From Flammeovirga kamogawensis (GTDB lineage: Bacteria > Bacteroidota > Bacteroidia > Cytophagales > Flammeovirgaceae): DNA of 64,000 nt. Under the pieces are notes generated by a model. That model did not search any database and was not told the DNA's origin. It was given only the letters and a program-made list of their open reading frames with translations. The DNA lies in NCBI RefSeq assembly GCF_018736065.1, contig NZ_CP076128.1, positions 806,001 to 870,000 on the forward strand, read 5' to 3'. Below are positions 1-64,000 of this stretch, piece after piece. A program made the translations under genes and the position numbers. How positions within the stretch are numbered: position 1 is the stretch's first letter; each line of letters starts with the position of its first letter.

Positions 1-1
1 T

Positions 2-340
2 CCAAATGCAGCATGGATGACAGTAGCCGTTGATTTACCATTCGTAGATGACAATACAATTCTACACTTAATTCAGCAACGTGATCCATCTAAGATCGCC
101 ACTTTATATAAAGCCAAAAATACAGGTTCACCCCAACCTCTTTTAGGTATTTGGGAACCTAGAGCATATTTAAAATTATTACAAGCATTAGCTTTTGGTA
201 AAAATTCTCTAAGAGAAGTTCTTGAAGATGTAAATATTAAACTAATTGAACCCCTCTCTGAGCATACTTTAAGCGAAGTTGATACTATGGATGAGCTAGA
301 TATTGCAATAAAACAACTAAGTCAGCAAAATTCGATTTAG
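2..340 (+). CDS. mobA: Molybdenum cofactor guanylyltransferase-like protein (MobA family), 5' end cut off
   Basis: The reading frame is open to the left edge, so this is the C-terminal part of a longer gene; the ATG at 17 is internal. The visible protein has the MobA/NTP-transferase pattern: a hydrophobic strand ending in VDLPFV (family: the metal-binding Asp of the nucleotidyltransferase core), then PLLGIWEPRAY, a helix, and a C-terminal EVDTMDELD segment matching the NvnTpeDl end of MobA. MobA attaches GMP to molybdopterin in the cytoplasm. The Gly-rich nucleotide loop lies outside the window, so substrate specificity is inferred. A related NTP-transferase is the alternative. Confidence 0.72.
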   Translation, partial: PNAAWMTVAVDLPFVDDNTILHLIQQRDPSKIATLYKAKNTGSPQPLLGIWEPRAYLKLLQALAFGKNSLREVLEDVNIKLIEPLSEHTLSEVDTMDELDIAIKQLSQQNSI

Positions 341-391
341 ATTTTAATGTAATATGTTTAGCTTTGTGATGAAAAATTAATTGAAGCAGTC

Positions 392-1063
392 TTGAACAAA
401 GTAAGATTAGAAATATTAGGGCTTTCCGCAAGCCATACTTCCCATGGTTCATTTGCCTTGGTTTTAGGAGAAAAGCACGGGAATAGAAGATTACCCATTA
501 TTATTGGTATGTTTGAAGCACAAGCTATTGCTTTAGAAATTGAGAAGATTTCTTCAAACCGACCTATGACTCACGATTTATTCAAAAGTTTTGCATTAAA
601 ATTAGGTGCATCAATTAATCACATTCAAATTTCTAATTTGAAAGAGGGTGTGTTTTTTGCTGACATCCATATTATAACTGCAGAAGGTGAAGAAATAGTG
701 TTAGACTCTAGACCTTCTGATGCTGTTGCTATTGGTATTCGTTTTAATGCTCCTATCTATGTTTTCGAAAACATCATGGAAGAAGCAGGAATTCAAGTTG
801 AAGAACTTGAACAAGATGAAATGGATCATATAGATGATGAATTAGAGGAAGAAGATGATGATGAATTAGAAATTGAAGATTTCGAAGGCATTGAAGACGA
901 AGAAGAAGAGGAAGTTGCAGAAACAACACCTGTAGGAAGTGATTCTGATTCTATTGCTTCTTTAACTGTTGAGCAATTAAATTCTTTATTAAAGAAAGCT
1001 ATTGATAATGAAGATTATATGAAAGCAGCCGAAATTAGAGATGAAATTTCTAAAAGAGGTTAA
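392..1063 (+). CDS. Bifunctional nuclease family protein (DUF151) with C-terminal UVR motif
   Basis: Residues 1-130 are a DUF151/BFN domain, recognisable by SFALVLGEKHGNRRLPI, IGMFEAQAIA and the LDSRPSDAVAIGIR motif. An acidic low-complexity linker (about residues 133-172, nearly all Glu/Asp) follows. The last 35 residues look like a UvrB/UvrC (UVR) motif (LKKAIDNEDYMKAAEIRDEI). This DUF151-linker-UVR arrangement is usual in Bacteroidota. Plant and thermophile BFN proteins have RNase/DNase activity; the role here is inferred. The start is a TTG at 392: the only nearby ATG (369) is in another frame and stops at once, and family proteins begin at this point. It ends in a terminator shared with scpB. 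Confidence 0.88.
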   Translation: MNKVRLEILGLSASHTSHGSFALVLGEKHGNRRLPIIIGMFEAQAIALEIEKISSNRPMTHDLFKSFALKLGASINHIQISNLKEGVFFADIHIITAEGEEIVLDSRPSDAVAIGIRFNAPIYVFENIMEEAGIQVEELEQDEMDHIDDELEEEDDDELEIEDFEGIEDEEEEEVAETTPVGSDSDSIASLTVEQLNSLLKKAIDNEDYMKAAEIRDEISKRG

Positions 1064-1086
1064 TTCATAATTACATATAAAAAAAA

Positions 1087-1119
1087 GCAGAAAATAATTT
1101 AACTATTTTCTGCTTTTTT
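1087..1119. terminator. Bidirectional terminator between DUF151 gene and scpB
   Basis: Perfect 10-bp hairpin (GCAGAAAATA at 1087-1096, complement at 1104-1113) with an A-run before it and a T-run after it. The scpB stop codon lies in the loop, so it serves both convergent genes. Confidence 0.85.
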
Positions 1120-1716
1120 TATTTCTTGATTTTGAAGAACATCATCATCTGGTCCATCTCCTAGGTCCTCTTCTGAAAACTCTTTAGGTGATGGCAAATC
1201 TTTTAATGATGAAATACCAAAATATTCTAAAAACTTATCAGTTGTTCCATAAAGCATAGGTCTTCCAATTGCATCAGACTTCCCTTTCATTTTAACTAAT
1301 TCCCGTTGTAGAAGCTTTTTCATAGCGTAATCACTACCTACCCCTCTTATTTTTTCAATTTCTCCTTTAGTAATTGGTTGCCTGTAAGCAATAATAGAAA
1401 GTGTCTCTAAGGCTGATTTTGATAACCTTCTTTTAGAACGGTTTTTCAACATTAAATTTACTACTTCTCTATATTTCTTTTTCGTTAAAAAATTATATCC
1501 TTCACCATTTTTTACTAATTCAAAAGAATGACTTTTTGAATTGTATTTTTTAGTTAAATAAACAAGGCTTTCTTCAATTTGCGTCTTGTCAATTTGAACT
1601 TCTTCATCTAACTCATTTATAGTAGCTTCTATTTCATCAATTGATATAGGTTCAACAGCAACAAAAATCATTGCTTCTATTTGTCTTTGTAAATCTTCCA
1701 TTAAAAAAGAAGACAC
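1099..1716 (-). CDS. scpB: Segregation and condensation protein B
   Basis: ScpB is the paired winged-helix subunit that works with ScpA and SMC in chromosome condensation and segregation. The 205-residue protein carries the family signature SKSALETLSIIAYRQPITKGEIEKIRGV around residues 100-127, followed by the second winged helix with GRPMLYGTT. The last 35 residues are an acidic, poorly conserved tail. The start could also be Met6 (1701), which brings the protein closer to the usual ScpB N-terminus (LQRQIEAMIF). The dksA-like gene lies 44 bp upstream on the same strand. scpA is not adjacent. Confidence 0.93.
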   Translation of the reverse strand: MSSFLMEDLQRQIEAMIFVAVEPISIDEIEATINELDEEVQIDKTQIEESLVYLTKKYNSKSHSFELVKNGEGYNFLTKKKYREVVNLMLKNRSKRRLSKSALETLSIIAYRQPITKGEIEKIRGVGSDYAMKKLLQRELVKMKGKSDAIGRPMLYGTTDKFLEYFGISSLKDLPSPKEFSEEDLGDGPDDDVLQNQEIKKAENS

Positions 1717-1760
1717 TTAACTTTTATGTTAAGTGTCAGAGTTAAATTCTTTCTATAAAA

Positions 1761-2138
1761 TTAGTTTCTCTTCAATTTTGCTTCAATTGAATGTTGCGTA
1801 TGAGGCACTGCCATTAGCCTTTCTTTTGAGATTAGGTTACCAGTATCAATACAAACACCATAAGTTCCTGTCTTAATTCTAACAAGCGCTTTCTCAAGTT
1901 GCATTTTATATTTCATTGATCGAGCAGCTAATTGATTAAGTTGCTCCTTTTCAAATGCATCTGCTCCATCTTCTAAAGTTTTACCTCCAGAATGATTAGA
2001 ATCGTGACCACTTGTATCTTTTTTGATCGAGTGTTTTAGGTGTTCTAATTCGTTAATAGTTTTTTCTAGTTTTTCATTTAAAAGCGTTTCAAATTCTTTT
2101 AAATCTTCAGCAGAATATCGTATTTTTTCAACAGCCAT
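1761..2138 (-). CDS. TraR/DksA-family protein lacking the zinc-finger cysteines
   Basis: The 125-residue protein has the DksA layout: a long N-terminal coiled coil (residues 8-45 and 62-90) with an acidic tip (DGADAFEKE), then the globular end YGVCIDTGNLISKERLMAVP. DksA-type proteins bind the RNA polymerase secondary channel and modulate initiation, often with ppGpp. Here only the first of the four expected zinc cysteines remains (the second is Thr, the last two are Ser/Ala). Family placement is clear from the arrangement; loss of zinc binding is inferred from residues. It sits directly upstream of scpB on the same strand and may be co-transcribed. Confidence 0.85.
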   Translation of the reverse strand: MAVEKIRYSAEDLKEFETLLNEKLEKTINELEHLKHSIKKDTSGHDSNHSGGKTLEDGADAFEKEQLNQLAARSMKYKMQLEKALVRIKTGTYGVCIDTGNLISKERLMAVPHTQHSIEAKLKRN

Positions 2139-2300
2139 ATTAGTATCGGATAAGTTTATTGATTATATGTAAATTTAACAATTATGATATAGAAAAAATC
2201 ATACCATCATAATTATTGAATAAAAAATAACAAGAAATTATCTAAGTAACTTATTATTGTTGTAAATATGTAAATTATTCAAATAATATAAAATATTTTT

Positions 2301-3173
2301 ATGTTGAAAAATATTAGAAAAGTGATAAAAAGATATTTTTGGCCTACACTAACATCAAATAAAATTATGCTAAATAGTAATGTTAGAGTAGAATCACTTT
2401 CACCTCCACAGAAAAACTCTTTTTTTATGGAGTTACAAAAACAGGTTAAAGGAATTACCTATACACGAAAAGGGTTAATTGCTTTAAATATAATAGGCTT
2501 TGTATTTCATTGGGAAATTTTACCTTTAATTACAATTGGTACTCTGGGTTATCTATTTTTTGTGAGTAAAAACATTTCAAAAATTCCAGAGAAAATTTAC
2601 AATAAATTAGATATACAAATTCCATATGCTAAAAAGACCAAGAAGAATCTATTAAAAAGAGACTTCAACTATGATCCTTCTAAAATTACAGTAGAAGATC
2701 TTCAAATTGGTTTCTTGTTAGATTACAATTTACAAACTTATAAAGTAGTAGAACATTTTCAGTACGTAACTGAAGACAATGAGTTTGAGGAAAAGCTAGT
2801 TTTGATTACGGGTATTGACGAACGTTTTATATTCAAAAAATACAATGCAAACAATCCATTTATACGTTCGACTCAAAAAATTAATATCTTTTCTATAGAC
2901 GAGAATTTAGACACTGAGATTTTATTAAAACAAAGACCAAAATCAATTATAAATTTTAAAGGAATTAATTATTACAGAGACGAAGAAGCTAAAGGAAGTA
3001 TTCATTCTTTTAAATCAAATACGATTGAAAATAGATTTAAAAAATGGGATTATTTTGATGATTCTCGTTTATTATATATTTGTATTGAACAGATAGACAC
3101 CAATAAGTTTGTAGCTTATCAAGGAAAAATTGAAGGTGAAATTGCATTTTCAGAGATTTTACCCCAGAAATGA
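2301..3173 (+). CDS. Membrane protein with DUF4178-like domain
   Basis: No characterised function is known. After a basic N-terminus there is a hydrophobic region at about residues 58-92 that can form two membrane segments. The C-terminal 180 residues resemble DUF4178: VEDLQIGFLLDYNLQTYKVVEHFQY near residue 130, then a late Tyr-x-x-x-x-x-Ala-x-Gly and WDYFDD segment. In other bacteria DUF4178 proteins occur near polyamine or membrane-stress genes; nothing here supports that link. Its stop overlaps the ATG of the next small reading frame (ATGA at 3170-3173), which suggests translational coupling towards lptB. Confidence 0.7.
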   Translation: MLKNIRKVIKRYFWPTLTSNKIMLNSNVRVESLSPPQKNSFFMELQKQVKGITYTRKGLIALNIIGFVFHWEILPLITIGTLGYLFFVSKNISKIPEKIYNKLDIQIPYAKKTKKNLLKRDFNYDPSKITVEDLQIGFLLDYNLQTYKVVEHFQYVTEDNEFEEKLVLITGIDERFIFKKYNANNPFIRSTQKINIFSIDENLDTEILLKQRPKSIINFKGINYYRDEEAKGSIHSFKSNTIENRFKKWDYFDDSRLLYICIEQIDTNKFVAYQGKIEGEIAFSEILPQK

Positions 3174-3303
3174 GTGTTAAAAAAAGTTAGCTAACGATAA
3201 GGTTAGTCAACCCCACAAAAAATATATTATTTTTGACAAAGAAATTGATAAAGACCTATTATCTTTCGTCAAACAAAATTTAGAAGAAATTATAGTTACA
3301 TAA
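3170..3303 (+). pseudogene. Possible 44-codon mini-gene interrupted at an A7 run
   Basis: An ATG at 3170 overlaps the preceding stop as ATGA, but as written it gives only six codons (MSVKKS) before a TAG at 3188. If the A7 run at 3179-3185 had one more A, the frame would continue as MSVKKKLANDK... for 44 residues, including KKYIIFDKEIDKDLL, and stop at 3301-3303 in a TAATG overlap with lptB. Both overlaps are typical of coupled genes. Either the gene is damaged by a one-base loss, polymerase slippage on the A-run restores the frame, or the read has a homopolymer error. I do not recognise the peptide. Confidence 0.45.
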
Positions 3304-4043
3304 TGATACTAAAAGCGGATAATCTAATAAAGCACTACGGAAAACGTACAGTAGTTAATGATGTTTCAATAAAAGTAGAACAAGGAGAGATTGTAGGTTT
3401 GTTAGGACCAAACGGTGCTGGTAAAACTACTTGTTTCTATATGATTGTTGGTTTAATTAAACCGAACAACGGAGAAATTCACCTTGACACTGAAAACATC
3501 ACAAAATTACCGATGTACAAACGTGCTCAAAAAGGTGTTGGTTACCTTGCTCAGGAACCTTCTGTGTTCAGAGGATTAACTGTAGAAGAAAATATTATGT
3601 TACCTCTAGAAATGGAAAAAATTTCTAAAGAGGAAAAGAAACAAAGAGTTGAGACTTTATTAAATGAATTTTCTTTAACTCATGTAAGAGATAACTTAGG
3701 TATGTCTCTTTCTGGTGGGGAAAGAAGAAGAACTGAAATTGCTAGAACTTTATCTACTAACCCAAGTTTTGTTTTACTCGATGAACCTTTTGCAGGCGTA
3801 GATCCTATTGCTGTTGAAGAAATTCAGAGAATAGTTTACAACTTAAAAAAGAAAAATATTGGTATCTTAATAACAGACCATAATGTAACTGAGACTTTAT
3901 CTATTACAGATAGAGTTTATATTTTACAAAGTGGTGTAGTATTTAGAGATGGCACTCCAGAACAGCTTATTAATGATGTAGAAGTACGAAAAGCTTACTT
4001 TGGTGAATATGCTGAATATAAGAAAAAAGATTTTTCTGAGTAG
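3303..4043 (+). CDS. lptB: LPS export ABC transporter ATP-binding protein LptB
   Basis: LptB is the ATPase of the LptB2FGC complex, which pulls lipopolysaccharide from the inner membrane towards the outer membrane. All ABC motifs are intact in 246 residues: Walker A GPNGAGKTT (about residue 35), Q-loop region AQEPSVFRGLTVEEN, signature LSGGERRRTEIAR, Walker B FVLLDEPFAGVDP and the switch His in LITDHNV. The GERRR variant of the signature and the YKRAQKGVGYLAQE stretch are typical of LptB rather than other ABC proteins. The start overlaps the preceding small frame (TAATG). A strong terminator follows. No lptA or lptC is adjacent. Confidence 0.96.
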   Translation: MILKADNLIKHYGKRTVVNDVSIKVEQGEIVGLLGPNGAGKTTCFYMIVGLIKPNNGEIHLDTENITKLPMYKRAQKGVGYLAQEPSVFRGLTVEENIMLPLEMEKISKEEKKQRVETLLNEFSLTHVRDNLGMSLSGGERRRTEIARTLSTNPSFVLLDEPFAGVDPIAVEEIQRIVYNLKKKNIGILITDHNVTETLSITDRVYILQSGVVFRDGTPEQLINDVEVRKAYFGEYAEYKKKDFSE

Positions 4044-4060
4044 AAAATCAAAAATATACA

Positions 4061-4090
4061 AAGGATACTCAGAAGAGTGTCCTTTTTTTA
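4061..4090 (+). terminator. Terminator after lptB
   Basis: Hairpin AAGGATACTC / GAGTGTCCTT with a 4-nt loop and one G-T pair, followed by T7. Confidence 0.82.
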
Positions 4091-4146
4091 CGCCCAAACT
4101 TAACGATCGTTTTAGTAGAACTTAAAACTATATTATTGATTAAAAC

Positions 4147-5658
4147 ATGGAAATTTTATCTACTGCTTTTAATTGGTTTTCAAAACGTAGAATGCATCAG
4201 ATAGAACATTTTATGACTCACCCAATTGATGTACAACAAAATCTCTTTAAAGATTTAATATCAAGTGCAAAAAATACAGAGTGGGGAAAAAAATATGGCT
4301 ATCAATCTATTAATAACATTGAGCAGTTTGCTACTCGAGTACCAATTTCTACATATGAGGATTTAAGCCCTTACATAGAAAGAATGATGAAAGGTGAACA
4401 AAATATATTATGGTCATCAAAAATTTCTGAATTCTCGAAATCGTCAGGAACAACCAATCAAAGAAGCAAATTTATACCCGTATCAAAAGAAGCTTTAGAA
4501 GATTGCCATTATAAAGCTGGGAAAGATCTTATTTCTATTTATTTAGATAACCACCCAAACACTAAAATTATGTTTGGTAAAAGTTTAGGTATTGGAGGTA
4601 CATATCAAAAAAACGACTTAAATAACGAAAGTATTTTTGGTGATGTATCTGCCATTATAATGAAAAACCTTCCCTTTTGGGCAGAATTTATGAGAGCACC
4701 TGAAATTAAAGTAGCTCTGATGGATGAATGGGAAAGTAAAATAGAGCTAATTGCTGATACTACTATTGATAAAAACATCACAAGTATTGCCGGAGTACCT
4801 ACTTGGACGTTGATTTTAATAGAGCGTATTTTAGAAATGACAGGAAAGAAAACGCTAATAGAGGTTTGGCCCAATTTAGAAGTATTCTGGCATGGAGCAG
4901 TTGCATTTGGCCCTTATAGAAAAACATTCAAAAAATTAATTGGTAAAGACGACATGAACTTTACTGATGTCTATAATGCTTCTGAAGGTTTTTTTGGAAT
5001 TCAAGATACTACCAATGATGATGAGTTTTTATTGTTATTGGATTATGGTGTTTTTTATGAATTTATTCCAATGGATGAATTCAATCAAGAAAAAGCTGAA
5101 GTAGTTCAGCTATCTGATGTTGAAATAGGTAAAAATTATGCACTACTAATTACTACTAATGCAGGTTTATGGAGGTATCAAATTGGAGATACAATACGAT
5201 TTACATCTAAATACCCCTATCGAATAAAAATATCAGGAAGAACCAAACATTTTATCAATGCTTTTGGTGAAGAGGTTGTAATAGAAAATGCCGAAGCAGC
5301 AATAAAAGCAGCTTGTGCTATAACCAATGCTGAGGTTCGTAATTTTACTGCAGCTCCTGTGTATCTAGAACAAGGTGGTAAAAAAGGAGGACATGAATGG
5401 GCTATTGAATTTAAACATACACCAAATGATAAAGCTCTTTTTATTCAAACTTTAGATGAAACTTTACGAAAAGTGAATTCTGATTATGATGCAAAACGTT
5501 ACAAAGATATTGCATTAATTACTCCAGTAGTCCATTTTCTAGAACCTAGGTCATTTTATAATTGGATGAAAAAAAGAGGAAAGTTAGGTGGGCAAAATAA
5601 AGTTCCTAGATTAGCAAATCATAGGGAATATTTGGAGTCTCTCCTATCTTCAATTTAA
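4147..5658 (+). CDS. GH3-family acyl-acid amido synthetase-like protein
   Basis: The 503-residue protein belongs to the GH3 branch of the ANL adenylating enzymes. The AMP-binding P-loop equivalent SKSSGTTNQRSKFIPV is at about residues 97-112; further GH3 signatures are DVYNASEGFFG (near 277) and LWRYQIGDTIRFT with SGRTKHFINAFGEEV (near 345-380). In plants GH3 proteins join amino acids to auxin or jasmonate; bacterial members have been characterised rarely, and their natural substrates are mostly unknown. Length and motif order are normal, so an active enzyme is likely. purU starts 13 bp after its stop, so the two are probably co-transcribed. Confidence 0.88.
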   Translation: MEILSTAFNWFSKRRMHQIEHFMTHPIDVQQNLFKDLISSAKNTEWGKKYGYQSINNIEQFATRVPISTYEDLSPYIERMMKGEQNILWSSKISEFSKSSGTTNQRSKFIPVSKEALEDCHYKAGKDLISIYLDNHPNTKIMFGKSLGIGGTYQKNDLNNESIFGDVSAIIMKNLPFWAEFMRAPEIKVALMDEWESKIELIADTTIDKNITSIAGVPTWTLILIERILEMTGKKTLIEVWPNLEVFWHGAVAFGPYRKTFKKLIGKDDMNFTDVYNASEGFFGIQDTTNDDEFLLLLDYGVFYEFIPMDEFNQEKAEVVQLSDVEIGKNYALLITTNAGLWRYQIGDTIRFTSKYPYRIKISGRTKHFINAFGEEVVIENAEAAIKAACAITNAEVRNFTAAPVYLEQGGKKGGHEWAIEFKHTPNDKALFIQTLDETLRKVNSDYDAKRYKDIALITPVVHFLEPRSFYNWMKKRGKLGGQNKVPRLANHREYLESLLSSI

Positions 5659-5671
5659 ATATAATATATAT

Positions 5672-6553
5672 ATGATGGATCAGGCGACAGCAACAACATC
5701 AAAAACCGCAATTTTATTAATGCACTGCCCCGACCAAAAGGGGATTATATCACATATCACTTTATTTATTCATGAGAATCAAGGTAATATTATTTACTTA
5801 GATCAATATGTTGATAGAGTTGAGAAAAGATTCTATATGCGTGTAGAATTCGAAATAGATCAATTTAATATTCCAGAAGAAAAAATATACGATTATTTCG
5901 AAACATTATTGGCAAAGAAATACGCTATGACTTTCAATTTGTATTTCAACGATAGAAAACCAAGAATGGCACTGTTTGTTACAAAAATGTCGCATTGTTT
6001 ATACGATATTTTGTCAAGAACTGATTCTGGTGAATTAAAGGTTGAAATACCAATGATTATTAGTAATCATGTACACTTGAAAAAAGTGGCAGATAAATTT
6101 AATATTCCTTTTTATCATTTCGAAATGAATAAAGAGAATAAAGTTGAGCAAGAAAAAGCACAACTTGAATTAATGAAAAAGCATGATATTAATTTTGTTG
6201 TTTTAGCTAGGTATATGCAAATACTTTCTTCTGATTTTATTGAAAGTTACCCTAATAAAATTATTAACATACACCATTCTTTCCTTCCTGCTTTTGTAGG
6301 GGCTAAACCTTACCATGCTGCTCATGAAAGAGGTGTTAAGATTATTGGTGCGACATCACATTATGTAACAACCGATTTAGATGCAGGTCCAATTATTGAA
6401 CAGGATGTAGCTAAAGTTAGTCATAAGGATACTGTTAAAGAATTAATTAGAAAAGGAAAAGACCTTGAAAAAATAGTTCTTTCAAGAGCAATATATCAGC
6501 ATGTCAATAGGAAATTGATGGCTTATAAAAATAAGACAATTATTTTTGATTAA
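5672..6553 (+). CDS. purU: Formyltetrahydrofolate deformylase
   Basis: PurU hydrolyses 10-formyl-tetrahydrofolate to formate and tetrahydrofolate, balancing one-carbon pools and feeding formate to PurT. Residues 12-90 are an ACT domain (LLMHCPDQKGIISHIT); residues 95-290 are the formyl-transferase-like catalytic domain with the N/H/D catalytic set in INIHHSFLPAF and TTDLDAGPIIEQDV. The length of 293 is usual. Met1 or Met2 could be the start. It closes a short unit with the GH3 gene and ends at a strong terminator facing greA. Confidence 0.95.
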   Translation: MMDQATATTSKTAILLMHCPDQKGIISHITLFIHENQGNIIYLDQYVDRVEKRFYMRVEFEIDQFNIPEEKIYDYFETLLAKKYAMTFNLYFNDRKPRMALFVTKMSHCLYDILSRTDSGELKVEIPMIISNHVHLKKVADKFNIPFYHFEMNKENKVEQEKAQLELMKKHDINFVVLARYMQILSSDFIESYPNKIINIHHSFLPAFVGAKPYHAAHERGVKIIGATSHYVTTDLDAGPIIEQDVAKVSHKDTVKELIRKGKDLEKIVLSRAIYQHVNRKLMAYKNKTIIFD

Positions 6554-6554
6554 T

Positions 6555-6590
6555 AAAAAAGGCTGCAATTGAAAAATTGCAGCCTTTTTT
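6555..6590. terminator. Bidirectional terminator between purU and greA
   Basis: Perfect 10-bp hairpin GGCTGCAATT-gaaa-AATTGCAGCC (6561-6584) with A6 before and T6 after, between convergent genes. Confidence 0.92.
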
Positions 6591-6603
6591 AAATAGATTT
6601 TTA

Positions 6604-7074
6604 CTAAAGTGAAATTTCAAGAACTTCAAATTTCATTATTCCACGTGGTGTTTTAATTTCAGCAATTTCGCCAACTTTTTTACCCAATAATCCTTGAGCA
6701 ATTGGAGAATCAATTGAAATTTTATTTTCTCTAACATTTGCTTCTTTTGCAGAAACTAACATGTACTCCATCTTAGCGCCTGTAGGAACTTTGATTGTTA
6801 CTTTACTAAGGATACCCACTTTTGATGCATCTAACTTTGATTCATCAATAATTCGTGCATTTGCAATTAAATTAGCAAGGTTTGCGATTTTAGCTTCTAA
6901 ATGCCCTTGAGCATCTTTTGCTGCATCATATTCAGCATTCTCGCTTAAATCGCCTTTATCTGTAGCCTCAGCAATTTGTTTTGCAATATCAGCTCTACCC
7001 TTTGTTTTTAGATCTTTAAGTTCATCAGCCAACTTCTGAAGACCTTCACTTGTATAATATGTTGCCTTAGACAT
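6604..7074 (-). CDS. greA: Transcription elongation factor GreA
   Basis: GreA rescues backtracked RNA polymerase by stimulating transcript cleavage. The 156-residue protein has the two expected parts: an N-terminal coiled coil (residues 8-75) with the acidic tip DKGDLSENAEYDAAK, and a C-terminal FKBP-like domain ending IAEIKTPRGIMKFEVLEI. The acidic tip residues (Asp/Glu in DLSENAEYD) that enter the polymerase channel are intact. It is a single gene with its own probable promoter, and its leader contains a terminator-like hairpin. Confidence 0.97.
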   Translation of the reverse strand: MSKATYYTSEGLQKLADELKDLKTKGRADIAKQIAEATDKGDLSENAEYDAAKDAQGHLEAKIANLANLIANARIIDESKLDASKVGILSKVTIKVPTGAKMEYMLVSAKEANVRENKISIDSPIAQGLLGKKVGEIAEIKTPRGIMKFEVLEISL

Positions 7075-7097
7075 TATATATTTCTTTTATAAATGAA

Positions 7098-7123
7098 AAA
7101 CGATCCAATGTTATCAGATCGTT
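7098..7123 (-). promoter_or_regulatory. Terminator-like hairpin in the greA leader
   Basis: Read on the minus strand, AAACGATC and GATCGTTT form an 8-bp stem around a 10-nt loop, followed by TTC. It begins about 24 bp upstream of the greA ATG and lies downstream of a probable greA -7 box. It may end nuoJ transcription, attenuate greA, or both. Confidence 0.5.
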
Positions 7124-7146
7124 TGTATTTTTCTCTAATAGGATTA

Positions 7147-7154
7147 CAAATATA
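7147..7154 (-). promoter_or_regulatory. Probable -7 promoter box of greA
   Basis: The minus strand reads TATATTTG, an exact match to the Bacteroidota -7 consensus TAnnTTTG, about 75 bp before the greA start. No good -33 TTG was found at the usual distance. Confidence 0.4.
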
Positions 7155-7223
7155 AAGCTAACTACAAAATTTTGAAAATTTATTTATAATTGAATTTTAT
7201 ATTGTTATTTATTTTTAAATAAA

Positions 7224-7727
7224 TTAATGCTTTTCTGTAGTTTTTTTTAACCCAGCAACAAATACTGCCCCTATCAAAACAACCAATAATAAAACGGCTG
7301 TTAATTCAAAAGCTAGAATTTGATTTGTCATAAAATGAACGCCTAAAACTTCAGTTACCCCTTGAGCTTTAATCTCATAGTTTTGATCTAAATCTTCGTT
7401 CATAATACCAAATGCTAATATACTAAATGAGGTCAACCCTAAAACGACACCCGTTAGAATTCTAGCAGAACCTAATTGAACACCTTGTTTTTCGGTGTTT
7501 TTAGTATACATTACACCAAAAAGTAAAAGAACTAAAACACCTCCTATATAAATCATTACTTGAGTTATTGCTAAAAAATCACTCCCTGATAAAACAAATA
7601 ACCCTGCAACACTTAATAATGTAAATAATAAATAGGCTGCGTTATGAATAACATTCTTAGAACTAAATAATGCTACTGATGATATAAATATTACAAGCAT
7701 TAAAAAATAAAACACTATTTCTATCAT
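7224..7727 (-). CDS. nuoJ: NADH-quinone oxidoreductase subunit J
   Basis: NuoJ is a membrane-arm subunit of respiratory complex I. The 167-residue protein has five predicted membrane helices (roughly residues 1-20, 28-47, 52-71, 90-110 and 135-160). The third carries the family segment FLAITQVMIYIGGVLVLLLFGVM, which contains the NuoJ pi-bulge region important for conformational coupling. The loop at 111-130 (NEDLDQNYEIKAQG) is short. It follows nuoI with a 2-bp gap. No other nuo gene is in the window: greA lies downstream and an unrelated gene lies upstream on the other strand. Confidence 0.93.
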   Translation of the reverse strand: MIEIVFYFLMLVIFISSVALFSSKNVIHNAAYLLFTLLSVAGLFVLSGSDFLAITQVMIYIGGVLVLLLFGVMYTKNTEKQGVQLGSARILTGVVLGLTSFSILAFGIMNEDLDQNYEIKAQGVTEVLGVHFMTNQILAFELTAVLLLVVLIGAVFVAGLKKTTEKH

Positions 7728-7729
7728 TA

Positions 7730-8434
7730 TTATTTCTTTATTACTCTAGGACGAAATTTTGGTTTTGGTTTATCTTGTGCTGCTTCAGTTTGATTTTCCT
7801 TTTCTGATGAAGAAGATAGAGCAGGTTTAGCAGTAGCCATTTTTGCTTGTTTCTTTTTCTCTTGTTCGAGATCAAATAGCTCCTGTTTTTGTTTTACCTC
7901 TTGCTCTGACATATCAGCAAACCCATAAGTTAGATTACGCATATCTGGCTCACTAAAATCATAGGATTTAGTCATTGTCAAACATTCTGTAGGACATACA
8001 TATGTACAGAGGCCACAAAAGCAGCACTTCGCCATATCAATATCAAATTTAGCGGCATAGATACGCTTTGGTGTACCGTCAGAGGTTTCACCTATAACTT
8101 CTGTAGATTTTATTGGTTCAATTTCAATACAATCAACAGGGCAAATTTTTGCACATTTATCGCATACAATACAATCATCTATCTCCAAGTCTAATTTATA
8201 CCTTCCAGTATCTGGAACAGGTAATACTTCTTGAGGATATTTTAAAGTGACAATTGAATTCTGTTTTTCAAAATAATTACTATCGTTGGGAGATATCGGA
8301 TCTCTTCTTTCATTAACTAGTGCATCTTTAAGGTGCTCAATAGTTAATTTTAATCCATGTTTTGAAGTTTGAATAGCTTCTTTGATATTTCCGAAGTATG
8401 TATTATTTGCTCCTAATTTTTTACTCATTCGCAA
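7730..8434 (-). CDS. nuoI: NADH-quinone oxidoreductase subunit I (2x[4Fe-4S])
   Basis: NuoI carries clusters N6a and N6b of complex I. Two ferredoxin motifs are visible: CIVCDKCAKICP near residue 88 and CCFCGLCTYVCP near residue 138, giving all eight cysteines. The N-terminal 80 residues include the amphipathic region and RRDPISPND. The C-terminal 55 residues are a charged Lys/Gln/Ala/Pro tail (QEKKKQAKMATAKPA...) longer than in many NuoI proteins. The start could also be Met3. It is coupled to nuoJ (2-bp gap) but separated from the rest of a normal nuo operon. Confidence 0.95.
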   Translation of the reverse strand: MRMSKKLGANNTYFGNIKEAIQTSKHGLKLTIEHLKDALVNERRDPISPNDSNYFEKQNSIVTLKYPQEVLPVPDTGRYKLDLEIDDCIVCDKCAKICPVDCIEIEPIKSTEVIGETSDGTPKRIYAAKFDIDMAKCCFCGLCTYVCPTECLTMTKSYDFSEPDMRNLTYGFADMSEQEVKQKQELFDLEQEKKKQAKMATAKPALSSSSEKENQTEAAQDKPKPKFRPRVIKK

Positions 8435-8592
8435 ATCTTTTGATAATTCATTGTAAAGTTAGTAATTTCTATAACTATATACTTTCTATTTGATGAATTG
8501 TTTCTGAATATTTAATTTATCTGAATGTATTAAGATGTGAAGCATTAATCAATTAACTTCACTAATCTATTATTACAACTTGTTTATAGTTC

Positions 8593-9249
8593 ATGAATAT
8601 TATTGTTGAAGACTTCACAAAATCATGGGTTACCCCATCAGAATATGATTATTTGTTAGCACATGGCTGGAGGCATTTTGGAGACAATTTCTTTAGGTAT
8701 AATATTAATATGCATGATAATGCAATATGTAATGTTATCCCTCTAAGGGTAAAACTCCAGGATTTTATTTATTCAAAATCTCAGAAGAAAATCCAAAAAA
8801 AATGTTCTGAATTCACTATTTCCATAGATAATGTTTGTATTGATAATGTTACCCATTCCCTATTTGAAAAACATAAAAAAAAATTTATCGATAACACTCC
8901 ATCATCTATTTACGACTTTTTGTCGAGTAAAAATGTTAGCAATGTACCTACTCAAATTAAAGAAGTCCGGGTTTTTGATTCAGAAACTTTAATAGCAATT
9001 AGCTATTTTGCTATAGGTGAAAATAGTATTTCAAGTATTTATGGAATGTTTGATACAGACTATAATAGATATAGCTTGGGCCTTTTTACAATGTTTATTG
9101 AAATAGAATTTGCAAAAACACAAGATCTACTCTACTATTATCATGGATACTGTTATGATGTGAGTTCTTTTTATGATTACAAAAAGAAGTTTAGAGCAGT
9201 TCAAAGCTATCAGTGGGATACAAAAAAATGGTCTAACATTATTAAATAA
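8593..9249 (+). CDS. Arginyl/leucyl-tRNA-protein transferase-like protein (Bpt/Ate1 family)
   Basis: The protein (218 residues) matches the Bpt/Ate1 fold: an N-terminal LLAHGWRHFGDNFFRYN, then PLRVKLQDFIYSKSQKK, and a C-terminal acyltransferase part with HSLFEKHKKKF, VRVFDSETLIAISYF, SSIYGMFDTDYNRYSLG and YYYHGYCY. Family members transfer an amino acid from charged tRNA to protein N-termini, marking them for the ClpAP N-degron pathway. The N-terminal cysteine cluster (C-x-x-C-x-x-C-x-P-x-R in Bpt) is reduced to one Cys (AICNVIPLR), so activity or specificity may differ. Its last 8 bp overlap the convergent lpxK. Confidence 0.78.
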   Translation: MNIIVEDFTKSWVTPSEYDYLLAHGWRHFGDNFFRYNINMHDNAICNVIPLRVKLQDFIYSKSQKKIQKKCSEFTISIDNVCIDNVTHSLFEKHKKKFIDNTPSSIYDFLSSKNVSNVPTQIKEVRVFDSETLIAISYFAIGENSISSIYGMFDTDYNRYSLGLFTMFIEIEFAKTQDLLYYYHGYCYDVSSFYDYKKKFRAVQSYQWDTKKWSNIIK

Positions 9250-10249
9250 TACCATTAATTATATCTTGAAGTTGCTCTTCTTGATCAAACATTATTTTTG
9301 TTACAATTGGGACTACTAAAAAAGTCAAACTACTTTTAGAGATCAATGGCTTTAGTTTAGCAGCATCTTTTTCTGTAATTACGACTGTTTTATTTAATCC
9401 AATTTCATTTTCAATTCTAGAAATTGTCTTCTCTGTAAATGAATAATGATCTCTAAATTTATAATGATTGACTATTTTAATTCCTTGACTTTCAAGATAA
9501 CCTACTAATGGTGTAGGGTTCGCAATACTAGTCATTAAATACAGATCATTAGGCATAGAAACCTTTGATGAGTCTATTAAATTATAAGGTTGTCCGTACC
9601 CTATTTCAGAAAATAAAATTTTACAATCGTCTTTTGAATAGAGTTTAGTTTTAGAGATATACGAATCAAACACTTCAGGAGAATAATCTCCTAATACTTT
9701 TGTAAAGATTATTATATCTGCTCTCTTAGCTCCTTTTCGATTTTCTCTTAATCTACCTAAAGGAAGTACATCATCTTTAAAAAATGGTTTATTAAAATCA
9801 GATAGCATAATATTTAAATCACGATGAATACCTCTATGCTGATAAGCATCATCAAGAATGACTACTTCTGCTTTCTCAAAAAATGGAACACCAAATACCC
9901 TTTGTTCAGAAACAACAACTTCAATTTTATTATATTTAGTATGATACTGCATTGGTTCATCACCAATTGTTTTTGCCGTAGCATTTTCATCTGCTTTTAT
10001 GGGACCTGAAGTTTTTCTACCATATCCTCTACTTAATACTCCTACTTCTCTACTATTTTGAATTCTTTCAATCAAAAATTCAACAAAAGGAGTTTTTCCA
10101 GTACCTCCAACCGATAGATTACCTACAGAGATTACTTTTAAATCAAATCTAACAGGTCTTACACTCTTTGTGTCGTATTTTCTGTTTCTAATAGAAGTAA
10201 CTGCATCATAAACGGCAGATAAAGGATATAATAAAAAATTCATACGCAA
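9242..10249 (-). CDS. lpxK: Tetraacyldisaccharide 4'-kinase
   Basis: LpxK phosphorylates the 4' position of the lipid A disaccharide precursor at the inner membrane. The P-loop is VGNLSVGGTGKTP (about residues 41-53), followed by SRGYGRKTSG, DEPMQYH, and the catalytic/magnesium segment VVILDDAYQHRGIHRDLNIMLSD. The C-terminal half has HYKFRDHYSFTEKT and TEKDAAKL, all typical. The first 20 residues are hydrophobic and probably contact the membrane. Length (335) is normal. It lies just downstream of the sucC terminator. Confidence 0.96.
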   Translation of the reverse strand: MRMNFLLYPLSAVYDAVTSIRNRKYDTKSVRPVRFDLKVISVGNLSVGGTGKTPFVEFLIERIQNSREVGVLSRGYGRKTSGPIKADENATAKTIGDEPMQYHTKYNKIEVVVSEQRVFGVPFFEKAEVVILDDAYQHRGIHRDLNIMLSDFNKPFFKDDVLPLGRLRENRKGAKRADIIIFTKVLGDYSPEVFDSYISKTKLYSKDDCKILFSEIGYGQPYNLIDSSKVSMPNDLYLMTSIANPTPLVGYLESQGIKIVNHYKFRDHYSFTEKTISRIENEIGLNKTVVITEKDAAKLKPLISKSSLTFLVVPIVTKIMFDQEEQLQDIINGII

Positions 10250-10258
10250 AAATAATAT

Positions 10259-10291
10259 AAAAAAAGCCCATCAGTACAATCTGATGGGCTA
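10259..10291 (-). terminator. Terminator after sucC
   Basis: Perfect 10-bp hairpin AGCCCATCAG (10266-10275) / CTGATGGGCT (10282-10291); on the minus strand it is followed by a T-run. It separates sucC from lpxK. Confidence 0.9.
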
Positions 10292-10317
10292 AATATATAA
10301 GAATAATTCTATTCTTG

Positions 10318-11508
10318 TTATGCTAGAGCGATTTTCACCTTCTCTGCAGCTTCTTTTAATGTAATTGCAGAAGTAACTTTTAATCCTGACTCATCAATGA
10401 TTTTAGCTCCTTCTTCAGCATTTGTACCTTGTAAACGTACAATAATTGGAATCTGAATATCACCAATATTTTTGTAAGCTTCAACAACACCATTGGCAAC
10501 ACGATCACAACGAACGATTCCACCAAAAACGTTAATTAAAATAGCTTTTACATTTGGGTCTTTCAAGATGATTCTGAAACCAGCTTCTACAGTAGTAGCA
10601 TTTGCTCCACCCCCAACATCAAGGAAGTTAGCAGGATCACCACCAGATAATTTAATCATATCCATTGTAGCCATTGCTAATCCAGCACCATTTACCATAC
10701 AACCAACGTTTCCGTCAAGTTTTACATAGTTTAATCCAGCTGCACTTGCTTCTACTTCTGTAGGATCTTCCTCAGTTACATCACGCATAGCAGCAATGTC
10801 TTTATGACGATACAAAGCACTTTCATCTAAACTTACTTTAGCATCTACTGCCATTACTTGATCATCAGAAGTTTTGAAAACAGGGTTGATTTCAAACATT
10901 TCAGAATCAGTACCTACGTAAGCATTATATAATGAAACTACGAATTTCACCATTTCTTTAAATGCTTTACCAGAAGTTCCTAAGTTAAATGCAATGCGTC
11001 TAGCTTGGAATCCTTGGATACCTACTGCTGGGTCGATCTCTTCTTGGAAGATAAGCTCAGGAGTTTTTTCCGCTACTTCCTCGATATCCATACCACCTTC
11101 AGTAGAATACATAATCATATTTTTACCTGTCGCACGGTTTAAAAGTACAGACATGTAGTATTCTTTTACTTCAGACTCACCAGGATAATAAACATCCTCT
11201 TGAATCATCACCTTTAATACCTTCTTACCTTCAGCTCCAGTTTGAGGAGTAACTAACTGCATTCCGATGATATCATCAGATAAAGACTTTACATCTTCAA
11301 TGCTTTTTGCTACTTTAACTCCACCACCTTTACCACGGCCACCTGCGTGAATTTGGGCTTTTACTACCCAGAACTTAGTTCCAGTTTCTTTGTTCAGTTT
11401 TTTAGCAACCTCTACAGCTTCTTCTGGAGTGTCTGCTACGTATCCAGCAGGTACTTTAACTCCGTACTCTTTTAAGATACTTTTTGCTTGGTATTCGTGA
11501 ATGTTCAT
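10318..11508 (-). CDS. sucC: Succinyl-CoA synthetase, beta subunit
   Basis: SucC is the nucleotide-binding subunit that pairs with SucD to interconvert succinyl-CoA and succinate with ADP/ATP or GDP/GTP in the TCA cycle. The 396 residues start with [16 protein letters not shown]; the ATP-grasp domain has [15 protein letters not shown] (residues 50-64) and EMFEINPV (near 203). The C-terminal CoA-ligase part has [17 protein letters not shown] and [16 protein letters not shown]. sucD is not adjacent. With gltA and mdh it makes three TCA enzymes in this 15-kb stretch, though in separate units. Confidence 0.97.
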
Positions 11509-11820
11509 GTCTATTGACCCGTTGGGTGCACAAGTTTGTTTTGTGTATTGCTACTATATGAAAAACATAAAATGACCGAGATCATTTATGTTTAATACTA
11601 CAATTCTAAATAAAATAAAACAAACATCAAATTTGCTTATGCGAATACTCGATATTTTTTTATTTTATTTTAAAATTTATTCTTAAAAAAATAGTGACTT
11701 AAAAATAAAAACTACACAACTAATCGTATTCAACCTTCTGATATATAGTTACTTGACTTTATTAAGTTGTAGTTGATATAAAAAAAGAGCTACTCTAATT
11801 ATAGAATAGCCCCTTATTAA
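11509..11820. other. Intergenic stretch between topA and sucC
   Basis: AT-rich, 312 bp, no gene. Apart from the topA terminator at its left end it should hold the sucC promoter, but I found no clear match to the -33/-7 consensus. Confidence 0.5.
11781..11815 (-). terminator. Terminator after topA
   Basis: Imperfect hairpin between GAGCTACTCTA and TAGAATAGCCC (two mismatches), followed on the minus strand by T7. It lies just beyond the topA stop. Confidence 0.75.
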
Positions 11821-14256
11821 TTATTTTTTCGTTGCCGTTTTTCTTGTAGTGACTTTTTTCTTTGCTGGAGCTTTTTTAGCTGCAGGTTTCTTTGTCGCGG
11901 CTTTCTTTTTTGCAGGTTCTTTTTTTGTTGCTGCAGCTTTCTTACCTCTTGTTTTTGGCTCTGGAGCCTCTTCAATTATCTTTTTTACTTCTTCGTAAGT
12001 TAGCTCTTTTGCTTTCTCCTTTAACTCTTTAGGGATTTTAATATTGGCTTTATTATAAGAAATATATGGTCCCCATCTACCATTTAGGAGTTGTAAGTTC
12101 TCTTCTTCTTCAAAAGTTTTAATTAGTTTTTCAGCATCTGCTTTTCGCTTTGCTTCAATTAAACCAATTGCTACATCTAATTCAACAGTTTCTGGAGCAT
12201 ATTCTTTTCCTAAAGAAACAAACTTTCCATCATGTCTTATATAAGGTCCAAAACGACCAATTGCAGCGACAACAACTTTATCTTCGTAGGTTCCTATTGT
12301 TCTCGGAAGCTTGAATAATTCAAGAGCATCTTCAAGAGTAATAGTTTCTAAGTATTGGCCTTTTCGTAAAGATGCAAACTTCTTGTCTTCATCTTCTTGA
12401 TCACCGATTTGTGCAATTGGACCAAATCTACCTAAGCGTGTAATTACTTTTTTACCAGTTGCAGGGTCAATTCCAAGTTCCCTTTCTGCATGAGCTTCAG
12501 CTCTATCAGCGTTCTCTTCTGTGTCAACAACGGTATCATGGAATGGTTTATAAAAACCACCAAGCATTTTCTGCCATTCTAGGTTTCCATGAGCAATTTC
12601 ATCAAATTGTTCCTCTACATTCGCTGTAAATGAATAATCAACAACATTCGGAAAATGCTTTACGAGGAAATCATTTACAACCATTCCCATATTTGTTGGG
12701 AACAATTTACTTTTTTCAGCTCCATAAGTTTCAGTCAATTGTTTTTCATTGACCTCATTATTCTTCAGAACTATTTTTACATAATTTCTTTCTTTACCAT
12801 CTCTAGCTTCTTTAATCACATACTCTCTACGTTGAATTGTAGAAATTGTAGGTGCATAAGTAGATGGTCTACCGATACCTTTTTCTTCTAACGTCTTAAC
12901 TAAACTAGCTTCAGTATAACGTGCTGGAGGTCTAGAAAAACGTTGGGTAGCATTCATTTGATCTAGAGGCATATCTTGACCAATTGAAAGCGGAGGTAAC
13001 ATACCTTTAGTATCTTCATCCTCATCTATTTCATCATCATTTGATTCAATATATGCTTTCAAGAATCCTTCAAATTTGATCACTTCACCTTTTGCTACAA
13101 ATTTCTCAGCTCTTTTTGGAGTAGTAACCTCTGCAGTAGTTCTCTCTAGCTTTGCATCAGCCATTTGAGAAGCTACAGCTCTTTTCCATATTAGATCATA
13201 TAAGCGTGCCTCACGATTGTCTGACAACTCTAGTTTATGATTCTTAAAGTTGGTTGGTCTAATTGCCTCGTGAGCTTCTTGTGCACCTTTATTAGATGTT
13301 TTGAAATGTCTTTCTTGAACAAAATCATTTCCATAAACTCTAGATATTTCTTCTGTTGCAGATTGAATTGCTTCATTTGATAAGTTTAATGAATCTGTAC
13401 GCATATATGTAATATGACCAGCTTCATATAGTTTTTGAGCAATTGACATTGTAGAGGCAACTGAATATCCCAATTTTCTACTTGCCTCTTGCTGAAGTGT
13501 AGAAGTTGTAAAGGGAGGAGCCGGTGTTTTCTTACCAGGTCTTGTTTTTATATCTGTTATTGAAAAATCTGCACCAAGACAATCTTGTAAGAAAGAATTT
13601 GCTTCTTCTTTTGTTTTAAACTTTGTACTTAATTCAGCTTCTAAAAACTTATTATTACCTAGTTCAAAAGTTGCAATCACTTTAAAAAAGTCTTTAGCAT
13701 TGAAAGCTTCAATTTCTCTTTCACGTTCAACAACTAATCTTGCAGCTACACTTTGTACACGCCCTGCAGAAAGACCTCTTTGAATTTTTTTCCATAAAAC
13801 TGGAGATAATTCAAAACCAACTAATCTATCTAAAATACGTCTTGCTTGTTGTGCATTAACAAGATCGTAATCAATAGTTCTTGGGTGCTTAATTGCAGAT
13901 TGAATTGCAGATTTAGTAATTTCTCTAAATACAATCCTTTTAGTATCGTTATCTTTTAATTTAAGTGTTTCTTTAAGATGCCAAGATATAGCTTCTCCTT
14001 CGCGGTCATCATCGGTTGCTAACCATACCATTTCAGCATCCTTTGATAATTTCTTTAACTCTCTTATTACGTCCTTTTTATCAGGAGAAACTTCATAATG
14101 GGGAATGAAATCGTGGTCAACATCAATTGCATCGTTTCCTTTTTTTAAGTCACGTACATGGCCATAACTTGATCTTACGGTGTAGCCCTCACCTAGGTAT
14201 TTTTCGATAGTCTTTGCCTTTGCAGGTGACTCGACAATTAATAAGTTCTTAGTCAT
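11821..14256 (-). CDS. topA: DNA topoisomerase I with histone H1-like basic tail
   Basis: Type IA topoisomerase that relaxes negative supercoils. The TOPRIM domain has LLIVESPAKAKTIEKYLG and LATDDDREGEAISWHL; the catalytic tyrosine is in HITYMRTDSLNLS (about residue 285). Further conserved parts are AHEAIRPT and EEKGIGRPSTYAPTI. Instead of zinc-finger cysteines, the C-terminal part holds several GRFGPYIRHDGKFVSL-type repeats (residues 600-760), as in many non-enterobacterial TopA proteins. The last 45 residues are almost only Lys, Ala, Thr and Pro (KKAATKKPAAKKAPAKK), resembling histone H1 tails. Divergent from gltA. Confidence 0.97.
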   Translation of the reverse strand: MTKNLLIVESPAKAKTIEKYLGEGYTVRSSYGHVRDLKKGNDAIDVDHDFIPHYEVSPDKKDVIRELKKLSKDAEMVWLATDDDREGEAISWHLKETLKLKDNDTKRIVFREITKSAIQSAIKHPRTIDYDLVNAQQARRILDRLVGFELSPVLWKKIQRGLSAGRVQSVAARLVVEREREIEAFNAKDFFKVIATFELGNNKFLEAELSTKFKTKEEANSFLQDCLGADFSITDIKTRPGKKTPAPPFTTSTLQQEASRKLGYSVASTMSIAQKLYEAGHITYMRTDSLNLSNEAIQSATEEISRVYGNDFVQERHFKTSNKGAQEAHEAIRPTNFKNHKLELSDNREARLYDLIWKRAVASQMADAKLERTTAEVTTPKRAEKFVAKGEVIKFEGFLKAYIESNDDEIDEDEDTKGMLPPLSIGQDMPLDQMNATQRFSRPPARYTEASLVKTLEEKGIGRPSTYAPTISTIQRREYVIKEARDGKERNYVKIVLKNNEVNEKQLTETYGAEKSKLFPTNMGMVVNDFLVKHFPNVVDYSFTANVEEQFDEIAHGNLEWQKMLGGFYKPFHDTVVDTEENADRAEAHAERELGIDPATGKKVITRLGRFGPIAQIGDQEDEDKKFASLRKGQYLETITLEDALELFKLPRTIGTYEDKVVVAAIGRFGPYIRHDGKFVSLGKEYAPETVELDVAIGLIEAKRKADAEKLIKTFEEEENLQLLNGRWGPYISYNKANIKIPKELKEKAKELTYEEVKKIIEEAPEPKTRGKKAAATKKEPAKKKAATKKPAAKKAPAKKKVTTRKTATKK

Positions 14257-14628
14257 TTATATATATATCTATCCTTTATTCAGATTTTAGGGTAATTAAT
14301 TTGTGGTATAACTCCCGCGCGAAACAACTTATTATAAATAACAGTACACTTCCAAAAAAAATCACATTTTTATTAAAAATTTATTCAAATCATTCCTAAA
14401 AGTAACTTTAATTTGAAAAATACATGATAATAGTCATTTAATAATGTAAAAAACTTTTAGTGCTGATTTTTAACCGTTTTAGCGCTATAGGGGTGTTATT
14501 TACTATGTTTTTTTTGCATTAAAGTAAATCTTAAAATATATTTAGGCACTCAAATACATAATGGGTAAAATTTTCTATATGGTTTTTATTAATACACGTG
14601 CGAAAAATTAATTATCTATCACAAGATT
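14257..14628. other. Divergent control region between topA and gltA
   Basis: AT-rich with a small GC-rich patch (CCCGCGCG near 14314). It must contain promoters for topA (left) and gltA (right), but no box matched the consensus well enough to call. No gene is seen. Confidence 0.5.
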
Positions 14629-14682
14629 ATGCAAGAAGTAGAACTTAACCACAACAAACCTCAAACAAATTCAGACAAGGAC

Positions 14683-15963
14683 ATGAGTGAAAAAACAGCG
14701 CAATTATCGTATGCCGGTAAATCTTACGATCTCCCTGTAATTAAGGGGTCAGAGGAAGAAATCGGAGTTGACATTAGTAAACTTCGTGGTCAAAGCGGAT
14801 TGATTACATTAGATGTAGGATTCAAGAACACGGGTTCAACGACAAGTGACGTTACGTTTTTAGATGGTGAGAAAGGTATTTTAAGATACAGAGGCTATTC
14901 TATCGAAGACCTTTGTGAGCATTCTTCATTCTCTGAAGTAGCTTACCTTTTAATCAATGGTGAATTACCAACATCAGAAGAATTTGATAAATTCCAAGAT
15001 GATATCTCACACCATACATTAGTGCATGAAAATATCAGAAAGATTTTTGATGGTTTCCCTGCTGATGCTCACCCAATGGGAGTTTTATCTTCATTAGTTA
15101 CTTCTCTTACTGCATTCCACCCAGAATCATTAGATCCAAATAGAGATCCTAAAATGGTTGACTTAACAATCCATCGTTTGATTGCTAAGTTACCTACACT
15201 AGCATCATGGGTATTTAAGAAAAAATTAGGTCATCCTTTAAACTATCCTGAAAACAAATTAGGATATGTAGAAAACTTCATGAAAATGATGTTTGGATTA
15301 CCAACAGAAGAATATAATATCGATCCGGTATTAGTTGATGCATTTGATAAATTATTAATCTTACACGCAGATCACGAGCAAAACTGTTCTGCTGCAACAG
15401 TAAGAGTAGTAGGTTCTTCTCAAGCATCTTTATATGTAGCAATTGCTGCAGGTATCAATGCTTTATGGGGTCCTTTACATGGTGGTGCAAACCAAGCTGT
15501 AATTGAAATGTTGGAAGATATTCACGCTAATGGTGGTGATGTCGATCAATATATCGCTAAAGCAAAAGATCCTAATGATCCTTTCCGTTTAATGGGATTC
15601 GGGCATAGAGTTTACAAAAACTTTGACCCTCGTGCTAAAATTATCAAAAAACACGCAGATGCTGTTTTAGATAAATTAGGTATCGAAGATCCTTTATTAG
15701 AGATTGCAAAAGGTTTAGAAGAGAAAGCTCTTCAAGATGAATATTTCCAAAAAAGAAAATTATATCCAAACGTGGATTTCTATTCTGGAATTATTTACAA
15801 AGCAATGGGCTTCCCAACAGAAATGTTTACAGTTCTTTTTGCTCTTGGTCGTCTTCCTGGTTGGATCGCACAATGGAAAGAATCAAGAAACTTGAACCAA
15901 CCAATCTCACGTCCTCGTCAGATTTATACTGGTTCTCCATCAAGACCTTATCCAGCAAAATAA
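14683..15963 (+). CDS. gltA: Citrate synthase
   Basis: Condenses oxaloacetate and acetyl-CoA to open the TCA cycle. The hexameric-type enzyme shows FLDGEKGILRYRGYSIEDL, the catalytic His regions LHADHEQNCSAATVR and PLHGGANQAV, and the catalytic-Asp region MGFGHRVYKNFDPRA followed by NVDFYSGIIYKAMG. The ATG at 14683 (MSEKTAQLSYAGKSY) is preferred because family proteins start there; an ATG at 14629 would add 18 polar residues. Single gene with its own terminator. Confidence 0.97.
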   Translation: MSEKTAQLSYAGKSYDLPVIKGSEEEIGVDISKLRGQSGLITLDVGFKNTGSTTSDVTFLDGEKGILRYRGYSIEDLCEHSSFSEVAYLLINGELPTSEEFDKFQDDISHHTLVHENIRKIFDGFPADAHPMGVLSSLVTSLTAFHPESLDPNRDPKMVDLTIHRLIAKLPTLASWVFKKKLGHPLNYPENKLGYVENFMKMMFGLPTEEYNIDPVLVDAFDKLLILHADHEQNCSAATVRVVGSSQASLYVAIAAGINALWGPLHGGANQAVIEMLEDIHANGGDVDQYIAKAKDPNDPFRLMGFGHRVYKNFDPRAKIIKKHADAVLDKLGIEDPLLEIAKGLEEKALQDEYFQKRKLYPNVDFYSGIIYKAMGFPTEMFTVLFALGRLPGWIAQWKESRNLNQPISRPRQIYTGSPSRPYPAK

Positions 15964-15984
15964 TTTGTTGTTTAAAATATAAAG

Positions 15985-16012
15985 AAAAGCCATCAGTAAT
16001 GATGGCTTTTTT
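15985..16012 (+). terminator. Terminator after gltA
   Basis: Perfect hairpin AAAAGCCATCA-gtaa-TGATGGCTTTT (15985-16010) followed by more T. Confidence 0.92.
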
Positions 16013-16030
16013 TCTTCATACTATTCAATC

Positions 16031-17422
16031 ATGAAAGGCTTTTATCTAACCTACATTTTCCTATTACTTCTACCCTCTTATATATTTGCTCAGAATAATT
16101 ATTATTGGTCACAACAACAAGGGCCAAACGGTAATTTATTAGGAGGATCATTAGCATCTGGAGCTTCCGATAACAGTGCTATCTTTTATAACCCTGGTGC
16201 TTTAGCATTTACCGAAACTCCCAATGTTTCTTTAACTTCAGACTTAATTAGTTATACATTCTTACATATAAAAAATGGTGCAGGCGAAGGTTTAGATATA
16301 AAGGGTAATCAATTAACAACTAAACCACAAATGCTTGCTGGAACTGCATTTGGTGCAAAGAATAACAGATTTAAAGTTACATATGCTATTTTTAATCTTC
16401 TAAATGAAAAGAGCGAATACTCTGCTCAAAATACAGCACAAATTAGCAATTCAAATCAAGTCTATGAAGGATTCTTTAATTATAAAAATGCCTTAAGAAA
16501 TGATAGATTTGCAATTGGCACAACTTATAGATTAGCTGATAATATTGGTATTGGAATTACTCATTTTGTTGATATTAAATCAACAGAAATAACGTCGAAT
16601 ACCAATGAAAGTTGGTATACTAATAAACTAGCAACTAATTATAGTAATGATTTTAAAAATTTAAAATATTCTCATGTATCACTATTATGGAAACTTGGTA
16701 TAGCATGGCATTATAATGAAAAACTTAATTTGGGCTTGAATTTTGAAACTCCAGATATTCGAATAAAATTTCTTTCAACTGCTTATTCAAGAAGAATTAC
16801 TGAAACATTAGATGATAATGGAGTACTAGAAAAGTATTCATCTAGTCAAGATAAAGTTTACACTTCCTATTCATTACCTTTTACTTTTGACCTAAATTTA
16901 GGCTACACAACAAAATATACACAATACTCTGCAAGAGTCGGTTTTTTTAGTAAGGTTGAAAAATATAACTTACTCCAACTCAAATCAGAGACTACAATTA
17001 ACCCTTCTCCCGACCCAGGGTTTAATCAATATACTTTATCAAACAAAAGAATAGTAAATTATGCTATAGGAGTTAAACATAGAATTCTTAACGACATGAA
17101 TATTTTAATGGGTTTCAGAACCGATTTTAATTTCATAAACCAAGAAGATCTTAATTTTACTAAAGATAATTTTCTTTCTTTTAATTATTGGGATGTATAT
17201 CATTTTTCATCAGGTGTTGAATGGTTTGGTTCTAATTTTAATATAATTGCGGGTATTGTTGCAGATTTTGGATTCTCTGAAAATAATCCTCAATTAGTCA
17301 ATCTAACAGCACGTCCATATTCAGAATTAGATAATTTTAATACAAATACTGAGACAAGTTATTTACAACTAAATCTAATTTTTGGTATTACCTATCATTT
17401 CAAGGATAGAACTCAAATGTAA
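16031..17422 (+). CDS. Outer-membrane beta-barrel protein (FadL/OmpP1-like)
   Basis: Signal peptide (residues 1-20, ending YIFAQ) then LLGGSLASGASDNSAIFYNPGALAFTE, the N-terminal hatch pattern shared by FadL/OmpP1/PorV-type barrels. The rest (463 residues) alternates hydrophobic and polar residues with many Tyr/Phe-ended strands, and it ends LQLNLIFGITYHFKDRTQM, with the barrel's final strand close to the C-terminus. FadL-type proteins carry hydrophobic molecules across the outer membrane; PorV acts in type IX secretion. Which applies cannot be decided here. The secreted sortilin-like protein follows 74 bp downstream on the same strand. Confidence 0.72.
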   Translation: MKGFYLTYIFLLLLPSYIFAQNNYYWSQQQGPNGNLLGGSLASGASDNSAIFYNPGALAFTETPNVSLTSDLISYTFLHIKNGAGEGLDIKGNQLTTKPQMLAGTAFGAKNNRFKVTYAIFNLLNEKSEYSAQNTAQISNSNQVYEGFFNYKNALRNDRFAIGTTYRLADNIGIGITHFVDIKSTEITSNTNESWYTNKLATNYSNDFKNLKYSHVSLLWKLGIAWHYNEKLNLGLNFETPDIRIKFLSTAYSRRITETLDDNGVLEKYSSSQDKVYTSYSLPFTFDLNLGYTTKYTQYSARVGFFSKVEKYNLLQLKSETTINPSPDPGFNQYTLSNKRIVNYAIGVKHRILNDMNILMGFRTDFNFINQEDLNFTKDNFLSFNYWDVYHFSSGVEWFGSNFNIIAGIVADFGFSENNPQLVNLTARPYSELDNFNTNTETSYLQLNLIFGITYHFKDRTQM

Positions 17423-17496
17423 TTGAGTATTTTTCAATTTTCCTTATTAGTACTTGAACAAATTCATTATTTTTAATCAGTAGATTATTAAACTTA

Positions 17497-20433
17497 ATGA
17501 ATCCAATGTTCAAGATAATTATTACATTATTTCTATTTACCACTTTACTTCCAACATTCGCACAGAAGAAAAGTAAGAAAAAAACAAAAAGTTCTAAACA
17601 AATTTCTAGAATTGATGAATTCAATCAACATCAACATTTAGACACTACTTCACTTTTTAAAAACATTCCTTTTCGTAATGTCGGCCCTACTGTTATGAGT
17701 GGACGTGTTACTGATGTTGAAGGAAATCCAAACAATCCGAATGAATTTTTTGTAGCATATGCCTCAAGTGGTTTATGGTATTCAAATACTAATGGAATAG
17801 ATTTCAAGCCCTTATTTCAAAATGAAGCAGCGATGACAATTGGTGATATTGCTGTTGATTGGAATGGAGATGCATCAACTATTTGGGTTGGAACAGGAGA
17901 AAATAATTCTAGTCGTTCTAGTTATGCTGGTGCTGGCCTATTTAAGTCAAATGATAATGGTGTAACTTGGGTCTCTTCTGGGTTAGAAAACACACAACAT
18001 ATTAGTAGAATTATTTTACACCCAACACATCAAGATACTTTATGGGTAGCTTCCATCGGGAATCTTTATTCTAAAAATTCGGAACGTGGAGTTTATAAAT
18101 CTACAGATGCCGGAAAAACTTGGAAGAAAACTTTATTTATTTCGGATAGTACTGGCGTAATCGATTTAATTATTGACCCGCAAAATCCAAAAGTACTGTA
18201 TGCTTCTACATGGGAACGTACACGAAAAGCGTGGAATTTTAAAGGGTCTGGAAGTGAATCTGGAATTTATAAATCAAAAGATGGTGGTGTTAATTGGAAA
18301 AGAATAACAACTGATAAAAGCGGATTTCCAACATCAAATGGTGTTGGTAGAATTGGTCTAACTATTTCAGAATCCAATTCTAATTTATTATACGCATTCT
18401 TAGATAATCAAGAACATAGAAAGAAAACAACAGAAGAAAAATCAATTCGTTTATCAAAAGAAATTCTTTTAAGTATGCCAAGTGCAGACTTTGATTTATT
18501 AGCTGATGATGATATTAATGCTTTCCTCGATAAATATAAATTTCCGAAGCAATACTCGGCTACTTCAATTAAAGAGGATATAAAGAAGAATATATATACA
18601 CCAAAATCATTAGTGGAATACCTTGGCGATGCAGGTGATAATCTATTTAATACACCAGTAAAAGGAGCAGAAATATATAGGTCTGAAGATGCTGGCAAAA
18701 CTTGGGTTAAAACACATGACAAACCACTTGAAAGAGTTGTTTACTCTTTTGGATATTATTTTGGTAATATCAGAATTGACCCTACTAATGATGATAATCT
18801 TTTTATTCTTGGCGTTCCTTTTTTAAAATCTGAAGATGCCGGTAAAACTTGGATTGATAAAGGTGCTAAAAATGTTCATGTAGATCATCATGCCCTATGG
18901 ATTAACCCTAAAAATTCTAAACATTATATTCTTGGAAATGACGGAGGAATCAATATCACTTATGATGATGGACAAACATATTTCAAAGCAAACTCCATCC
19001 CTGTTGGTCAATTTTATTCTGTAAATGTTGATATGGAACAACCATACAATATATATGGAGGTATGCAAGATAATGGTGTCTGGGTTGGTTCATCAACTAC
19101 TGAAATAAACAGAGAATGGCAGAATACCGGTAAAACAGATTTTCAAAATATTATGGGTGGAGATGGTATGCAAGTTGGCATTGATTATAGAGATAATACA
19201 ACAATTTATACAGGTTACCAATTCGGCAATTATTACCGAATTAACCGACTAACTGGAGAATCAAAATACATAACACCTACCCATAATTTAAGTCAGAAAC
19301 CATTAAGATGGAATTGGCAATCTCCTATTCATGTTTCTGTTCATAACAGTGATATTATTTATTTCGGTGCGAATAGGTTTTATAGGTCTTTTGATAAAGG
19401 AGAAAATTTTAACGTTATATCAGAAGATTTAACTTACAATAGAAAACAAGGAAACGTCCCTTTTAGTACACTTACCTCTATTTCAGAATCACCTTTATCT
19501 TTTGGACTTATTTATACAGGTTCTGATGATGGTAGAGTTAATATTTCAACTGATGTTGGAGAACATTGGAAAGACATCTCAAAAGGATTACCAAAAAACT
19601 TATGGGTAAGTAGAGTTATAGCTTCTCTACATGAGAAAGGAAAAGTGTACGTTTCTTTAAATGGATATAGAAATGACGATTTTAACCACTATTTGTATGT
19701 TTCTGATGACTTAGGTAATAATTGGAAAGAAATAGGTAAAGGTTTACCCAAAGAAGCAATCAATGTGATAAAAGAAGATCCTAAGAACAAAGAAATAATT
19801 TATGTGGGTACAGATCAAGGACTTTATATTTCTTTTAATAATGGTATTGATTTTTCAATATTGGGTAGCTTACCAAATGTTGCAATTCATGATTTGGTGA
19901 TTCACCCTAAAGCAAATGAGATTATTGTAGGAACACATGGTCGTTCTATTTATGTTGGAAAACTCGATGAAATTCAAAAGCTTAATACTAACTCTCTTAC
20001 TCAAGAGCTTATCTTATTTGATATTGATGCTGTTATGCATAATGAAAAGTGGGGTATGATTGAAGGGTATTTTGAATGGGGAAAACCTTATGAAAAAAGC
20101 ATTGATATTCCCGTTTTCACAAATAAAGAAAATAATGCTACAATAGAGGTTTTGTTCGATGATATTCTTGTCAAGAAAATTACAATAGGTCTTTCTAAAG
20201 GAATAAATTATATACCATATAATCTTTCCGTTGATAATTCATCGAAACTTGATTACGGTAACAAGATTGGTAGTAATTTCAAATTTCCTGAAACAGATAA
20301 TGGTATTAGTTATTTAGTTGATGGAGAGTATAAAATTAAAGTAGCGATCGGTTCCTCAATTGAAGAAGTTAAATTAGTAGTCAACAAAAAAGAAACTCCA
20401 AATAGTAGAGTAAAAACTAAGAAAATACCTTAA
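17497..20433 (+). CDS. Secreted sortilin/VPS10-like Asp-box (BNR) repeat protein
   Basis: Signal peptide to about residue 23 (LLPTFAQ), then a basic KKSKKKTKSSK stretch. The body starts FRNVGPTVMSGRVTDVEG and forms beta-propellers with at least eight Asp-boxes, among them SNDNGVTW, STDAGKTW, SKDGGVNW, SEDAGKTW (twice), STDVGEHW and SDDLGNNW. VHVDHHALWINP and LGNDGGINITYD are typical of the large 'WD40/BNR' sortilin-like family of Bacteroidota. A beta-sandwich-like part (residues 850-970) ends the protein. Substrate unknown; it may bind or cut polysaccharide or protein at the cell surface. No type IX sorting domain is evident at the C-terminus. Confidence 0.85.
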   Translation: MNPMFKIIITLFLFTTLLPTFAQKKSKKKTKSSKQISRIDEFNQHQHLDTTSLFKNIPFRNVGPTVMSGRVTDVEGNPNNPNEFFVAYASSGLWYSNTNGIDFKPLFQNEAAMTIGDIAVDWNGDASTIWVGTGENNSSRSSYAGAGLFKSNDNGVTWVSSGLENTQHISRIILHPTHQDTLWVASIGNLYSKNSERGVYKSTDAGKTWKKTLFISDSTGVIDLIIDPQNPKVLYASTWERTRKAWNFKGSGSESGIYKSKDGGVNWKRITTDKSGFPTSNGVGRIGLTISESNSNLLYAFLDNQEHRKKTTEEKSIRLSKEILLSMPSADFDLLADDDINAFLDKYKFPKQYSATSIKEDIKKNIYTPKSLVEYLGDAGDNLFNTPVKGAEIYRSEDAGKTWVKTHDKPLERVVYSFGYYFGNIRIDPTNDDNLFILGVPFLKSEDAGKTWIDKGAKNVHVDHHALWINPKNSKHYILGNDGGINITYDDGQTYFKANSIPVGQFYSVNVDMEQPYNIYGGMQDNGVWVGSSTTEINREWQNTGKTDFQNIMGGDGMQVGIDYRDNTTIYTGYQFGNYYRINRLTGESKYITPTHNLSQKPLRWNWQSPIHVSVHNSDIIYFGANRFYRSFDKGENFNVISEDLTYNRKQGNVPFSTLTSISESPLSFGLIYTGSDDGRVNISTDVGEHWKDISKGLPKNLWVSRVIASLHEKGKVYVSLNGYRNDDFNHYLYVSDDLGNNWKEIGKGLPKEAINVIKEDPKNKEIIYVGTDQGLYISFNNGIDFSILGSLPNVAIHDLVIHPKANEIIVGTHGRSIYVGKLDEIQKLNTNSLTQELILFDIDAVMHNEKWGMIEGYFEWGKPYEKSIDIPVFTNKENNATIEVLFDDILVKKITIGLSKGINYIPYNLSVDNSSKLDYGNKIGSNFKFPETDNGISYLVDGEYKIKVAIGSSIEEVKLVVNKKETPNSRVKTKKIP

Positions 20434-20434
20434 C

Positions 20435-20477
20435 AAAAAAGACCTTCTCAATTTATATTTTGAGAAGGTCTTTTTTT
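20435..20477. terminator. Bidirectional terminator between Asp-box gene and DUF983 gene
   Basis: Hairpin GACCTTCTCA (20441-20450) / TGAGAAGGTC (20461-20470), flanked by A6 and T7, between convergent genes. Confidence 0.9.
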
Positions 20478-20853
20478 ATTTGTCCCCTTTTGATTGATAA
20501 GGAATTCCTCCAAATAAATGGAGATATATAGATCTTGATAATCTAAAAATGAAAGGCATAAATATCATCATTGGTATAGTTGCTGCAAAAATATATACTA
20601 ATGGATTCTCAGGGTCGAAAATAAAATAGGTGAAAAATAATGTTGCAAACATTAATGCTACATTGATACCATAACTAACGTACATAGCACCAAAATAGAA
20701 ACCCGTTTCAGGTTCAAAAGTTGCATTACACACTTTACAGCGCTTATTTATTTTTGAAAATTTAGTTGATAGTGCACTATTTGTAAATATATCTCCTTCC
20801 CTACAACTTGGGCATTTTCGAGATACAATAGCTTGTATTTTTGATTTAGCCAT
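20476..20853 (-). CDS. DUF983 family membrane protein
   Basis: The 125-residue protein has an N-terminal zinc-ribbon-like half with RKCPSCREGDIF and KRCKVCNATFEPETGFYFGAMYVSYG, then two membrane helices (about residues 55-78 and 83-103). This is the DUF983 pattern (CPxC...C..C, GFYFGAMY). Function unknown; in some proteobacteria members lie near heme-copper oxidase genes. Here it overlaps the end of ftsE by 8 bp and closes that operon. Confidence 0.88.
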   Translation of the reverse strand: MAKSKIQAIVSRKCPSCREGDIFTNSALSTKFSKINKRCKVCNATFEPETGFYFGAMYVSYGINVALMFATLFFTYFIFDPENPLVYIFAATIPMMIFMPFIFRLSRSIYLHLFGGIPYQSKGDK

Positions 20854-21562
20854 TTTGATTTCCTAAATCTAATTTTTGTTGAACTTGTTCTTTAGAAATA
20901 TCTTTAATTTCAGAACCTTCACAAATTATTGTTCTTTGAGGGTTGATTTTTAAAAAAGAATGTTGATGCGTTGCCATTATTACACTTGTCCCACTTTCAT
21001 TAATTTCTGAAAATAGTTGAAGAATTGACCTTGATACTTTAGGGTCTAAATTACCTGTTGGCTCATCGGCAATTATTAAGTCTGGATTGTTTACTAAGGC
21101 TCTTGCGATAGCAACTCTTTGTTGTTCTCCTCCAGACAACTGATGCGGCATTTTTTCTTTAATAATTTTAGGTAACTTAACTAAATCTAATAAATCATCT
21201 ACTTTAGTAAGCATAGCTGTTTTACTAGACCAACCAGTAGCTTTCATTACAAAAATTAAGTTTTCAAGAATATTACGATCTGTTAAAAGCTCAAAATCTT
21301 GAAAAATTACACCTAAAGATCTCCTCAAAAAAGGTATTTGTTTTTCGTCAATAGAAGATACTTGAAAATTATTAACTTTAATTACCCCTTCGGATGGATG
21401 CAAATCAGCATAAAGTAATTTTAAGATGGATGATTTACCACTACCTGTTGGTCCAAGTAAATATATAAATTCACCCTTAGCAATATCTAAATTGATATCA
21501 GAAAATACTACTGCATCTTCGTATTTTACTTTTACATTTCTTAAAGATACTATGTGATTCAT
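20846..21562 (-). CDS. ftsE: FtsE-like cell-division ABC transporter ATP-binding protein
   Basis: FtsE is the ATPase partner of FtsX, linking the divisome to cell-wall hydrolases. Motifs: Walker A LLGPTGSGKSSILKLLY, FLRRSLGVIFQDFELLTDRNI (the FtsE-typical Q-loop region), signature LSGGEQQRVAIARAL, Walker B LIIADEPTGNLDP and the switch His in ATHQH. Met at 21562 (MNHIVSLRNVKV) is the better start, since a longer frame from 21619 would overlap the upstream gene. ftsX is not adjacent. The operon order is small gene - ftsE - DUF983. Confidence 0.9.
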   Translation of the reverse strand: MNHIVSLRNVKVKYEDAVVFSDINLDIAKGEFIYLLGPTGSGKSSILKLLYADLHPSEGVIKVNNFQVSSIDEKQIPFLRRSLGVIFQDFELLTDRNILENLIFVMKATGWSSKTAMLTKVDDLLDLVKLPKIIKEKMPHQLSGGEQQRVAIARALVNNPDLIIADEPTGNLDPKVSRSILQLFSEINESGTSVIMATHQHSFLKINPQRTIICEGSEIKDISKEQVQQKLDLGNQNG

Positions 21563-21569
21563 GTTTATT

Positions 21570-21770
21570 TTAGATCTCCAATTTTTGAATCTTACCAAAA
21601 GGAAGTTGCTCAATAACACTCTTAAGAGCTTCTTCTTTTCCTTCTAAACCATATTTTTCTAATTTGGTTAAAGGTCTATCCGCTCTAAAATAAGCAATTA
21701 ATACAAAATCTTCGTCTCGAAGTTGGATGTAATTTGGGATTTTAGCTTTCCCTTTTACTTTTATAATGTA
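21570..21770 (-). CDS. Small conserved protein upstream of ftsE
   Basis: From the Met at 21770 the product is 66 residues: MYIIKVKGKAKIPNYIQLRD...FVLIAYFRAD..., ending PFGKIQKLEI. It looks like a compact alpha/beta protein; I do not recognise a family. The Met at 21818 is unlikely, because it would lie within the terminator hairpin after the aldolase gene. It ends 8 bp before ftsE begins, so it is part of the ftsE unit. Confidence 0.7.
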   Translation of the reverse strand, partial: YIIKVKGKAKIPNYIQLRDEDFVLIAYFRADRPLTKLEKYGLEGKEEALKSVIEQLPFGKIQKLEI

Positions 21771-21790
21771 CATAAAACAATGTAATAAAA

Positions 21791-21818
21791 ATGAGGCATC
21801 CATAATAGAATGCCTCAT
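21791..21818 (-). terminator. Hairpin after fructose-6-phosphate aldolase gene
   Basis: ATGAGGCAT (21791-21799) pairs perfectly with ATGCCTCAT (21810-21818) around a 10-nt loop. It lies between the aldolase stop and the next start, and on the minus strand is followed by TTTTTATTAC. Confidence 0.78.
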
Positions 21819-21841
21819 TTGTTTATTGAAATAAAATACTT

Positions 21842-22498
21842 TTACTCCTCCATTTTCTTAGCATCAGCAACAAACTGAGCTAAACCTTTATCTGTTAAAG
21901 GATGATTTAATAATGCTTTTATTGCACTTAATGGGCAAGTTGCAACATCTGCACCTAATTTTGCACAATCTAAAATATGCATTGGGTGACGTACTGATGC
22001 AGCTAATACTTGCGTACCAAAACCGTAGTTTTCAAAAATATCTACAATATCTTCTACTAATTGTAAACCATCTGTAGAAACATCGTCTAATCTACCAATA
22101 AATGGCGATACATACGTAGCTCCAGCCTTAGCTGCTAATAATGCCTGTCCAGCAGAAAAAATTAAAGTACAGTTTGTATCAATCCCTTTACTAGAAAAAT
22201 ATTTGATTGCTTTCACACCGTCTTCAATCATAGGTACTTTTACTACAATTTTAGGGTCGATTGCTGCAAGGATTTCACCTTCTTTAATCATGTCCTCATA
22301 ATTTGTAGAAAGTACTTCAGCACTCACATCACCGTCAGTGATTTCACAGATAGCTTTGTAGTGTGCATTTACAGCCTTAGTTCCTTTAACACCTACTTTA
22401 GCCATTAATGACGGGTTAGTTGTTACACCATCCAATACACCTAAAGCATGTGCTTCTTTAATTTCTTCTAAGTTAGCTGTGTCTATAAAAAATTTCAT
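21842..22498 (-). CDS. fsa: Fructose-6-phosphate aldolase / small transaldolase
   Basis: A 218-residue Schiff-base aldolase of the TalB/FSA fold. Markers are [31 protein letters not shown], the active-site Lys in [32 protein letters not shown], and [11 protein letters not shown]. Family members in this size class cleave fructose-6-phosphate or act as transaldolases in the pentose phosphate pathway; the two cannot be separated from sequence motifs alone, although the short length fits the FSA/TalC group. Confidence 0.93.
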
Positions 22499-22572
22499 AA
22501 GTCAAAGACGTTTAATCGTGTTTAAAATCAAGACAAAAATATAGATTTATCTAGAGAATCAAATTATATAAT

Positions 22573-23898
22573 TTATTTATCTAGAGAATCGACTAATTTA
22601 ATTGAATTATCAATGCAATTCGGAACTGAAATTCCTCCTTTCCAATTTGCATTAAAATATAGATTTGGGATTGCATTTGATTTTAAATCATCCCAAAGTT
22701 TTAAAATTTCTGCAGAATATTGTGGTATTGCCTTTTCCCATTTGTACGTTTTTTGAAAGACAGGTTCTTCTTTAAAGTTCAAAGTTTTTGCTAATTCATT
22801 CTTAACATTATCCTTAATTTCTTCATCTGAAAGTGAGGTGTTTTTAGCTCTTTGAACACCGCCTACAAAACTTGTTATTAGAACTTCGTCTTTTCCTGCT
22901 CTATTTGGAAAAATACAGCTACTCCATATGCTTCCAGAAGTGAAAGTTTTTTCTAAATATGGGTTCAGTCCACCAAAACCAATAGGACGTTCAACATCAT
23001 CTTTTTTATACACTGAGTGAACAATACACATTGGTGGTGCATAAAGATTATTAAGTTGGATAGAAATTGAAGGCATTAAATTTTTAATAAATTTTGCCGT
23101 TGTATGAGCTGATGAAGTAACAATAATTTTATCAAATACTAAGGTTTCGTTTTCTGTAAGAATTTCAAATTGATTTTCATTCTTTTTTATATCTAAAACT
23201 TTAGTATTTAATTTCACCTCAACTTGTGATGCGAGACCTTCAATAAAAGTAGTCAATCCTTTCTTAAAGCTAAATGCTTTTTTTCTTTGAGTTGGAGCCC
23301 CTTCCTCTTTATTCTTTTTGGAAGATTTAATCATTCCTTTGATTATTGAGCCATATTCCTTTTCAGCTTCATATAATGCCGGGAAAGCAGCTTTTACTGC
23401 TAACTTTTTAGCATCTCCAGCATAAATTCCAGAAACAAATGGATCTAGTGCATAATCACAAATTTCTTGATTAAATCTTCTATTTATAAAATCATATAGT
23501 GATTCATTTTCTGACGTTGGTTTATTTTTACGCCAGAATTCAGTCATTATTTTAAATTTTGATGACCAAGAGAAAAATGAATTTGAGAAGAAGTTTTGAG
23601 GCCCTGAAGGTAAAATTCTATACTTCCCATCTCTAAGAATATATCGGTCTTTATTAACATCTTCAGCTTCTAACAATTCATCAGTTATACCAAGCCTATT
23701 AATTAAATCTAGATGACTTTCAGTTAATAAAAGTGAGTTCGGTCCATTTTCATAAATCCTATCATTAATAGTATCTGTTTTTATACACCCCCCAAGAGTT
23801 TGAGCTGCTTCTAAAACAACACAATCAAAACCTTTTTCTTTTAATAAAAAAGCTGTTGTGAGACCTGATATTCCACCTCCAATAATTCCTATTCTCAT
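22573..23898 (-). CDS. hemY: Protoporphyrinogen oxidase (FAD-dependent, HemY type)
   Basis: Oxidises protoporphyrinogen IX (or coproporphyrinogen III) late in heme synthesis. The dinucleotide-binding motif MRIGIIGGGISGLTTAFLL sits at the N-terminus; NGPNSLL (near residue 60), FVSGIYAGDAKKLAVKAAFP and the C-terminal WKGGISVPNCIDNS are family marks. Met at 23898 is chosen because it places the Gly-rich loop at the start; 23928 would add ten residues. No other heme gene is adjacent. Whether the product is protoporphyrin or coproporphyrin is not decided by the sequence seen. Confidence 0.92.
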   Translation of the reverse strand: MRIGIIGGGISGLTTAFLLKEKGFDCVVLEAAQTLGGCIKTDTINDRIYENGPNSLLLTESHLDLINRLGITDELLEAEDVNKDRYILRDGKYRILPSGPQNFFSNSFFSWSSKFKIMTEFWRKNKPTSENESLYDFINRRFNQEICDYALDPFVSGIYAGDAKKLAVKAAFPALYEAEKEYGSIIKGMIKSSKKNKEEGAPTQRKKAFSFKKGLTTFIEGLASQVEVKLNTKVLDIKKNENQFEILTENETLVFDKIIVTSSAHTTAKFIKNLMPSISIQLNNLYAPPMCIVHSVYKKDDVERPIGFGGLNPYLEKTFTSGSIWSSCIFPNRAGKDEVLITSFVGGVQRAKNTSLSDEEIKDNVKNELAKTLNFKEEPVFQKTYKWEKAIPQYSAEILKLWDDLKSNAIPNLYFNANWKGGISVPNCIDNSIKLVDSLDK

Positions 23899-24036
23899 TA
23901 TCCTATCATCGATTAATGTAAGATGCAATTTAAATCAAAAAACAACGTCAAACACCTTTAAAGTATGGTTTTTTATTGGTTTTAATCATCTTTTTAAGAT
24001 TGTTAAATATTCGGTGAATCATACTTTTTTAATAAA

Positions 24037-24072
24037 ACAAAAAAGGCTATCTCAATTAAGAGATAGCCTTCT
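24037..24072 (-). terminator. Terminator after mdh
   Basis: Perfect 11-bp hairpin AAGGCTATCTC / GAGATAGCCTT (24043-24070); on the minus strand it is followed by a T-run. Confidence 0.9.
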
Positions 24073-24104
24073 ATATATTTAGAATAGATTTATTCTATTT
24101 TTAA

Positions 24105-25037
24105 CTAAACGTTTACTTCTAAAAGAGCGTTTGTTTTCTTCACACCTTCAGCAGAAGTATGTAATTTTGCTTTTTCGTCTTCAGAAAGTTCAATTTCAAC
24201 GATTTTCTCGATACCGTTTTTACCAATTAAAACTGGTACACCGATACAAAGATCATTTAAACCATACTCACCTTCAAGTAAAGCTGAACAAGGGAACATT
24301 TTCTTAGAATCTAAAGCAACAGCTTTAACTAATTCAGAAACTGCAGCACCTGGAGCATACCAAGCAGAAGTACCTAACAATTTAGTTAATGTAGCACCAC
24401 CAACCTTAGTTGCCTCTACGATTGCTGATTTTTGCTCTTCAGATAAGAATTCAGATACAGGAACTGAATTACGAACAGCCTTTTCGATCAATGGAACCAT
24501 TCCTACGTCAGAATGACCACCGATTACCATACCAGAAACATCAGATTGAGGACAACCTAAAGCTTCAGCTAAACGATATTTGAAACGAGCACTATCCAAT
24601 GCACCACCCATACCGATAATACGGTTTTTAGGAAGACCTGTAGCTTTAGCAGCTAAGTAAGTCATTGTATCCATTGGGTTAGATACTACGATAATAATTA
24701 CATTTGGAGAATGTTGGATTAAATTCTCAGAAACAGTTTTAACAATACCTGCGTTGATACCGATAAGCTCTTCACGAGTCATACCTGGCTTACGAGGAAT
24801 ACCACTTGTAATAACAGCAACGTCAGTACCTGCAGTTGCTGCATAGTCGTTTGTTACTCCAGTGATTGTAGAATCAAAACCGTTTAAAGAAGCAGTTTGC
24901 ATTAGGTCCATTGCTTTTCCTTCTGCGAATCCTTCTTTGATATCTACTAACACAATTTCGTCAGCGAAATCTTTAATTGCAATATACTCTGCACAACTTG
25001 CGCCTACTGCACCTGCACCCACTACTGTTACTTTCAT
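24105..25037 (-). CDS. mdh: Malate dehydrogenase
   Basis: LDH-like malate dehydrogenase of the TCA cycle. NAD loop VTVVGAGAVGASCAEYIA at the N-terminus, LVDIKEGFAEGKAMDL next, substrate loop SGIPRKPGMTREELIGINAG (two Arg), VVSNPMDTMTY, and the catalytic His in VIGGHSDVGMVPL. Length 310 is typical of the Bacteroidota/phototroph-type enzyme. Single gene. Confidence 0.97.
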   Translation of the reverse strand: MKVTVVGAGAVGASCAEYIAIKDFADEIVLVDIKEGFAEGKAMDLMQTASLNGFDSTITGVTNDYAATAGTDVAVITSGIPRKPGMTREELIGINAGIVKTVSENLIQHSPNVIIIVVSNPMDTMTYLAAKATGLPKNRIIGMGGALDSARFKYRLAEALGCPQSDVSGMVIGGHSDVGMVPLIEKAVRNSVPVSEFLSEEQKSAIVEATKVGGATLTKLLGTSAWYAPGAAVSELVKAVALDSKKMFPCSALLEGEYGLNDLCIGVPVLIGKNGIEKIVEIELSEDEKAKLHTSAEGVKKTNALLEVNV

Positions 25038-25226
25038 TTGTTTGTGTATTTAAAAGTTAAAAAGTTAATTTGTAAATATTTTACTTTCGCAATTTGCGAT
25101 ATTTTCTCTACTTATTTGAGTGATATTGAAAAATCAAGTATATGATTTTTGTCAGTTTTTTAATTTTGATAATATTGCAATAACAAATTTATCTTATCAG
25201 ATTGCATAAAAATATCCTTTTTTAAT

Positions 25227-26507
25227 ATGAAAATTGAAGATTTATATAGTATCTATTTAGAAGTCAGCGAGATAAGTACTGACTCAAGAAATATTAAAGA
25301 AAACTGTCTATTTTTTGCTCTGAAAGGTGGAAATTTTGATGGTAATAAATATGCTGAAGGAGCACTTAAAAATGGTGCTAAATATGTTGTAGTAGACGAT
25401 TCTACTGTAGTTAAATCTGATAAATATATTGTAGTTGATGATACCCTATCAACTTTACAGCAATTAGCAGCTTTTCATAGAGATCAATTTGATATTCCAG
25501 TAATTGCAATAACTGGATCTAATGGCAAAACCACAACAAAAGAGATCTTAGTGAAAATATGTGAGACAACTTTTAAAACACATGCAACAAAAGGTAACTT
25601 CAATAATCATATTGGCGTACCGCTAACATTGCTTGCAATGCCGTTAGATACTGAAATAGCTCTTATTGAAATGGGTGATAACCATGTAGGTGAAGTTGCT
25701 GAACTCTGTAAAATAGGAAAACCAAACCAAGGTTTTGTAACCAATATTGGGATGGATCATATAGAAGGGTTTGGAAGTTTTGAATTAAATGTTAGAGCTA
25801 AAAGTGAGGTTTTTGATTATCTGATAAAACATAATGGAGTAATCTATATTAATTCTAATGATGCCATATTAAACAATATGTCTAAGAGAATGAAAGCCCC
25901 TATTTATTACGGAAGTGAATATGATTTTGCAAATTTAGAATTTGTTGAGGTAAATCCTTTTATAGTTTATAAAGACCGACAAGACCAAGTTATAACGACT
26001 AACTTATTTGGAGCTTATAATTTTGAAAATATATTAACTGCATTTTGTGTAGGAAAATATTTAGGCATTGAACAGGAGAAAATGAACAATGCAATTGCAT
26101 CATATATACCTTCAAATAATAGATCAGAAATATTTAAGACCGAGAATAATACCCTAATTTTAGATGCTTATAATGCAAACCCTTCTTCAATGGAAGTTGC
26201 AATAGAGAACCTTACTAAAATAGACAGTTCTTCACCTAAAGGATGTATCCTTGGAGATATGTTTGAATTAGGTTCTATAAGTGAGGAAGAGCATCTAAGA
26301 ATTTCAAAACTTGCAATTGATCAAAATTACGATCACTGCATTTTTGTTGGAGAACGCTTTAAATCCTTTGAAAATGATCAAGCATTCTTTTTCACAAATA
26401 AAGAAGAAGTAATTGCTTATTTAGAAGAACACCCAATAGATTCTGAGCTAATTTTAATTAAAGGATCCAGAAGTATGGGGTTAGAAATATTGAAGAATTC
26501 TTTATAA
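25227..26507 (+). CDS. murF: UDP-N-acetylmuramoyl-tripeptide--D-Ala-D-Ala ligase
   Basis: MurF adds D-Ala-D-Ala to the UDP-MurNAc-tripeptide, the last cytoplasmic step of peptidoglycan precursor assembly. N-terminal substrate domain has TDSRNIKENCLFFALKG; the central ATP domain has the P-loop AITGSNGKTTTKE and FNNHIGVPLTLL; the C-terminal domain has LDAYNANPSSME and LGDMFELG. Length 426 is usual for Bacteroidota. It stands apart from other mur genes and shares a terminator with convergent ffh. Confidence 0.96.
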   Translation: MKIEDLYSIYLEVSEISTDSRNIKENCLFFALKGGNFDGNKYAEGALKNGAKYVVVDDSTVVKSDKYIVVDDTLSTLQQLAAFHRDQFDIPVIAITGSNGKTTTKEILVKICETTFKTHATKGNFNNHIGVPLTLLAMPLDTEIALIEMGDNHVGEVAELCKIGKPNQGFVTNIGMDHIEGFGSFELNVRAKSEVFDYLIKHNGVIYINSNDAILNNMSKRMKAPIYYGSEYDFANLEFVEVNPFIVYKDRQDQVITTNLFGAYNFENILTAFCVGKYLGIEQEKMNNAIASYIPSNNRSEIFKTENNTLILDAYNANPSSMEVAIENLTKIDSSSPKGCILGDMFELGSISEEEHLRISKLAIDQNYDHCIFVGERFKSFENDQAFFFTNKEEVIAYLEEHPIDSELILIKGSRSMGLEILKNSL

Positions 26508-26511
26508 AAAC

Positions 26512-26546
26512 AAAAAGCCATCAACTTTAGAAGTTGATGGCTTTTT
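26512..26546. terminator. Bidirectional terminator between murF and ffh
   Basis: Perfect 16-bp hairpin (AAAAAGCCATCAACTT, 3-nt loop, exact complement) between convergent genes. Confidence 0.94.
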
Positions 26547-26565
26547 AAAATATATAATTTAGGAT

Positions 26566-27942
26566 TTATTTTTTACGACCACCTAAACGGCTACGTAAAC
26601 TACCTTTTTTACCACCTTTGGCTCCACCTTTTTTACCCATACCTGGGATACCAGACATTTTGTTTACTTTACGCATCATTTTACGCATTTCTTCAAATTG
26701 TTTGATTAGGTTGTTAACTTGTTGTACTGAAGTTCCTGAACCTGCAGCAAGTCTTTTCTTACGAGACTGATCTAACGAATCTGGATTTGCTTTCTCATAA
26801 GGGGTCATAGATTGGATAATAGCTTCTACTGGCTTAAATGCATCAGAATCAATTTCTTGATCTTTAACCATTTTATTTAAACCAGGTACCATTCCAATTA
26901 AGTCTTTCAAATCACCCATCTTTTTGATGTGCTGAATTTGAGAAAGAAGATCATTAAAATCAAACTGGTTCTTACGGAGCTTCTTATTTAATCTTCTCGC
27001 CTCTTCTTCATCGAATGCTTCTTGTGCTCTTTCTACTAAAGAGACAACATCACCCATACCAAGAATACGTTGAGCCATACGCTCTGGGTAAAATTCATCT
27101 AGAGTATTCTCTAGTTTTTCACCAGTAGATATAAACTTAATAGGCTTTTCTACTACTCTACGAATAGATAAGGCAGCACCACCACGAGTATCACCATCTA
27201 ACTTAGTTAGAACAACTCCATCAAAATCTAGTCTATCGTTGAAAGTTTTTGCCGTATTTACTGCATCTTGACCTGTCATTGAATCAACAACAAATAAAGT
27301 TTCTGAAGGATTGACAGCTTTTTTAACTGCTTCAATCTCATTCATCATTTGCTCGTCTACTGCTAAACGACCAGCTGTATCGACAACAACAATAGATTTA
27401 CCATTTTCTTTTGCATACTTAATAGCATTCTCAGCAATAGAAACTGGATTTTTATTTTCACGCTCAGTATAAACTTCAACACCTGTTTGTTCACCAAGTG
27501 TTTCTAATTGATCAATTGCGGCAGGTCTGTAAACATCTGCAGCAACTAATAAAACTTGTTTACCTTGCTTTTTTAATCTTAAACCTAGTTTACCAGTAAA
27601 AGTAGTTTTACCAGAACCTTGTAAACCTGCAATTAAAACTGTAGCTGGACTTCCTGTTGGAGTAAAAGGTACCATATCGCCACCCATTAACTCAGTTAGT
27701 TTATCACTTACAATTTTTGTAAATAATTGACCAGGTTTTACATCTATAAGAATATTTTGTCCTAGTGCTTGCTCACGAATTTCATTCGTAATTTCTTTTG
27801 CTACTTTAAAGTTAACATCGGCTTCTAATAGAGCACGACGAATTTCCTTAACAGTAGAAGCTACGTTAATTTCGCTGATCGAACCTTCACCTTTAATGTT
27901 CTTTAAGGCACGATCTATTCTGTTACTAAGATTATCAAACAT
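26566..27942 (-). CDS. ffh: Signal recognition particle protein Ffh
   Basis: SRP GTPase that binds signal sequences and 4.5S RNA and targets ribosomes to the membrane. NG domain: G1 GLQGSGKTTFTGKLG, DVYRPAAIDQL, G3 VVDTAGRLAVDEQMM, G4 TKLDGDTRGGAAL. The M domain (residues 300-440) includes SRKKRLAAGSG and the Met-rich MRKMMRKVNKMSGIPGMG. The end is Gly/Lys-rich (GKKGGAKGGKKGS). Length 458 is normal. A Bacteroidota-type promoter precedes it. Confidence 0.97.
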   Translation of the reverse strand: MFDNLSNRIDRALKNIKGEGSISEINVASTVKEIRRALLEADVNFKVAKEITNEIREQALGQNILIDVKPGQLFTKIVSDKLTELMGGDMVPFTPTGSPATVLIAGLQGSGKTTFTGKLGLRLKKQGKQVLLVAADVYRPAAIDQLETLGEQTGVEVYTERENKNPVSIAENAIKYAKENGKSIVVVDTAGRLAVDEQMMNEIEAVKKAVNPSETLFVVDSMTGQDAVNTAKTFNDRLDFDGVVLTKLDGDTRGGAALSIRRVVEKPIKFISTGEKLENTLDEFYPERMAQRILGMGDVVSLVERAQEAFDEEEARRLNKKLRKNQFDFNDLLSQIQHIKKMGDLKDLIGMVPGLNKMVKDQEIDSDAFKPVEAIIQSMTPYEKANPDSLDQSRKKRLAAGSGTSVQQVNNLIKQFEEMRKMMRKVNKMSGIPGMGKKGGAKGGKKGSLRSRLGGRKK

Positions 27943-27990
27943 ATATTCTGTATATCTTTCCTTGTATAATGACTAATTCAGTTTGGGTAG

Positions 27991-28021
27991 CAAAAATAAA
28001 GTTTACAAGTGTCATAAACAA
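27991..28021 (-). promoter_or_regulatory. Probable ffh promoter
   Basis: On the minus strand: TTG (28021-28019), 20 bp, TATTTTTG (27998-27991), matching the Bacteroidota TTG-N17-23-TAnnTTTG pattern, 50 bp before the ffh ATG. Confidence 0.55.
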
Positions 28022-28116
28022 TAATTAAGTCAATTCAATATGTAATAAAGTGTATTTTTTTAATATGTATACTCCTACCTTATTTCTGAAATCAAAAACA
28101 ATAAACAGTAATATAC

Positions 28117-28151
28117 TTATTATGAATACTTTGAGTAAGTATTCATAATAA
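28117..28151. repeat. Perfect 15-bp inverted repeat
   Basis: TTATTATGAATACTT (28117-28131), 5-nt spacer, exact reverse complement (28137-28151). No T-run follows on either strand, so it is not a standard terminator. Confidence 0.8.
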
Positions 28152-28239
28152 AGTAAAATGTATACATAAGATTGTTATTAACATTAAATTTTTACTTAAT
28201 AATCTTAGTTAAGATTTTTTTATGAAAAAAAAATGTGAA

Positions 28240-28273
28240 TTTGTATAAAATAAGATGATTAACACTAGTTTTG
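28240..28273 (+). promoter_or_regulatory. Probable promoter of small membrane protein gene
   Basis: TTTG (28240-28243), 22 bp, TAGTTTTG (28266-28273) fits the Bacteroidota -33/-7 consensus; the ATG at 28323 lies 49 bp further. Confidence 0.5.
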
Positions 28274-28322
28274 CGGGATATAATAAGAGTCTAGTTTGAT
28301 TCTAATAATTCAAATAATAATA

Positions 28323-28595
28323 ATGTTAAGAAGATTCATTGGTCTTGGAGCCTTATTCGGAATTGGCCTAGGTGATTTAATTTACAAATATGCATTAGAT
28401 ATACATAGAAGTGAATTAAATCATAAAACAACGGTATTCATTACGTGTATTGTCTGCATATTTATTGGAACTCAACTCTATCAATATAGCAAAGATAAAT
28501 CTGAAAAGTGGTTACAATCTAGTATGATTTTATTATACATGATGGGAGGTTTTATTATTATTTTAAGTTTTGTACTTACTAGTTTTCTTAAATAG
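28323..28595 (+). CDS. Small membrane protein, unknown
   Basis: A 90-residue protein with three hydrophobic segments (from Met at 28323: about residues 5-20, 36-52 and 66-87) and Arg/Lys residues near the ends of the first two. The ATG at 28323 (MLRRFIGLGALFG) is preferred over a TTG at 28296. I do not recognise a family. It has a consensus promoter, so expression is plausible. ribBA follows on the same strand 157 bp later with a separate promoter-like box. Confidence 0.6.
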   Translation: MLRRFIGLGALFGIGLGDLIYKYALDIHRSELNHKTTVFITCIVCIFIGTQLYQYSKDKSEKWLQSSMILLYMMGGFIIILSFVLTSFLK

Positions 28596-28611
28596 ATGAA
28601 CGATCATTCTT

Positions 28612-28647
28612 TTTGTATGATTATCCTACTATTTATAGTAACTTTGC
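28612..28647 (+). promoter_or_regulatory. Possible ribBA promoter
   Basis: TAACTTTG at 28640-28647 matches TAnnTTTG; a TTTG lies at 28612-28615, spaced 24 bp, slightly wide. No FMN-riboswitch-like structure was recognised in the leader. Confidence 0.4.
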
Positions 28648-28752
28648 AAAACAATTATATAAACATATAAGTAAATGCATATATGAATATGTAATTAGGG
28701 TAAAAAAGGCTCTCGATTACAATCATATTAAATGCACACTCACAAAGAAAAA

Positions 28753-29973
28753 ATGGCTGAAAAATTTAAGTTAGATTCTATCGAGGATGCTATTGAAGCA
28801 ATCAAAAATGGTGAAATAGTAATTGTCGTAGATGATGAAGATAGAGAAAACGAAGGTGATTTTATCTGTGCTGCTGAAAAAGTAACACCAGAGATAATCA
28901 ATTTCATGTCAAAAGAAGGACGAGGATTAATTTGCTGTGCAATAATCGAAGATCGTTGTGAAGAATTAGGATTAGAATTGATGGTTGGTAAAAATACTGC
29001 TGCATTCGAAACTCCTTTTACTGTATCTGTTGATTTAATTGGTCATGGATGTACTACAGGTATTTCTGCGAGTGATAGAGCAAAAACTGTTTTAGCTTTA
29101 GCAGATCCTAATGTAGATCCTGCTATTCTTGGAAAACCAGGTCATATTTTCCCTTTAAAGGCAAAACGTGGTGGTGTACTAAGAAGAACTGGTCATACAG
29201 AAGCTGCTATCGATTTATCTAGATTAGCAGGGTTAGAAGCAGCTGGTGTTCTTGTTGAAATCATGAATGATGATGGATCAATGGCTAGACTTCCTAACTT
29301 AGTTGAAGTTGCTAAAAAGCATAATTTGAAATTAATTAGTATTGAAGATTTAATTCAATACAGGTTAAAATTAGAAGATTCTTTAGTTGAAGAAGAAATT
29401 GGTGTTGATATGCCAACTGAGTTTGGACATTTCAATTTAAAAGCTTTCCGTCAGACTAATACTGGAGAATTGCATTTAGCATTAATCAAAGGTGATATTT
29501 CTGATAAAGAAGATCCTGTTTTAGTTAGAGTTCACTCTTCTTGTGTTACTGGTGATATCTTTGGCTCTTGTAGATGTGATTGTGGACCTCAATTACATGG
29601 AGCTATGGAAATGATTGAAAAAGAAGGAAGAGGTGTTATTCTTTATATGAATCAAGAAGGAAGAGGCATTGGTTTAGTAAATAAACTTAAGGCATATAAA
29701 CTTCAGGAAGAAGGAATGGACACTGTTGAAGCAAACAAAGCTCTTGGATTTAAATCAGATCAAAGGGATTACGGTGTAGGTGCTCAAATTCTTAGAAAAT
29801 TAGGAATTTCTAAAATGAACCTTATTTCTAATAACCCTAAAAAACGTGCTGGGTTAATTGGGTATGGTCTAGAAATTGTTGATTCGGTAGGTATTGAAAT
29901 CACACCTAATAAATACAATAAAAAGTATTTAGAAACTAAAAGAGATAAAATGGGTCATAATATTTTAAAATAG
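28753..29973 (+). CDS. ribBA: Bifunctional DHBP synthase / GTP cyclohydrolase II
   Basis: Makes both riboflavin precursors: dihydroxybutanone phosphate from ribulose-5-phosphate and the pyrimidine from GTP. The N-terminal RibB domain (about 1-200) has [17 protein letters not shown] and [14 protein letters not shown]; the C-terminal RibA domain has the zinc cysteines in [17 protein letters not shown] and [16 protein letters not shown]. The Met at 28753 gives the usual N-terminus ([14 protein letters not shown]); a Met at 28732 would add seven residues. Single gene with a strong terminator. Confidence 0.96.
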
Positions 29974-29991
29974 TGACCATCAATATATCAC

Positions 29992-30024
29992 AAAAAGGCT
30001 GTTTGTAATAAACAGCCTTTTTTA
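29992..30024 (+). terminator. Terminator after ribBA
   Basis: Hairpin AAAAAGGCTGTTT / AAACAGCCTTTTT with a 5-nt loop and further T residues. Confidence 0.92.
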
Positions 30025-30041
30025 TTTTTTTAAATTCGAGA

Positions 30042-30458
30042 ATGTTAAAAGATATAGAGCTTCTTACTTCTGAGGGTGTGGTTTTTAGATTTAATGATAT
30101 AGTTCATAAAAAGCTACAAATAACTTTTTTAGCATCATGTAATGCTAAATTAGATATTGAACATTTAAAAGAAATAAAATCTGTTTATCAAAGCATTTTG
30201 AATAAGCACTTCTACCCTATTGTAATTATCAACAGTAGTGATTCTTTACTTCAAAAAAACATTAAAAAATTAAAACTACCGTTTAAAGTTTTATCTGATC
30301 CAAGTGCAAGAATTGCTAAAAAGTTTAATTGTTTTTTAAGGCCAATTGGCATTGTACAACGCTCAACAATTTGGTTTGATAAAGAGAAAAAGCAACTTGC
30401 AAAAATTAATTATATGTCTGATATATCTTATCATATAAATTATTTACATAAGCTTTAA
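30042..30458 (+). CDS. Peroxiredoxin/thioredoxin-fold-like protein of unknown role
   Basis: The 138-residue protein follows the AhpC/TSA order: a short strand and loop (LLTSEGVVFRF), a strand (LQITFLASC), a helix, a second strand (FYPIVIINSS), then LPFKVLSDPSARIAKKFNCF and RSTIWFDKEKKQLAKI, the last matching the RsTfiid strand of peroxiredoxins. The usual catalytic PxxxTxxC motif is not present; one Cys at about 33 is near the expected place. A non-catalytic member is likely. Its 3' end overlaps the convergent phhA by 15 bp. Confidence 0.6.
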   Translation: MLKDIELLTSEGVVFRFNDIVHKKLQITFLASCNAKLDIEHLKEIKSVYQSILNKHFYPIVIINSSDSLLQKNIKKLKLPFKVLSDPSARIAKKFNCFLRPIGIVQRSTIWFDKEKKQLAKINYMSDISYHINYLHKL

Positions 30459-31193
30459 TAGTCCTTTCTTATTCTGAGCTAAATACTCATCCAACTCAGA
30501 CAAGCTATTTTCTAGCTCTTTGTAACTTTTTATTACCCAGTATTTTTTTTGAAATTCATCTTTTATATAGGGTGTTTTTAAAATTTCTAATAGATTAAAG
30601 TCTGCTCTTATTGGGATTTCAGAAAATAAGCTATACTCAGATTCACCTTTAGAAGATAATATACCAGCCCCATATATTCTCAGTCCTTGTTGAGTTTCAA
30701 TTAACCCAAATTCAACTGTATACCAATACAATCTACTTATGAGTTCAATACTTTCTTCGCTATCAATATATTTTAAAGCGATAATACTCATTTTCTCCAA
30801 ATACCTACAAAAATCAAGATTTGTTAGTAAGGGGACATGACCAAATATATCATGAAACATATCAGGTTCTTCGAGGTAATCTAATTCACTCTTTTTACGA
30901 AACCATGAAGAGGAAGGAAATTTTTTTGCTTTAAGAAGTTCAAAAAACTCCTTATTAGGAATTAACCCAGTTACAGGGGCAATTCTCCAACCTGTTACAG
31001 TTTGTAATACATCATCAATCCCCTCAAATGTTGGGATAATGTCTTCCTTAAAACCAATAGTTTTAATACCATTTAAAAATTCATTTTCGGCAAGAGATGG
31101 AAGCATTTTCATCTGCCTATTAAATAAAATACTCCAAACTTGAGTATCTTCTTCTGTGTACTTATCGTACCCTTGGTTGTTTATAAAATACAT
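30444..31193 (-). CDS. phhA: Phenylalanine 4-monooxygenase
   Basis: Iron- and pterin-dependent hydroxylase converting phenylalanine to tyrosine. Conserved parts: GWRIAPVTGLIPNKEFFELLK, FPSSSWFRKKSELDYLEEPDMFHDIFGHVPLL with the two iron-binding histidines, and YWYTVEFGLI with the iron-binding Glu. The length of 249 fits the bacterial single-domain form with no ACT regulatory domain. No pterin carbinolamine dehydratase gene is adjacent. Confidence 0.95.
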   Translation of the reverse strand: MYFINNQGYDKYTEEDTQVWSILFNRQMKMLPSLAENEFLNGIKTIGFKEDIIPTFEGIDDVLQTVTGWRIAPVTGLIPNKEFFELLKAKKFPSSSWFRKKSELDYLEEPDMFHDIFGHVPLLTNLDFCRYLEKMSIIALKYIDSEESIELISRLYWYTVEFGLIETQQGLRIYGAGILSSKGESEYSLFSEIPIRADFNLLEILKTPYIKDEFQKKYWVIKSYKELENSLSELDEYLAQNKKGLLKLM

Positions 31194-31228
31194 GTTAGTA
31201 TGTGTGGAATTGGTTAAATATAGTTAGT

Positions 31229-31262
31229 AAAAAAGGACTACAATTTAATTGTAGTCCTTGTA
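31229..31262 (-). terminator. Terminator after the ftsH unit
   Basis: Perfect palindromic hairpin AAGGACTACAA / TTGTAGTCCTT (31233-31259), followed on the minus strand by T5. It lies between the small gene downstream of ftsH and phhA. Confidence 0.87.
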
Positions 31263-31290
31263 ATATGTGAAAAAAAAATCACTTTAAGAA

Positions 31291-31515
31291 TTATAACCCT
31301 TGAATTTCTACTTTCATTGATTGTAATATTTCTTTAGATTTTCCCTTAGTATAATCAATTTGAGACTCATCAATCTGAAAATCTTCAATCAAATTATCTA
31401 TAAAAATTTCTAATGTTACTAAAGAAGGATGAATAGCACCAGTTTTAAGCATCTCTTTTACACCTTTTGCTTCTTTAGTTATAAAAGAATCGATTTTTTT
31501 TGTATCTCTAATCAT
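31291..31515 (-). CDS. Small protein downstream of ftsH
   Basis: 74 residues, predicted mostly helical, rich in Lys/Glu/Ile (KKIDSFITKEAKGVKEMLKTGA ... LIEDFQIDESQIDY). It starts 3 bp after the ftsH stop, so it is almost certainly co-transcribed and may be translationally coupled. I do not recognise the family. The position makes an FtsH-related regulator, substrate or unrelated helper possible; nothing in the sequence chooses among these. Confidence 0.65.
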   Translation of the reverse strand: MIRDTKKIDSFITKEAKGVKEMLKTGAIHPSLVTLEIFIDNLIEDFQIDESQIDYTKGKSKEILQSMKVEIQGL

Positions 31516-31518
31516 AAA

Positions 31519-33474
31519 TTATACTGCTCGAGGTCCTAAAATCTCGATAACATCTTTTTCGTCTAAAATTTCCTTTTTCAAAAGAATTTGAGCTAATTTT
31601 TCTAACTGATCGTGATGATCTCTTAAAAACTGCTTCGTTTCTTCATAGCATTTCGCTATTATTTCTAAAGATTCTTTATCTATTTGTTTTTCTAATTCTT
31701 CAGATCTTCTGATGCTACCTCCTCCATTACCAAGGAAATTATTTTGTCCTTCTTTTTGAAGTGATAAATTCGGTAGTGTTTCACTCATACCATATACTGT
31801 TAGCATTGAGCTTACAATAGAAGCAACTTTTTCTAAATCATTAGACGCACCTGTAGAAATATCTCCAAAGATAATTTCTTCTGCTGCTCTTCCTCCTAAA
31901 AGACCTTTAATCTTTCCTAATAGTTCATCTTTTGACATTAAAAAACGATCCTCAGTTGGTGCTTGCAATACATATCCTAAAGCTCCTGAACCTCTTGGTA
32001 CAATCGATACTTTACGAACAGGATCTGCACCTTTTGTAAAGTGACCTACAATTGCATGTCCTGCCTCATGATAAGCTACTGTTTTTTTCTCTGCATCATT
32101 AATTACAGCATTCTTTTTCTCCAACCCTGCAACAACTCTTTCAAAAGCATCTAAAAAGTTAATATGATGAACTTCAGTTTTACCTTCTCTAGCTGCTAGA
32201 AGTGCAGCTTCATTACATAAGTTAGCTAAATCAGCACCAACAAATCCAGCCGTTTGAGCTGCAATTTCTTCTAAATCAACATCCTTACTTAACTTAATTT
32301 TTGATCCATGAACTTTTAAAATCATTAAACGTCCTTTTAAGTCAGGTCTATCAACTTGTACTTGACGATCAAAACGACCTGGTCTTAATAATGCTTTATC
32401 TAAAATTTCAGGTCTGTTAGTAGCACCTAAAACAATAACTGTAGATTCGGCAGCAAAACCATCCATTTCTACTAATAATTGATTAAGTGTATTTTCTCTT
32501 TCATCATTTCCAGACATTCCATTAGATGAGCGGCTTTTACCAATTGCATCAAGTTCGTCAATAAAAATAATACAAGGTGCTTTTGTTTTTGCTTGAGTAA
32601 ATAAATCTCTTACTCTAGCAGCTCCTACACCAACAAACATTTCGACAAAATCTGAACCTGATAATGTATAAAATTGCACTCCTGCTTCTCCAGCAACTGC
32701 TTTAGCCAATAAAGTTTTTCCAGTACCAGGAGGGCCTACTAATAAAATACCTTTAGGAATTTTAGCCCCTAATGCTGTGTATTTATCAGAATTCTTTAAA
32801 AAGTCTACAACTTCTGTAAGTTCTTGTTTTGCTTCATCACACCCGGCAACGTCATCAAAATTATATAGATGTTCAGCGTCTGCTGCATAAATTTTAGCCT
32901 TACTTTTTCCTACATTAAGGTAGTTATTTCCACCGCCTCCCATTCCGGAGCCTTTTCCCATTTTGCGCATTAAAAATGCCCAAATCACAAATAGTAATCC
33001 GAATGGCAATAACCAGTTAGAAAAAAAGTTGCCTAACCAATCATTTTCAATAACCCCTTTATAATCAATATTTTTTTCTTGAAGAGCACGAATTAAATCA
33101 GGATCTTCTAATTTGATTACAAAAAACTGTCTACCTAAATCTTCTTTCCTCTTCTCATAATCAATTCTCCAAGGTGCAGCTTTACCTTCTGGGTTCATTT
33201 TCCATAGAGAGTTTTTAGATGCTTTTGTAGTATCATTTTGAACTTCGGGTGAAGTTACCTTAGTAGAATCTTTAATTATTTTTGAGATTTTACCATAGAT
33301 TTTTTCATCAGAAATAACTACTTGTTCTACTCTGTTTACTTCAATACTATCTTTAAATGCATTGTAGGATAATTCTTTAACATTTGGGCCTGAAAAAAAT
33401 AAAGCCTCCAGGAATAACATCCCTCCTAGAATACTCAGAAAATACCAGATTGAAAATTTTGCTCTGTTCTTCAT
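31519..33474 (-). CDS. ftsH: ATP-dependent zinc metalloprotease FtsH
   Basis: Membrane AAA+ protease for quality control and regulated turnover, including (in E. coli) LpxC. Membrane segments lie near residues 8-30 and 145-165 with a periplasmic part between. AAA domain: GPPGTGKTLLAKAVAGEAG, FIDELDAIGKSR, GATNRPEILDKALLRPGRFDRQ. Protease domain: zinc motif HEAGH and the third ligand region ISTGASNDLEKV. Met at 33474 (MKNRAKFSIWYF) is favoured over 33510. The leader carries a promoter and a terminator-like hairpin. Confidence 0.96.
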   Translation of the reverse strand: MKNRAKFSIWYFLSILGGMLFLEALFFSGPNVKELSYNAFKDSIEVNRVEQVVISDEKIYGKISKIIKDSTKVTSPEVQNDTTKASKNSLWKMNPEGKAAPWRIDYEKRKEDLGRQFFVIKLEDPDLIRALQEKNIDYKGVIENDWLGNFFSNWLLPFGLLFVIWAFLMRKMGKGSGMGGGGNNYLNVGKSKAKIYAADAEHLYNFDDVAGCDEAKQELTEVVDFLKNSDKYTALGAKIPKGILLVGPPGTGKTLLAKAVAGEAGVQFYTLSGSDFVEMFVGVGAARVRDLFTQAKTKAPCIIFIDELDAIGKSRSSNGMSGNDERENTLNQLLVEMDGFAAESTVIVLGATNRPEILDKALLRPGRFDRQVQVDRPDLKGRLMILKVHGSKIKLSKDVDLEEIAAQTAGFVGADLANLCNEAALLAAREGKTEVHHINFLDAFERVVAGLEKKNAVINDAEKKTVAYHEAGHAIVGHFTKGADPVRKVSIVPRGSGALGYVLQAPTEDRFLMSKDELLGKIKGLLGGRAAEEIIFGDISTGASNDLEKVASIVSSMLTVYGMSETLPNLSLQKEGQNNFLGNGGGSIRRSEELEKQIDKESLEIIAKCYEETKQFLRDHHDQLEKLAQILLKKEILDEKDVIEILGPRAV

Positions 33475-33537
33475 TAAAAATTTTAGTTTAGTGTTTACAC
33501 AATTCAACACAAAACAAAAGTTAATGAGAATTTTTAA

Positions 33538-33573
33538 ATAAAAAAAAGCCTGACGCTATTAGCGACAGGTTTT
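33538..33573 (-). promoter_or_regulatory. Terminator-like hairpin in the ftsH leader
   Basis: Minus-strand stem ACCTGTCGC / GCGTCAGGC (one mismatch; loop of 5 nt) followed by T8. The gene on the other side is divergent, so it does not end an upstream gene. It lies about 65 bp before the ftsH start and downstream of its probable promoter. Confidence 0.6.
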
Positions 33574-33654
33574 CTACTAGTGTCAAATTAATTATCTTTA
33601 AAACGTAGTAATACGTTATTTTATTCTTTTGATATAATTATCTTTCGATATATA

Positions 33655-33684
33655 CAAAAATATTAAAAGTTTAGCTTAAACCAA
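33655..33684 (-). promoter_or_regulatory. Probable ftsH promoter
   Basis: Minus strand: TTG (33684-33682), 19 bp, TATTTTTG (33662-33655). Spacing and both boxes fit the Bacteroidota consensus. Transcription would start near 33648, upstream of the leader hairpin. Confidence 0.6.
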
Positions 33685-33720
33685 TACTAGAATTGTATTT
33701 CCTTAAGATTAAAATGATAT

Positions 33721-34656
33721 ATGATTGAAATTACGCCATTTGTATTCTCTTTCAGAACATATAATGAACATAAGAAGAGAAACTTCTTTATACCAAAACT
33801 TGGAAATGTTAATGATCAAGGTATAACGTTATCCAATGAGTTGATTTCTTATCATGATATTAATAGTACTACCTTCTTTGATGGGTATCTAGTAATAACA
33901 TTTTCAAAATACCCCATACTTGGAAAAGAAATTTCATCATGGTATATCAAAAAAAACAATTGTATAATTCTTAAATCAGAAATGATTAAGGATATAAAAT
34001 TAGCATTTGATCTTTTTGCTACTAGAAATGCTAAATCTAAACGTATTTGTGGTCATTGTGAAAATACAATTGACTGGGATAATCATTTAGATTCTCAATA
34101 TCAATATTGTAATGAATGCCATTCAATAAGTGATAAACATGGGTTGTTATTTTCTAATGGTGAACAATTTGACATTTGCCCAGAAACAGGGTATTATGAT
34201 AGATTGGGTAAAAGGAAGAAATATGAATATTTTATTTTTGATAAAAAATTATATTTCAGAACAACTAAGTATTTTGGTGGTGATAACCTTGGGATTGAAT
34301 TTTTCCATAAAAACATTCTAAAAAATTGTATGTTTTTAATTGGTGTACCTGGTACTTTATTTGAATTTTACAAAGCTAATCAAGGGCATCATCCTGATTT
34401 TACAGAATTAGCAGAAGCAAATTTTGCAAGCAGATGCGGAGAACTTAAAGAGGCAGCAGATTTGTATACAAAAATGCAAATGAGACTACCCTACTTCCCA
34501 GCATTACACTATAATTTGGCAATTGCATATTTACAATCTAATAATGAAGAAATGGCACGAAGATATTTCCAGAAATCATTAGAAGGCTGTTCAAATTATG
34601 AACCTACCCTTAAGGTATTGAGATATTTAACACAAAAAGAAAGAGGAAGTAATTAG
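33721..34656 (+). CDS. Protein with zinc ribbon and C-terminal TPR, unknown
   Basis: 311 residues, no signal peptide. Residues 1-100 look like an all-beta PH-like domain (ITLSNELISYHDI...SWYIKKNNCIIL). A treble-clef/zinc-ribbon follows with CGHC and CNEC (about residues 118-143) and another CPETGYYDRLG. The last 80 residues contain at least two TPR-like helix pairs (AEANFASRCGELKEAADLY; PALHYNLAIAYLQSNNEEMARRYFQKSLE). I do not recognise the family. It is a single gene with a shared terminator at its 3' end. Confidence 0.65.
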   Translation: MIEITPFVFSFRTYNEHKKRNFFIPKLGNVNDQGITLSNELISYHDINSTTFFDGYLVITFSKYPILGKEISSWYIKKNNCIILKSEMIKDIKLAFDLFATRNAKSKRICGHCENTIDWDNHLDSQYQYCNECHSISDKHGLLFSNGEQFDICPETGYYDRLGKRKKYEYFIFDKKLYFRTTKYFGGDNLGIEFFHKNILKNCMFLIGVPGTLFEFYKANQGHHPDFTELAEANFASRCGELKEAADLYTKMQMRLPYFPALHYNLAIAYLQSNNEEMARRYFQKSLEGCSNYEPTLKVLRYLTQKERGSN

Positions 34657-34672
34657 ATCACTTCCTCTTTAA
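34640..34672. terminator. Bidirectional terminator overlapping the 3' end of the zinc-ribbon gene
   Basis: Hairpin AAAGAGGAAGT (34640-34650) / ACTTCCTCTTT (34660-34670); the stop codon of the plus-strand gene is in the loop. Serves convergent genes. Confidence 0.82.
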
Positions 34673-34675
34673 ATA

Positions 34676-36448
34676 TTATTCGTAATATTTTTTGTTTTTG
34701 ATTTTTTTATCGAGTGAATCACTCAAATCATCTCCTCCTAATTCTTTTGCTTTTTCCCATTGTTCAACAGCTTTATCAACTTCACCAAGTTTAAAGAGTA
34801 CATCTCCATAATGTTCTATCACGGTTCCACTTTTTGTAATTGCTGCTGCTTTAGATAATACATCTTTTGCTTCAGCATATTTTCCAGCAACAAATAAAAC
34901 CCATCCATAAGTATCAAGGTAAGTATCATTTTCTGGTTCAGCTAAAACAGTTTGATGAGACATTTCTTCTGCTTTACTTAAATTCTCTTTTCTAAGAGAT
35001 AAGAAATAGCTGTAGTTATTTAAAACATAAATATTCATTGGATCAACCTTAAGTACCTCTTCGTACTTAGCAAAAGCCTTCTTATATTCATCTAGTTTAT
35101 AATACGTATCTCCTAATTGAGCATTAAACTGAACTTTAAGGCTAGGATCTACAACTACTTGTAAACCTTGATTCAACATTACTTCAGCTTCTTCATATTC
35201 TTTTTTAAATAGTTTTGAAGAACCGTTATAGAAATATAATATTGCCTGATTTGGGAAATATTCTAATGCTAGATCTGAATGTGTAATAACAGAGTCTGTC
35301 TCCTGCAATTCCCAATCTATTGATAAAACTTGTTGCCAAACTTTAAAATTATCTGGATTCTTTACTAGCGACTCAAGATAAAACTTTCGAGCTTCATCAA
35401 ACTTTTTAAGTGATATCTGAAAATCACCATAAATTGCTAAAATTTTCGCATCATTAGGATGCGCTTCTAGAGCAATTAAAATAAGCTCCTCGCCTTCTTT
35501 ACGTTTTTTCTCATTATAAGTAAACTGTAAATATCCAGCAAGAATATTAAATTTTTCATCAGATAAAGGGTCTTCACTTGCAAAAGCTATTTTTAATTCT
35601 TCATAGTACTTTTCAGATTCACCTTGATTTCTATAGATTGTGGCTAAAAGAAAATGGCCTTCACCTTCATTTGGGTAATTCTTCAAAATAGGTTCTAACA
35701 TTTCAACTGCTTCATCAGTTCTATTATTACCAAGTAATAATCTTACTTGAGAGTACTTAAACTCTAAATCGTCAGGGTACGCTTCTATTAATTTATTCCC
35801 TTCCTCTAATGCAGCATCTAAATCACCTAATCTGATATAAATACGTTGCTTTTGACGAACAATAACATCATTAATACCATATTTTTCTTCACCAATATCA
35901 AAAAATTCAATTGCATTGCGAGGTGATCCCATTTGAAGATAAAGCATTGCTATTTGAAAATATGCTTCTTCATCACCTCCAGTAACTTCAATTTGTTTAT
36001 GTAGCACCTGCAGTGCATCTTTATACAAACCTAAAACTTCGTAATTTTGAGCTACTAATTTATAATAGTATTGATTTTCAGGATCAAGTTCTAGAGCCCT
36101 TTTTGCAAATTGCTGAGACCTCTGATATTGTTCAAGTTTTTGATAACATAAAGCAGTTTGATATTTAATACCATCATTTTTCGGTGTCAATTCATTACAT
36201 TTTTCAAGTAATTGTAATGATTGTTCATATTCTTCTAGAAGATATTCATTTACTGCATAAACAAATAATTCTTCAGATTTCCTTTTCTCTTTTTTAGAAG
36301 GTTCTTCGATACTCACTACAGGAATATCTTTTTCTTTTTTCTTTTTTTTCTTCTTTTTACGTTGTGCTAAAACGTTATTATCAAAAGCAAAAAAGCTTAA
36401 GATAATCATAAAAATTACCGCACGGACACTAACCAAGTTTTTGCTCAT
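34676..36448 (-). CDS. Exported TPR-repeat protein with polylysine start
   Basis: 590 residues. Signal peptide (about 1-28, ending NNVLAQ), then a run of eight lysines at the predicted mature N-terminus (RKKKKKKKKEK). The remainder is tandem tetratricopeptide repeats (for example SEELFVYAVNEYLLEEYEQSLQLLEKC and DTYLDTYGWVLFVAGKYAEAKDVL), about a dozen in all, ending KKIKNKKYYE. Such periplasmic or surface-exposed TPR proteins scaffold envelope complexes; the partner is unknown. It follows the sugar-nucleotide transferase gene but a terminator separates them. Confidence 0.82.
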   Translation of the reverse strand: MSKNLVSVRAVIFMIILSFFAFDNNVLAQRKKKKKKKKEKDIPVVSIEEPSKKEKRKSEELFVYAVNEYLLEEYEQSLQLLEKCNELTPKNDGIKYQTALCYQKLEQYQRSQQFAKRALELDPENQYYYKLVAQNYEVLGLYKDALQVLHKQIEVTGGDEEAYFQIAMLYLQMGSPRNAIEFFDIGEEKYGINDVIVRQKQRIYIRLGDLDAALEEGNKLIEAYPDDLEFKYSQVRLLLGNNRTDEAVEMLEPILKNYPNEGEGHFLLATIYRNQGESEKYYEELKIAFASEDPLSDEKFNILAGYLQFTYNEKKRKEGEELILIALEAHPNDAKILAIYGDFQISLKKFDEARKFYLESLVKNPDNFKVWQQVLSIDWELQETDSVITHSDLALEYFPNQAILYFYNGSSKLFKKEYEEAEVMLNQGLQVVVDPSLKVQFNAQLGDTYYKLDEYKKAFAKYEEVLKVDPMNIYVLNNYSYFLSLRKENLSKAEEMSHQTVLAEPENDTYLDTYGWVLFVAGKYAEAKDVLSKAAAITKSGTVIEHYGDVLFKLGEVDKAVEQWEKAKELGGDDLSDSLDKKIKNKKYYE

Positions 36449-36520
36449 AGTATTGTTTACCCCACTAAATCAAACTTCTTTCTAAACTATTTATAAAGCT
36501 ACAAAAATAGTAAATGAAAA

Positions 36521-36552
36521 AAAGAGCGAAATAGAATTATTTCGCTCTTTGT
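36521..36552 (-). terminator. Terminator after the sugar-nucleotide transferase gene
   Basis: Perfect 12-bp hairpin AAAGAGCGAAAT / ATTTCGCTCTTT (36521-36550), followed on the minus strand by more T residues. Confidence 0.87.
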
Positions 36553-36574
36553 AGACTTTTATTTTCGGTTTTTT

Positions 36575-37579
36575 TTATTCTTTCACAGAAGTAAAATCAC
36601 CAATACTTAAATCTTTTGCTCTTCCTCTATAAACAACATGATTACCCACAACTGAGTTTTCTATGTTAACTCTTCGGATATCAGTGTCTTCCTGAACAAT
36701 AGAATTTTGAACTACAGAGTTTTCAATAATTGTGTTATCACCTACTGAAACGTAAGGACCAACAACTGCATTACTAATTTTCACATTTTTACCTACGTAA
36801 ACAGGGCTAACTAAAACAACATTGTCTAGTTGAGCTGAATCGTGAACAAGTTCTTGTTCTTGTATATATGTAAGGTAACGTTGGTTTGTGTTTACAATTG
36901 CATCTTTATTTCCACAATCTAACCACTCTTCAACAGTACCTGGCTTTAATCTAGCTCCTTTAGCTTTTAGATTTTCTAAAGCACCAGTTAATTGATATTC
37001 ACCATCATTCATGATGTTATTATCTACTAAATATTGAAGTTCATCACGAAGACGTTCACCTTCTTTGAAGTAGTAAATACCAATAATTGCTTGATCTGAA
37101 ACAAACTCTTCAGGTTTTTCAACAAAGTCAGTGATTACACCTTCAGAATTTAATTTCACTACGCCAAAAGCAGACGGGTCTTCTACTTTTTGAGTGTAAA
37201 TAATACCATCTTCAAATTTATCAATAGAAAAATCAGCTTTGAATAAAGTATCTGCAAATGCAACAATAATGTTACCATCCATACTATCTGCAGCACACAA
37301 AATTGCATGAGCAGTTCCTAGTGGTTCGTCTTGATAATATATAGTTCCCTTTGCTCCTAAAGATTCAGCAATTTCTAATAGTTCTTTAACTACAGTATCG
37401 CCAAAATCACCAATAACAAATGCAATTTCCTCAAGCACTTCATCAGACATAGAAGCTAAATCTTCTACTAAACGATGAACGATTGGTTTACCTGCAATTT
37501 TAACTAAAGGTTTAGGAGTTGTTAAAGTGTGTGGTCTTAACCTAGATCCACGACCTGCCATTGGGACAATGATTTTCAT
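36575..37579 (-). CDS. Sugar-phosphate nucleotidyltransferase (RmlA/GlmU-like)
   Basis: Residues 1-235 form a nucleotidyltransferase domain: MKIIVPMAGRGSRLRPHTLTTPKPLVKIAGKPI, DEPLGTAHAILCA, VAFADTLF, FVEKPEE and WLDCGNKDAI. The C-terminal 80 residues are a left-handed beta-helix of hexapeptide-like repeats (VVLVSPVYVGKNVKISNAVVGPYVSVG). This matches the large group of glucose-1-phosphate thymidylyl-/uridylyl-type enzymes; the nucleotide and sugar are not determined by what is visible. It lies 26 bp downstream of dut on the same strand, in a unit with a flippase, suggesting a link to surface polysaccharide. Confidence 0.85.
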   Translation of the reverse strand: MKIIVPMAGRGSRLRPHTLTTPKPLVKIAGKPIVHRLVEDLASMSDEVLEEIAFVIGDFGDTVVKELLEIAESLGAKGTIYYQDEPLGTAHAILCAADSMDGNIIVAFADTLFKADFSIDKFEDGIIYTQKVEDPSAFGVVKLNSEGVITDFVEKPEEFVSDQAIIGIYYFKEGERLRDELQYLVDNNIMNDGEYQLTGALENLKAKGARLKPGTVEEWLDCGNKDAIVNTNQRYLTYIQEQELVHDSAQLDNVVLVSPVYVGKNVKISNAVVGPYVSVGDNTIIENSVVQNSIVQEDTDIRRVNIENSVVGNHVVYRGRAKDLSIGDFTSVKE

Positions 37580-37605
37580 CTTATTTTATTTTTTAAGTTG
37601 TTAGT

Positions 37606-38040
37606 TTATTTTTTTCCAGTACTTCCGTAACCACCGGCTCCTCTTTCTGTATTTGAAAGTTCTTCTGAAGGAACCCATTCAACTACTTCGTGTTTAGCCA
37701 CAATAAGTTGAGCAATTCTTTCTCCATCTTTCACTTCAAATGCTTCATTAGAAAGATTAACTAATAATACTTTAATCTCACCTCTATAATCAGCATCAAC
37801 AGTTCCTGGGGAATTTAGAACTGTTAAGCCATATTTATATGCAAGACCACTTCTTGGGCGAACTTGTGCTTCATATCCTTGAGGGAGTTCAATATGTAAA
37901 CCTGTAGGAATTAATTTTCTCTCAAGAGGTGATAATGTAATTGACTCTTGAAGGACAGCTCTTAAATCTAATCCTGCAGACAATTCTGTCTCGTATTTAG
38001 GTAAAGCGTGATGTCCGCTATTTATTACTTTTATTTTCAT
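37606..38040 (-). CDS. dut: Deoxyuridine 5'-triphosphate nucleotidohydrolase
   Basis: dUTPase hydrolyses dUTP to dUMP, keeping uracil out of DNA. All five trimeric-dUTPase motifs are present: [40 protein letters not shown] and the C-terminal P-loop-like [10 protein letters not shown]. Length 144 is typical. It follows the flippase gene with an 8-bp gap. Confidence 0.97.
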
Positions 38041-38048
38041 TTTAAAGC

Positions 38049-39569
38049 TTATTTCTTTAAAAGTTTGTTTCTTAATGTATTTACAGTTTGCTTGATAAAT
38101 TTTCTTTCTACAAAAGCAATTATGATCAGGAATAAAGCGAAAATAGAATTATGTACAATAAAATTTTCAGCAAATGTATCAAATTTTAAAAATGTGATCA
38201 AAAGTACGAATATCCCTGTTAATACAATATAAAATGAGATCATTTTTACATTATAAGGAATAGGATAGTATTTTTGGCCTAACACATAAGCTAAAACCAT
38301 CATTGTAAAATAACAACTTAACGTAGCAATTGCCGAACCATAAAAACCAATAATAGGAATTAACAATGTATTTAATCCAATTGTTATAGCTGCACCAATA
38401 AAACTAATATAAGCACCATATTTTGTTTGATCTGTTACTTTAAACCAAACAGACAGATTATAATACATTCCTAAAAAGACATTGGCCATTAATAAAATAG
38501 GCACTACTGGCAACCCTACTAAATAGGATGAACTTCTTATAAAAATTGGTGCTATCCATGATAAATTAGCCACAACAACCAGTACCATCATCATTAATAC
38601 TATGACAAAGTAATACATAACATTGGCAAAAACTTTTGGTGAGTTTTTAGAATCTGCAGTTGCAAAGAAAAATGGTTCCGCTGCGTATTTATAAGCTGTA
38701 ACAGCTAATGTTATAAAAATTGATAGTTTATAATTTGCAGAATAAATTCCTATTGCATAATCAGCCCCTCCAAAACTATAAAAGTGATCTGGTAACAAAA
38801 GTTTTAATAATTGTCTGTCGGAGACCTCATTTATTGCAAACGCAATTCCAGAGAAAACTAATGGAAAACCATATTGAAGATACGGTTTCATTTTACTCCA
38901 AGACCATCTTAATTTAATTTCAAGGAACTTATCAAAAAGTAAAATCATTATTCCTGCTTTAGTAATTAGATTCGCTAAAAAAGTATATCCTAAACCAAAA
39001 TTAGGATCATAAAATTGTCTTACTAAATCAGTTAATACACCATGTTCGCCATTGGTATAAATCTCTTTACAAGTTACTAAAAAGAAATAATTCAAGGCAT
39101 ATGTCAAAAGTGCTTCTGTAAGTTTTAATGATGCAAACCTCTTCGCTTTCCCCAATATTCTTAGGTTAGCAAAAGGGATAACTAACATTGTATCTATTGC
39201 AAAAAGTAAAGCAAAAAATCGCACATAGACTTCACTATTAGCATACCCTAATAAATCCGAAATATGAGGGGCAAAAAACCATAATAATGAAGAAAATAAT
39301 ATAGAAGTTAAAAGTAATGAAGTCTGTATATAATTAAATGCTTGTCCTCCATCATCTTTTTTTGTAGCGTACCTAAAATAAGTTGTCTCCATACCATAAG
39401 TATATATGATATTAAAAAGAACTGCATAAGCATAAAAATAAGAAACAATACCAAAACTATCTGGTGTAAAAACTTCCGTATGTAGTGGTACTAGAAGGTA
39501 ATTAATCAGTTTCATGAGCATAGTTGTTAGCCCATAAATAACTGTATCTGATAATAATTTTTTAAACAT
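38049..39569 (-). CDS. Polysaccharide flippase (Wzx/MATE-like, MOP superfamily)
   Basis: 506 residues with 12-14 hydrophobic helices spread along the whole chain, starting with [36 protein letters not shown], typical of Wzx/oligosaccharide flippases. These move lipid-linked sugars across the inner membrane. It heads a three-gene minus-strand unit with dut (8-bp gap) and the nucleotidyltransferase (26-bp gap). The exact cargo cannot be inferred. A lipid II flippase (MurJ) is less likely on motif grounds. Confidence 0.87.
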
Positions 39570-39579
39570 TTAATCTGAA

Positions 39580-39624
39580 TATAAAAACCTCTTTATAATT
39601 GATAATATCAATTATAAAGAGGTT
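39580..39624 (-). terminator. Long palindromic terminator after the enoyl-CoA hydratase gene
   Basis: 19-bp perfect arms (39586-39604 and 39606-39624) with a single central base, followed on the minus strand by T5A. It is unusually long for this window. Confidence 0.85.
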
Positions 39625-39647
39625 AACTATTGTGTGTATAATGTCCT

Positions 39648-40424
39648 TTATTTCCCTTGGAAATTAGGTTTTCTTTTTTCTAAAAATGCCGCTGTTCCCT
39701 CTATAAAATCTTCTGTTTTTATAGCACTCGAAAATGCATTTGCCTCTGTTTGGTATCCATTTTTACTCGAATGTGAAGCATTAATACAATCTATAACATG
39801 TGACACAGCAATTGGAGCTTTATTTAATATTTTTTTAGCCATTTCAATTGCCCTAGGCAACAACTCTTCCTGCGGTACTACTAAATTAACTAGATTCATA
39901 ATACTAGCACGTTCGGCCGTTATCATTTCACCAGTTAAAATCATTTCGTTAGCAATACCTTTACCAACAAGTAGCGGTAATCTTTGAGTACCACCATAGC
40001 CGGGAATAATTCCTAATGTTACTTCTGGCAAACCAAATTTAGCATTCACAGATGCTATTCTAATATGACAAGCTAATGCTAATTCGCACCCTCCACCTAA
40101 AGCAAAACCATTTACGGCTGCGATTACAGGTTTTGTGCAATTTTCTATTCCATTAAAGATCTCTTGACCTTCTTCTGAAAATTTTCTAGCATTTAATTCG
40201 TTTAAATCTTTTAGTTCAGAAATATCAGCTCCGGCAACAAATGCTTTTTGTCCCTTCCCTGTAATAATAACAGCTCTTACACTATCATCATCATATGCAA
40301 TTTGAAAAGCTTCTTTTAGCTCTCCTAAAGTTTTTGAGTTTAATGCATTAAGTTTGCTTTCTCTATTAATAGTAATAATAAGCAAACCATCATTCTTTTC
40401 TAAAAGAAGGTTTTGGTAATCCAT
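39648..40424 (-). CDS. Enoyl-CoA hydratase/isomerase family protein
   Basis: Crotonase-fold enzyme of 258 residues. Oxyanion-hole motifs AFVAGADISEL and NGFALGGGCELALACHIRIAS, catalytic Glu region LPEVTLGIIPGYGGTQRLPLLVG with both Glu positions preserved, consistent with true hydratase activity on short-chain enoyl-CoA (fatty acid or amino acid degradation). It ends with FLEKRKPNFQGK, as is usual. Single gene. Confidence 0.93.
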   Translation of the reverse strand: MDYQNLLLEKNDGLLIITINRESKLNALNSKTLGELKEAFQIAYDDDSVRAVIITGKGQKAFVAGADISELKDLNELNARKFSEEGQEIFNGIENCTKPVIAAVNGFALGGGCELALACHIRIASVNAKFGLPEVTLGIIPGYGGTQRLPLLVGKGIANEMILTGEMITAERASIMNLVNLVVPQEELLPRAIEMAKKILNKAPIAVSHVIDCINASHSSKNGYQTEANAFSSAIKTEDFIEGTAAFLEKRKPNFQGK

Positions 40425-40518
40425 TTGTAAATCTATTCGGTTATTAATGCTTTCACTTTAAATTATTTACGCAATATTTAGTACTTAAAAACATTATTGA
40501 GGTCCAAGTTATAAAACG

Positions 40519-41523
40519 TTATTTACATTTTGATAATAAATCGTGATCAATTTTAATGTTTTTTTCTTTAATCAACTTCAATAATTCACAATATTTTCCA
40601 TTTTGATCATTATTCTTTAATTCTAAAAGAGGTGTATTAAATACAGATACATTTCCTTTTTGATATAATTTGTAACAAAAATTGAAAAAATCGTTTATTT
40701 CCATTGTGAAAACACAGGATTTTAAAATATAGTTTAGTGCTTGTCTATTTCCTTCATCATAATAGTCTGCCATTTTAGCATTTTTACAAGCACTATCATA
40801 GTTTTTAAGGCTTATCGCTACTTTGCTTAAGTTTAATCGATATAAAATATTTTGAGGATCTTGTTCAACAGATTTTAAGAAATATTTATATGCTTGATTC
40901 ATTTTCTTATTCTTTAAAGCAATCATGCCAAGGTTATTAATTGCCTCATGTCTATTCGCATTGATTTCTATTGCTTGAATAGAATAATGAAAAGCTGAAT
41001 CTAATTTGTCTAAACTATAATAGCAATATCCCAAATTAGTTAATAGAACATCATCTAGCCCATTAATTTTCAAACATAAATTCAAATCTTTTAACGCTAA
41101 TTCATAATTATTTTGTTGCTGGTTTAATGTTGCTCGATTTAAAAGTAAACTGTAATTTAGATTATCACATTTCAAACCGTCTGTGAGTGTAAAAACTGCC
41201 TTATTAATTTCTCCTAATCTGTAAAGTGCATTGGCTTTATTTTGATAAGCATCTGTAAGACAACTATCAATTGACAATGCTTTTTCATACATTATCAATG
41301 CTTTTTTTGTTTCACCTTGTTCATAATAAGCAATACCTAAATTATTCCATGCTTCAGAAAATTGTGCATCTTCTTCTATCGCTATCAATAATTGCGTTTC
41401 TGCAGTTTTATACTTTTTCTCTTTTAATGCATCTCTCCCTTTTATAAAAGCTTGATTACGTGTTGCATTTTTATCGCAACTAAAAAACATCAGAAGTATA
41501 AGAAAGTAAAATAATCTGTTCAT
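40519..41523 (-). CDS. TPR lipoprotein
   Basis: 334 residues. Lipobox MFFSC with Cys16 marks a lipoprotein signal. At least seven TPR units follow (for example AWNNLGIAYYEQGETKKALIMYEKALSID and LLTNLGYCYYSLDKLDSAFHYSIQAI). The C-terminal 60 residues are not TPR-like. Function unknown; likely an envelope scaffold. It lies upstream of the OmpA-family gene's start only by strand order, with the OmpA terminator between them. Confidence 0.82.
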   Translation of the reverse strand: MNRLFYFLILLMFFSCDKNATRNQAFIKGRDALKEKKYKTAETQLLIAIEEDAQFSEAWNNLGIAYYEQGETKKALIMYEKALSIDSCLTDAYQNKANALYRLGEINKAVFTLTDGLKCDNLNYSLLLNRATLNQQQNNYELALKDLNLCLKINGLDDVLLTNLGYCYYSLDKLDSAFHYSIQAIEINANRHEAINNLGMIALKNKKMNQAYKYFLKSVEQDPQNILYRLNLSKVAISLKNYDSACKNAKMADYYDEGNRQALNYILKSCVFTMEINDFFNFCYKLYQKGNVSVFNTPLLELKNNDQNGKYCELLKLIKEKNIKIDHDLLSKCK

Positions 41524-41539
41524 ATATATTTAAGTATAA

Positions 41540-41580
41540 AAAAAATAACCGATCCTGATTATTCAAGATCGGTTACAAAT
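41540..41580 (-). terminator. Terminator after OmpA-family gene
   Basis: Stem TAACCGATC (41546-41554) / GATCGGTTA (41567-41575), followed on the minus strand by a T-run. Confidence 0.82.
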
Positions 41581-41584
41581 GTAA

Positions 41585-42394
41585 TTAGTTGATAGCTTTA
41601 ATGGAAACTCTTCGATTTCGAAGTCGTCCCTTTTCGTCATCATTTGATGCAATAGGCCTTTCAGAACCCCATCCAATAGTTTCTAGCCTGTTGGTATCTA
41701 CACCTTTTATTACAAGTTGTTTCTTTACTGCAACAGCTCTTTGTAAAGAAAGTTTTTTATTTGCAGTAGTACTACCAATATTATCGGTATGTCCTTCTAT
41801 ACTTAATTTTAGCTTAGGAGCATATCTTTTTAATAAAGTTGCTAACTCATTGATAGTTTGATATGATGCTTTTGACAGCGTTGCACTACCTGTGGCAAAC
41901 TGAAAATACAAATCTACTGTTCCTTTTTCTTTCAAAAGTTCAAGCATTTCTTGGGCTGTTTCAGCTTCTTGTATTTTTTCTTGTTCAATAATAGTCACCG
42001 TATAAGATGCTCCATTTTCATGCGTTTCTATAACACACCAAAACTTTTTTGCATTTGATTTTACTTGAAAAGAACCATAATTTTCTCCTTTATACAAAGG
42101 TTTCCCCCTTAGCGATTTCACTTTATCAAAATACGTTTGAATTATTTGTGAACTTGATGGGTGTTTATAGTTATTGTCTTTTCCATATTTAAAAGTTGCA
42201 AATATTTTCTCTCCAGATAATGGAATAATATCTACTTCACTCATTGGGAACTCTATGTCATCAAATTTTGATTCGCTATATATTAAATCATAACCACTTA
42301 ATTTTAATATCAAAGGATTTGATGTTACCCCTTGCCCAAAGGACATTTGAAAAAATAATGAAAATAAAAGAGTAGATAAAAGGTATTTATACAT
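41585..42394 (-). CDS. OmpA-family outer-membrane/peptidoglycan-binding protein
   Basis: 269 residues with a signal peptide (ending SFGQ). Residues 25-150 are an uncharacterised region resembling other Bacteroidota OmpA-linked DUFs (SGYDLIYSESKFDD...). The last 110 residues are an OmpA C-terminal domain: DLYFQFATGSATLS, IEGHTDNIGS with the peptidoglycan-contacting Asp, and GRLRNRRVSIKAI with the conserved Arg. It should tether the outer membrane to the cell wall. Confidence 0.88.
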   Translation of the reverse strand: MYKYLLSTLLFSLFFQMSFGQGVTSNPLILKLSGYDLIYSESKFDDIEFPMSEVDIIPLSGEKIFATFKYGKDNNYKHPSSSQIIQTYFDKVKSLRGKPLYKGENYGSFQVKSNAKKFWCVIETHENGASYTVTIIEQEKIQEAETAQEMLELLKEKGTVDLYFQFATGSATLSKASYQTINELATLLKRYAPKLKLSIEGHTDNIGSTTANKKLSLQRAVAVKKQLVIKGVDTNRLETIGWGSERPIASNDDEKGRLRNRRVSIKAIN

Positions 42395-42524
42395 TATTGT
42401 TTTTTATAGTTCAAAGTCATTCTGAAATTTTCAAAAATTAATCAGACACAAATAATCAATTTATAGCATGATTAATTTATTGTATTTTGATTATAGCAAA
42501 ATGCGTGCAAAGTATCTTTAGACA

Positions 42525-42556
42525 TAAAAAAAAGCCAATGTAAACATTGACTTTAA
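42525..42556 (-). terminator. Terminator after the small YCII-like gene
   Basis: Hairpin AAAGCCAATG / CATTGACTTT (one mismatch, 4-nt loop), followed on the minus strand by T8. Confidence 0.7.
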
Positions 42557-42574
42557 GTTTGAAAAACAAATATT

Positions 42575-42868
42575 TTAATTTAATGAAAATGTAGGAACTT
42601 GAGGAGGATTAACTTCAGAAATGCTTAATTCTGAAATTTCCATTTTTACATAATCATATAATTTAAAAGCATTAAGAATGTTGTCTACTTCTACTACCGA
42701 GTTAGCATCTAGTGTTAACCAAGCTTTCTGAGCATTATCAGACAACATGAAAGAAGAAATAATCCCTTCGCTCATTAAATCTCCAATCTCTGTGTATTGC
42801 GAAGGTAAAATATCAATCAGTTCTTGATTTAAAACCTCAGGCAATATTATTTCAACAATAAATTTCAT
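42575..42868 (-). CDS. Small muconolactone isomerase/YCII-like protein
   Basis: From Met at 42868 the product is 97 residues: MKFIVEIILPEVLNQELIDIL, then LMSEGIISSFMLSDNAQKAWLTLDA and a C-terminal FKLYDYVKMEISELS. The strand-helix-strand order and the KAWLTLDA motif resemble dimeric alpha-beta-barrel (ferredoxin-like) proteins of the muconolactone-isomerase type. No catalytic assignment is possible. A Met at 42922 would add 18 residues of leader-like sequence and is less likely. Confidence 0.6.
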   Translation of the reverse strand: MKFIVEIILPEVLNQELIDILPSQYTEIGDLMSEGIISSFMLSDNAQKAWLTLDANSVVEVDNILNAFKLYDYVKMEISELSISEVNPPQVPTFSLN

Positions 42869-43033
42869 AATTTCTGTACTTAAATTCAAGACAAGATTAT
42901 CTAAAATAAATAACGATTCCAATTAATTTTTGTTTGACTTGCTAAAATATATTAATAATTGGAGTTAATATTATTTTACTAATTTATTAAATTATTCATT
43001 TTGAATGCATAGTTTTGTTTATACATCAAATAA

Positions 43034-44356
43034 ATGAAGAGTTTTTTTTTCCTTTTAATAGTTTCTGTCCCTTTAATTTTTCAATTTAACGTTAGTAATG
43101 TTTTTGCCGAAAACACAATTAACGATGAAGTTGAGTATTATACCCCCTACCTCAAAAAGTTATTATCGCCTCCTTCATCAGAAACATTACCTCAGATTTT
43201 AAAAGATACAAAATACATCAATAATGTTTTATTAGTAAAAGGATTAGTTGAAGTTAAAGAACATTCGTACTGGAACGCATTCTGGACTCTGAAGAAGTCT
43301 TACACTTCTGCTTACAAAAACCATTTGAACATTAAAACAGACACTGCAAATGCATTGGTAGTTGGCATTATCGCAACTACTTTAGAAGTTATCCCTTCAG
43401 ATTATCATTGGATTAGAAATTTATTAGGGTTCACCCCCCCTGTAGATTCACCAAAAGAGCTCATTAAAAGAGGTAAGAACAGTTCTGATAGCTTTTTGCG
43501 TTTTGAAGCATATACCGCACAATTACTACTGAATGCATTTATATATAAAAACCAAGATAAAGTAAATAAGCTTGCAAAAGAATATGCTCAATTATATGGC
43601 AATTATGATGTAGGGAAATGTGTATTAGCTTGGAGCTACTTTAAGAATCATGAACCTGGTAAAGCATATTTTTACGTGACAAATATGAGTCGTAAATCAA
43701 ATAATTGGTTTGGTTACAAAGAGTATTTATCTGGAGCAAGTGCTTTTTATGCTCAAAAAAATACACTTTCAAAAAATCATTTTCATAATTACTTAAAAAA
43801 ATACTCTACGGATTACGTTAAAAGCATTTATTATCAATTGTATTTAATGAAATGGTTTAACAATTCAGATGAAAAAGAATTAGAAAAAATAAGATCCAAT
43901 ATTGAAAATAAAGGAACATTAAATTTGAATGTTGACAAGTATGCCTATTCTTTTGCTATTCAAAAAATGACTCCTAATAAAGAAATTTATCGTTCCAGAA
44001 TCTTATTTGATGCAGGACAATACAATGCATCTGTTGAGACATTAATTAATATAGATTCTAAAAATTTGAACAGAAATGATAAATTAGAATATAATTATCG
44101 TTTTGCACGATCAAAACATGCATTAAAAGATACTTCTTTAGCAATAAAGTATTATCTTAATGTGTTGGAATTAGCAGATGATAAACCAAAAGAATATTAT
44201 CCTGCAAATTCAGCATTAAACTTAGGTAAGTTATATGAAGGCAAAGGTGATTTGACAAACGCAAAGATTTTTTACAATAAAGCTAAGTCATTTCCTAAGC
44301 ACACTTATAAAAATAGCATAGATTCAGAAGCAAAACGAAGATTAAACACTTTGTAA
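43034..44356 (+). CDS. Exported TPR-like protein with a C7 tract
   Basis: 440 residues. Signal peptide (1-26, ending NVFAE). The rest is helical and in the C-terminal third shows TPR-like units (NDKLEYNYRFARSKHALKDTSLAIKYYLNVLEL, NSALNLGKLYEGKGDLTNAKIFYNKAK). I do not recognise a family beyond this. A C7 run at 43434-43440 lies in-frame (Thr-Pro-Pro); a one-base change either way ends the protein early. gyrB follows on the same strand 84 bp later. Confidence 0.72.
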   Translation: MKSFFFLLIVSVPLIFQFNVSNVFAENTINDEVEYYTPYLKKLLSPPSSETLPQILKDTKYINNVLLVKGLVEVKEHSYWNAFWTLKKSYTSAYKNHLNIKTDTANALVVGIIATTLEVIPSDYHWIRNLLGFTPPVDSPKELIKRGKNSSDSFLRFEAYTAQLLLNAFIYKNQDKVNKLAKEYAQLYGNYDVGKCVLAWSYFKNHEPGKAYFYVTNMSRKSNNWFGYKEYLSGASAFYAQKNTLSKNHFHNYLKKYSTDYVKSIYYQLYLMKWFNNSDEKELEKIRSNIENKGTLNLNVDKYAYSFAIQKMTPNKEIYRSRILFDAGQYNASVETLINIDSKNLNRNDKLEYNYRFARSKHALKDTSLAIKYYLNVLELADDKPKEYYPANSALNLGKLYEGKGDLTNAKIFYNKAKSFPKHTYKNSIDSEAKRRLNTL

Positions 44357-44437
44357 GCAATAAACTACATTTTTACTTTAAATTTGAGGTTGTAATTGAT
44401 TACAAAAAAGGGTAGCTTCGCAGATATTTTGTATTAA

Positions 44438-46384
<1,947 letters not shown>

Positions 46385-46407
46385 TAGATAGCATCTAGAA
46401 ATATTAT

Positions 46408-46442
46408 GGGCAACAGATGAACAAACTCTGTTGCCCTTTTTT
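46408..46442 (+). terminator. Terminator after gyrB
   Basis: Perfect 10-bp hairpin GGGCAACAGA / TCTGTTGCCC (46408-46436), followed by T6. Confidence 0.92.
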
Positions 46443-46459
46443 CATAAATTTAAATTGAT

Positions 46460-47401
46460 ATGAGTCAACGTAAAGGATGGAAAAAGCTTAAATATGAGCT
46501 ACTTTATTGGGCTTTAAAGGGGTTACTAATCGTTGCAGGTTGGGTTCCAAGGTCTCTATTAATGTGGTTTTTTAAAAACCTTGCAGGAATTGCCTATTAT
46601 ATTATGCCCAAAACTCGGGATCTATCAATTGAGCATCTAAAATATGCTTATGGAGATGAGATGACCGATGAAAAGGCGAAGAAAATGACTAAAAACATTT
46701 TCAAGAATTTAGGTAAGAATTTTACTGATGTTATTCGTTACCCTACAATGAATAATGTTGATGATATTCTTAAAGTACTAGAAGTTGAAGGTGAAGAACA
46801 TCTATTAGAAGCATATGATAAAGGTAAAGGTGTAATTCTACTTACTTGCCACAGAGGTGCTTTTGATATGGTTGGCTATTATCTCAATCTAAAAAAATAT
46901 TCTTGTATAGCAGTTGGAGCAAAATTACAAGACCCCAAATTAAACGAGCTACTTGTTAATAACAGAAGAAATAATAGACACGAATTGTCTGATTTTGTTG
47001 AAAGAAGTGACCCTCGTGGAAGTATCAAAATGTTTAAGAAATTAAAGGATGGCGGTTTAGCTTTTCTTTTGATTGATCAAGACACAGACAAAGTACAAAA
47101 TACGTTTGTAGATTTTTATGGTAAACAAGCTGCCACTCCTATTGGTGCAGCTGTTTTGGCACTAAAAGCTGACGCCGCAATTATTCCTGCTGCAGTTAAA
47201 ATGCAACCTAATGGAAAACATATGCTTACTTTTAAACCAGAAGTTCCTTTAGTTAAAACAGGAGATCTTAAAAAAGATATTAATGTTAATACACAAAATA
47301 TGTCATTAGCATTAGAAGAATTTATTAAAGAAGAACCTGAGCAATGGGTTTGGTTTCATGAAAGGTGGAAAACAAAACCATCTCAAGATGTAAGTAAATA
47401 A
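46460..47401 (+). CDS. Lysophospholipid/lipid A acyltransferase (LpxL/HtrB-like)
   Basis: 313 residues with an N-terminal membrane segment (about 12-45) and the LpxL/LPLAT catalytic motif CHRGAFDMVGYYL (H-x4-D), followed by LIDQDTDKVQNTFVDFYGKQAATPIGAA, the substrate-site segment of the family. C-terminal PEQWVWFHERWKTKP is also typical. It probably adds a late acyl chain to lipid A at the inner membrane, fitting lptB and lpxK elsewhere in the window; a different acyl acceptor such as an aminolipid is possible. Confidence 0.88.
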   Translation: MSQRKGWKKLKYELLYWALKGLLIVAGWVPRSLLMWFFKNLAGIAYYIMPKTRDLSIEHLKYAYGDEMTDEKAKKMTKNIFKNLGKNFTDVIRYPTMNNVDDILKVLEVEGEEHLLEAYDKGKGVILLTCHRGAFDMVGYYLNLKKYSCIAVGAKLQDPKLNELLVNNRRNNRHELSDFVERSDPRGSIKMFKKLKDGGLAFLLIDQDTDKVQNTFVDFYGKQAATPIGAAVLALKADAAIIPAAVKMQPNGKHMLTFKPEVPLVKTGDLKKDINVNTQNMSLALEEFIKEEPEQWVWFHERWKTKPSQDVSK

Positions 47402-47715
47402 GAAAATATCAAATAATCTTATTATAGAAAGAGGAATCACTTCAAAAGTTGGTTCCTCTTTTTTAGTTCCTAACATGTAACACAATACAATAGATAGTTG
47501 ATTTTAAAGTTGAAAAGAAGATAAATATAAATAAAATACAATAATGTATTGAAATATAATCAGTACTATTAAATATAAAATTAATTGAAAAATTATATTT
47601 TAAATATACTATGATTTTAATAGCAATAATCTAACAATGTAAAGTTTTAGGTTGTTTTTCTGAAACGTTAATTACTTCAAAAGCGTTATTCCTTTAAACA
47701 ATACCTAAAGCTGCT
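47402..47715. other. Intergenic stretch before the PorP/SprF gene
   Basis: AT-rich, 314 bp, no gene. Apart from the terminator at its left end it should contain the promoter of the PorP/SprF unit; none was found with confidence. Confidence 0.5.
47429..47465 (+). terminator. Terminator after acyltransferase gene
   Basis: Imperfect hairpin AAGAGGAATCACTT / AAGTTGGTTCCTCTT (47429-47460) followed by T-run. Confidence 0.78.
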
Positions 47716-48777
47716 ATGAAACCTAATTTTTACTACTACTTCAGTTTATTATTAATAATCATATGTATTGATAATAATATATCTAGTGCACAAGACACGC
47801 AATTTTCGCAATACTATGCAACACCATTATACCTCAACCCTGCATTAACAGGTTCCAGTGAAGAAACTAGAGCTATTGTTAATTACAGAAATCAATGGGT
47901 AGGTCTCCCCTCAAGTATTACATCATTTATGGCATCTTTTGATCATAAATTTAAATACAAGAGTTTTGCTTTAGGAGGGTACATCAAACAAGATAATTAT
48001 GGTGTTAATGAAGGTACTCCATTAAAACATAATGAAGTTATTGCATCTGGTTCCTACACTATTGGAATCACAAAATATATGGGATTAAACCTTGGACTTC
48101 AAGTCGGATATGGTCAGAATCGTTTAGATAGATCTGCACTTGTTTTTAACGATCAGCTTGATTCCTTTGGTTTTACAGGTGCAACAACAAATGAGCCATT
48201 TGTTACAGACCAGGTTAATTATGCAGATGTAAGTACTGGAGCTATGCTCTTTGGAGAAAAATATTGGGCAGGAATTTCAATATTTCATTTAACTCAGCCA
48301 AACATTTCCTTTTTAGGTGAACAAGCCTACTTACCCGTTAGATTTGCATTAGAAGCAGGATATCAAATACCATTAGAATACAAAGGACACTATTCACATA
48401 TCCCTAATTATAAAAGAAAATCTTTAACGTTAGCTATGCATTATCAAAGCCAAGGTAAAAATGATCAATTAAGTGTTGGTGCTTATTTTCATTATCAACC
48501 ATTGCTATTTGGTGTTTGGTATAGAGGGCTTCCATTACTAAAACAATCTGAAAAGGATAATGCGATTAATCATGACGCCATAGTTTTACTTACAGGAATT
48601 AAAGTAGCAAATTTTAATTTCGGATATAGTTATGATATCACTTTATCTGATTTACCTCAACAGCATGCCAATTCACATGAGATAAGTTTACAGTATACTT
48701 TTAACTTATATAAAGATTATAGAAAAAAGCCAAAAAGAAAACCACTAGAATTATCTTGTCCATCCCCTAACTTATAG
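47716..48777 (+). CDS. PorP/SprF family type IX secretion system membrane protein
   Basis: 353 residues. Signal peptide (ending ISSAQ), then the family's hallmark start DTQFSQYYATPLYLNPALTGSS, NYRNQWVGLPSS, followed by an outer-membrane barrel with strand-like repeats (TIGITKYMGLNLGLQVGYGQ; FNFGYSYDITLSDL and HEISLQYTFNL at the end). SprF of Flavobacterium is needed to export the giant adhesin SprB, and PorP/SprF paralogues are often next to the type B-signal proteins they handle. Here the next gene is a giant surface protein, 208 bp downstream on the same strand, so it is the probable client. Confidence 0.94.
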   Translation: MKPNFYYYFSLLLIIICIDNNISSAQDTQFSQYYATPLYLNPALTGSSEETRAIVNYRNQWVGLPSSITSFMASFDHKFKYKSFALGGYIKQDNYGVNEGTPLKHNEVIASGSYTIGITKYMGLNLGLQVGYGQNRLDRSALVFNDQLDSFGFTGATTNEPFVTDQVNYADVSTGAMLFGEKYWAGISIFHLTQPNISFLGEQAYLPVRFALEAGYQIPLEYKGHYSHIPNYKRKSLTLAMHYQSQGKNDQLSVGAYFHYQPLLFGVWYRGLPLLKQSEKDNAINHDAIVLLTGIKVANFNFGYSYDITLSDLPQQHANSHEISLQYTFNLYKDYRKKPKRKPLELSCPSPNL

Positions 48778-48985
48778 GAATAGTCCTATTATCATAACAT
48801 TTTTTAATTATACTCGTTAATTAATTTAATTATCTATTAAATATTTCTTAAATTCTATAGATATATATTTAACAATTGCTGTTACCCAAAATATTCTATT
48901 AAAGTTGATGCTATTATACCAGCAAGACTAACTATATCAAATTAGGGACTTAACCTATCCCATTTGATTCTATTAAGCTACTATT

Positions 48986-51900
48986 ATGACAAAATCGTTA
49001 TTAAGATCGTTACTATTCATCGTAACTTGTACGTTAACATTGTTAGCGAATAGATTACATGGTCAAGATTTAGTTAGAACATCGGGGGGGATTAATTATG
49101 ATACTACACAAGTAATTCAAGGTTGTGAAGGTGTTGCAATTCAATTTTCAATTGATGGGCCAGACACGTACAGTAATTTTAATTGGTCTACGGATTACAA
49201 TGGAAATACCTATACTATTGCTGAACCTTTTGAGCAATTCAATGCTTTTGGCAACTATTCTATATCTGTAACTTTTGATGATTCTGGAGGTACGAGTTAC
49301 ACCAGAACAGTCACAAATAAAATTGTTGTGTATGATCAGCCAGAAGGCTCTTTTTATGCTTCTGCAACCAATGCATGTATTGGTGATACCATAACTCTCG
49401 TACAAACTACTCCTGGTACATTTAGTACTTTAGAATTTCTCGTTGATAATAAATTATACACTGTAACTAATGACTCTGCAAAAATAGTATTAGATAATTA
49501 TGGTGATTTTGATGTTGTATTAAGTGGGGTCACTTCAGATGGTTGTTCATTCATTAGAAGAGAAAATAACTACATACATATAGAAACACCTTTTACTACA
49601 GACTTAACTATAAATCAGACAATTAGTTGTGCAACTACACAATCAGTAATTTTCACTGCAACTTCAACAGATTCTGATGGGAATAGCGTTTCCCCTACTT
49701 ATTACTGGAATTTTGGAGATGGCAATTTTGACACTACATCAGCTAACACATCAATGCATACTTATAATATTGCAGATGGTACTAATTTTACAGCAACGGT
49801 AAGTACAATCTCAAATAATTGTGCAGGAACAACTAACAATTCTATCAACTTTTATTTTAAAGATATTTCTACTTTATATACCACTTCAATAGTGAGTACA
49901 TGTAATACATATGAAGTAACCTATACTCCTACTACAATAGACCCATTACTAGCATCAACTACTTTAACATGGGATTTTGATGATGGTTCATCAAGCGAGT
50001 CTCACTCAATTAGTGATACAGTTACACATAGTTTTTCAAACAATAACCCTACATCATTTAACGCAAATATAAGTGCAACCATCAATGAGATTAATGGTAA
50101 TTCATGTACTTATAATGATACTCAATTAATTCCAGTTCTCCCTCAAGCAGGTATAAATGTAGTAACTAATAACACTAGGTATTGCAGTGAAAACTTTGAT
50201 GTGGAAACACAAGCAATAAACCTTCAAAACGTTACTAATTTTTATTGGGTTGTTGATGGAGGAACTCCTGAAGGGAATAATAAAACAACAGATACATTAT
50301 CTATCAATGGCTACGGTAGTCATACAATAGAATTATTTTTTGATGCACAAACTGGGGATTTATCAGATAATTGTGCTTTAAACAGTATCGTTGTATATTC
50401 TGCACCTTTAGATATTACATTAACTGGACCTCAATACGATTGTGCCCCTTCAAATGAAACATTTACTGCTTCTGAAACTTGGGAAGATGAAAGTGGTAAT
50501 ATCATTAATAACCCATTTACTGTACAAGCTGAAAGCTGGTCGATAGTAAATACAGCTACAAATACCATTGTAACTGAAAACGGGAACCCAATGACATTGT
50601 CTAATTTAACACATGGTACTTATCAAATCACACGAAATATTGATCTGACTCCTATTGGAAATAATTCAAGCTGTTCTTTTTCTAGTATTCCTTATGATTA
50701 CGTAGTCGGAGAAAGATTAGATTCTCCTACAATACAACATGCCCCTTCAGTAATTTGTATTGGTACTACAGTAAATTTCAATACAACTACGGCTGCAGAT
50801 ACAGCGGGTTTAGGATTATCAGGAGATTACCCAATTGTTTATCAATATAGATATGCTAGTAACTTAGATTGGGTAACTGTTGGCACAAGTGGAATTGGAT
50901 CCTATTATTATGGAGATATTGTTGATGATAATAGAACAAGTTTACCTGGTACTTTTACAGTAGAGCTACGAGCTATTATTAATGGTTGTGGAGGTATGCC
51001 TTCTTCTCAAACTATCCGTATAGAAGCATCTGAAGCAGAACATGAATTGACCGTAGATGAATGTAATCCAACAATTCTTGGGTTTACAAACAATTCTTTA
51101 GGCACAAGCGACACTGATTATCAATGGACACTTACAATTGATCCTCCTGGACCTTCAAATACTGTTAATTATACTTCTCCAATCACTAAAGATGAAAATT
51201 ATAATTTCTTAGCAGACACCAACTTTCCTACTTTTACAGGCTATACTCAAGGAGAAATACCCGAATCTTCTAGTGTGTATGCTGTAATTACTGCTACTGA
51301 ACCTAGTGTTGGCTGTTCTGATACAGAAGATACAACGATAGTAATGCCAAATGCATTACCGATATTAAACCCTACACCTCAAACATCTGTAGGGACTTGT
51401 GTAAATAATACTATATCTTTTGATGCTGGAGATGGAAATATAGGAAGCTCTTACAATTGGGTATTTACACTTGATACAGATCCCTCAATAACTTTTAGTT
51501 TTGGATCAAATACTAGTTTAGTCAATGCAAATTTCCCAATTCCTGGTAACTATAATGGTACAGTAACTGTAGCTACAAATGCAGGATGTTTACAAACAGC
51601 CTCCGTCGGACCGATTCAAATTACAGGAGGGTCAGTACAAGTAACAGGAAATACTACTGCTTGTGTTGGAGACCCACAAACATTCCAAGGTACAAATTTA
51701 ATGTATAGCCCACTTCAACCTAATTATGAATGGCTAGTTGATGGGGTATCTCAAAGTTCTGGAACAACAGTATTGGTTGGTGGAAATTATATTGTCCCAG
51801 ATCTTACAAATATTATATTTAGTACTCCAAATTCTCCTCAAAATTTAGCACACACAGTTACTTTAAACCTTGAGGTAAACGGTTGTACTGCTAGTTACAC

Positions 51901-54900
51901 ACATGATATTACGGTAACTAAACCAATAGTATCTTTTGTTAATCCAATATCCGATTACATCACTTTTGACTATGTATGTGATGAAATAATAACTCAAATT
52001 GATCTTGATTTAGATACTGACGATATATATAACTTATCTACTGCAACTATAAATTATTTTATGGGTGGCATTGGGGGGACTTCTGTTGTTTCAAACACTC
52101 AAATTGATGATCAAGCAACATTTTCTTTATCTGCAGGAACATATACACTTACAGTTCAAGTGATTGATGAAAATGGTTGTTCGAGTGATGATGATATTAC
52201 ATTTACAGTTCCAACAATGCAAGAACTTGAAGCTAGATTTACTCCTAGTACTGTTAATTTAGTTTGCCCAGGTTTTGTTTCTTTTTCAGATTTAGCTGAT
52301 GATACCCCTGGTAATACAGTGAGACGAGATGATTTAGATGGTTTAAACTTATTTTTTGTTGATATCCAAACATGGGAATGGGATTTTGATGGAGACGGAA
52401 CAATTGATGCGACCACAACCGATGGTGCAGCAACTAATTATTATGATTCTCCCGGATCCTATGATGCAATTTTAACTGTTACAGATGTACATGGATGTCA
52501 AGATACCTCTACTCCTATTACTATTGTTGTTGGAGGTACTTCGGGTACATATGAAATAATGAAAAAAATTAGTTTTGAGCCAGCCACAACAACATTAGTC
52601 GCTTTCCCACGTGATGACCCAAATACTGATATTACAAATACAATCTATCAATGGTCTTCTGGAGATGGGCAAGCAGGAATGGATAGTGCCAACACTTTTC
52701 AATACATGTCTGAAGGTACTTACACACCAAGTTTAACCTTTATAGATGAAAATGGTTGTAATTACCCTGCTGATTATTCTGGTGACATGCGTGTTTTAAG
52801 TTGCCCTGATATTTCTGCTGCAGATATAACACTTTGTACCGATGCTGGTACTTACACATTAAATGTAACTGATATGTCATGGTCTAGTAGTTTTAATACT
52901 ACAGATACAATTGAAACAGCAACTTACATTTACTCATGGGAATTATCTTATCAATGGTATGTAGATGGAGTTTTGGTAAATTCAATAAATGGTGGTAATA
53001 ATCCTGAAGTCACTTTTAATTTTGCACCTGTTGACACTGCCCCATTTACAATTAATCCAGATGATGCAGATGGAAAATTGTATACAATCCAAGCTACAAT
53101 TATGACCTCTTATGTGGATAAAATTGATGCTACAAATAATGTTTTAAACATTGCTGAATGTGTTTCTAGCGATAACATTAGAGTGATTTATAATCCAACA
53201 CCTGTTCCATCATTTACAAATGATGAAGTATGCGGTGGTTCTGCTACAACTTTAGATGCTTCATTGTCTGATTTTGGACTATATACAAGAGGAGTAATAT
53301 CTAATTACGAATGGGATATTGATAATGATGGAACTTATGATTTAAGTTCAACCAACCCTATATCCTCCTATACATTTCCTAGTCAAGGAGTATATCCCGT
53401 TACATTAAGAACTACTTCTGCAGATGGTTGTTCTGCAATTTTTACTGAAGATTCAGTTATCGTTAATTCCATACCTGTTGCTAATTTTACGTATCAAAAT
53501 GTTTGTGAGAGTTTTGAAGTCTCTTTTGATGATTTATCAACAATTACACCTGTGACTGATGATAAAATAGTAAGGTGGGATTGGGATTTTAATAATAATG
53601 GCACTTTTGATTTTGGAGGAACTGACAGCCTTACACATAGATATCCAAGAATTAATTTCAATACTCAATTAGATGGTGATGGATCAATAATTGGTACGAA
53701 TCAAGTAATAACAACACGACTAGTTGTAACCACAAACAAAGGTTGTACCCATGAGTTTATTCCTTCTTCAGATTCAACATTAATATTTCAATTTAAAAAT
53801 CCTGACGCTGAATTAACTGCAGAAAGGCAATCCGACGCTTTATCTAATGAAGTTTGTCTTGGTCAAACATTTCAATTTAGAGACGCCTCTACAGTAGACA
53901 ACACGAATATTGCAACTTACATTGGGGATGGAACACTACCTGCTAATGTAAATGATATTATTGCATGGTATTGGGATTTTAATGATGGAAATTTCTCTAC
54001 ACTCGCAGATCCAAATCATGACTTTACAGCAGTGGGAACATATAATGTAAAATTGATGGTTACTACTGCAAGAGGTTGTAATAATATTGATAGTCTTACT
54101 GTATATGTGAGAGAAAATCCAGATTCAGAAATTGGATCAGATAGTATTATTGTTTGTAATGACGTACCTGTAACATTGAGACCGATAGCAAATGATAGTA
54201 CAGGTTTTGAATATTTATGGACAAGATTAAATGGACCTATCAATGGAACAACAAGTTTTACAGACACAACTTTACATACAGTTACAGTTACAGCACAAGA
54301 AAGTGATTATTCAGCTGGAGCAGCAAGAATTGATATTAAATATCAATTGCAAATTGAAGATACTAACCACCCTACTCTTTGTTTAACATATGATACTGTA
54401 GATGTTGGAATACACAGACTTCCTATAATAAGCTTAGACACTACTTTAATTTCGTGCGGAACATCTGCACTATATACTGCTTTGCCTTTTGGAGCAGAAA
54501 TAATTAATGGTTTTTCAACCACATGGACACAAGAGTATTTAAATGGAGGTACAATAGACACAACTCATTTAAATATCCAAGATTTAACCATAAACCCGAC
54601 TTCTTACTTATCTGGAAGCACGAGAATACAATCAAAATATTATGTTGATGTAGAGAATGAAATTGGTTGCTCTGATAGGGATAGTATAACATTTGAATTT
54701 TATAGACAACCAGACTTCTCTTCTTGGGTTGACTCAACAGAACAATGTAATTCATCTGATAGAAGTACATATGAAGTCGATTTCTATCCATTTGGAGAAA
54801 CAGAAGTTTTACCTCATAATTCAAGTTATGATTACACATGGAGTATGTCTTCTAATGCTGCTGATCATAATATAGATGCTTTAAATGTAACAGATTTAGT

Positions 54901-57900
54901 AAACCAAGTTATAGCAAATCAAAATAATCAAAATATAAACCTTGTATTAACCGAAGATTATTTTGTTGACAACACCACTTCATTATCATTTGAAATAGCA
55001 TTACATGTAGAAAACTCATTTGACAATACTTGCTTAAAAGATACAACTGTAATTTTTGAAATTGAAAGACGACCAAGGGAGCTTAATTTATTAGATACTA
55101 GGATTGATGTGTGTGATTCAGTTGTTGTATTAAATCACCATACAGAAACACTTGACTTTAATTATAGATGGAGAAATATTACTTCTGGGAATAGTTCTTC
55201 ATACAATGGGTCATCAATTCCTGATACATTTGGGCAAATAAGAACATTATCTTTTTCTGATAGTGATTATGCTACAGGTGCTTCTCAATTTACAATTAGA
55301 ATGAACAATAGAGTTCGTAAAAAAAATCCTGATGGAACTGATGCAAGCCCAGCTTGTGGTATAAATAGAAACTTAGATCTAGTTTTTTATAGAACGCCAA
55401 ATATTCAATTCTCAGAAACAAAAGCAGGGAACAACCCTTGTGCATCTTCTGCATTATTATCTTCAGGAAGCGAAGTTATTACTGGTTTTAATTACCAATG
55501 GGATTTAATAAGCATACAAAATGGTACGTTAACAGAAGATGCGCTCACTAATAAAGATATCAACCTTGCTGTGAGCAGTTGGAACACAAACCAAACAATA
55601 ATTACTGCAGAATATAGATTAACAGTAACAAATACAGCATCTCCTACTTGTATGGATGTTGAAAATTATACTATTCAGTTTTTCAGAACTCCTGAAATTA
55701 CATACACACCAGATGTAAATAATTGTGCTATTTCTGATACAGTTACTGCAAATAGTGAAGCATTGAATGGTGCTGATTTCTTATGGAATCAAAATACTAT
55801 TTCGGGAGGCTCTTTACTTACCACTCCTACAGCAGACAATAGTTCTACCACAAGCAATCAAATGATTATTGACGTAGATAATTTTAGTTTAGGACAACAT
55901 AGAATAGATGCAAATTATACGTTAACTATCAATAATTCTACGGCATCTACTTGTGACGATGACACTACCTTTAATATTACGTTTTATCGTACGCCTCAAA
56001 TTGCTTTTGTAGAAACTCGAACAGATTCTTGTGCTTTGATAAATACAATTCAACCTTTTGGAACAGAAGTAATAAGTGGTTATAACTATCAATGGAATCA
56101 ACTTTCAGTAGAAGGCGGAACTGTTTCTACTTCTACGCTAACAGATCAAGACCTTACAATAACAGCTACAAGTTTTGATCAAGACACTGCGTATATTGTG
56201 GCTAGATATGAACTATTTGTGCAAAATACAGATGCTAATAGTTGTGTGGATATAGATACTATTGAATTTAGATTTTATAGAACTCCTACTCTTGATGCTT
56301 TTGTTAAAAATAAACCATTAGATGAATGTGGACTCTCTGTAGAATTATATCCTTTAGGACAATCCGAAATAATTAATCATAATGAAGGTTTTGACTATAC
56401 TTGGACATTAAATTCAGTTACTGGAGCAGGTGCCGATGGTAGTACATTACCATCAAATATTAATGATTCCATTTCAAATCAAGTAAATGATCAAAACTTT
56501 GATTTAACAATGCCATTGAGTGCATTCGAAAGTGGATCAAATGAAATTATATTATCACTTGATGTGCACATAGAACATACAGACAATAATGTTACTTGTC
56601 AGACTGATTCTACACTTTTATTATCTTTCAAAAGACCTCCTGTTATAAGTCTTACAGAAATTAAGCCAGACAGTTGTGATTTAACATCCACTTTACAGCC
56701 GTTTGGAACAGAAGTAATAAGTGGCTTTAATTACAATTGGCAAATAACGAGTATTTCTGGATATGATGGTAACGATGGAGACCCATCAAATAATATGAGT
56801 GTTGGTTCTACTTTCACAACACAAGACCTTACTTTAACAATAACTGATGATGATTTTATAGATACCGAATCAAAAATTGAAATTATTCTTCAATTAGATG
56901 TAGCCAATAGCTTAGCTGTTTCTAATACTTCTTGCCAAGATGTTGCTGTAGATACCATTACTTTCTATCGTACACCAGAAATAAATTCTGCTTTTGCTTT
57001 CAATAAAATTGCAAATTGTGATCATACAGGAACATCAGAACCATTTTCTACGAATGTGAATGGGTTTGTTTATGTATGGATGCCAATTTCTGTTTCTGGT
57101 GGAGGCGTAAATCACAACAATTTATTCAGTCGAGAAATTACAATCGATGTAGATTCTTTTGCGACAAATAGTTTACAAATTGATGGTACATATAGATTAC
57201 GTGTATTTAACAGCGAAGTGCCTTCTTGTTATGATGAAGAAGATGTGAATTTTGAATTTTACAGAACTCCAGAAATTGTATTTAACGATCCTCTTGTAAA
57301 ATGTGCTGTAAAAGACACTTCAATGTCTTTCACTACGGCAAATGAAGCTTTTGTAAATGCAGGAGAAACATTTTACTGGAATTTAAATTCTATTACTGGA
57401 GGTAGTATTGATTCACTCAATAATAATAATGAATTTATTGTTGATGTAGACTCTTTTAGCACTGATGCTGTCCAGATAGATTTAGAATATCAAGTTTCAA
57501 TTACTAACTCTTCAGCTCACACTTGTGATGATGACACAACTTTCCAAGTTACTTTTTATAGAACTCCAGAGATAAATTTCTTATCAGTAAAAGCGGATTC
57601 TTGTGCTACCCAAGATATAATCAAACCTTTTAATGGAGAGGATATTCCATTAATAATTAGAACGTGGAGACAGTTAACCGTAAATGGTGGAACTATCAAC
57701 CAGAACAGTGGTGTAAATGATTTAGATCTTGATTTATCAATTACTACATTTGATTTAAATTCTACAACTGTTGATGTCTCATATGAACTTACTGCAGTCA
57801 ATTCTGTTTCTAATACTTGTACAGATAAAGATACAGTTACTGTACATTTTTATAGAACTCCTTCTTTTGCAAATTATAGCGAAACTATGCCCCTTGGCTT

Positions 57901-60900
57901 CTGTGGAGATTTAATAAATGTACAACCTTTAGGAGCTACAGAAATTATTAACCATAACAATGGCTTTAATTATCAATGGACATTAGATCCATCAACCGTT
58001 GTTGGGGCTAATGGTGGCGTATTAATACAACCTATTCTTGATAGTATTAATGCTAATCAAAACAATCAGAATTTAACGTTAAGCGTGGGAGATTCTGCAT
58101 ATGCAGATGGTGCGCATATTTTATCTTTTGAAATGGATTTAAATATTGCTCACTCAAATACAAACATTGCTTGTGCTACAAATGACACAACAATTCTCTA
58201 CAGATATATTCGTTACCCAGATATAGATATTGTAGAATCTAAAACAGACTCGTGTGATTTAACTTCTGAATTACAACCATTTGCATTAGAAACAATACCT
58301 GGTTTTAATTATAGTTGGAGAATTACAACTATTAGTGGATACGATGGAAGTGACTATGCTGTAAACGATACTTATTCTACGCAGAATACTACATTTACTG
58401 TAACCGATGATGATTTTATTGATAATGAATCAGTCATTGCAATCCAAGTTGAATTGACAGTAGTGAATAGTGCTGCAATGGCAGATCCAACGTGTTCTAA
58501 TACAGAAAACTACACTTTATATTTCTATAGAACACCAACAATCAACACTCCTTTTGATCATTCTAAAATGGCAGAATGTGATGGAAATGGTTTAGCCTCA
58601 CCATTCCCTACAGATGTAAATGGATATACTTACATATGGAGTATTGACTCAATTAGAAATGGTGCTATTTTTGATAATGCCGCACTCGCTCAAAGAGAAT
58701 TATCAGTTCAAGTAGATAGTTTTACTGACCTTGAATCTATCATGTATGTGTATTATCATTTGCGAGTTGTCAATACAAACCAAACTACTTGTTACGCTGA
58801 GGATACTGTTAGTTTTAGGTTCTATAGAACACCAGAAGTAAGCCTTACAAGTTTAACAGGTATTTGTCAGAGTTCTGTAATGGTTTCTTCTACAAATGAG
58901 ATGTTAAACGATGTGGATTTTGATTGGACCCAAAACAGCATAACTGGCGGTACAATTATTACAACACCAGCAATTCCAGACGGTAGTAGAACTGCAACTT
59001 TTACCGCCAATACATTTAATGCGGGAGAAAGTGAAATTAATGCAAATTACACTATCACATTATTAAATTCTGGTGAATCTATGTGTGATGATGATACTAC
59101 ATTTAATTTCACATTATTTAGAGAACCTGATATCAACCTTACTTATTCTAGAGCAAGTAACGATAGTTGTGATAATGCTCTAACACTAATCCCATTTAAT
59201 AACGAAGGAATTTCTGGCTATAACAATACTTGGTCAAATACATTTCTTAATGGTGGAGCAATAAATACGACAACTTTAACAGATGAAAATCTTACAGTTA
59301 CTGTTGACACTTTTGCTCTTCATTCTACAAGAATTGACTCTCGTTTCTTATTAAACTCTTTCAATACAAATTCTGTTGGTTGTTTAGACTCAATGAGTAT
59401 TGCTAGTACTTTATATAGATCACCTAATTTCACTAATTTTTCTGAAGTTAGAAATGATGGGTCATGTGGATTAACAATCAACTTCTACCCTCTTGGCACA
59501 AGCGAAATTATTGCTCATGGAAATGGCTTTGATTATCAATGGAATTTAAATTCTAGTGGTATATCTGGAGCTGGTTCTAATGGAAGTACATTACCAAGTG
59601 ATGTGTTATCGGACATTACCAATCAAATCAATAATCAAAATATAGAAGTAACACTCCCAATCACTGCTTTTGCAGCTGGTAGCAATAAAATTGAAATCCC
59701 ATTTACACTACAAATTAATAATACAGATCAACCAAGTTGTAGCAATAGTATAGATACTACAATGATCTTTTACCGCCCAGCAATTATTGATATTCAACAA
59801 AGTTTAACCACCTGTGGAATTGAAAATACAATAACAGCTTTTGGTTTAGAAGATGTTAGTAGTGCTTTTAATTTTAATTGGACCTTTACTACTGTTGGTG
59901 GTTCTATTTCAAACTCATCGCTAACAGGTCATACACTTACATTTAACAACCCTGTTTTTTCAGCAGGAAGTGATACTGTATTAGTTGATGTTTCTGTTAA
60001 TGTTGAAAATATTGAAAATACATCATGTGTAACTGATTCAACATTTAGATTTTACTTCTACAGAGAGCCTAATATTTCTATTAACCAATCAATAACTGCT
60101 TGTGGAAGTACAAATTTAATTAGCTTATTTAATACAGAGATAATTGATGGTTTTAATTACGTTTGGGATAGTGTTCAAGTAAATGGCGGAACGCTTTCTA
60201 TTGGTTCTGGTTATTCTTCATCTACTCAAAATATTGAATTAAATGCTTCATCTTTCGATTCTGGCAGTCATAGAATTGATGCAAATTATAGAATTTCAGT
60301 TTTTAATTACGATACTTTAGGGAATGCAAATTGTTCTGATTTTGAAGATATTCAATTCAGCATATTTAGAGTTCCAACAATGGCAATTGCCCAATCACTT
60401 ACAAGTGGTGATTGTGGAAATAGCAATACAATTACATTATTTGGTAATGAAATAATTGATGGATATAATTATACATGGAACCAGCAATCGGTTGTGGGTG
60501 GTACTATAAACATATCCTCAACTACAACACAAAATGTAATTTTAGACACTCCTATTTTCAATACATCATCGAATCAAATTGATGTTACTTATCAAGTAAC
60601 CGCTATTAATTCAGACTCTCCTACATGTTCATCTACAGAAACAGTTTCATTTACGTTTTATAGAACACCAAATGCTACAATTACAGATGTTAATGCAGAA
60701 TGTTCTACAACATCAATAGTATTAGAAACAACAGAAAGTTATGTACCTCAGTTTAATTACACTTGGAACCTAATAAATACAACTGTTGATAATAACCCTA
60801 ATAATGAAGCACTTACAACTCCTCAAGTTGTTCAAAACAATAATACATATACATTAAATTCTCCTATTGATCAAACAAGTTTCTTCCCTACGGGAAGTGC

Positions 60901-63900
60901 CTTAATGCAGTATGAATATGAGGTTGTAGTTGAAAATAGTTTATCTACTCAATGTATCGATAAAGATACTATTATGGCTTCTTTCTTTAGGAATCCAATT
61001 TTAAATTCAACTCAATCTTTAGATAGTATTGACTGTCAATTATCAAATACAATTAGACCTTTCGCTACAGAAAAGATTATTAATTATAGATATACATGGA
61101 ATGAAGTAAGTGTACTTGGTGGTACAATTGATACAACACATCTAGACAACCACAATCAAGATGTTCAATTTAATGTTGTCTCATTTGATTCATTAAGTCA
61201 TAGAATTGATGTTACTTATTCATTAGATGTAGAAAATGAATTAGGAGGTTGTAATGATAGTGAAACCTATATATTTACTTTCTTCCGTACTCCTATTACA
61301 GATTTAAGTCATCTAAATATTCCACCTATTTGTGAGGATGGAACAATAAATTTATTCCCAACAGAGGCAAACAATGCAGGTTATACATATAATTGGACAA
61401 GAGTAAGTATACTCACAGATAATGGCATTGATTTATTAGCTGCAAATATTTACCCTATGGAAAGCAGCTTAACAGATCATTCTATAACTTTAAACCACAA
61501 CCCATCCTTTCCTTCAAATAGTGTTCGTGTTATTGCCATTTATCAGTTAGAAACAACTAATAATGATAATGGTTGTACTACATCAGACCAAGTAACAGTT
61601 CAATTTGATAGAGATGCTACAATTGGTTTAACTTCAAATAATTTAACGGTGTGTGATGATGCTGACTTGATTTTACAAACTGTAGAAACTCGTCCTGATA
61701 ATTATGATTTCACATGGACAATTGATAGTATTTTTACAGATAACAATGCCAGTATTTCATCTCTATCAAATATAAACACATCAACTTCTGGGCAAATGAT
61801 TATAGATGCTGACCCTGTTGATTTCCCATTAGGAGCAGCGTTAATAACAGCTAGATTTGATGTTCATGCAGAGAACAAATTAAATGCTGGTTGCGATGCT
61901 GACACCGCATATACAGTTCAATTAGCACGAAAACCAATGATCAATTTTACTGATAATCATACTGGTTGTGCATTAGATACTGTCCTAATAAAACCCTTAG
62001 GTAATGAAACTATAAATGGCTACAATTACTCTTGGAGTGTTGCAAGTATTGATGGTTTTAATGGATCTGCTTCTGATGTAATTAATGGTCAAGCTGCTAA
62101 TCAGAATTTTGAAATTCATTTTGAAGATGATGACTTTTCAAATGGTCGATCTCAAATTGAAGTTACAATGGAACTTACAATAGTTAATCCGAATGGTAGT
62201 TCTTGTACTGCAACACAACAACACACACTTATTTTCTTCAGAGTTCCACATATCAATTTTGATGTAGTTAAGTCTGCAAATGATAGTTGTACCAACTTAA
62301 TAACTGTCTCTCCTTTTAATGAAGTGATTTCTGATTACCAATATCAATGGACAAAAATCTCTACTACAAATGGATCAGTATCTGAAGTAGATGTTACTGC
62401 AAGAGATTTAGTTACTCAGAATCCTATATTTAATAATGGAGAGACTCAAATAGATGTTCGTTATGAATTATCTATCATTAATAGTAACCCGAATGCTAGC
62501 CAACCTTGTATTACTACAAAAGAAGTAGACGTTTCATTCTTTAAAACCCCCGTGTTAAATACTACACTTTCTACTTCAATAATTGGCTGTAGTGACAATG
62601 TCAGTTTAAAAGCATTGACTTTCCCGATCACTTCATCACAAATGAATAATTATATATTCGATTGGCAGATGAGTTCTCTTAGTGGAGGTACAATAGATAC
62701 TTTAAGCAGTTATGATAGTTTACATATTAATGTTAATCAATTTGCAAGCGGATCTGGAGAAATTAATGTAACAATTGATATTGATGGAAAAAATGCACAC
62801 CAAGAAAACAGTTGTTTCAGTACTGAAAGTGAATTTTTTACATTCTATAGAACACCAAATATCACTTTAAGTCCATCAGCTACTGATTTATGTGAAGATC
62901 AAATTTTCTCAATTACAACAGGAGAAGAACTTGTTAGTCACTTTGATTATAATTGGACTATTACGGTAACTGATGATATTAATTTAAATACAGGGTCAGT
63001 GGATACTTCTTCTTATAATACAAGAGGTCATCAATTAGAATTAAGAAACCCTAGTTTCCCAATAGGCGCATCATATATAGAAATTGAGGCTACTTTAAAT
63101 GTTTCAAACGGTTCGAGTGGATGTTCTGATTTAGCAACAACTACTATACGTTTCCACAAACAGCCTACTCTTTCATTAATATCCTCTCCTATAGTATCTT
63201 GTGAAACTGGTTTTATTACACTTCGCCCAACTCAAAATGAAGTAACCAATTTTAACTACACATGGGAACAACTTGATATTACAAGTGACTCTGATTCAAT
63301 TTTAAATGCAAGTATTACGGAAACACCTTCGGGTTCTGCATACGAAATGAATCTGACTAGTCCTACTTTCCCTCATGGTGCAGCACAATTAACCGCACGA
63401 TATAAATTAACTATTTCTAATCCATCAAACCCTTATTGTACACAAGTAAGTGATTCTATTGATATAACTTTCTTTAGAAACCCAATTACAGAAATTCCTA
63501 CTACTGTTCAAGGAAGTTGTAATCAAACGAGTATTAATATTCAGCCAAATAACGAAGAGTTTATTAGCAATTTTAATTACGCATGGACAATTGATCAAAT
63601 AGATTCGGACATTTCTACTAATGATAACAGAGGAAATGTAACAATATCAAACACTAGTGGTTACAACCCAGATTTCATACTAAACACAATGCCTGATGAT
63701 GCGTCATCATTAACGGCTCATTTATCATTATCAACTGATAATGTATTTAATAATTGTGGAACAGGTACTGATCAATCTTCTATTACATTCTTAAGAACAC
63801 CTACTGTTATTTTACCTGCTGATTTGGGAGGTTGTCAGGAACAAGTATTTACTATAACACCTTTAGATACATACTGGAGCGGCATGAATTACAATTGGAG

Positions 63901-64000
63901 TATTATTTCTTTATCAGGTGGTAGAATAAATACACAATCTGATTTCAATACTAACTCAGCAACTTTGGCTGACCCAATTTTTAATTCGAATTCTCATGAA
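48986..64000 (+). CDS. Giant PKD- and FYRTP-module surface protein (adhesin-like), 3' end outside window
   Basis: One frame is open from the ATG at 48986 to the right edge, 5,005 codons with no stop seen. Residues 1-27 are a signal peptide (ending LHGQD). Residues ~28-1,700 contain several PKD-type domains (WNFGDG, WDFDDG, WDFDGDG, WDIDNDG, WDFNDG motifs). From about residue 1,707 it consists of tandem ~100-residue modules, each bounded by a F-[YF]-R-x-P motif and carrying one NYxW tryptophan and usually two cysteines. A type IX C-terminal signal is expected beyond the window. With PorP/SprF upstream this resembles SprB-type gliding/attachment adhesins. Shadow frames on both strands are not genes. 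Confidence 0.92.
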   Translation, partial: MTKSLLRSLLFIVTCTLTLLANRLHGQDLVRTSGGINYDTTQVIQGCEGVAIQFSIDGPDTYSNFNWSTDYNGNTYTIAEPFEQFNAFGNYSISVTFDDSGGTSYTRTVTNKIVVYDQPEGSFYASATNACIGDTITLVQTTPGTFSTLEFLVDNKLYTVTNDSAKIVLDNYGDFDVVLSGVTSDGCSFIRRENNYIHIETPFTTDLTINQTISCATTQSVIFTATSTDSDGNSVSPTYYWNFGDGNFDTTSANTSMHTYNIADGTNFTATVSTISNNCAGTTNNSINFYFKDISTLYTTSIVSTCNTYEVTYTPTTIDPLLASTTLTWDFDDGSSSESHSISDTVTHSFSNNNPTSFNANISATINEINGNSCTYNDTQLIPVLPQAGINVVTNNTRYCSENFDVETQAINLQNVTNFYWVVDGGTPEGNNKTTDTLSINGYGSHTIELFFDAQTGDLSDNCALNSIVVYSAPLDITLTGPQYDCAPSNETFTASETWEDESGNIINNPFTVQAESWSIVNTATNTIVTENGNPMTLSNLTHGTYQITRNIDLTPIGNNSSCSFSSIPYDYVVGERLDSPTIQHAPSVICIGTTVNFNTTTAADTAGLGLSGDYPIVYQYRYASNLDWVTVGTSGIGSYYYGDIVDDNRTSLPGTFTVELRAIINGCGGMPSSQTIRIEASEAEHELTVDECNPTILGFTNNSLGTSDTDYQWTLTIDPPGPSNTVNYTSPITKDENYNFLADTNFPTFTGYTQGEIPESSSVYAVITATEPSVGCSDTEDTTIVMPNALPILNPTPQTSVGTCVNNTISFDAGDGNIGSSYNWVFTLDTDPSITFSFGSNTSLVNANFPIPGNYNGTVTVATNAGCLQTASVGPIQITGGSVQVTGNTTACVGDPQTFQGTNLMYSPLQPNYEWLVDGVSQSSGTTVLVGGNYIVPDLTNIIFSTPNSPQNLAHTVTLNLEVNGCTASYTHDITVTKPIVSFVNPISDYITFDYVCDEIITQIDLDLDTDDIYNLSTATINYFMGGIGGTSVVSNTQIDDQATFSLSAGTYTLTVQVIDENGCSSDDDITFTVPTMQELEARFTPSTVNLVCPGFVSFSDLADDTPGNTVRRDDLDGLNLFFVDIQTWEWDFDGDGTIDATTTDGAATNYYDSPGSYDAILTVTDVHGCQDTSTPITIVVGGTSGTYEIMKKISFEPATTTLVAFPRDDPNTDITNTIYQWSSGDGQAGMDSANTFQYMSEGTYTPSLTFIDENGCNYPADYSGDMRVLSCPDISAADITLCTDAGTYTLNVTDMSWSSSFNTTDTIETATYIYSWELSYQWYVDGVLVNSINGGNNPEVTFNFAPVDTAPFTINPDDADGKLYTIQATIMTSYVDKIDATNNVLNIAECVSSDNIRVIYNPTPVPSFTNDEVCGGSATTLDASLSDFGLYTRGVISNYEWDIDNDGTYDLSSTNPISSYTFPSQGVYPVTLRTTSADGCSAIFTEDSVIVNSIPVANFTYQNVCESFEVSFDDLSTITPVTDDKIVRWDWDFNNNGTFDFGGTDSLTHRYPRINFNTQLDGDGSIIGTNQVITTRLVVTTNKGCTHEFIPSSDSTLIFQFKNPDAELTAERQSDALSNEVCLGQTFQFRDASTVDNTNIATYIGDGTLPANVNDIIAWYWDFNDGNFSTLADPNHDFTAVGTYNVKLMVTTARGCNNIDSLTVYVRENPDSEIGSDSIIVCNDVPVTLRPIANDSTGFEYLWTRLNGPINGTTSFTDTTLHTVTVTAQESDYSAGAARIDIKYQLQIEDTNHPTLCLTYDTVDVGIHRLPIISLDTTLISCGTSALYTALPFGAEIINGFSTTWTQEYLNGGTIDTTHLNIQDLTINPTSYLSGSTRIQSKYYVDVENEIGCSDRDSITFEFYRQPDFSSWVDSTEQCNSSDRSTYEVDFYPFGETEVLPHNSSYDYTWSMSSNAADHNIDALNVTDLVNQVIANQNNQNINLVLTEDYFVDNTTSLSFEIALHVENSFDNTCLKDTTVIFEIERRPRELNLLDTRIDVCDSVVVLNHHTETLDFNYRWRNITSGNSSSYNGSSIPDTFGQIRTLSFSDSDYATGASQFTIRMNNRVRKKNPDGTDASPACGINRNLDLVFYRTPNIQFSETKAGNNPCASSALLSSGSEVITGFNYQWDLISIQNGTLTEDALTNKDINLAVSSWNTNQTIITAEYRLTVTNTASPTCMDVENYTIQFFRTPEITYTPDVNNCAISDTVTANSEALNGADFLWNQNTISGGSLLTTPTADNSSTTSNQMIIDVDNFSLGQHRIDANYTLTINNSTASTCDDDTTFNITFYRTPQIAFVETRTDSCALINTIQPFGTEVISGYNYQWNQLSVEGGTVSTSTLTDQDLTITATSFDQDTAYIVARYELFVQNTDANSCVDIDTIEFRFYRTPTLDAFVKNKPLDECGLSVELYPLGQSEIINHNEGFDYTWTLNSVTGAGADGSTLPSNINDSISNQVNDQNFDLTMPLSAFESGSNEIILSLDVHIEHTDNNVTCQTDSTLLLSFKRPPVISLTEIKPDSCDLTSTLQPFGTEVISGFNYNWQITSISGYDGNDGDPSNNMSVGSTFTTQDLTLTITDDDFIDTESKIEIILQLDVANSLAVSNTSCQDVAVDTITFYRTPEINSAFAFNKIANCDHTGTSEPFSTNVNGFVYVWMPISVSGGGVNHNNLFSREITIDVDSFATNSLQIDGTYRLRVFNSEVPSCYDEEDVNFEFYRTPEIVFNDPLVKCAVKDTSMSFTTANEAFVNAGETFYWNLNSITGGSIDSLNNNNEFIVDVDSFSTDAVQIDLEYQVSITNSSAHTCDDDTTFQVTFYRTPEINFLSVKADSCATQDIIKPFNGEDIPLIIRTWRQLTVNGGTINQNSGVNDLDLDLSITTFDLNSTTVDVSYELTAVNSVSNTCTDKDTVTVHFYRTPSFANYSETMPLGFCGDLINVQPLGATEIINHNNGFNYQWTLDPSTVVGANGGVLIQPILDSINANQNNQNLTLSVGDSAYADGAHILSFEMDLNIAHSNTNIACATNDTTILYRYIRYPDIDIVESKTDSCDLTSELQPFALETIPGFNYSWRITTISGYDGSDYAVNDTYSTQNTTFTVTDDDFIDNESVIAIQVELTVVNSAAMADPTCSNTENYTLYFYRTPTINTPFDHSKMAECDGNGLASPFPTDVNGYTYIWSIDSIRNGAIFDNAALAQRELSVQVDSFTDLESIMYVYYHLRVVNTNQTTCYAEDTVSFRFYRTPEVSLTSLTGICQSSVMVSSTNEMLNDVDFDWTQNSITGGTIITTPAIPDGSRTATFTANTFNAGESEINANYTITLLNSGESMCDDDTTFNFTLFREPDINLTYSRASNDSCDNALTLIPFNNEGISGYNNTWSNTFLNGGAINTTTLTDENLTVTVDTFALHSTRIDSRFLLNSFNTNSVGCLDSMSIASTLYRSPNFTNFSEVRNDGSCGLTINFYPLGTSEIIAHGNGFDYQWNLNSSGISGAGSNGSTLPSDVLSDITNQINNQNIEVTLPITAFAAGSNKIEIPFTLQINNTDQPSCSNSIDTTMIFYRPAIIDIQQSLTTCGIENTITAFGLEDVSSAFNFNWTFTTVGGSISNSSLTGHTLTFNNPVFSAGSDTVLVDVSVNVENIENTSCVTDSTFRFYFYREPNISINQSITACGSTNLISLFNTEIIDGFNYVWDSVQVNGGTLSIGSGYSSSTQNIELNASSFDSGSHRIDANYRISVFNYDTLGNANCSDFEDIQFSIFRVPTMAIAQSLTSGDCGNSNTITLFGNEIIDGYNYTWNQQSVVGGTINISSTTTQNVILDTPIFNTSSNQIDVTYQVTAINSDSPTCSSTETVSFTFYRTPNATITDVNAECSTTSIVLETTESYVPQFNYTWNLINTTVDNNPNNEALTTPQVVQNNNTYTLNSPIDQTSFFPTGSALMQYEYEVVVENSLSTQCIDKDTIMASFFRNPILNSTQSLDSIDCQLSNTIRPFATEKIINYRYTWNEVSVLGGTIDTTHLDNHNQDVQFNVVSFDSLSHRIDVTYSLDVENELGGCNDSETYIFTFFRTPITDLSHLNIPPICEDGTINLFPTEANNAGYTYNWTRVSILTDNGIDLLAANIYPMESSLTDHSITLNHNPSFPSNSVRVIAIYQLETTNNDNGCTTSDQVTVQFDRDATIGLTSNNLTVCDDADLILQTVETRPDNYDFTWTIDSIFTDNNASISSLSNINTSTSGQMIIDADPVDFPLGAALITARFDVHAENKLNAGCDADTAYTVQLARKPMINFTDNHTGCALDTVLIKPLGNETINGYNYSWSVASIDGFNGSASDVINGQAANQNFEIHFEDDDFSNGRSQIEVTMELTIVNPNGSSCTATQQHTLIFFRVPHINFDVVKSANDSCTNLITVSPFNEVISDYQYQWTKISTTNGSVSEVDVTARDLVTQNPIFNNGETQIDVRYELSIINSNPNASQPCITTKEVDVSFFKTPVLNTTLSTSIIGCSDNVSLKALTFPITSSQMNNYIFDWQMSSLSGGTIDTLSSYDSLHINVNQFASGSGEINVTIDIDGKNAHQENSCFSTESEFFTFYRTPNITLSPSATDLCEDQIFSITTGEELVSHFDYNWTITVTDDINLNTGSVDTSSYNTRGHQLELRNPSFPIGASYIEIEATLNVSNGSSGCSDLATTTIRFHKQPTLSLISSPIVSCETGFITLRPTQNEVTNFNYTWEQLDITSDSDSILNASITETPSGSAYEMNLTSPTFPHGAAQLTARYKLTISNPSNPYCTQVSDSIDITFFRNPITEIPTTVQGSCNQTSINIQPNNEEFISNFNYAWTIDQIDSDISTNDNRGNVTISNTSGYNPDFILNTMPDDASSLTAHLSLSTDNVFNNCGTGTDQSSITFLRTPTVILPADLGGCQEQVFTITPLDTYWSGMNYNWSIISLSGGRINTQSDFNTNSATLADPIFNSNSHE
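49084..49090 (+). repeat. G7 homopolymer tract near start of the giant gene
   Basis: Seven G at codons 33-35, just after the predicted signal-peptide cleavage site (Ser-Gly-Gly). Gaining one G gives a TAA two codons later; losing one gives a stop after a few codons. Confidence 0.9.
49686..54103 (+). other. PKD-domain-rich N-terminal part of the giant protein
   Basis: At least six PKD-like domains are visible by their W-x-F/W-D-F/I-x-D-G cores at about 49703, 49966, 52374, 53308, 53578 and 53968. Between them are less clear Ig-like/PKD-like segments with a recurring cysteine. PKD domains are common surface-protein spacers in Bacteroidota. The segment ends where the FYRTP modules begin. Confidence 0.75.
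54104..64000 (+). repeat. Tandem array of ~100-residue FYRTP modules
   Basis: Thirty-two boundary motifs related to F-[YF]-R-T-P-x-[IF] were found by eye, the first at 54104 and the last near 63790. Spacing is 288-363 bp. Within a module the order is: FYRTP, ~12 residues, Cys (often DSC), PFGTE-like turn, GFNYxW, GGT, a strand ending with Phe, I-x-x-x-Y-x-L, N-x-x-x-x-C, then the next FYRTP. Two Cys per module could form a disulfide. It does not look like the short SprB repeat or PKD. Confidence 0.9.
54698..59410 (+). repeat. Three five-module superrepeats (1575, 1575, 1563 bp)
   Basis: Module boundaries at 54698, 56273, 57848 and 59411 are all followed by the long module type (PLG/PFG-x-x-E-I/V-I-x-H-N, Q-NNQN). 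Inside each block the module lengths run long, medium, short, short, short: 363-324-294-303-291, 354-336-294-297-294 and 357-318-297-294-297 bp. Modules in the same position resemble each other more than their neighbours, for example ISGYDG in position 2 and the CDDDTTF ending of positions 4 in blocks B and C. Confidence 0.85.

Follow-up and report, generated by a model that had tools for sequence, protein, structure and literature searches.

Nebulin is a eukaryotic muscle protein whose repeats are held to reflect the periodicity of the filament. In the passages that Bjorklund et al. (2006, PMC1553488) devote to it, the similarity among its domains peaks at lag seven and growth by several domains at once is described; bacterial Ig-like repeats are named there as expanded by internal duplication. 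The A-band of titin, as treated in the relevant passages of PMC10665226, contains super-repeats that arose by recursive duplication, with domains at equal super-repeat positions being most alike, and these super-repeats are taken to reflect filament periodicity.

The giant gene examined here lies in a window (the whole stretch of DNA analysed) of 64,000 nucleotides from Flammeovirga and is a bacterial variant of such titin/nebulin-type block growth, with five-module steps in any phase. With nebulin, as portrayed in those passages (PMC1553488), it shares a similarity peak at a fixed lag, mid-array duplications and an autocorrelation-type test, whereas nebulin peaks at lag seven and the protein described here is bacterial, carries an export signal and predicted PKD-like modules, peaks at lag five and differs among species by length steps of that size. 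With the titin A-band it shares the likeness of equal positions and the recursive duplication, but the passages of PMC10665226 describe titin as made of two domain types (Ig and FnIII) and bound to the muscle thick filament, and no such filament is known for the Flammeovirga protein. A preliminary description of this DNA knew of no surface protein with the arrangement. If restricted to surface proteins and to the open-licence literature, this holds, since titles and abstracts gave no described bacterial case on point, nor one for Flammeovirga; it does not hold for multi-domain growth in general, which nebulin and titin exemplify. On balance, we favor the account in which the gene encodes a giant surface protein of the type B T9SS class whose array was enlarged by tandem duplications of five modules, and we regard this account as a whole as fairly probable.

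The giant gene (48986..65605, forward strand, as are all features below) encodes 5,539 aa and extends beyond the window end at 64000. Its N-terminal region (48986..54115) consists of a hydrophobic leader, recognized by eye, and PKD domains (Pfam PKD_4, 3.9e-49, 9 stretches). The middle of the protein is formed by 32 modules of about 100 aa each, delineated with a module HMM from which matches below 15 bits were excluded (10 of 42, seven in the N-terminal region and three after M32). Modules M1 and M2 (54116..54697) stand ahead of the blocks discussed below, and M24-M32 (61280..64000, with the end of M32 at 64078, beyond the window) are diverged modules without a block pattern. PKD, Ig_7 and CHU_C domains found with Pfam follow M32 up to 65605. 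A Pfam TOM13 match in the giant protein (22.5 bits against a cut-off of 25) was taken as chance.

Module HMM, pair scores and trees together delimit three blocks of five modules, each opening with a long module: block 1 (M3-M7, 54698..56272), block 2 (M8-M12, 56273..57847) and block 3 (M13-M17, 57848..59410). The boundaries at 54698, 56273, 57848 and 59411 and the sizes of 1,575, 1,575 and 1,563 bp are those given in the preliminary description, whose observation is thereby confirmed. Module lengths, which range from 96 to 121 aa, are 121/108/98/101/97 aa in block 1, 118/112/98/99/98 aa in block 2 and 119/106/99/98/99 aa in block 3. Within M3-M17, the mean pair score was 176 at lag 5 and 150 at lag 10, compared with 26.5-84.3 at the 12 other lags, and over all 32 modules the maximum again fell at lag 5, a value reached by none of 5,000 order shuffles. 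Constraining the five neighbors of a block as a clade, the outcome that the preliminary description had itself set against its claim, was rejected for all three blocks (p-AU 0.010, 2e-53 and 2e-5), so that equal block positions do outweigh neighborhood in the array.

The likeness of equal positions is clear for positions 1 and 4 and weaker for positions 2, 3 and 5. In the module tree, of which the bootstrap had not settled, position 1 (M3, M8 and M13 together with M18) formed a clade at 98/95 and position 4 (M6, M11 and M16) at 97/94, and position 2 was weakly supported at 51/53. Positions 3 and 5 formed no clade in the best tree, with M5 and M17 placed elsewhere, although constraining them as clades was not rejected (p-AU 0.19 and 0.35). 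Of the private motifs, the Q-rich one is present in the four long modules (QNNQN, QVNDQN, QNNQN and QINNQN) and CDDDTTF in all three fourth modules, but SGYDG occurs in M9 and M14 only and is absent from M4. M18 (59411..59767) repeats the long position-1 module a fourth time, yet the modules after it, M19-M22, do not extend this into a fourth block. At the DNA level, Tandem Repeats Finder reported no simple tandem repeat within the giant gene.

Among nine genomes of the genus, six carry 32 modules, two carry 37 and one carries 42. All eight other genomes match the 32 slots of the window in order, and their sole departures are repeated five-slot runs; since the 32 slots thus recur in order in nine of nine genomes, the blocks are older than the genus. 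Lag 5 was the highest in the plain lag tables of all nine primary genes and of all five paralogs, with shuffle tests covering two of the former and two of the latter. In five of the nine genomes, chosen to avoid near-copies (four for module conservation), the blocks B1, B2 and B3 formed clades at 100/100, 99/98 and 100/100. These clades bear out the claim that the modules of a five-module cassette had already diverged when it was duplicated, and place the duplication before the genus split.

Duplications within single lineages followed inside the array. The unit M17-M21 (59114..60655 in the window) has counterparts of 1,542 bp that occur twice in F. aprica (G005), with copies about 77% identical in DNA, and three times in SJP92 (G001). 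The unit M19-M23 (59768..61279) has a counterpart of 1,512 bp occurring twice in genome G002, where the copies share 98.9% identity across 1,506 bp. The duplicated units are bounded near module starts, and the joints read FFRTP/VVDIQQ and FYRTPD/INLAY (the slash marks the joint). M17-M21 and M19-M23 are thus two separate five-module duplications that differ in phase and have their joints at the FYRTP boundary motif. The five-module block had been proposed as a structural or functional unit; the number five does recur, but fixed ends do not, because the later duplications are out of phase with the M3-M17 blocks. It is highly improbable that alignment produced the block pattern or assembly the copy numbers. 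Several of the genomes are drafts and the G002 copies are nearly identical, which would speak for an artefact, but the G002 assembly comprises 3 contigs, corresponding modules of the old blocks share 25-53% protein identity and form clades across five genomes, and the G005 copies have diverged too far to be explained by an assembly slip. For the old blocks, as for G005, an artefact is already unlikely.

A paralog was seen in at least five of the nine genomes and has the lag-5 peak as well. In 34 of 37 cases the best match of a module lies within the paralog itself, which appears to hold two sets of five-module duplication; these sets come from a table of scores where the preferred lag of several modules is a different one. 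A contig scan with a single sequence found no relative, and five Flammeovirga loci emerged once an alignment served as the query. The class-wide profile search gave weak matches outside the genome of the window (best 9.9e-7), with 36 of 395 genomes, the own genome included, at E <= 0.001. One relative from another genus of the same family (G012) has period 4, with four-module units and a single three-module one, and in a self-BLAST of 17 giant proteins in 100-aa windows a second giant protein was found to vary by a 404-aa block. Block growth is therefore general and the number five not universal.

The history that we favor would begin with tandem duplication of five-module groups through recombination at the inter-module F-Y-R-T-P motif. 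An early series would have produced M3-M7, M8-M12 and M13-M17, as well as the opening module, if not more, of a fourth block; the modules would then have diverged and been retained individually since before the genus radiation. Later duplications in single lineages again involved five modules; they took place within the array and in a different phase. In such an intron-free bacterial system, the block-wise enlargement of a giant repeat protein becomes readable at base resolution, in unit, joint and phase, and nine related genomes already provide 32-, 37- and 42-module forms. Should the five-module step hold in more strains, whether structure or recombination sets super-repeats would become directly testable, because a whole block, or a portion of it, can be removed from the array in a marine bacterium.

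The choice of five as the step is left to structural, recombination and selection readings, all of which are compatible with the main account. In satellite higher-order repeats, an existing block guides the next exchange. The same could apply here, with recombination at the boundary motif making blocks, the existing five-module block guiding the next exchange and five carrying no meaning, a reading that we hold as a distinct but tentative possibility. The second extra copy in G001 is consistent with an exchange steered by the 1,542-bp tandem unit already in place, and other unit sizes occur in relatives, as in G012 and the second giant protein. Furthermore, a small excess at lag 5 persists in boundary DNA across the whole array, with identities of 45% at lag 5 and 40-43% at the remaining lags in G000, 42% and 39-41% in G006, and 43% and 38-42% in both G008 and G003; the most alike boundary pair was M7/M12 in each of these four genomes. 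However, DNA identity of whole modules at lag 5 lies within the range of other lags. Most of the joint pairs concerned are not unusually alike either: in 120-bp windows from these present-day unexpanded relatives (G000, G006, G008 and G003, in this order), M17/M22 ranked 147, 443, 41 and 258 and M19/M24 ranked 146, 390, 463 and 410 of 465 pairs, with M17/M22 in G008 as the exception. Since neither whole modules nor most joints are unusually alike, long stretches of homology probably did not determine how large the M17-M21 and M19-M23 units became, as judged on present-day sequences.

The low ranks of most joint pairs would suit a structural quantum, in which the string twists, or pairs with a neighboring one, such that every fifth module shares one orientation and register survives insertions of five alone. 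In its favor, the recognizable founding duplications in Flammeovirga were all of five (the old blocks, M17-M21 in G001 and G005, M19-M23 in G002 and the two paralog sets), and the two recent ones differ in phase. The events are few, however, the paralog sets depend on a score table with divergent lag preferences, G012 has units of four and three, and the spread in module length would disturb an exact pitch; we consider this reading unlikely. We are similarly doubtful of its strongest form, in which five modules are a physical length quantum, arrays change only by five and the protein serves as a molecular ruler or multi-site extracellular fibre, a bacterial counterpart of titin and nebulin. 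Selection for more copies of M19-M21, for instance as ligand-binding modules, would make the unit size secondary. These three modules are common to both recent duplicated units, but their conservation of 64, 52 and 63% does not stand out from the slot range of 52-69% in four genomes, and selection of this kind seems rather improbable.

In the favored account, the protein would contain a string of 32 PKD-like modules with one cysteine pair each. Two cysteines occur in each of the 32 modules, and two cysteines and one tryptophan are invariant across 31 aligned modules; the pairs may form disulfide bonds. These invariant residues, and the fact that no Pfam PKD model matched aa 1707-5005 at E <= 1, set the modules apart from PKD domains (Pfam PF00801 and PF18911). 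The predicted fold is nevertheless PKD-like: a one-module model reached pLDDT 93.9, and among the best 50 rows of its VIA comparison five of the top six were chains of AAVR, a single PKD-bearing receptor, with PKD named in the title of one AAVR row and the remaining top AAVR chains presumably PKD-bearing as well. PKD-titled chains stood at ranks 8, 9, 11, 23 and 46 among these 50. The grappling hook GhpA of Aureispira (PDB 9flw) gave no sequence match with the module profile, a ten-module profile or aa 1707-5005 and is absent from the best 50 rows for the single module; its rmsd is large, cadherin chains reach similar scores, and we treat GhpA as a relative only as a lead.

The giant protein ends in a CHU_C C-terminal domain (54.4 bits, cut-off 27) that also matches TIGR04131 (45.3 bits, cut-off 35). 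A gene for a PorP/SprF-family outer-membrane protein of 353 aa (47716..48777; Pfam PF11751 1.5e-61, TIGR03519 3e-70) ends 208 nt upstream of the giant gene. The type B T9SS tail and the adjoining PorP/SprF gene suggest a secreted, anchored surface protein, with the PorP/SprF protein as its predicted anchor or carrier. The giant protein would most likely be an extended, possibly rod-shaped adhesin or stalk held at the outer membrane by this upstream-encoded protein, and the repeated positions may repeat a pattern of binding or stiffness. Type B CTD proteins bind PorP-like proteins (PMC9143113), and a Cys-Xaa-Cys motif couples SprF to the gliding track (PMC12635249). The type B C-terminal signal and the neighboring PorP/SprF gene resemble the SprB and SprF pair (PMC9143113; PMC12635249). 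However, SprF carries Cys-Xaa-Cys in its C-tail (PMC12635249), whereas the tail of the partner here ends in ELSCPSPNL with one Cys. The partner of an SprB-type gliding adhesin would carry Cys-Xaa-Cys, whereas here the 40-residue C-tail of the partner contains a single Cys at all 11 loci examined. At each of these 11 loci, an ORF with a like C-tail ends 33-211 nt ahead of the giant gene.

The block array at 54698-59410 lies within a giant gene that starts at 48986 and is not yet closed where the window stops; with the remainder taken from the same genome, it runs to 65605 and encodes 5,539 aa. The preliminary description had divided this array, whose modules measure about 100 aa, into three blocks of five (B1, M3-M7; B2, M8-M12; B3, M13-M17), and we found the block boundaries exactly where it had placed them, confirming that the array is real. 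The mean global-alignment score among M3-M17 was 176 at a lag of five modules, 150 at a lag of ten and 26.5-84.3 at the 12 other lags, and none of 5,000 module-order shuffles attained the observed maximum over lags 1-12. In the module tree, position 1 of the block (together with M18, a fourth copy of this long module) and position 4 were each united. Position 2 was weakly supported, M4 being strongly diverged; positions 3 and 5 formed no clade in the best tree, and forced monophyly of each was not rejected. It had also been predicted that modules group by equal block position rather than with their neighbours, and indeed the grouping of a block's five neighbours was rejected for all three blocks. 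M19-M22, where a fourth block would follow M18, carry no continuation of the block order in module scores or trees. Farther downstream, the lone module M26 (61922-62233) is out of register and groups with position 2 (M9 and M14; support 89).

In a tree of five of the nine Flammeovirga genomes, all 32 slots each grouped as one (31 changes, the minimum being 31); support, listed for 15 slots, was 81-100 except for M10 (23). B1, B2 and B3 were clades (support 100/100, 99/98 and 100/100). Orthologous modules of four species share a mean identity of 52-69%, and corresponding modules of different blocks 25-53%. Because slots and blocks form clades and orthologues are closer than block counterparts, the cassette repetition preceded the radiation of the genus, and every module has been kept since.

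Within the genus, the module count was 32 plus a multiple of five in all nine genomes: 32 in G000, G003, G004, G006, G007 and G008, 37 in G002 and G005 (giant gene letter-identical to that of F. aprica), and 42 in G001 (to that of Flammeovirga sp. SJP92). The giant genes of G004, G006 and G007 likewise match, letter for letter, those of Flammeovirga sp. EKP202, sp. OC4 and F. pacifica, and these five named loci fix the genus. The extra unit of G002 is M19-M23 (1,512 bp), whose two copies show 98.9% identity along 1,506 bp, and that of G005 and G001 is M17-M21 (1,542 bp, about 77% identical), of which G001 has one more copy than G005. The two founding duplications are out of phase with one another and with the blocks first described, and both joints lie inside the boundary motif (FFRTP then VVDIQQ in G002; FYRTPD then INLAY in G005). 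With the present-day unexpanded relatives G000, G006, G008 and G003 as stand-ins for the ancestral boundary DNA, the similarity of M17/M22 ranked 147, 443, 41 and 258 of 465 pairs, respectively, and that of M19/M24 146, 390, 463 and 410; the boundary DNA at both joint places is mostly not unusually alike. Over the whole array, there is a small lag-5 excess (45% in G000 against 40-43% at other lags), and M7/M12 is the most alike boundary pair in all four genomes. Since the joint boundaries are mostly dissimilar, despite this excess and the M7/M12 pair, sequence comparison makes long homology an unlikely guide of the two founding duplications. The likeliest reading is that block recombination at the conserved boundary motif would enlarge the array and purifying selection would maintain each module individually; passages on nebulin (PMC1553488) and titin (PMC10665226) offer precedents of the same kind.

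A second giant gene (L072-L076; 4,538-4,549 aa, 37 or 38 detected modules) was found in five of the nine genomes. Lag 5 was highest in all five copies, and no shuffle of 5,000 attained its value in either of the two copies tested; several modules favour other lags. In the G006 paralog, 34 of 37 modules find their best match inside the same protein, so its blocks are either independent in origin or were homogenised later. Modules 24-28 and 29-33 of this copy are very similar (scores 333-452; 227-301 for the G002 counterparts), a sequence pattern hinting at recent conversion or reduplication. Noteworthy beyond the original finding are the lag-5 paralog and the five-module steps that two lineages took in differing phase.

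The giant protein of G012, from another genus of the family, has 44 modules in units of four plus a single unit of three; its best lags are 11, 4, 15 and 7, and none of 5,000 shuffles attained the observed maximum. The two G010 proteins lacked a significant period: 516 and 662 of 5,000 shuffles reached the observed value. When 13 further long CHU_C proteins from the family were matched against themselves, the dominant offset was 200-450 aa in six and near 100 aa in five, and the other two had few self-matches. One of these, a second giant CHU_C protein (L078, L088, L103-L106) contains a mixed-domain block of about 404 aa and, as judged from matched spans, the copy number varies by species: about three in G000, G001, G002 and G005 (2,682-2,690 aa; 2,682 aa in L078, G000:C2) and two in G004 and G006 (2,286 aa). 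The units of four, the varied offsets and this block indicate that block growth is a general habit among such proteins and that five is not universal. Five modules could possibly be a structural quantum, a reading that has few events behind it and whose generality the period-4 relative G012 counts against; block recombination at the boundary motif remains our preferred account. Of 390 genomes from the order, 11 (counting the one that holds the window) carry the module family at E <= 1e-5, and they fall in three of 129 genera. By eye, the 404-aa block looks similar to the C-terminal stalk of the giant protein in the window. Two further giant T9SS-type proteins carry repeats of about 200 aa (L081 of G012, 3,481 aa) and 450 aa (L082 of G009, 2,954 aa), with best 100-aa window identities of 99% and 100%.

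A PorP/SprF gene (47716-48777) sits 208 nt upstream of the giant gene. At all 11 giant-gene loci examined (nine of the same genus, G012 and G010), the gene follows an ORF whose C-terminal tail is of this type, these ORFs being assigned by the tail and that of G002 being incomplete at the locus end. PMC9143113 describes the binding of type B proteins to partners resembling PorP, and PMC12635249 describes the coupling of SprF to the gliding track via a Cys-Xaa-Cys tail and a single Cys in the tail of P. gingivalis PorG. Unlike SprF, the PorP/SprF protein in the window has one Cys in its tail, which, given the single Cys of PorG, decides a gliding role neither way. At its end this tail carries one conserved Cys-Pro (CPSP) in place of the published Cys-Xaa-Cys; two further PorP/SprF-family proteins in the genome have similar ends (CPTP and CPAP). 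In our reading, the giant protein forms an anchored rod with positions recurring at five-module intervals, and we infer a role in adhesion. Judging from the predicted model of 56273-58204, a distant tie to the Aureispira grappling-hook protein GhpA is possible. Among the 50 matches listed, the solved GhpA fragment 9flw is the one with the highest identity to this model (16%), in an alignment of 460 residues.
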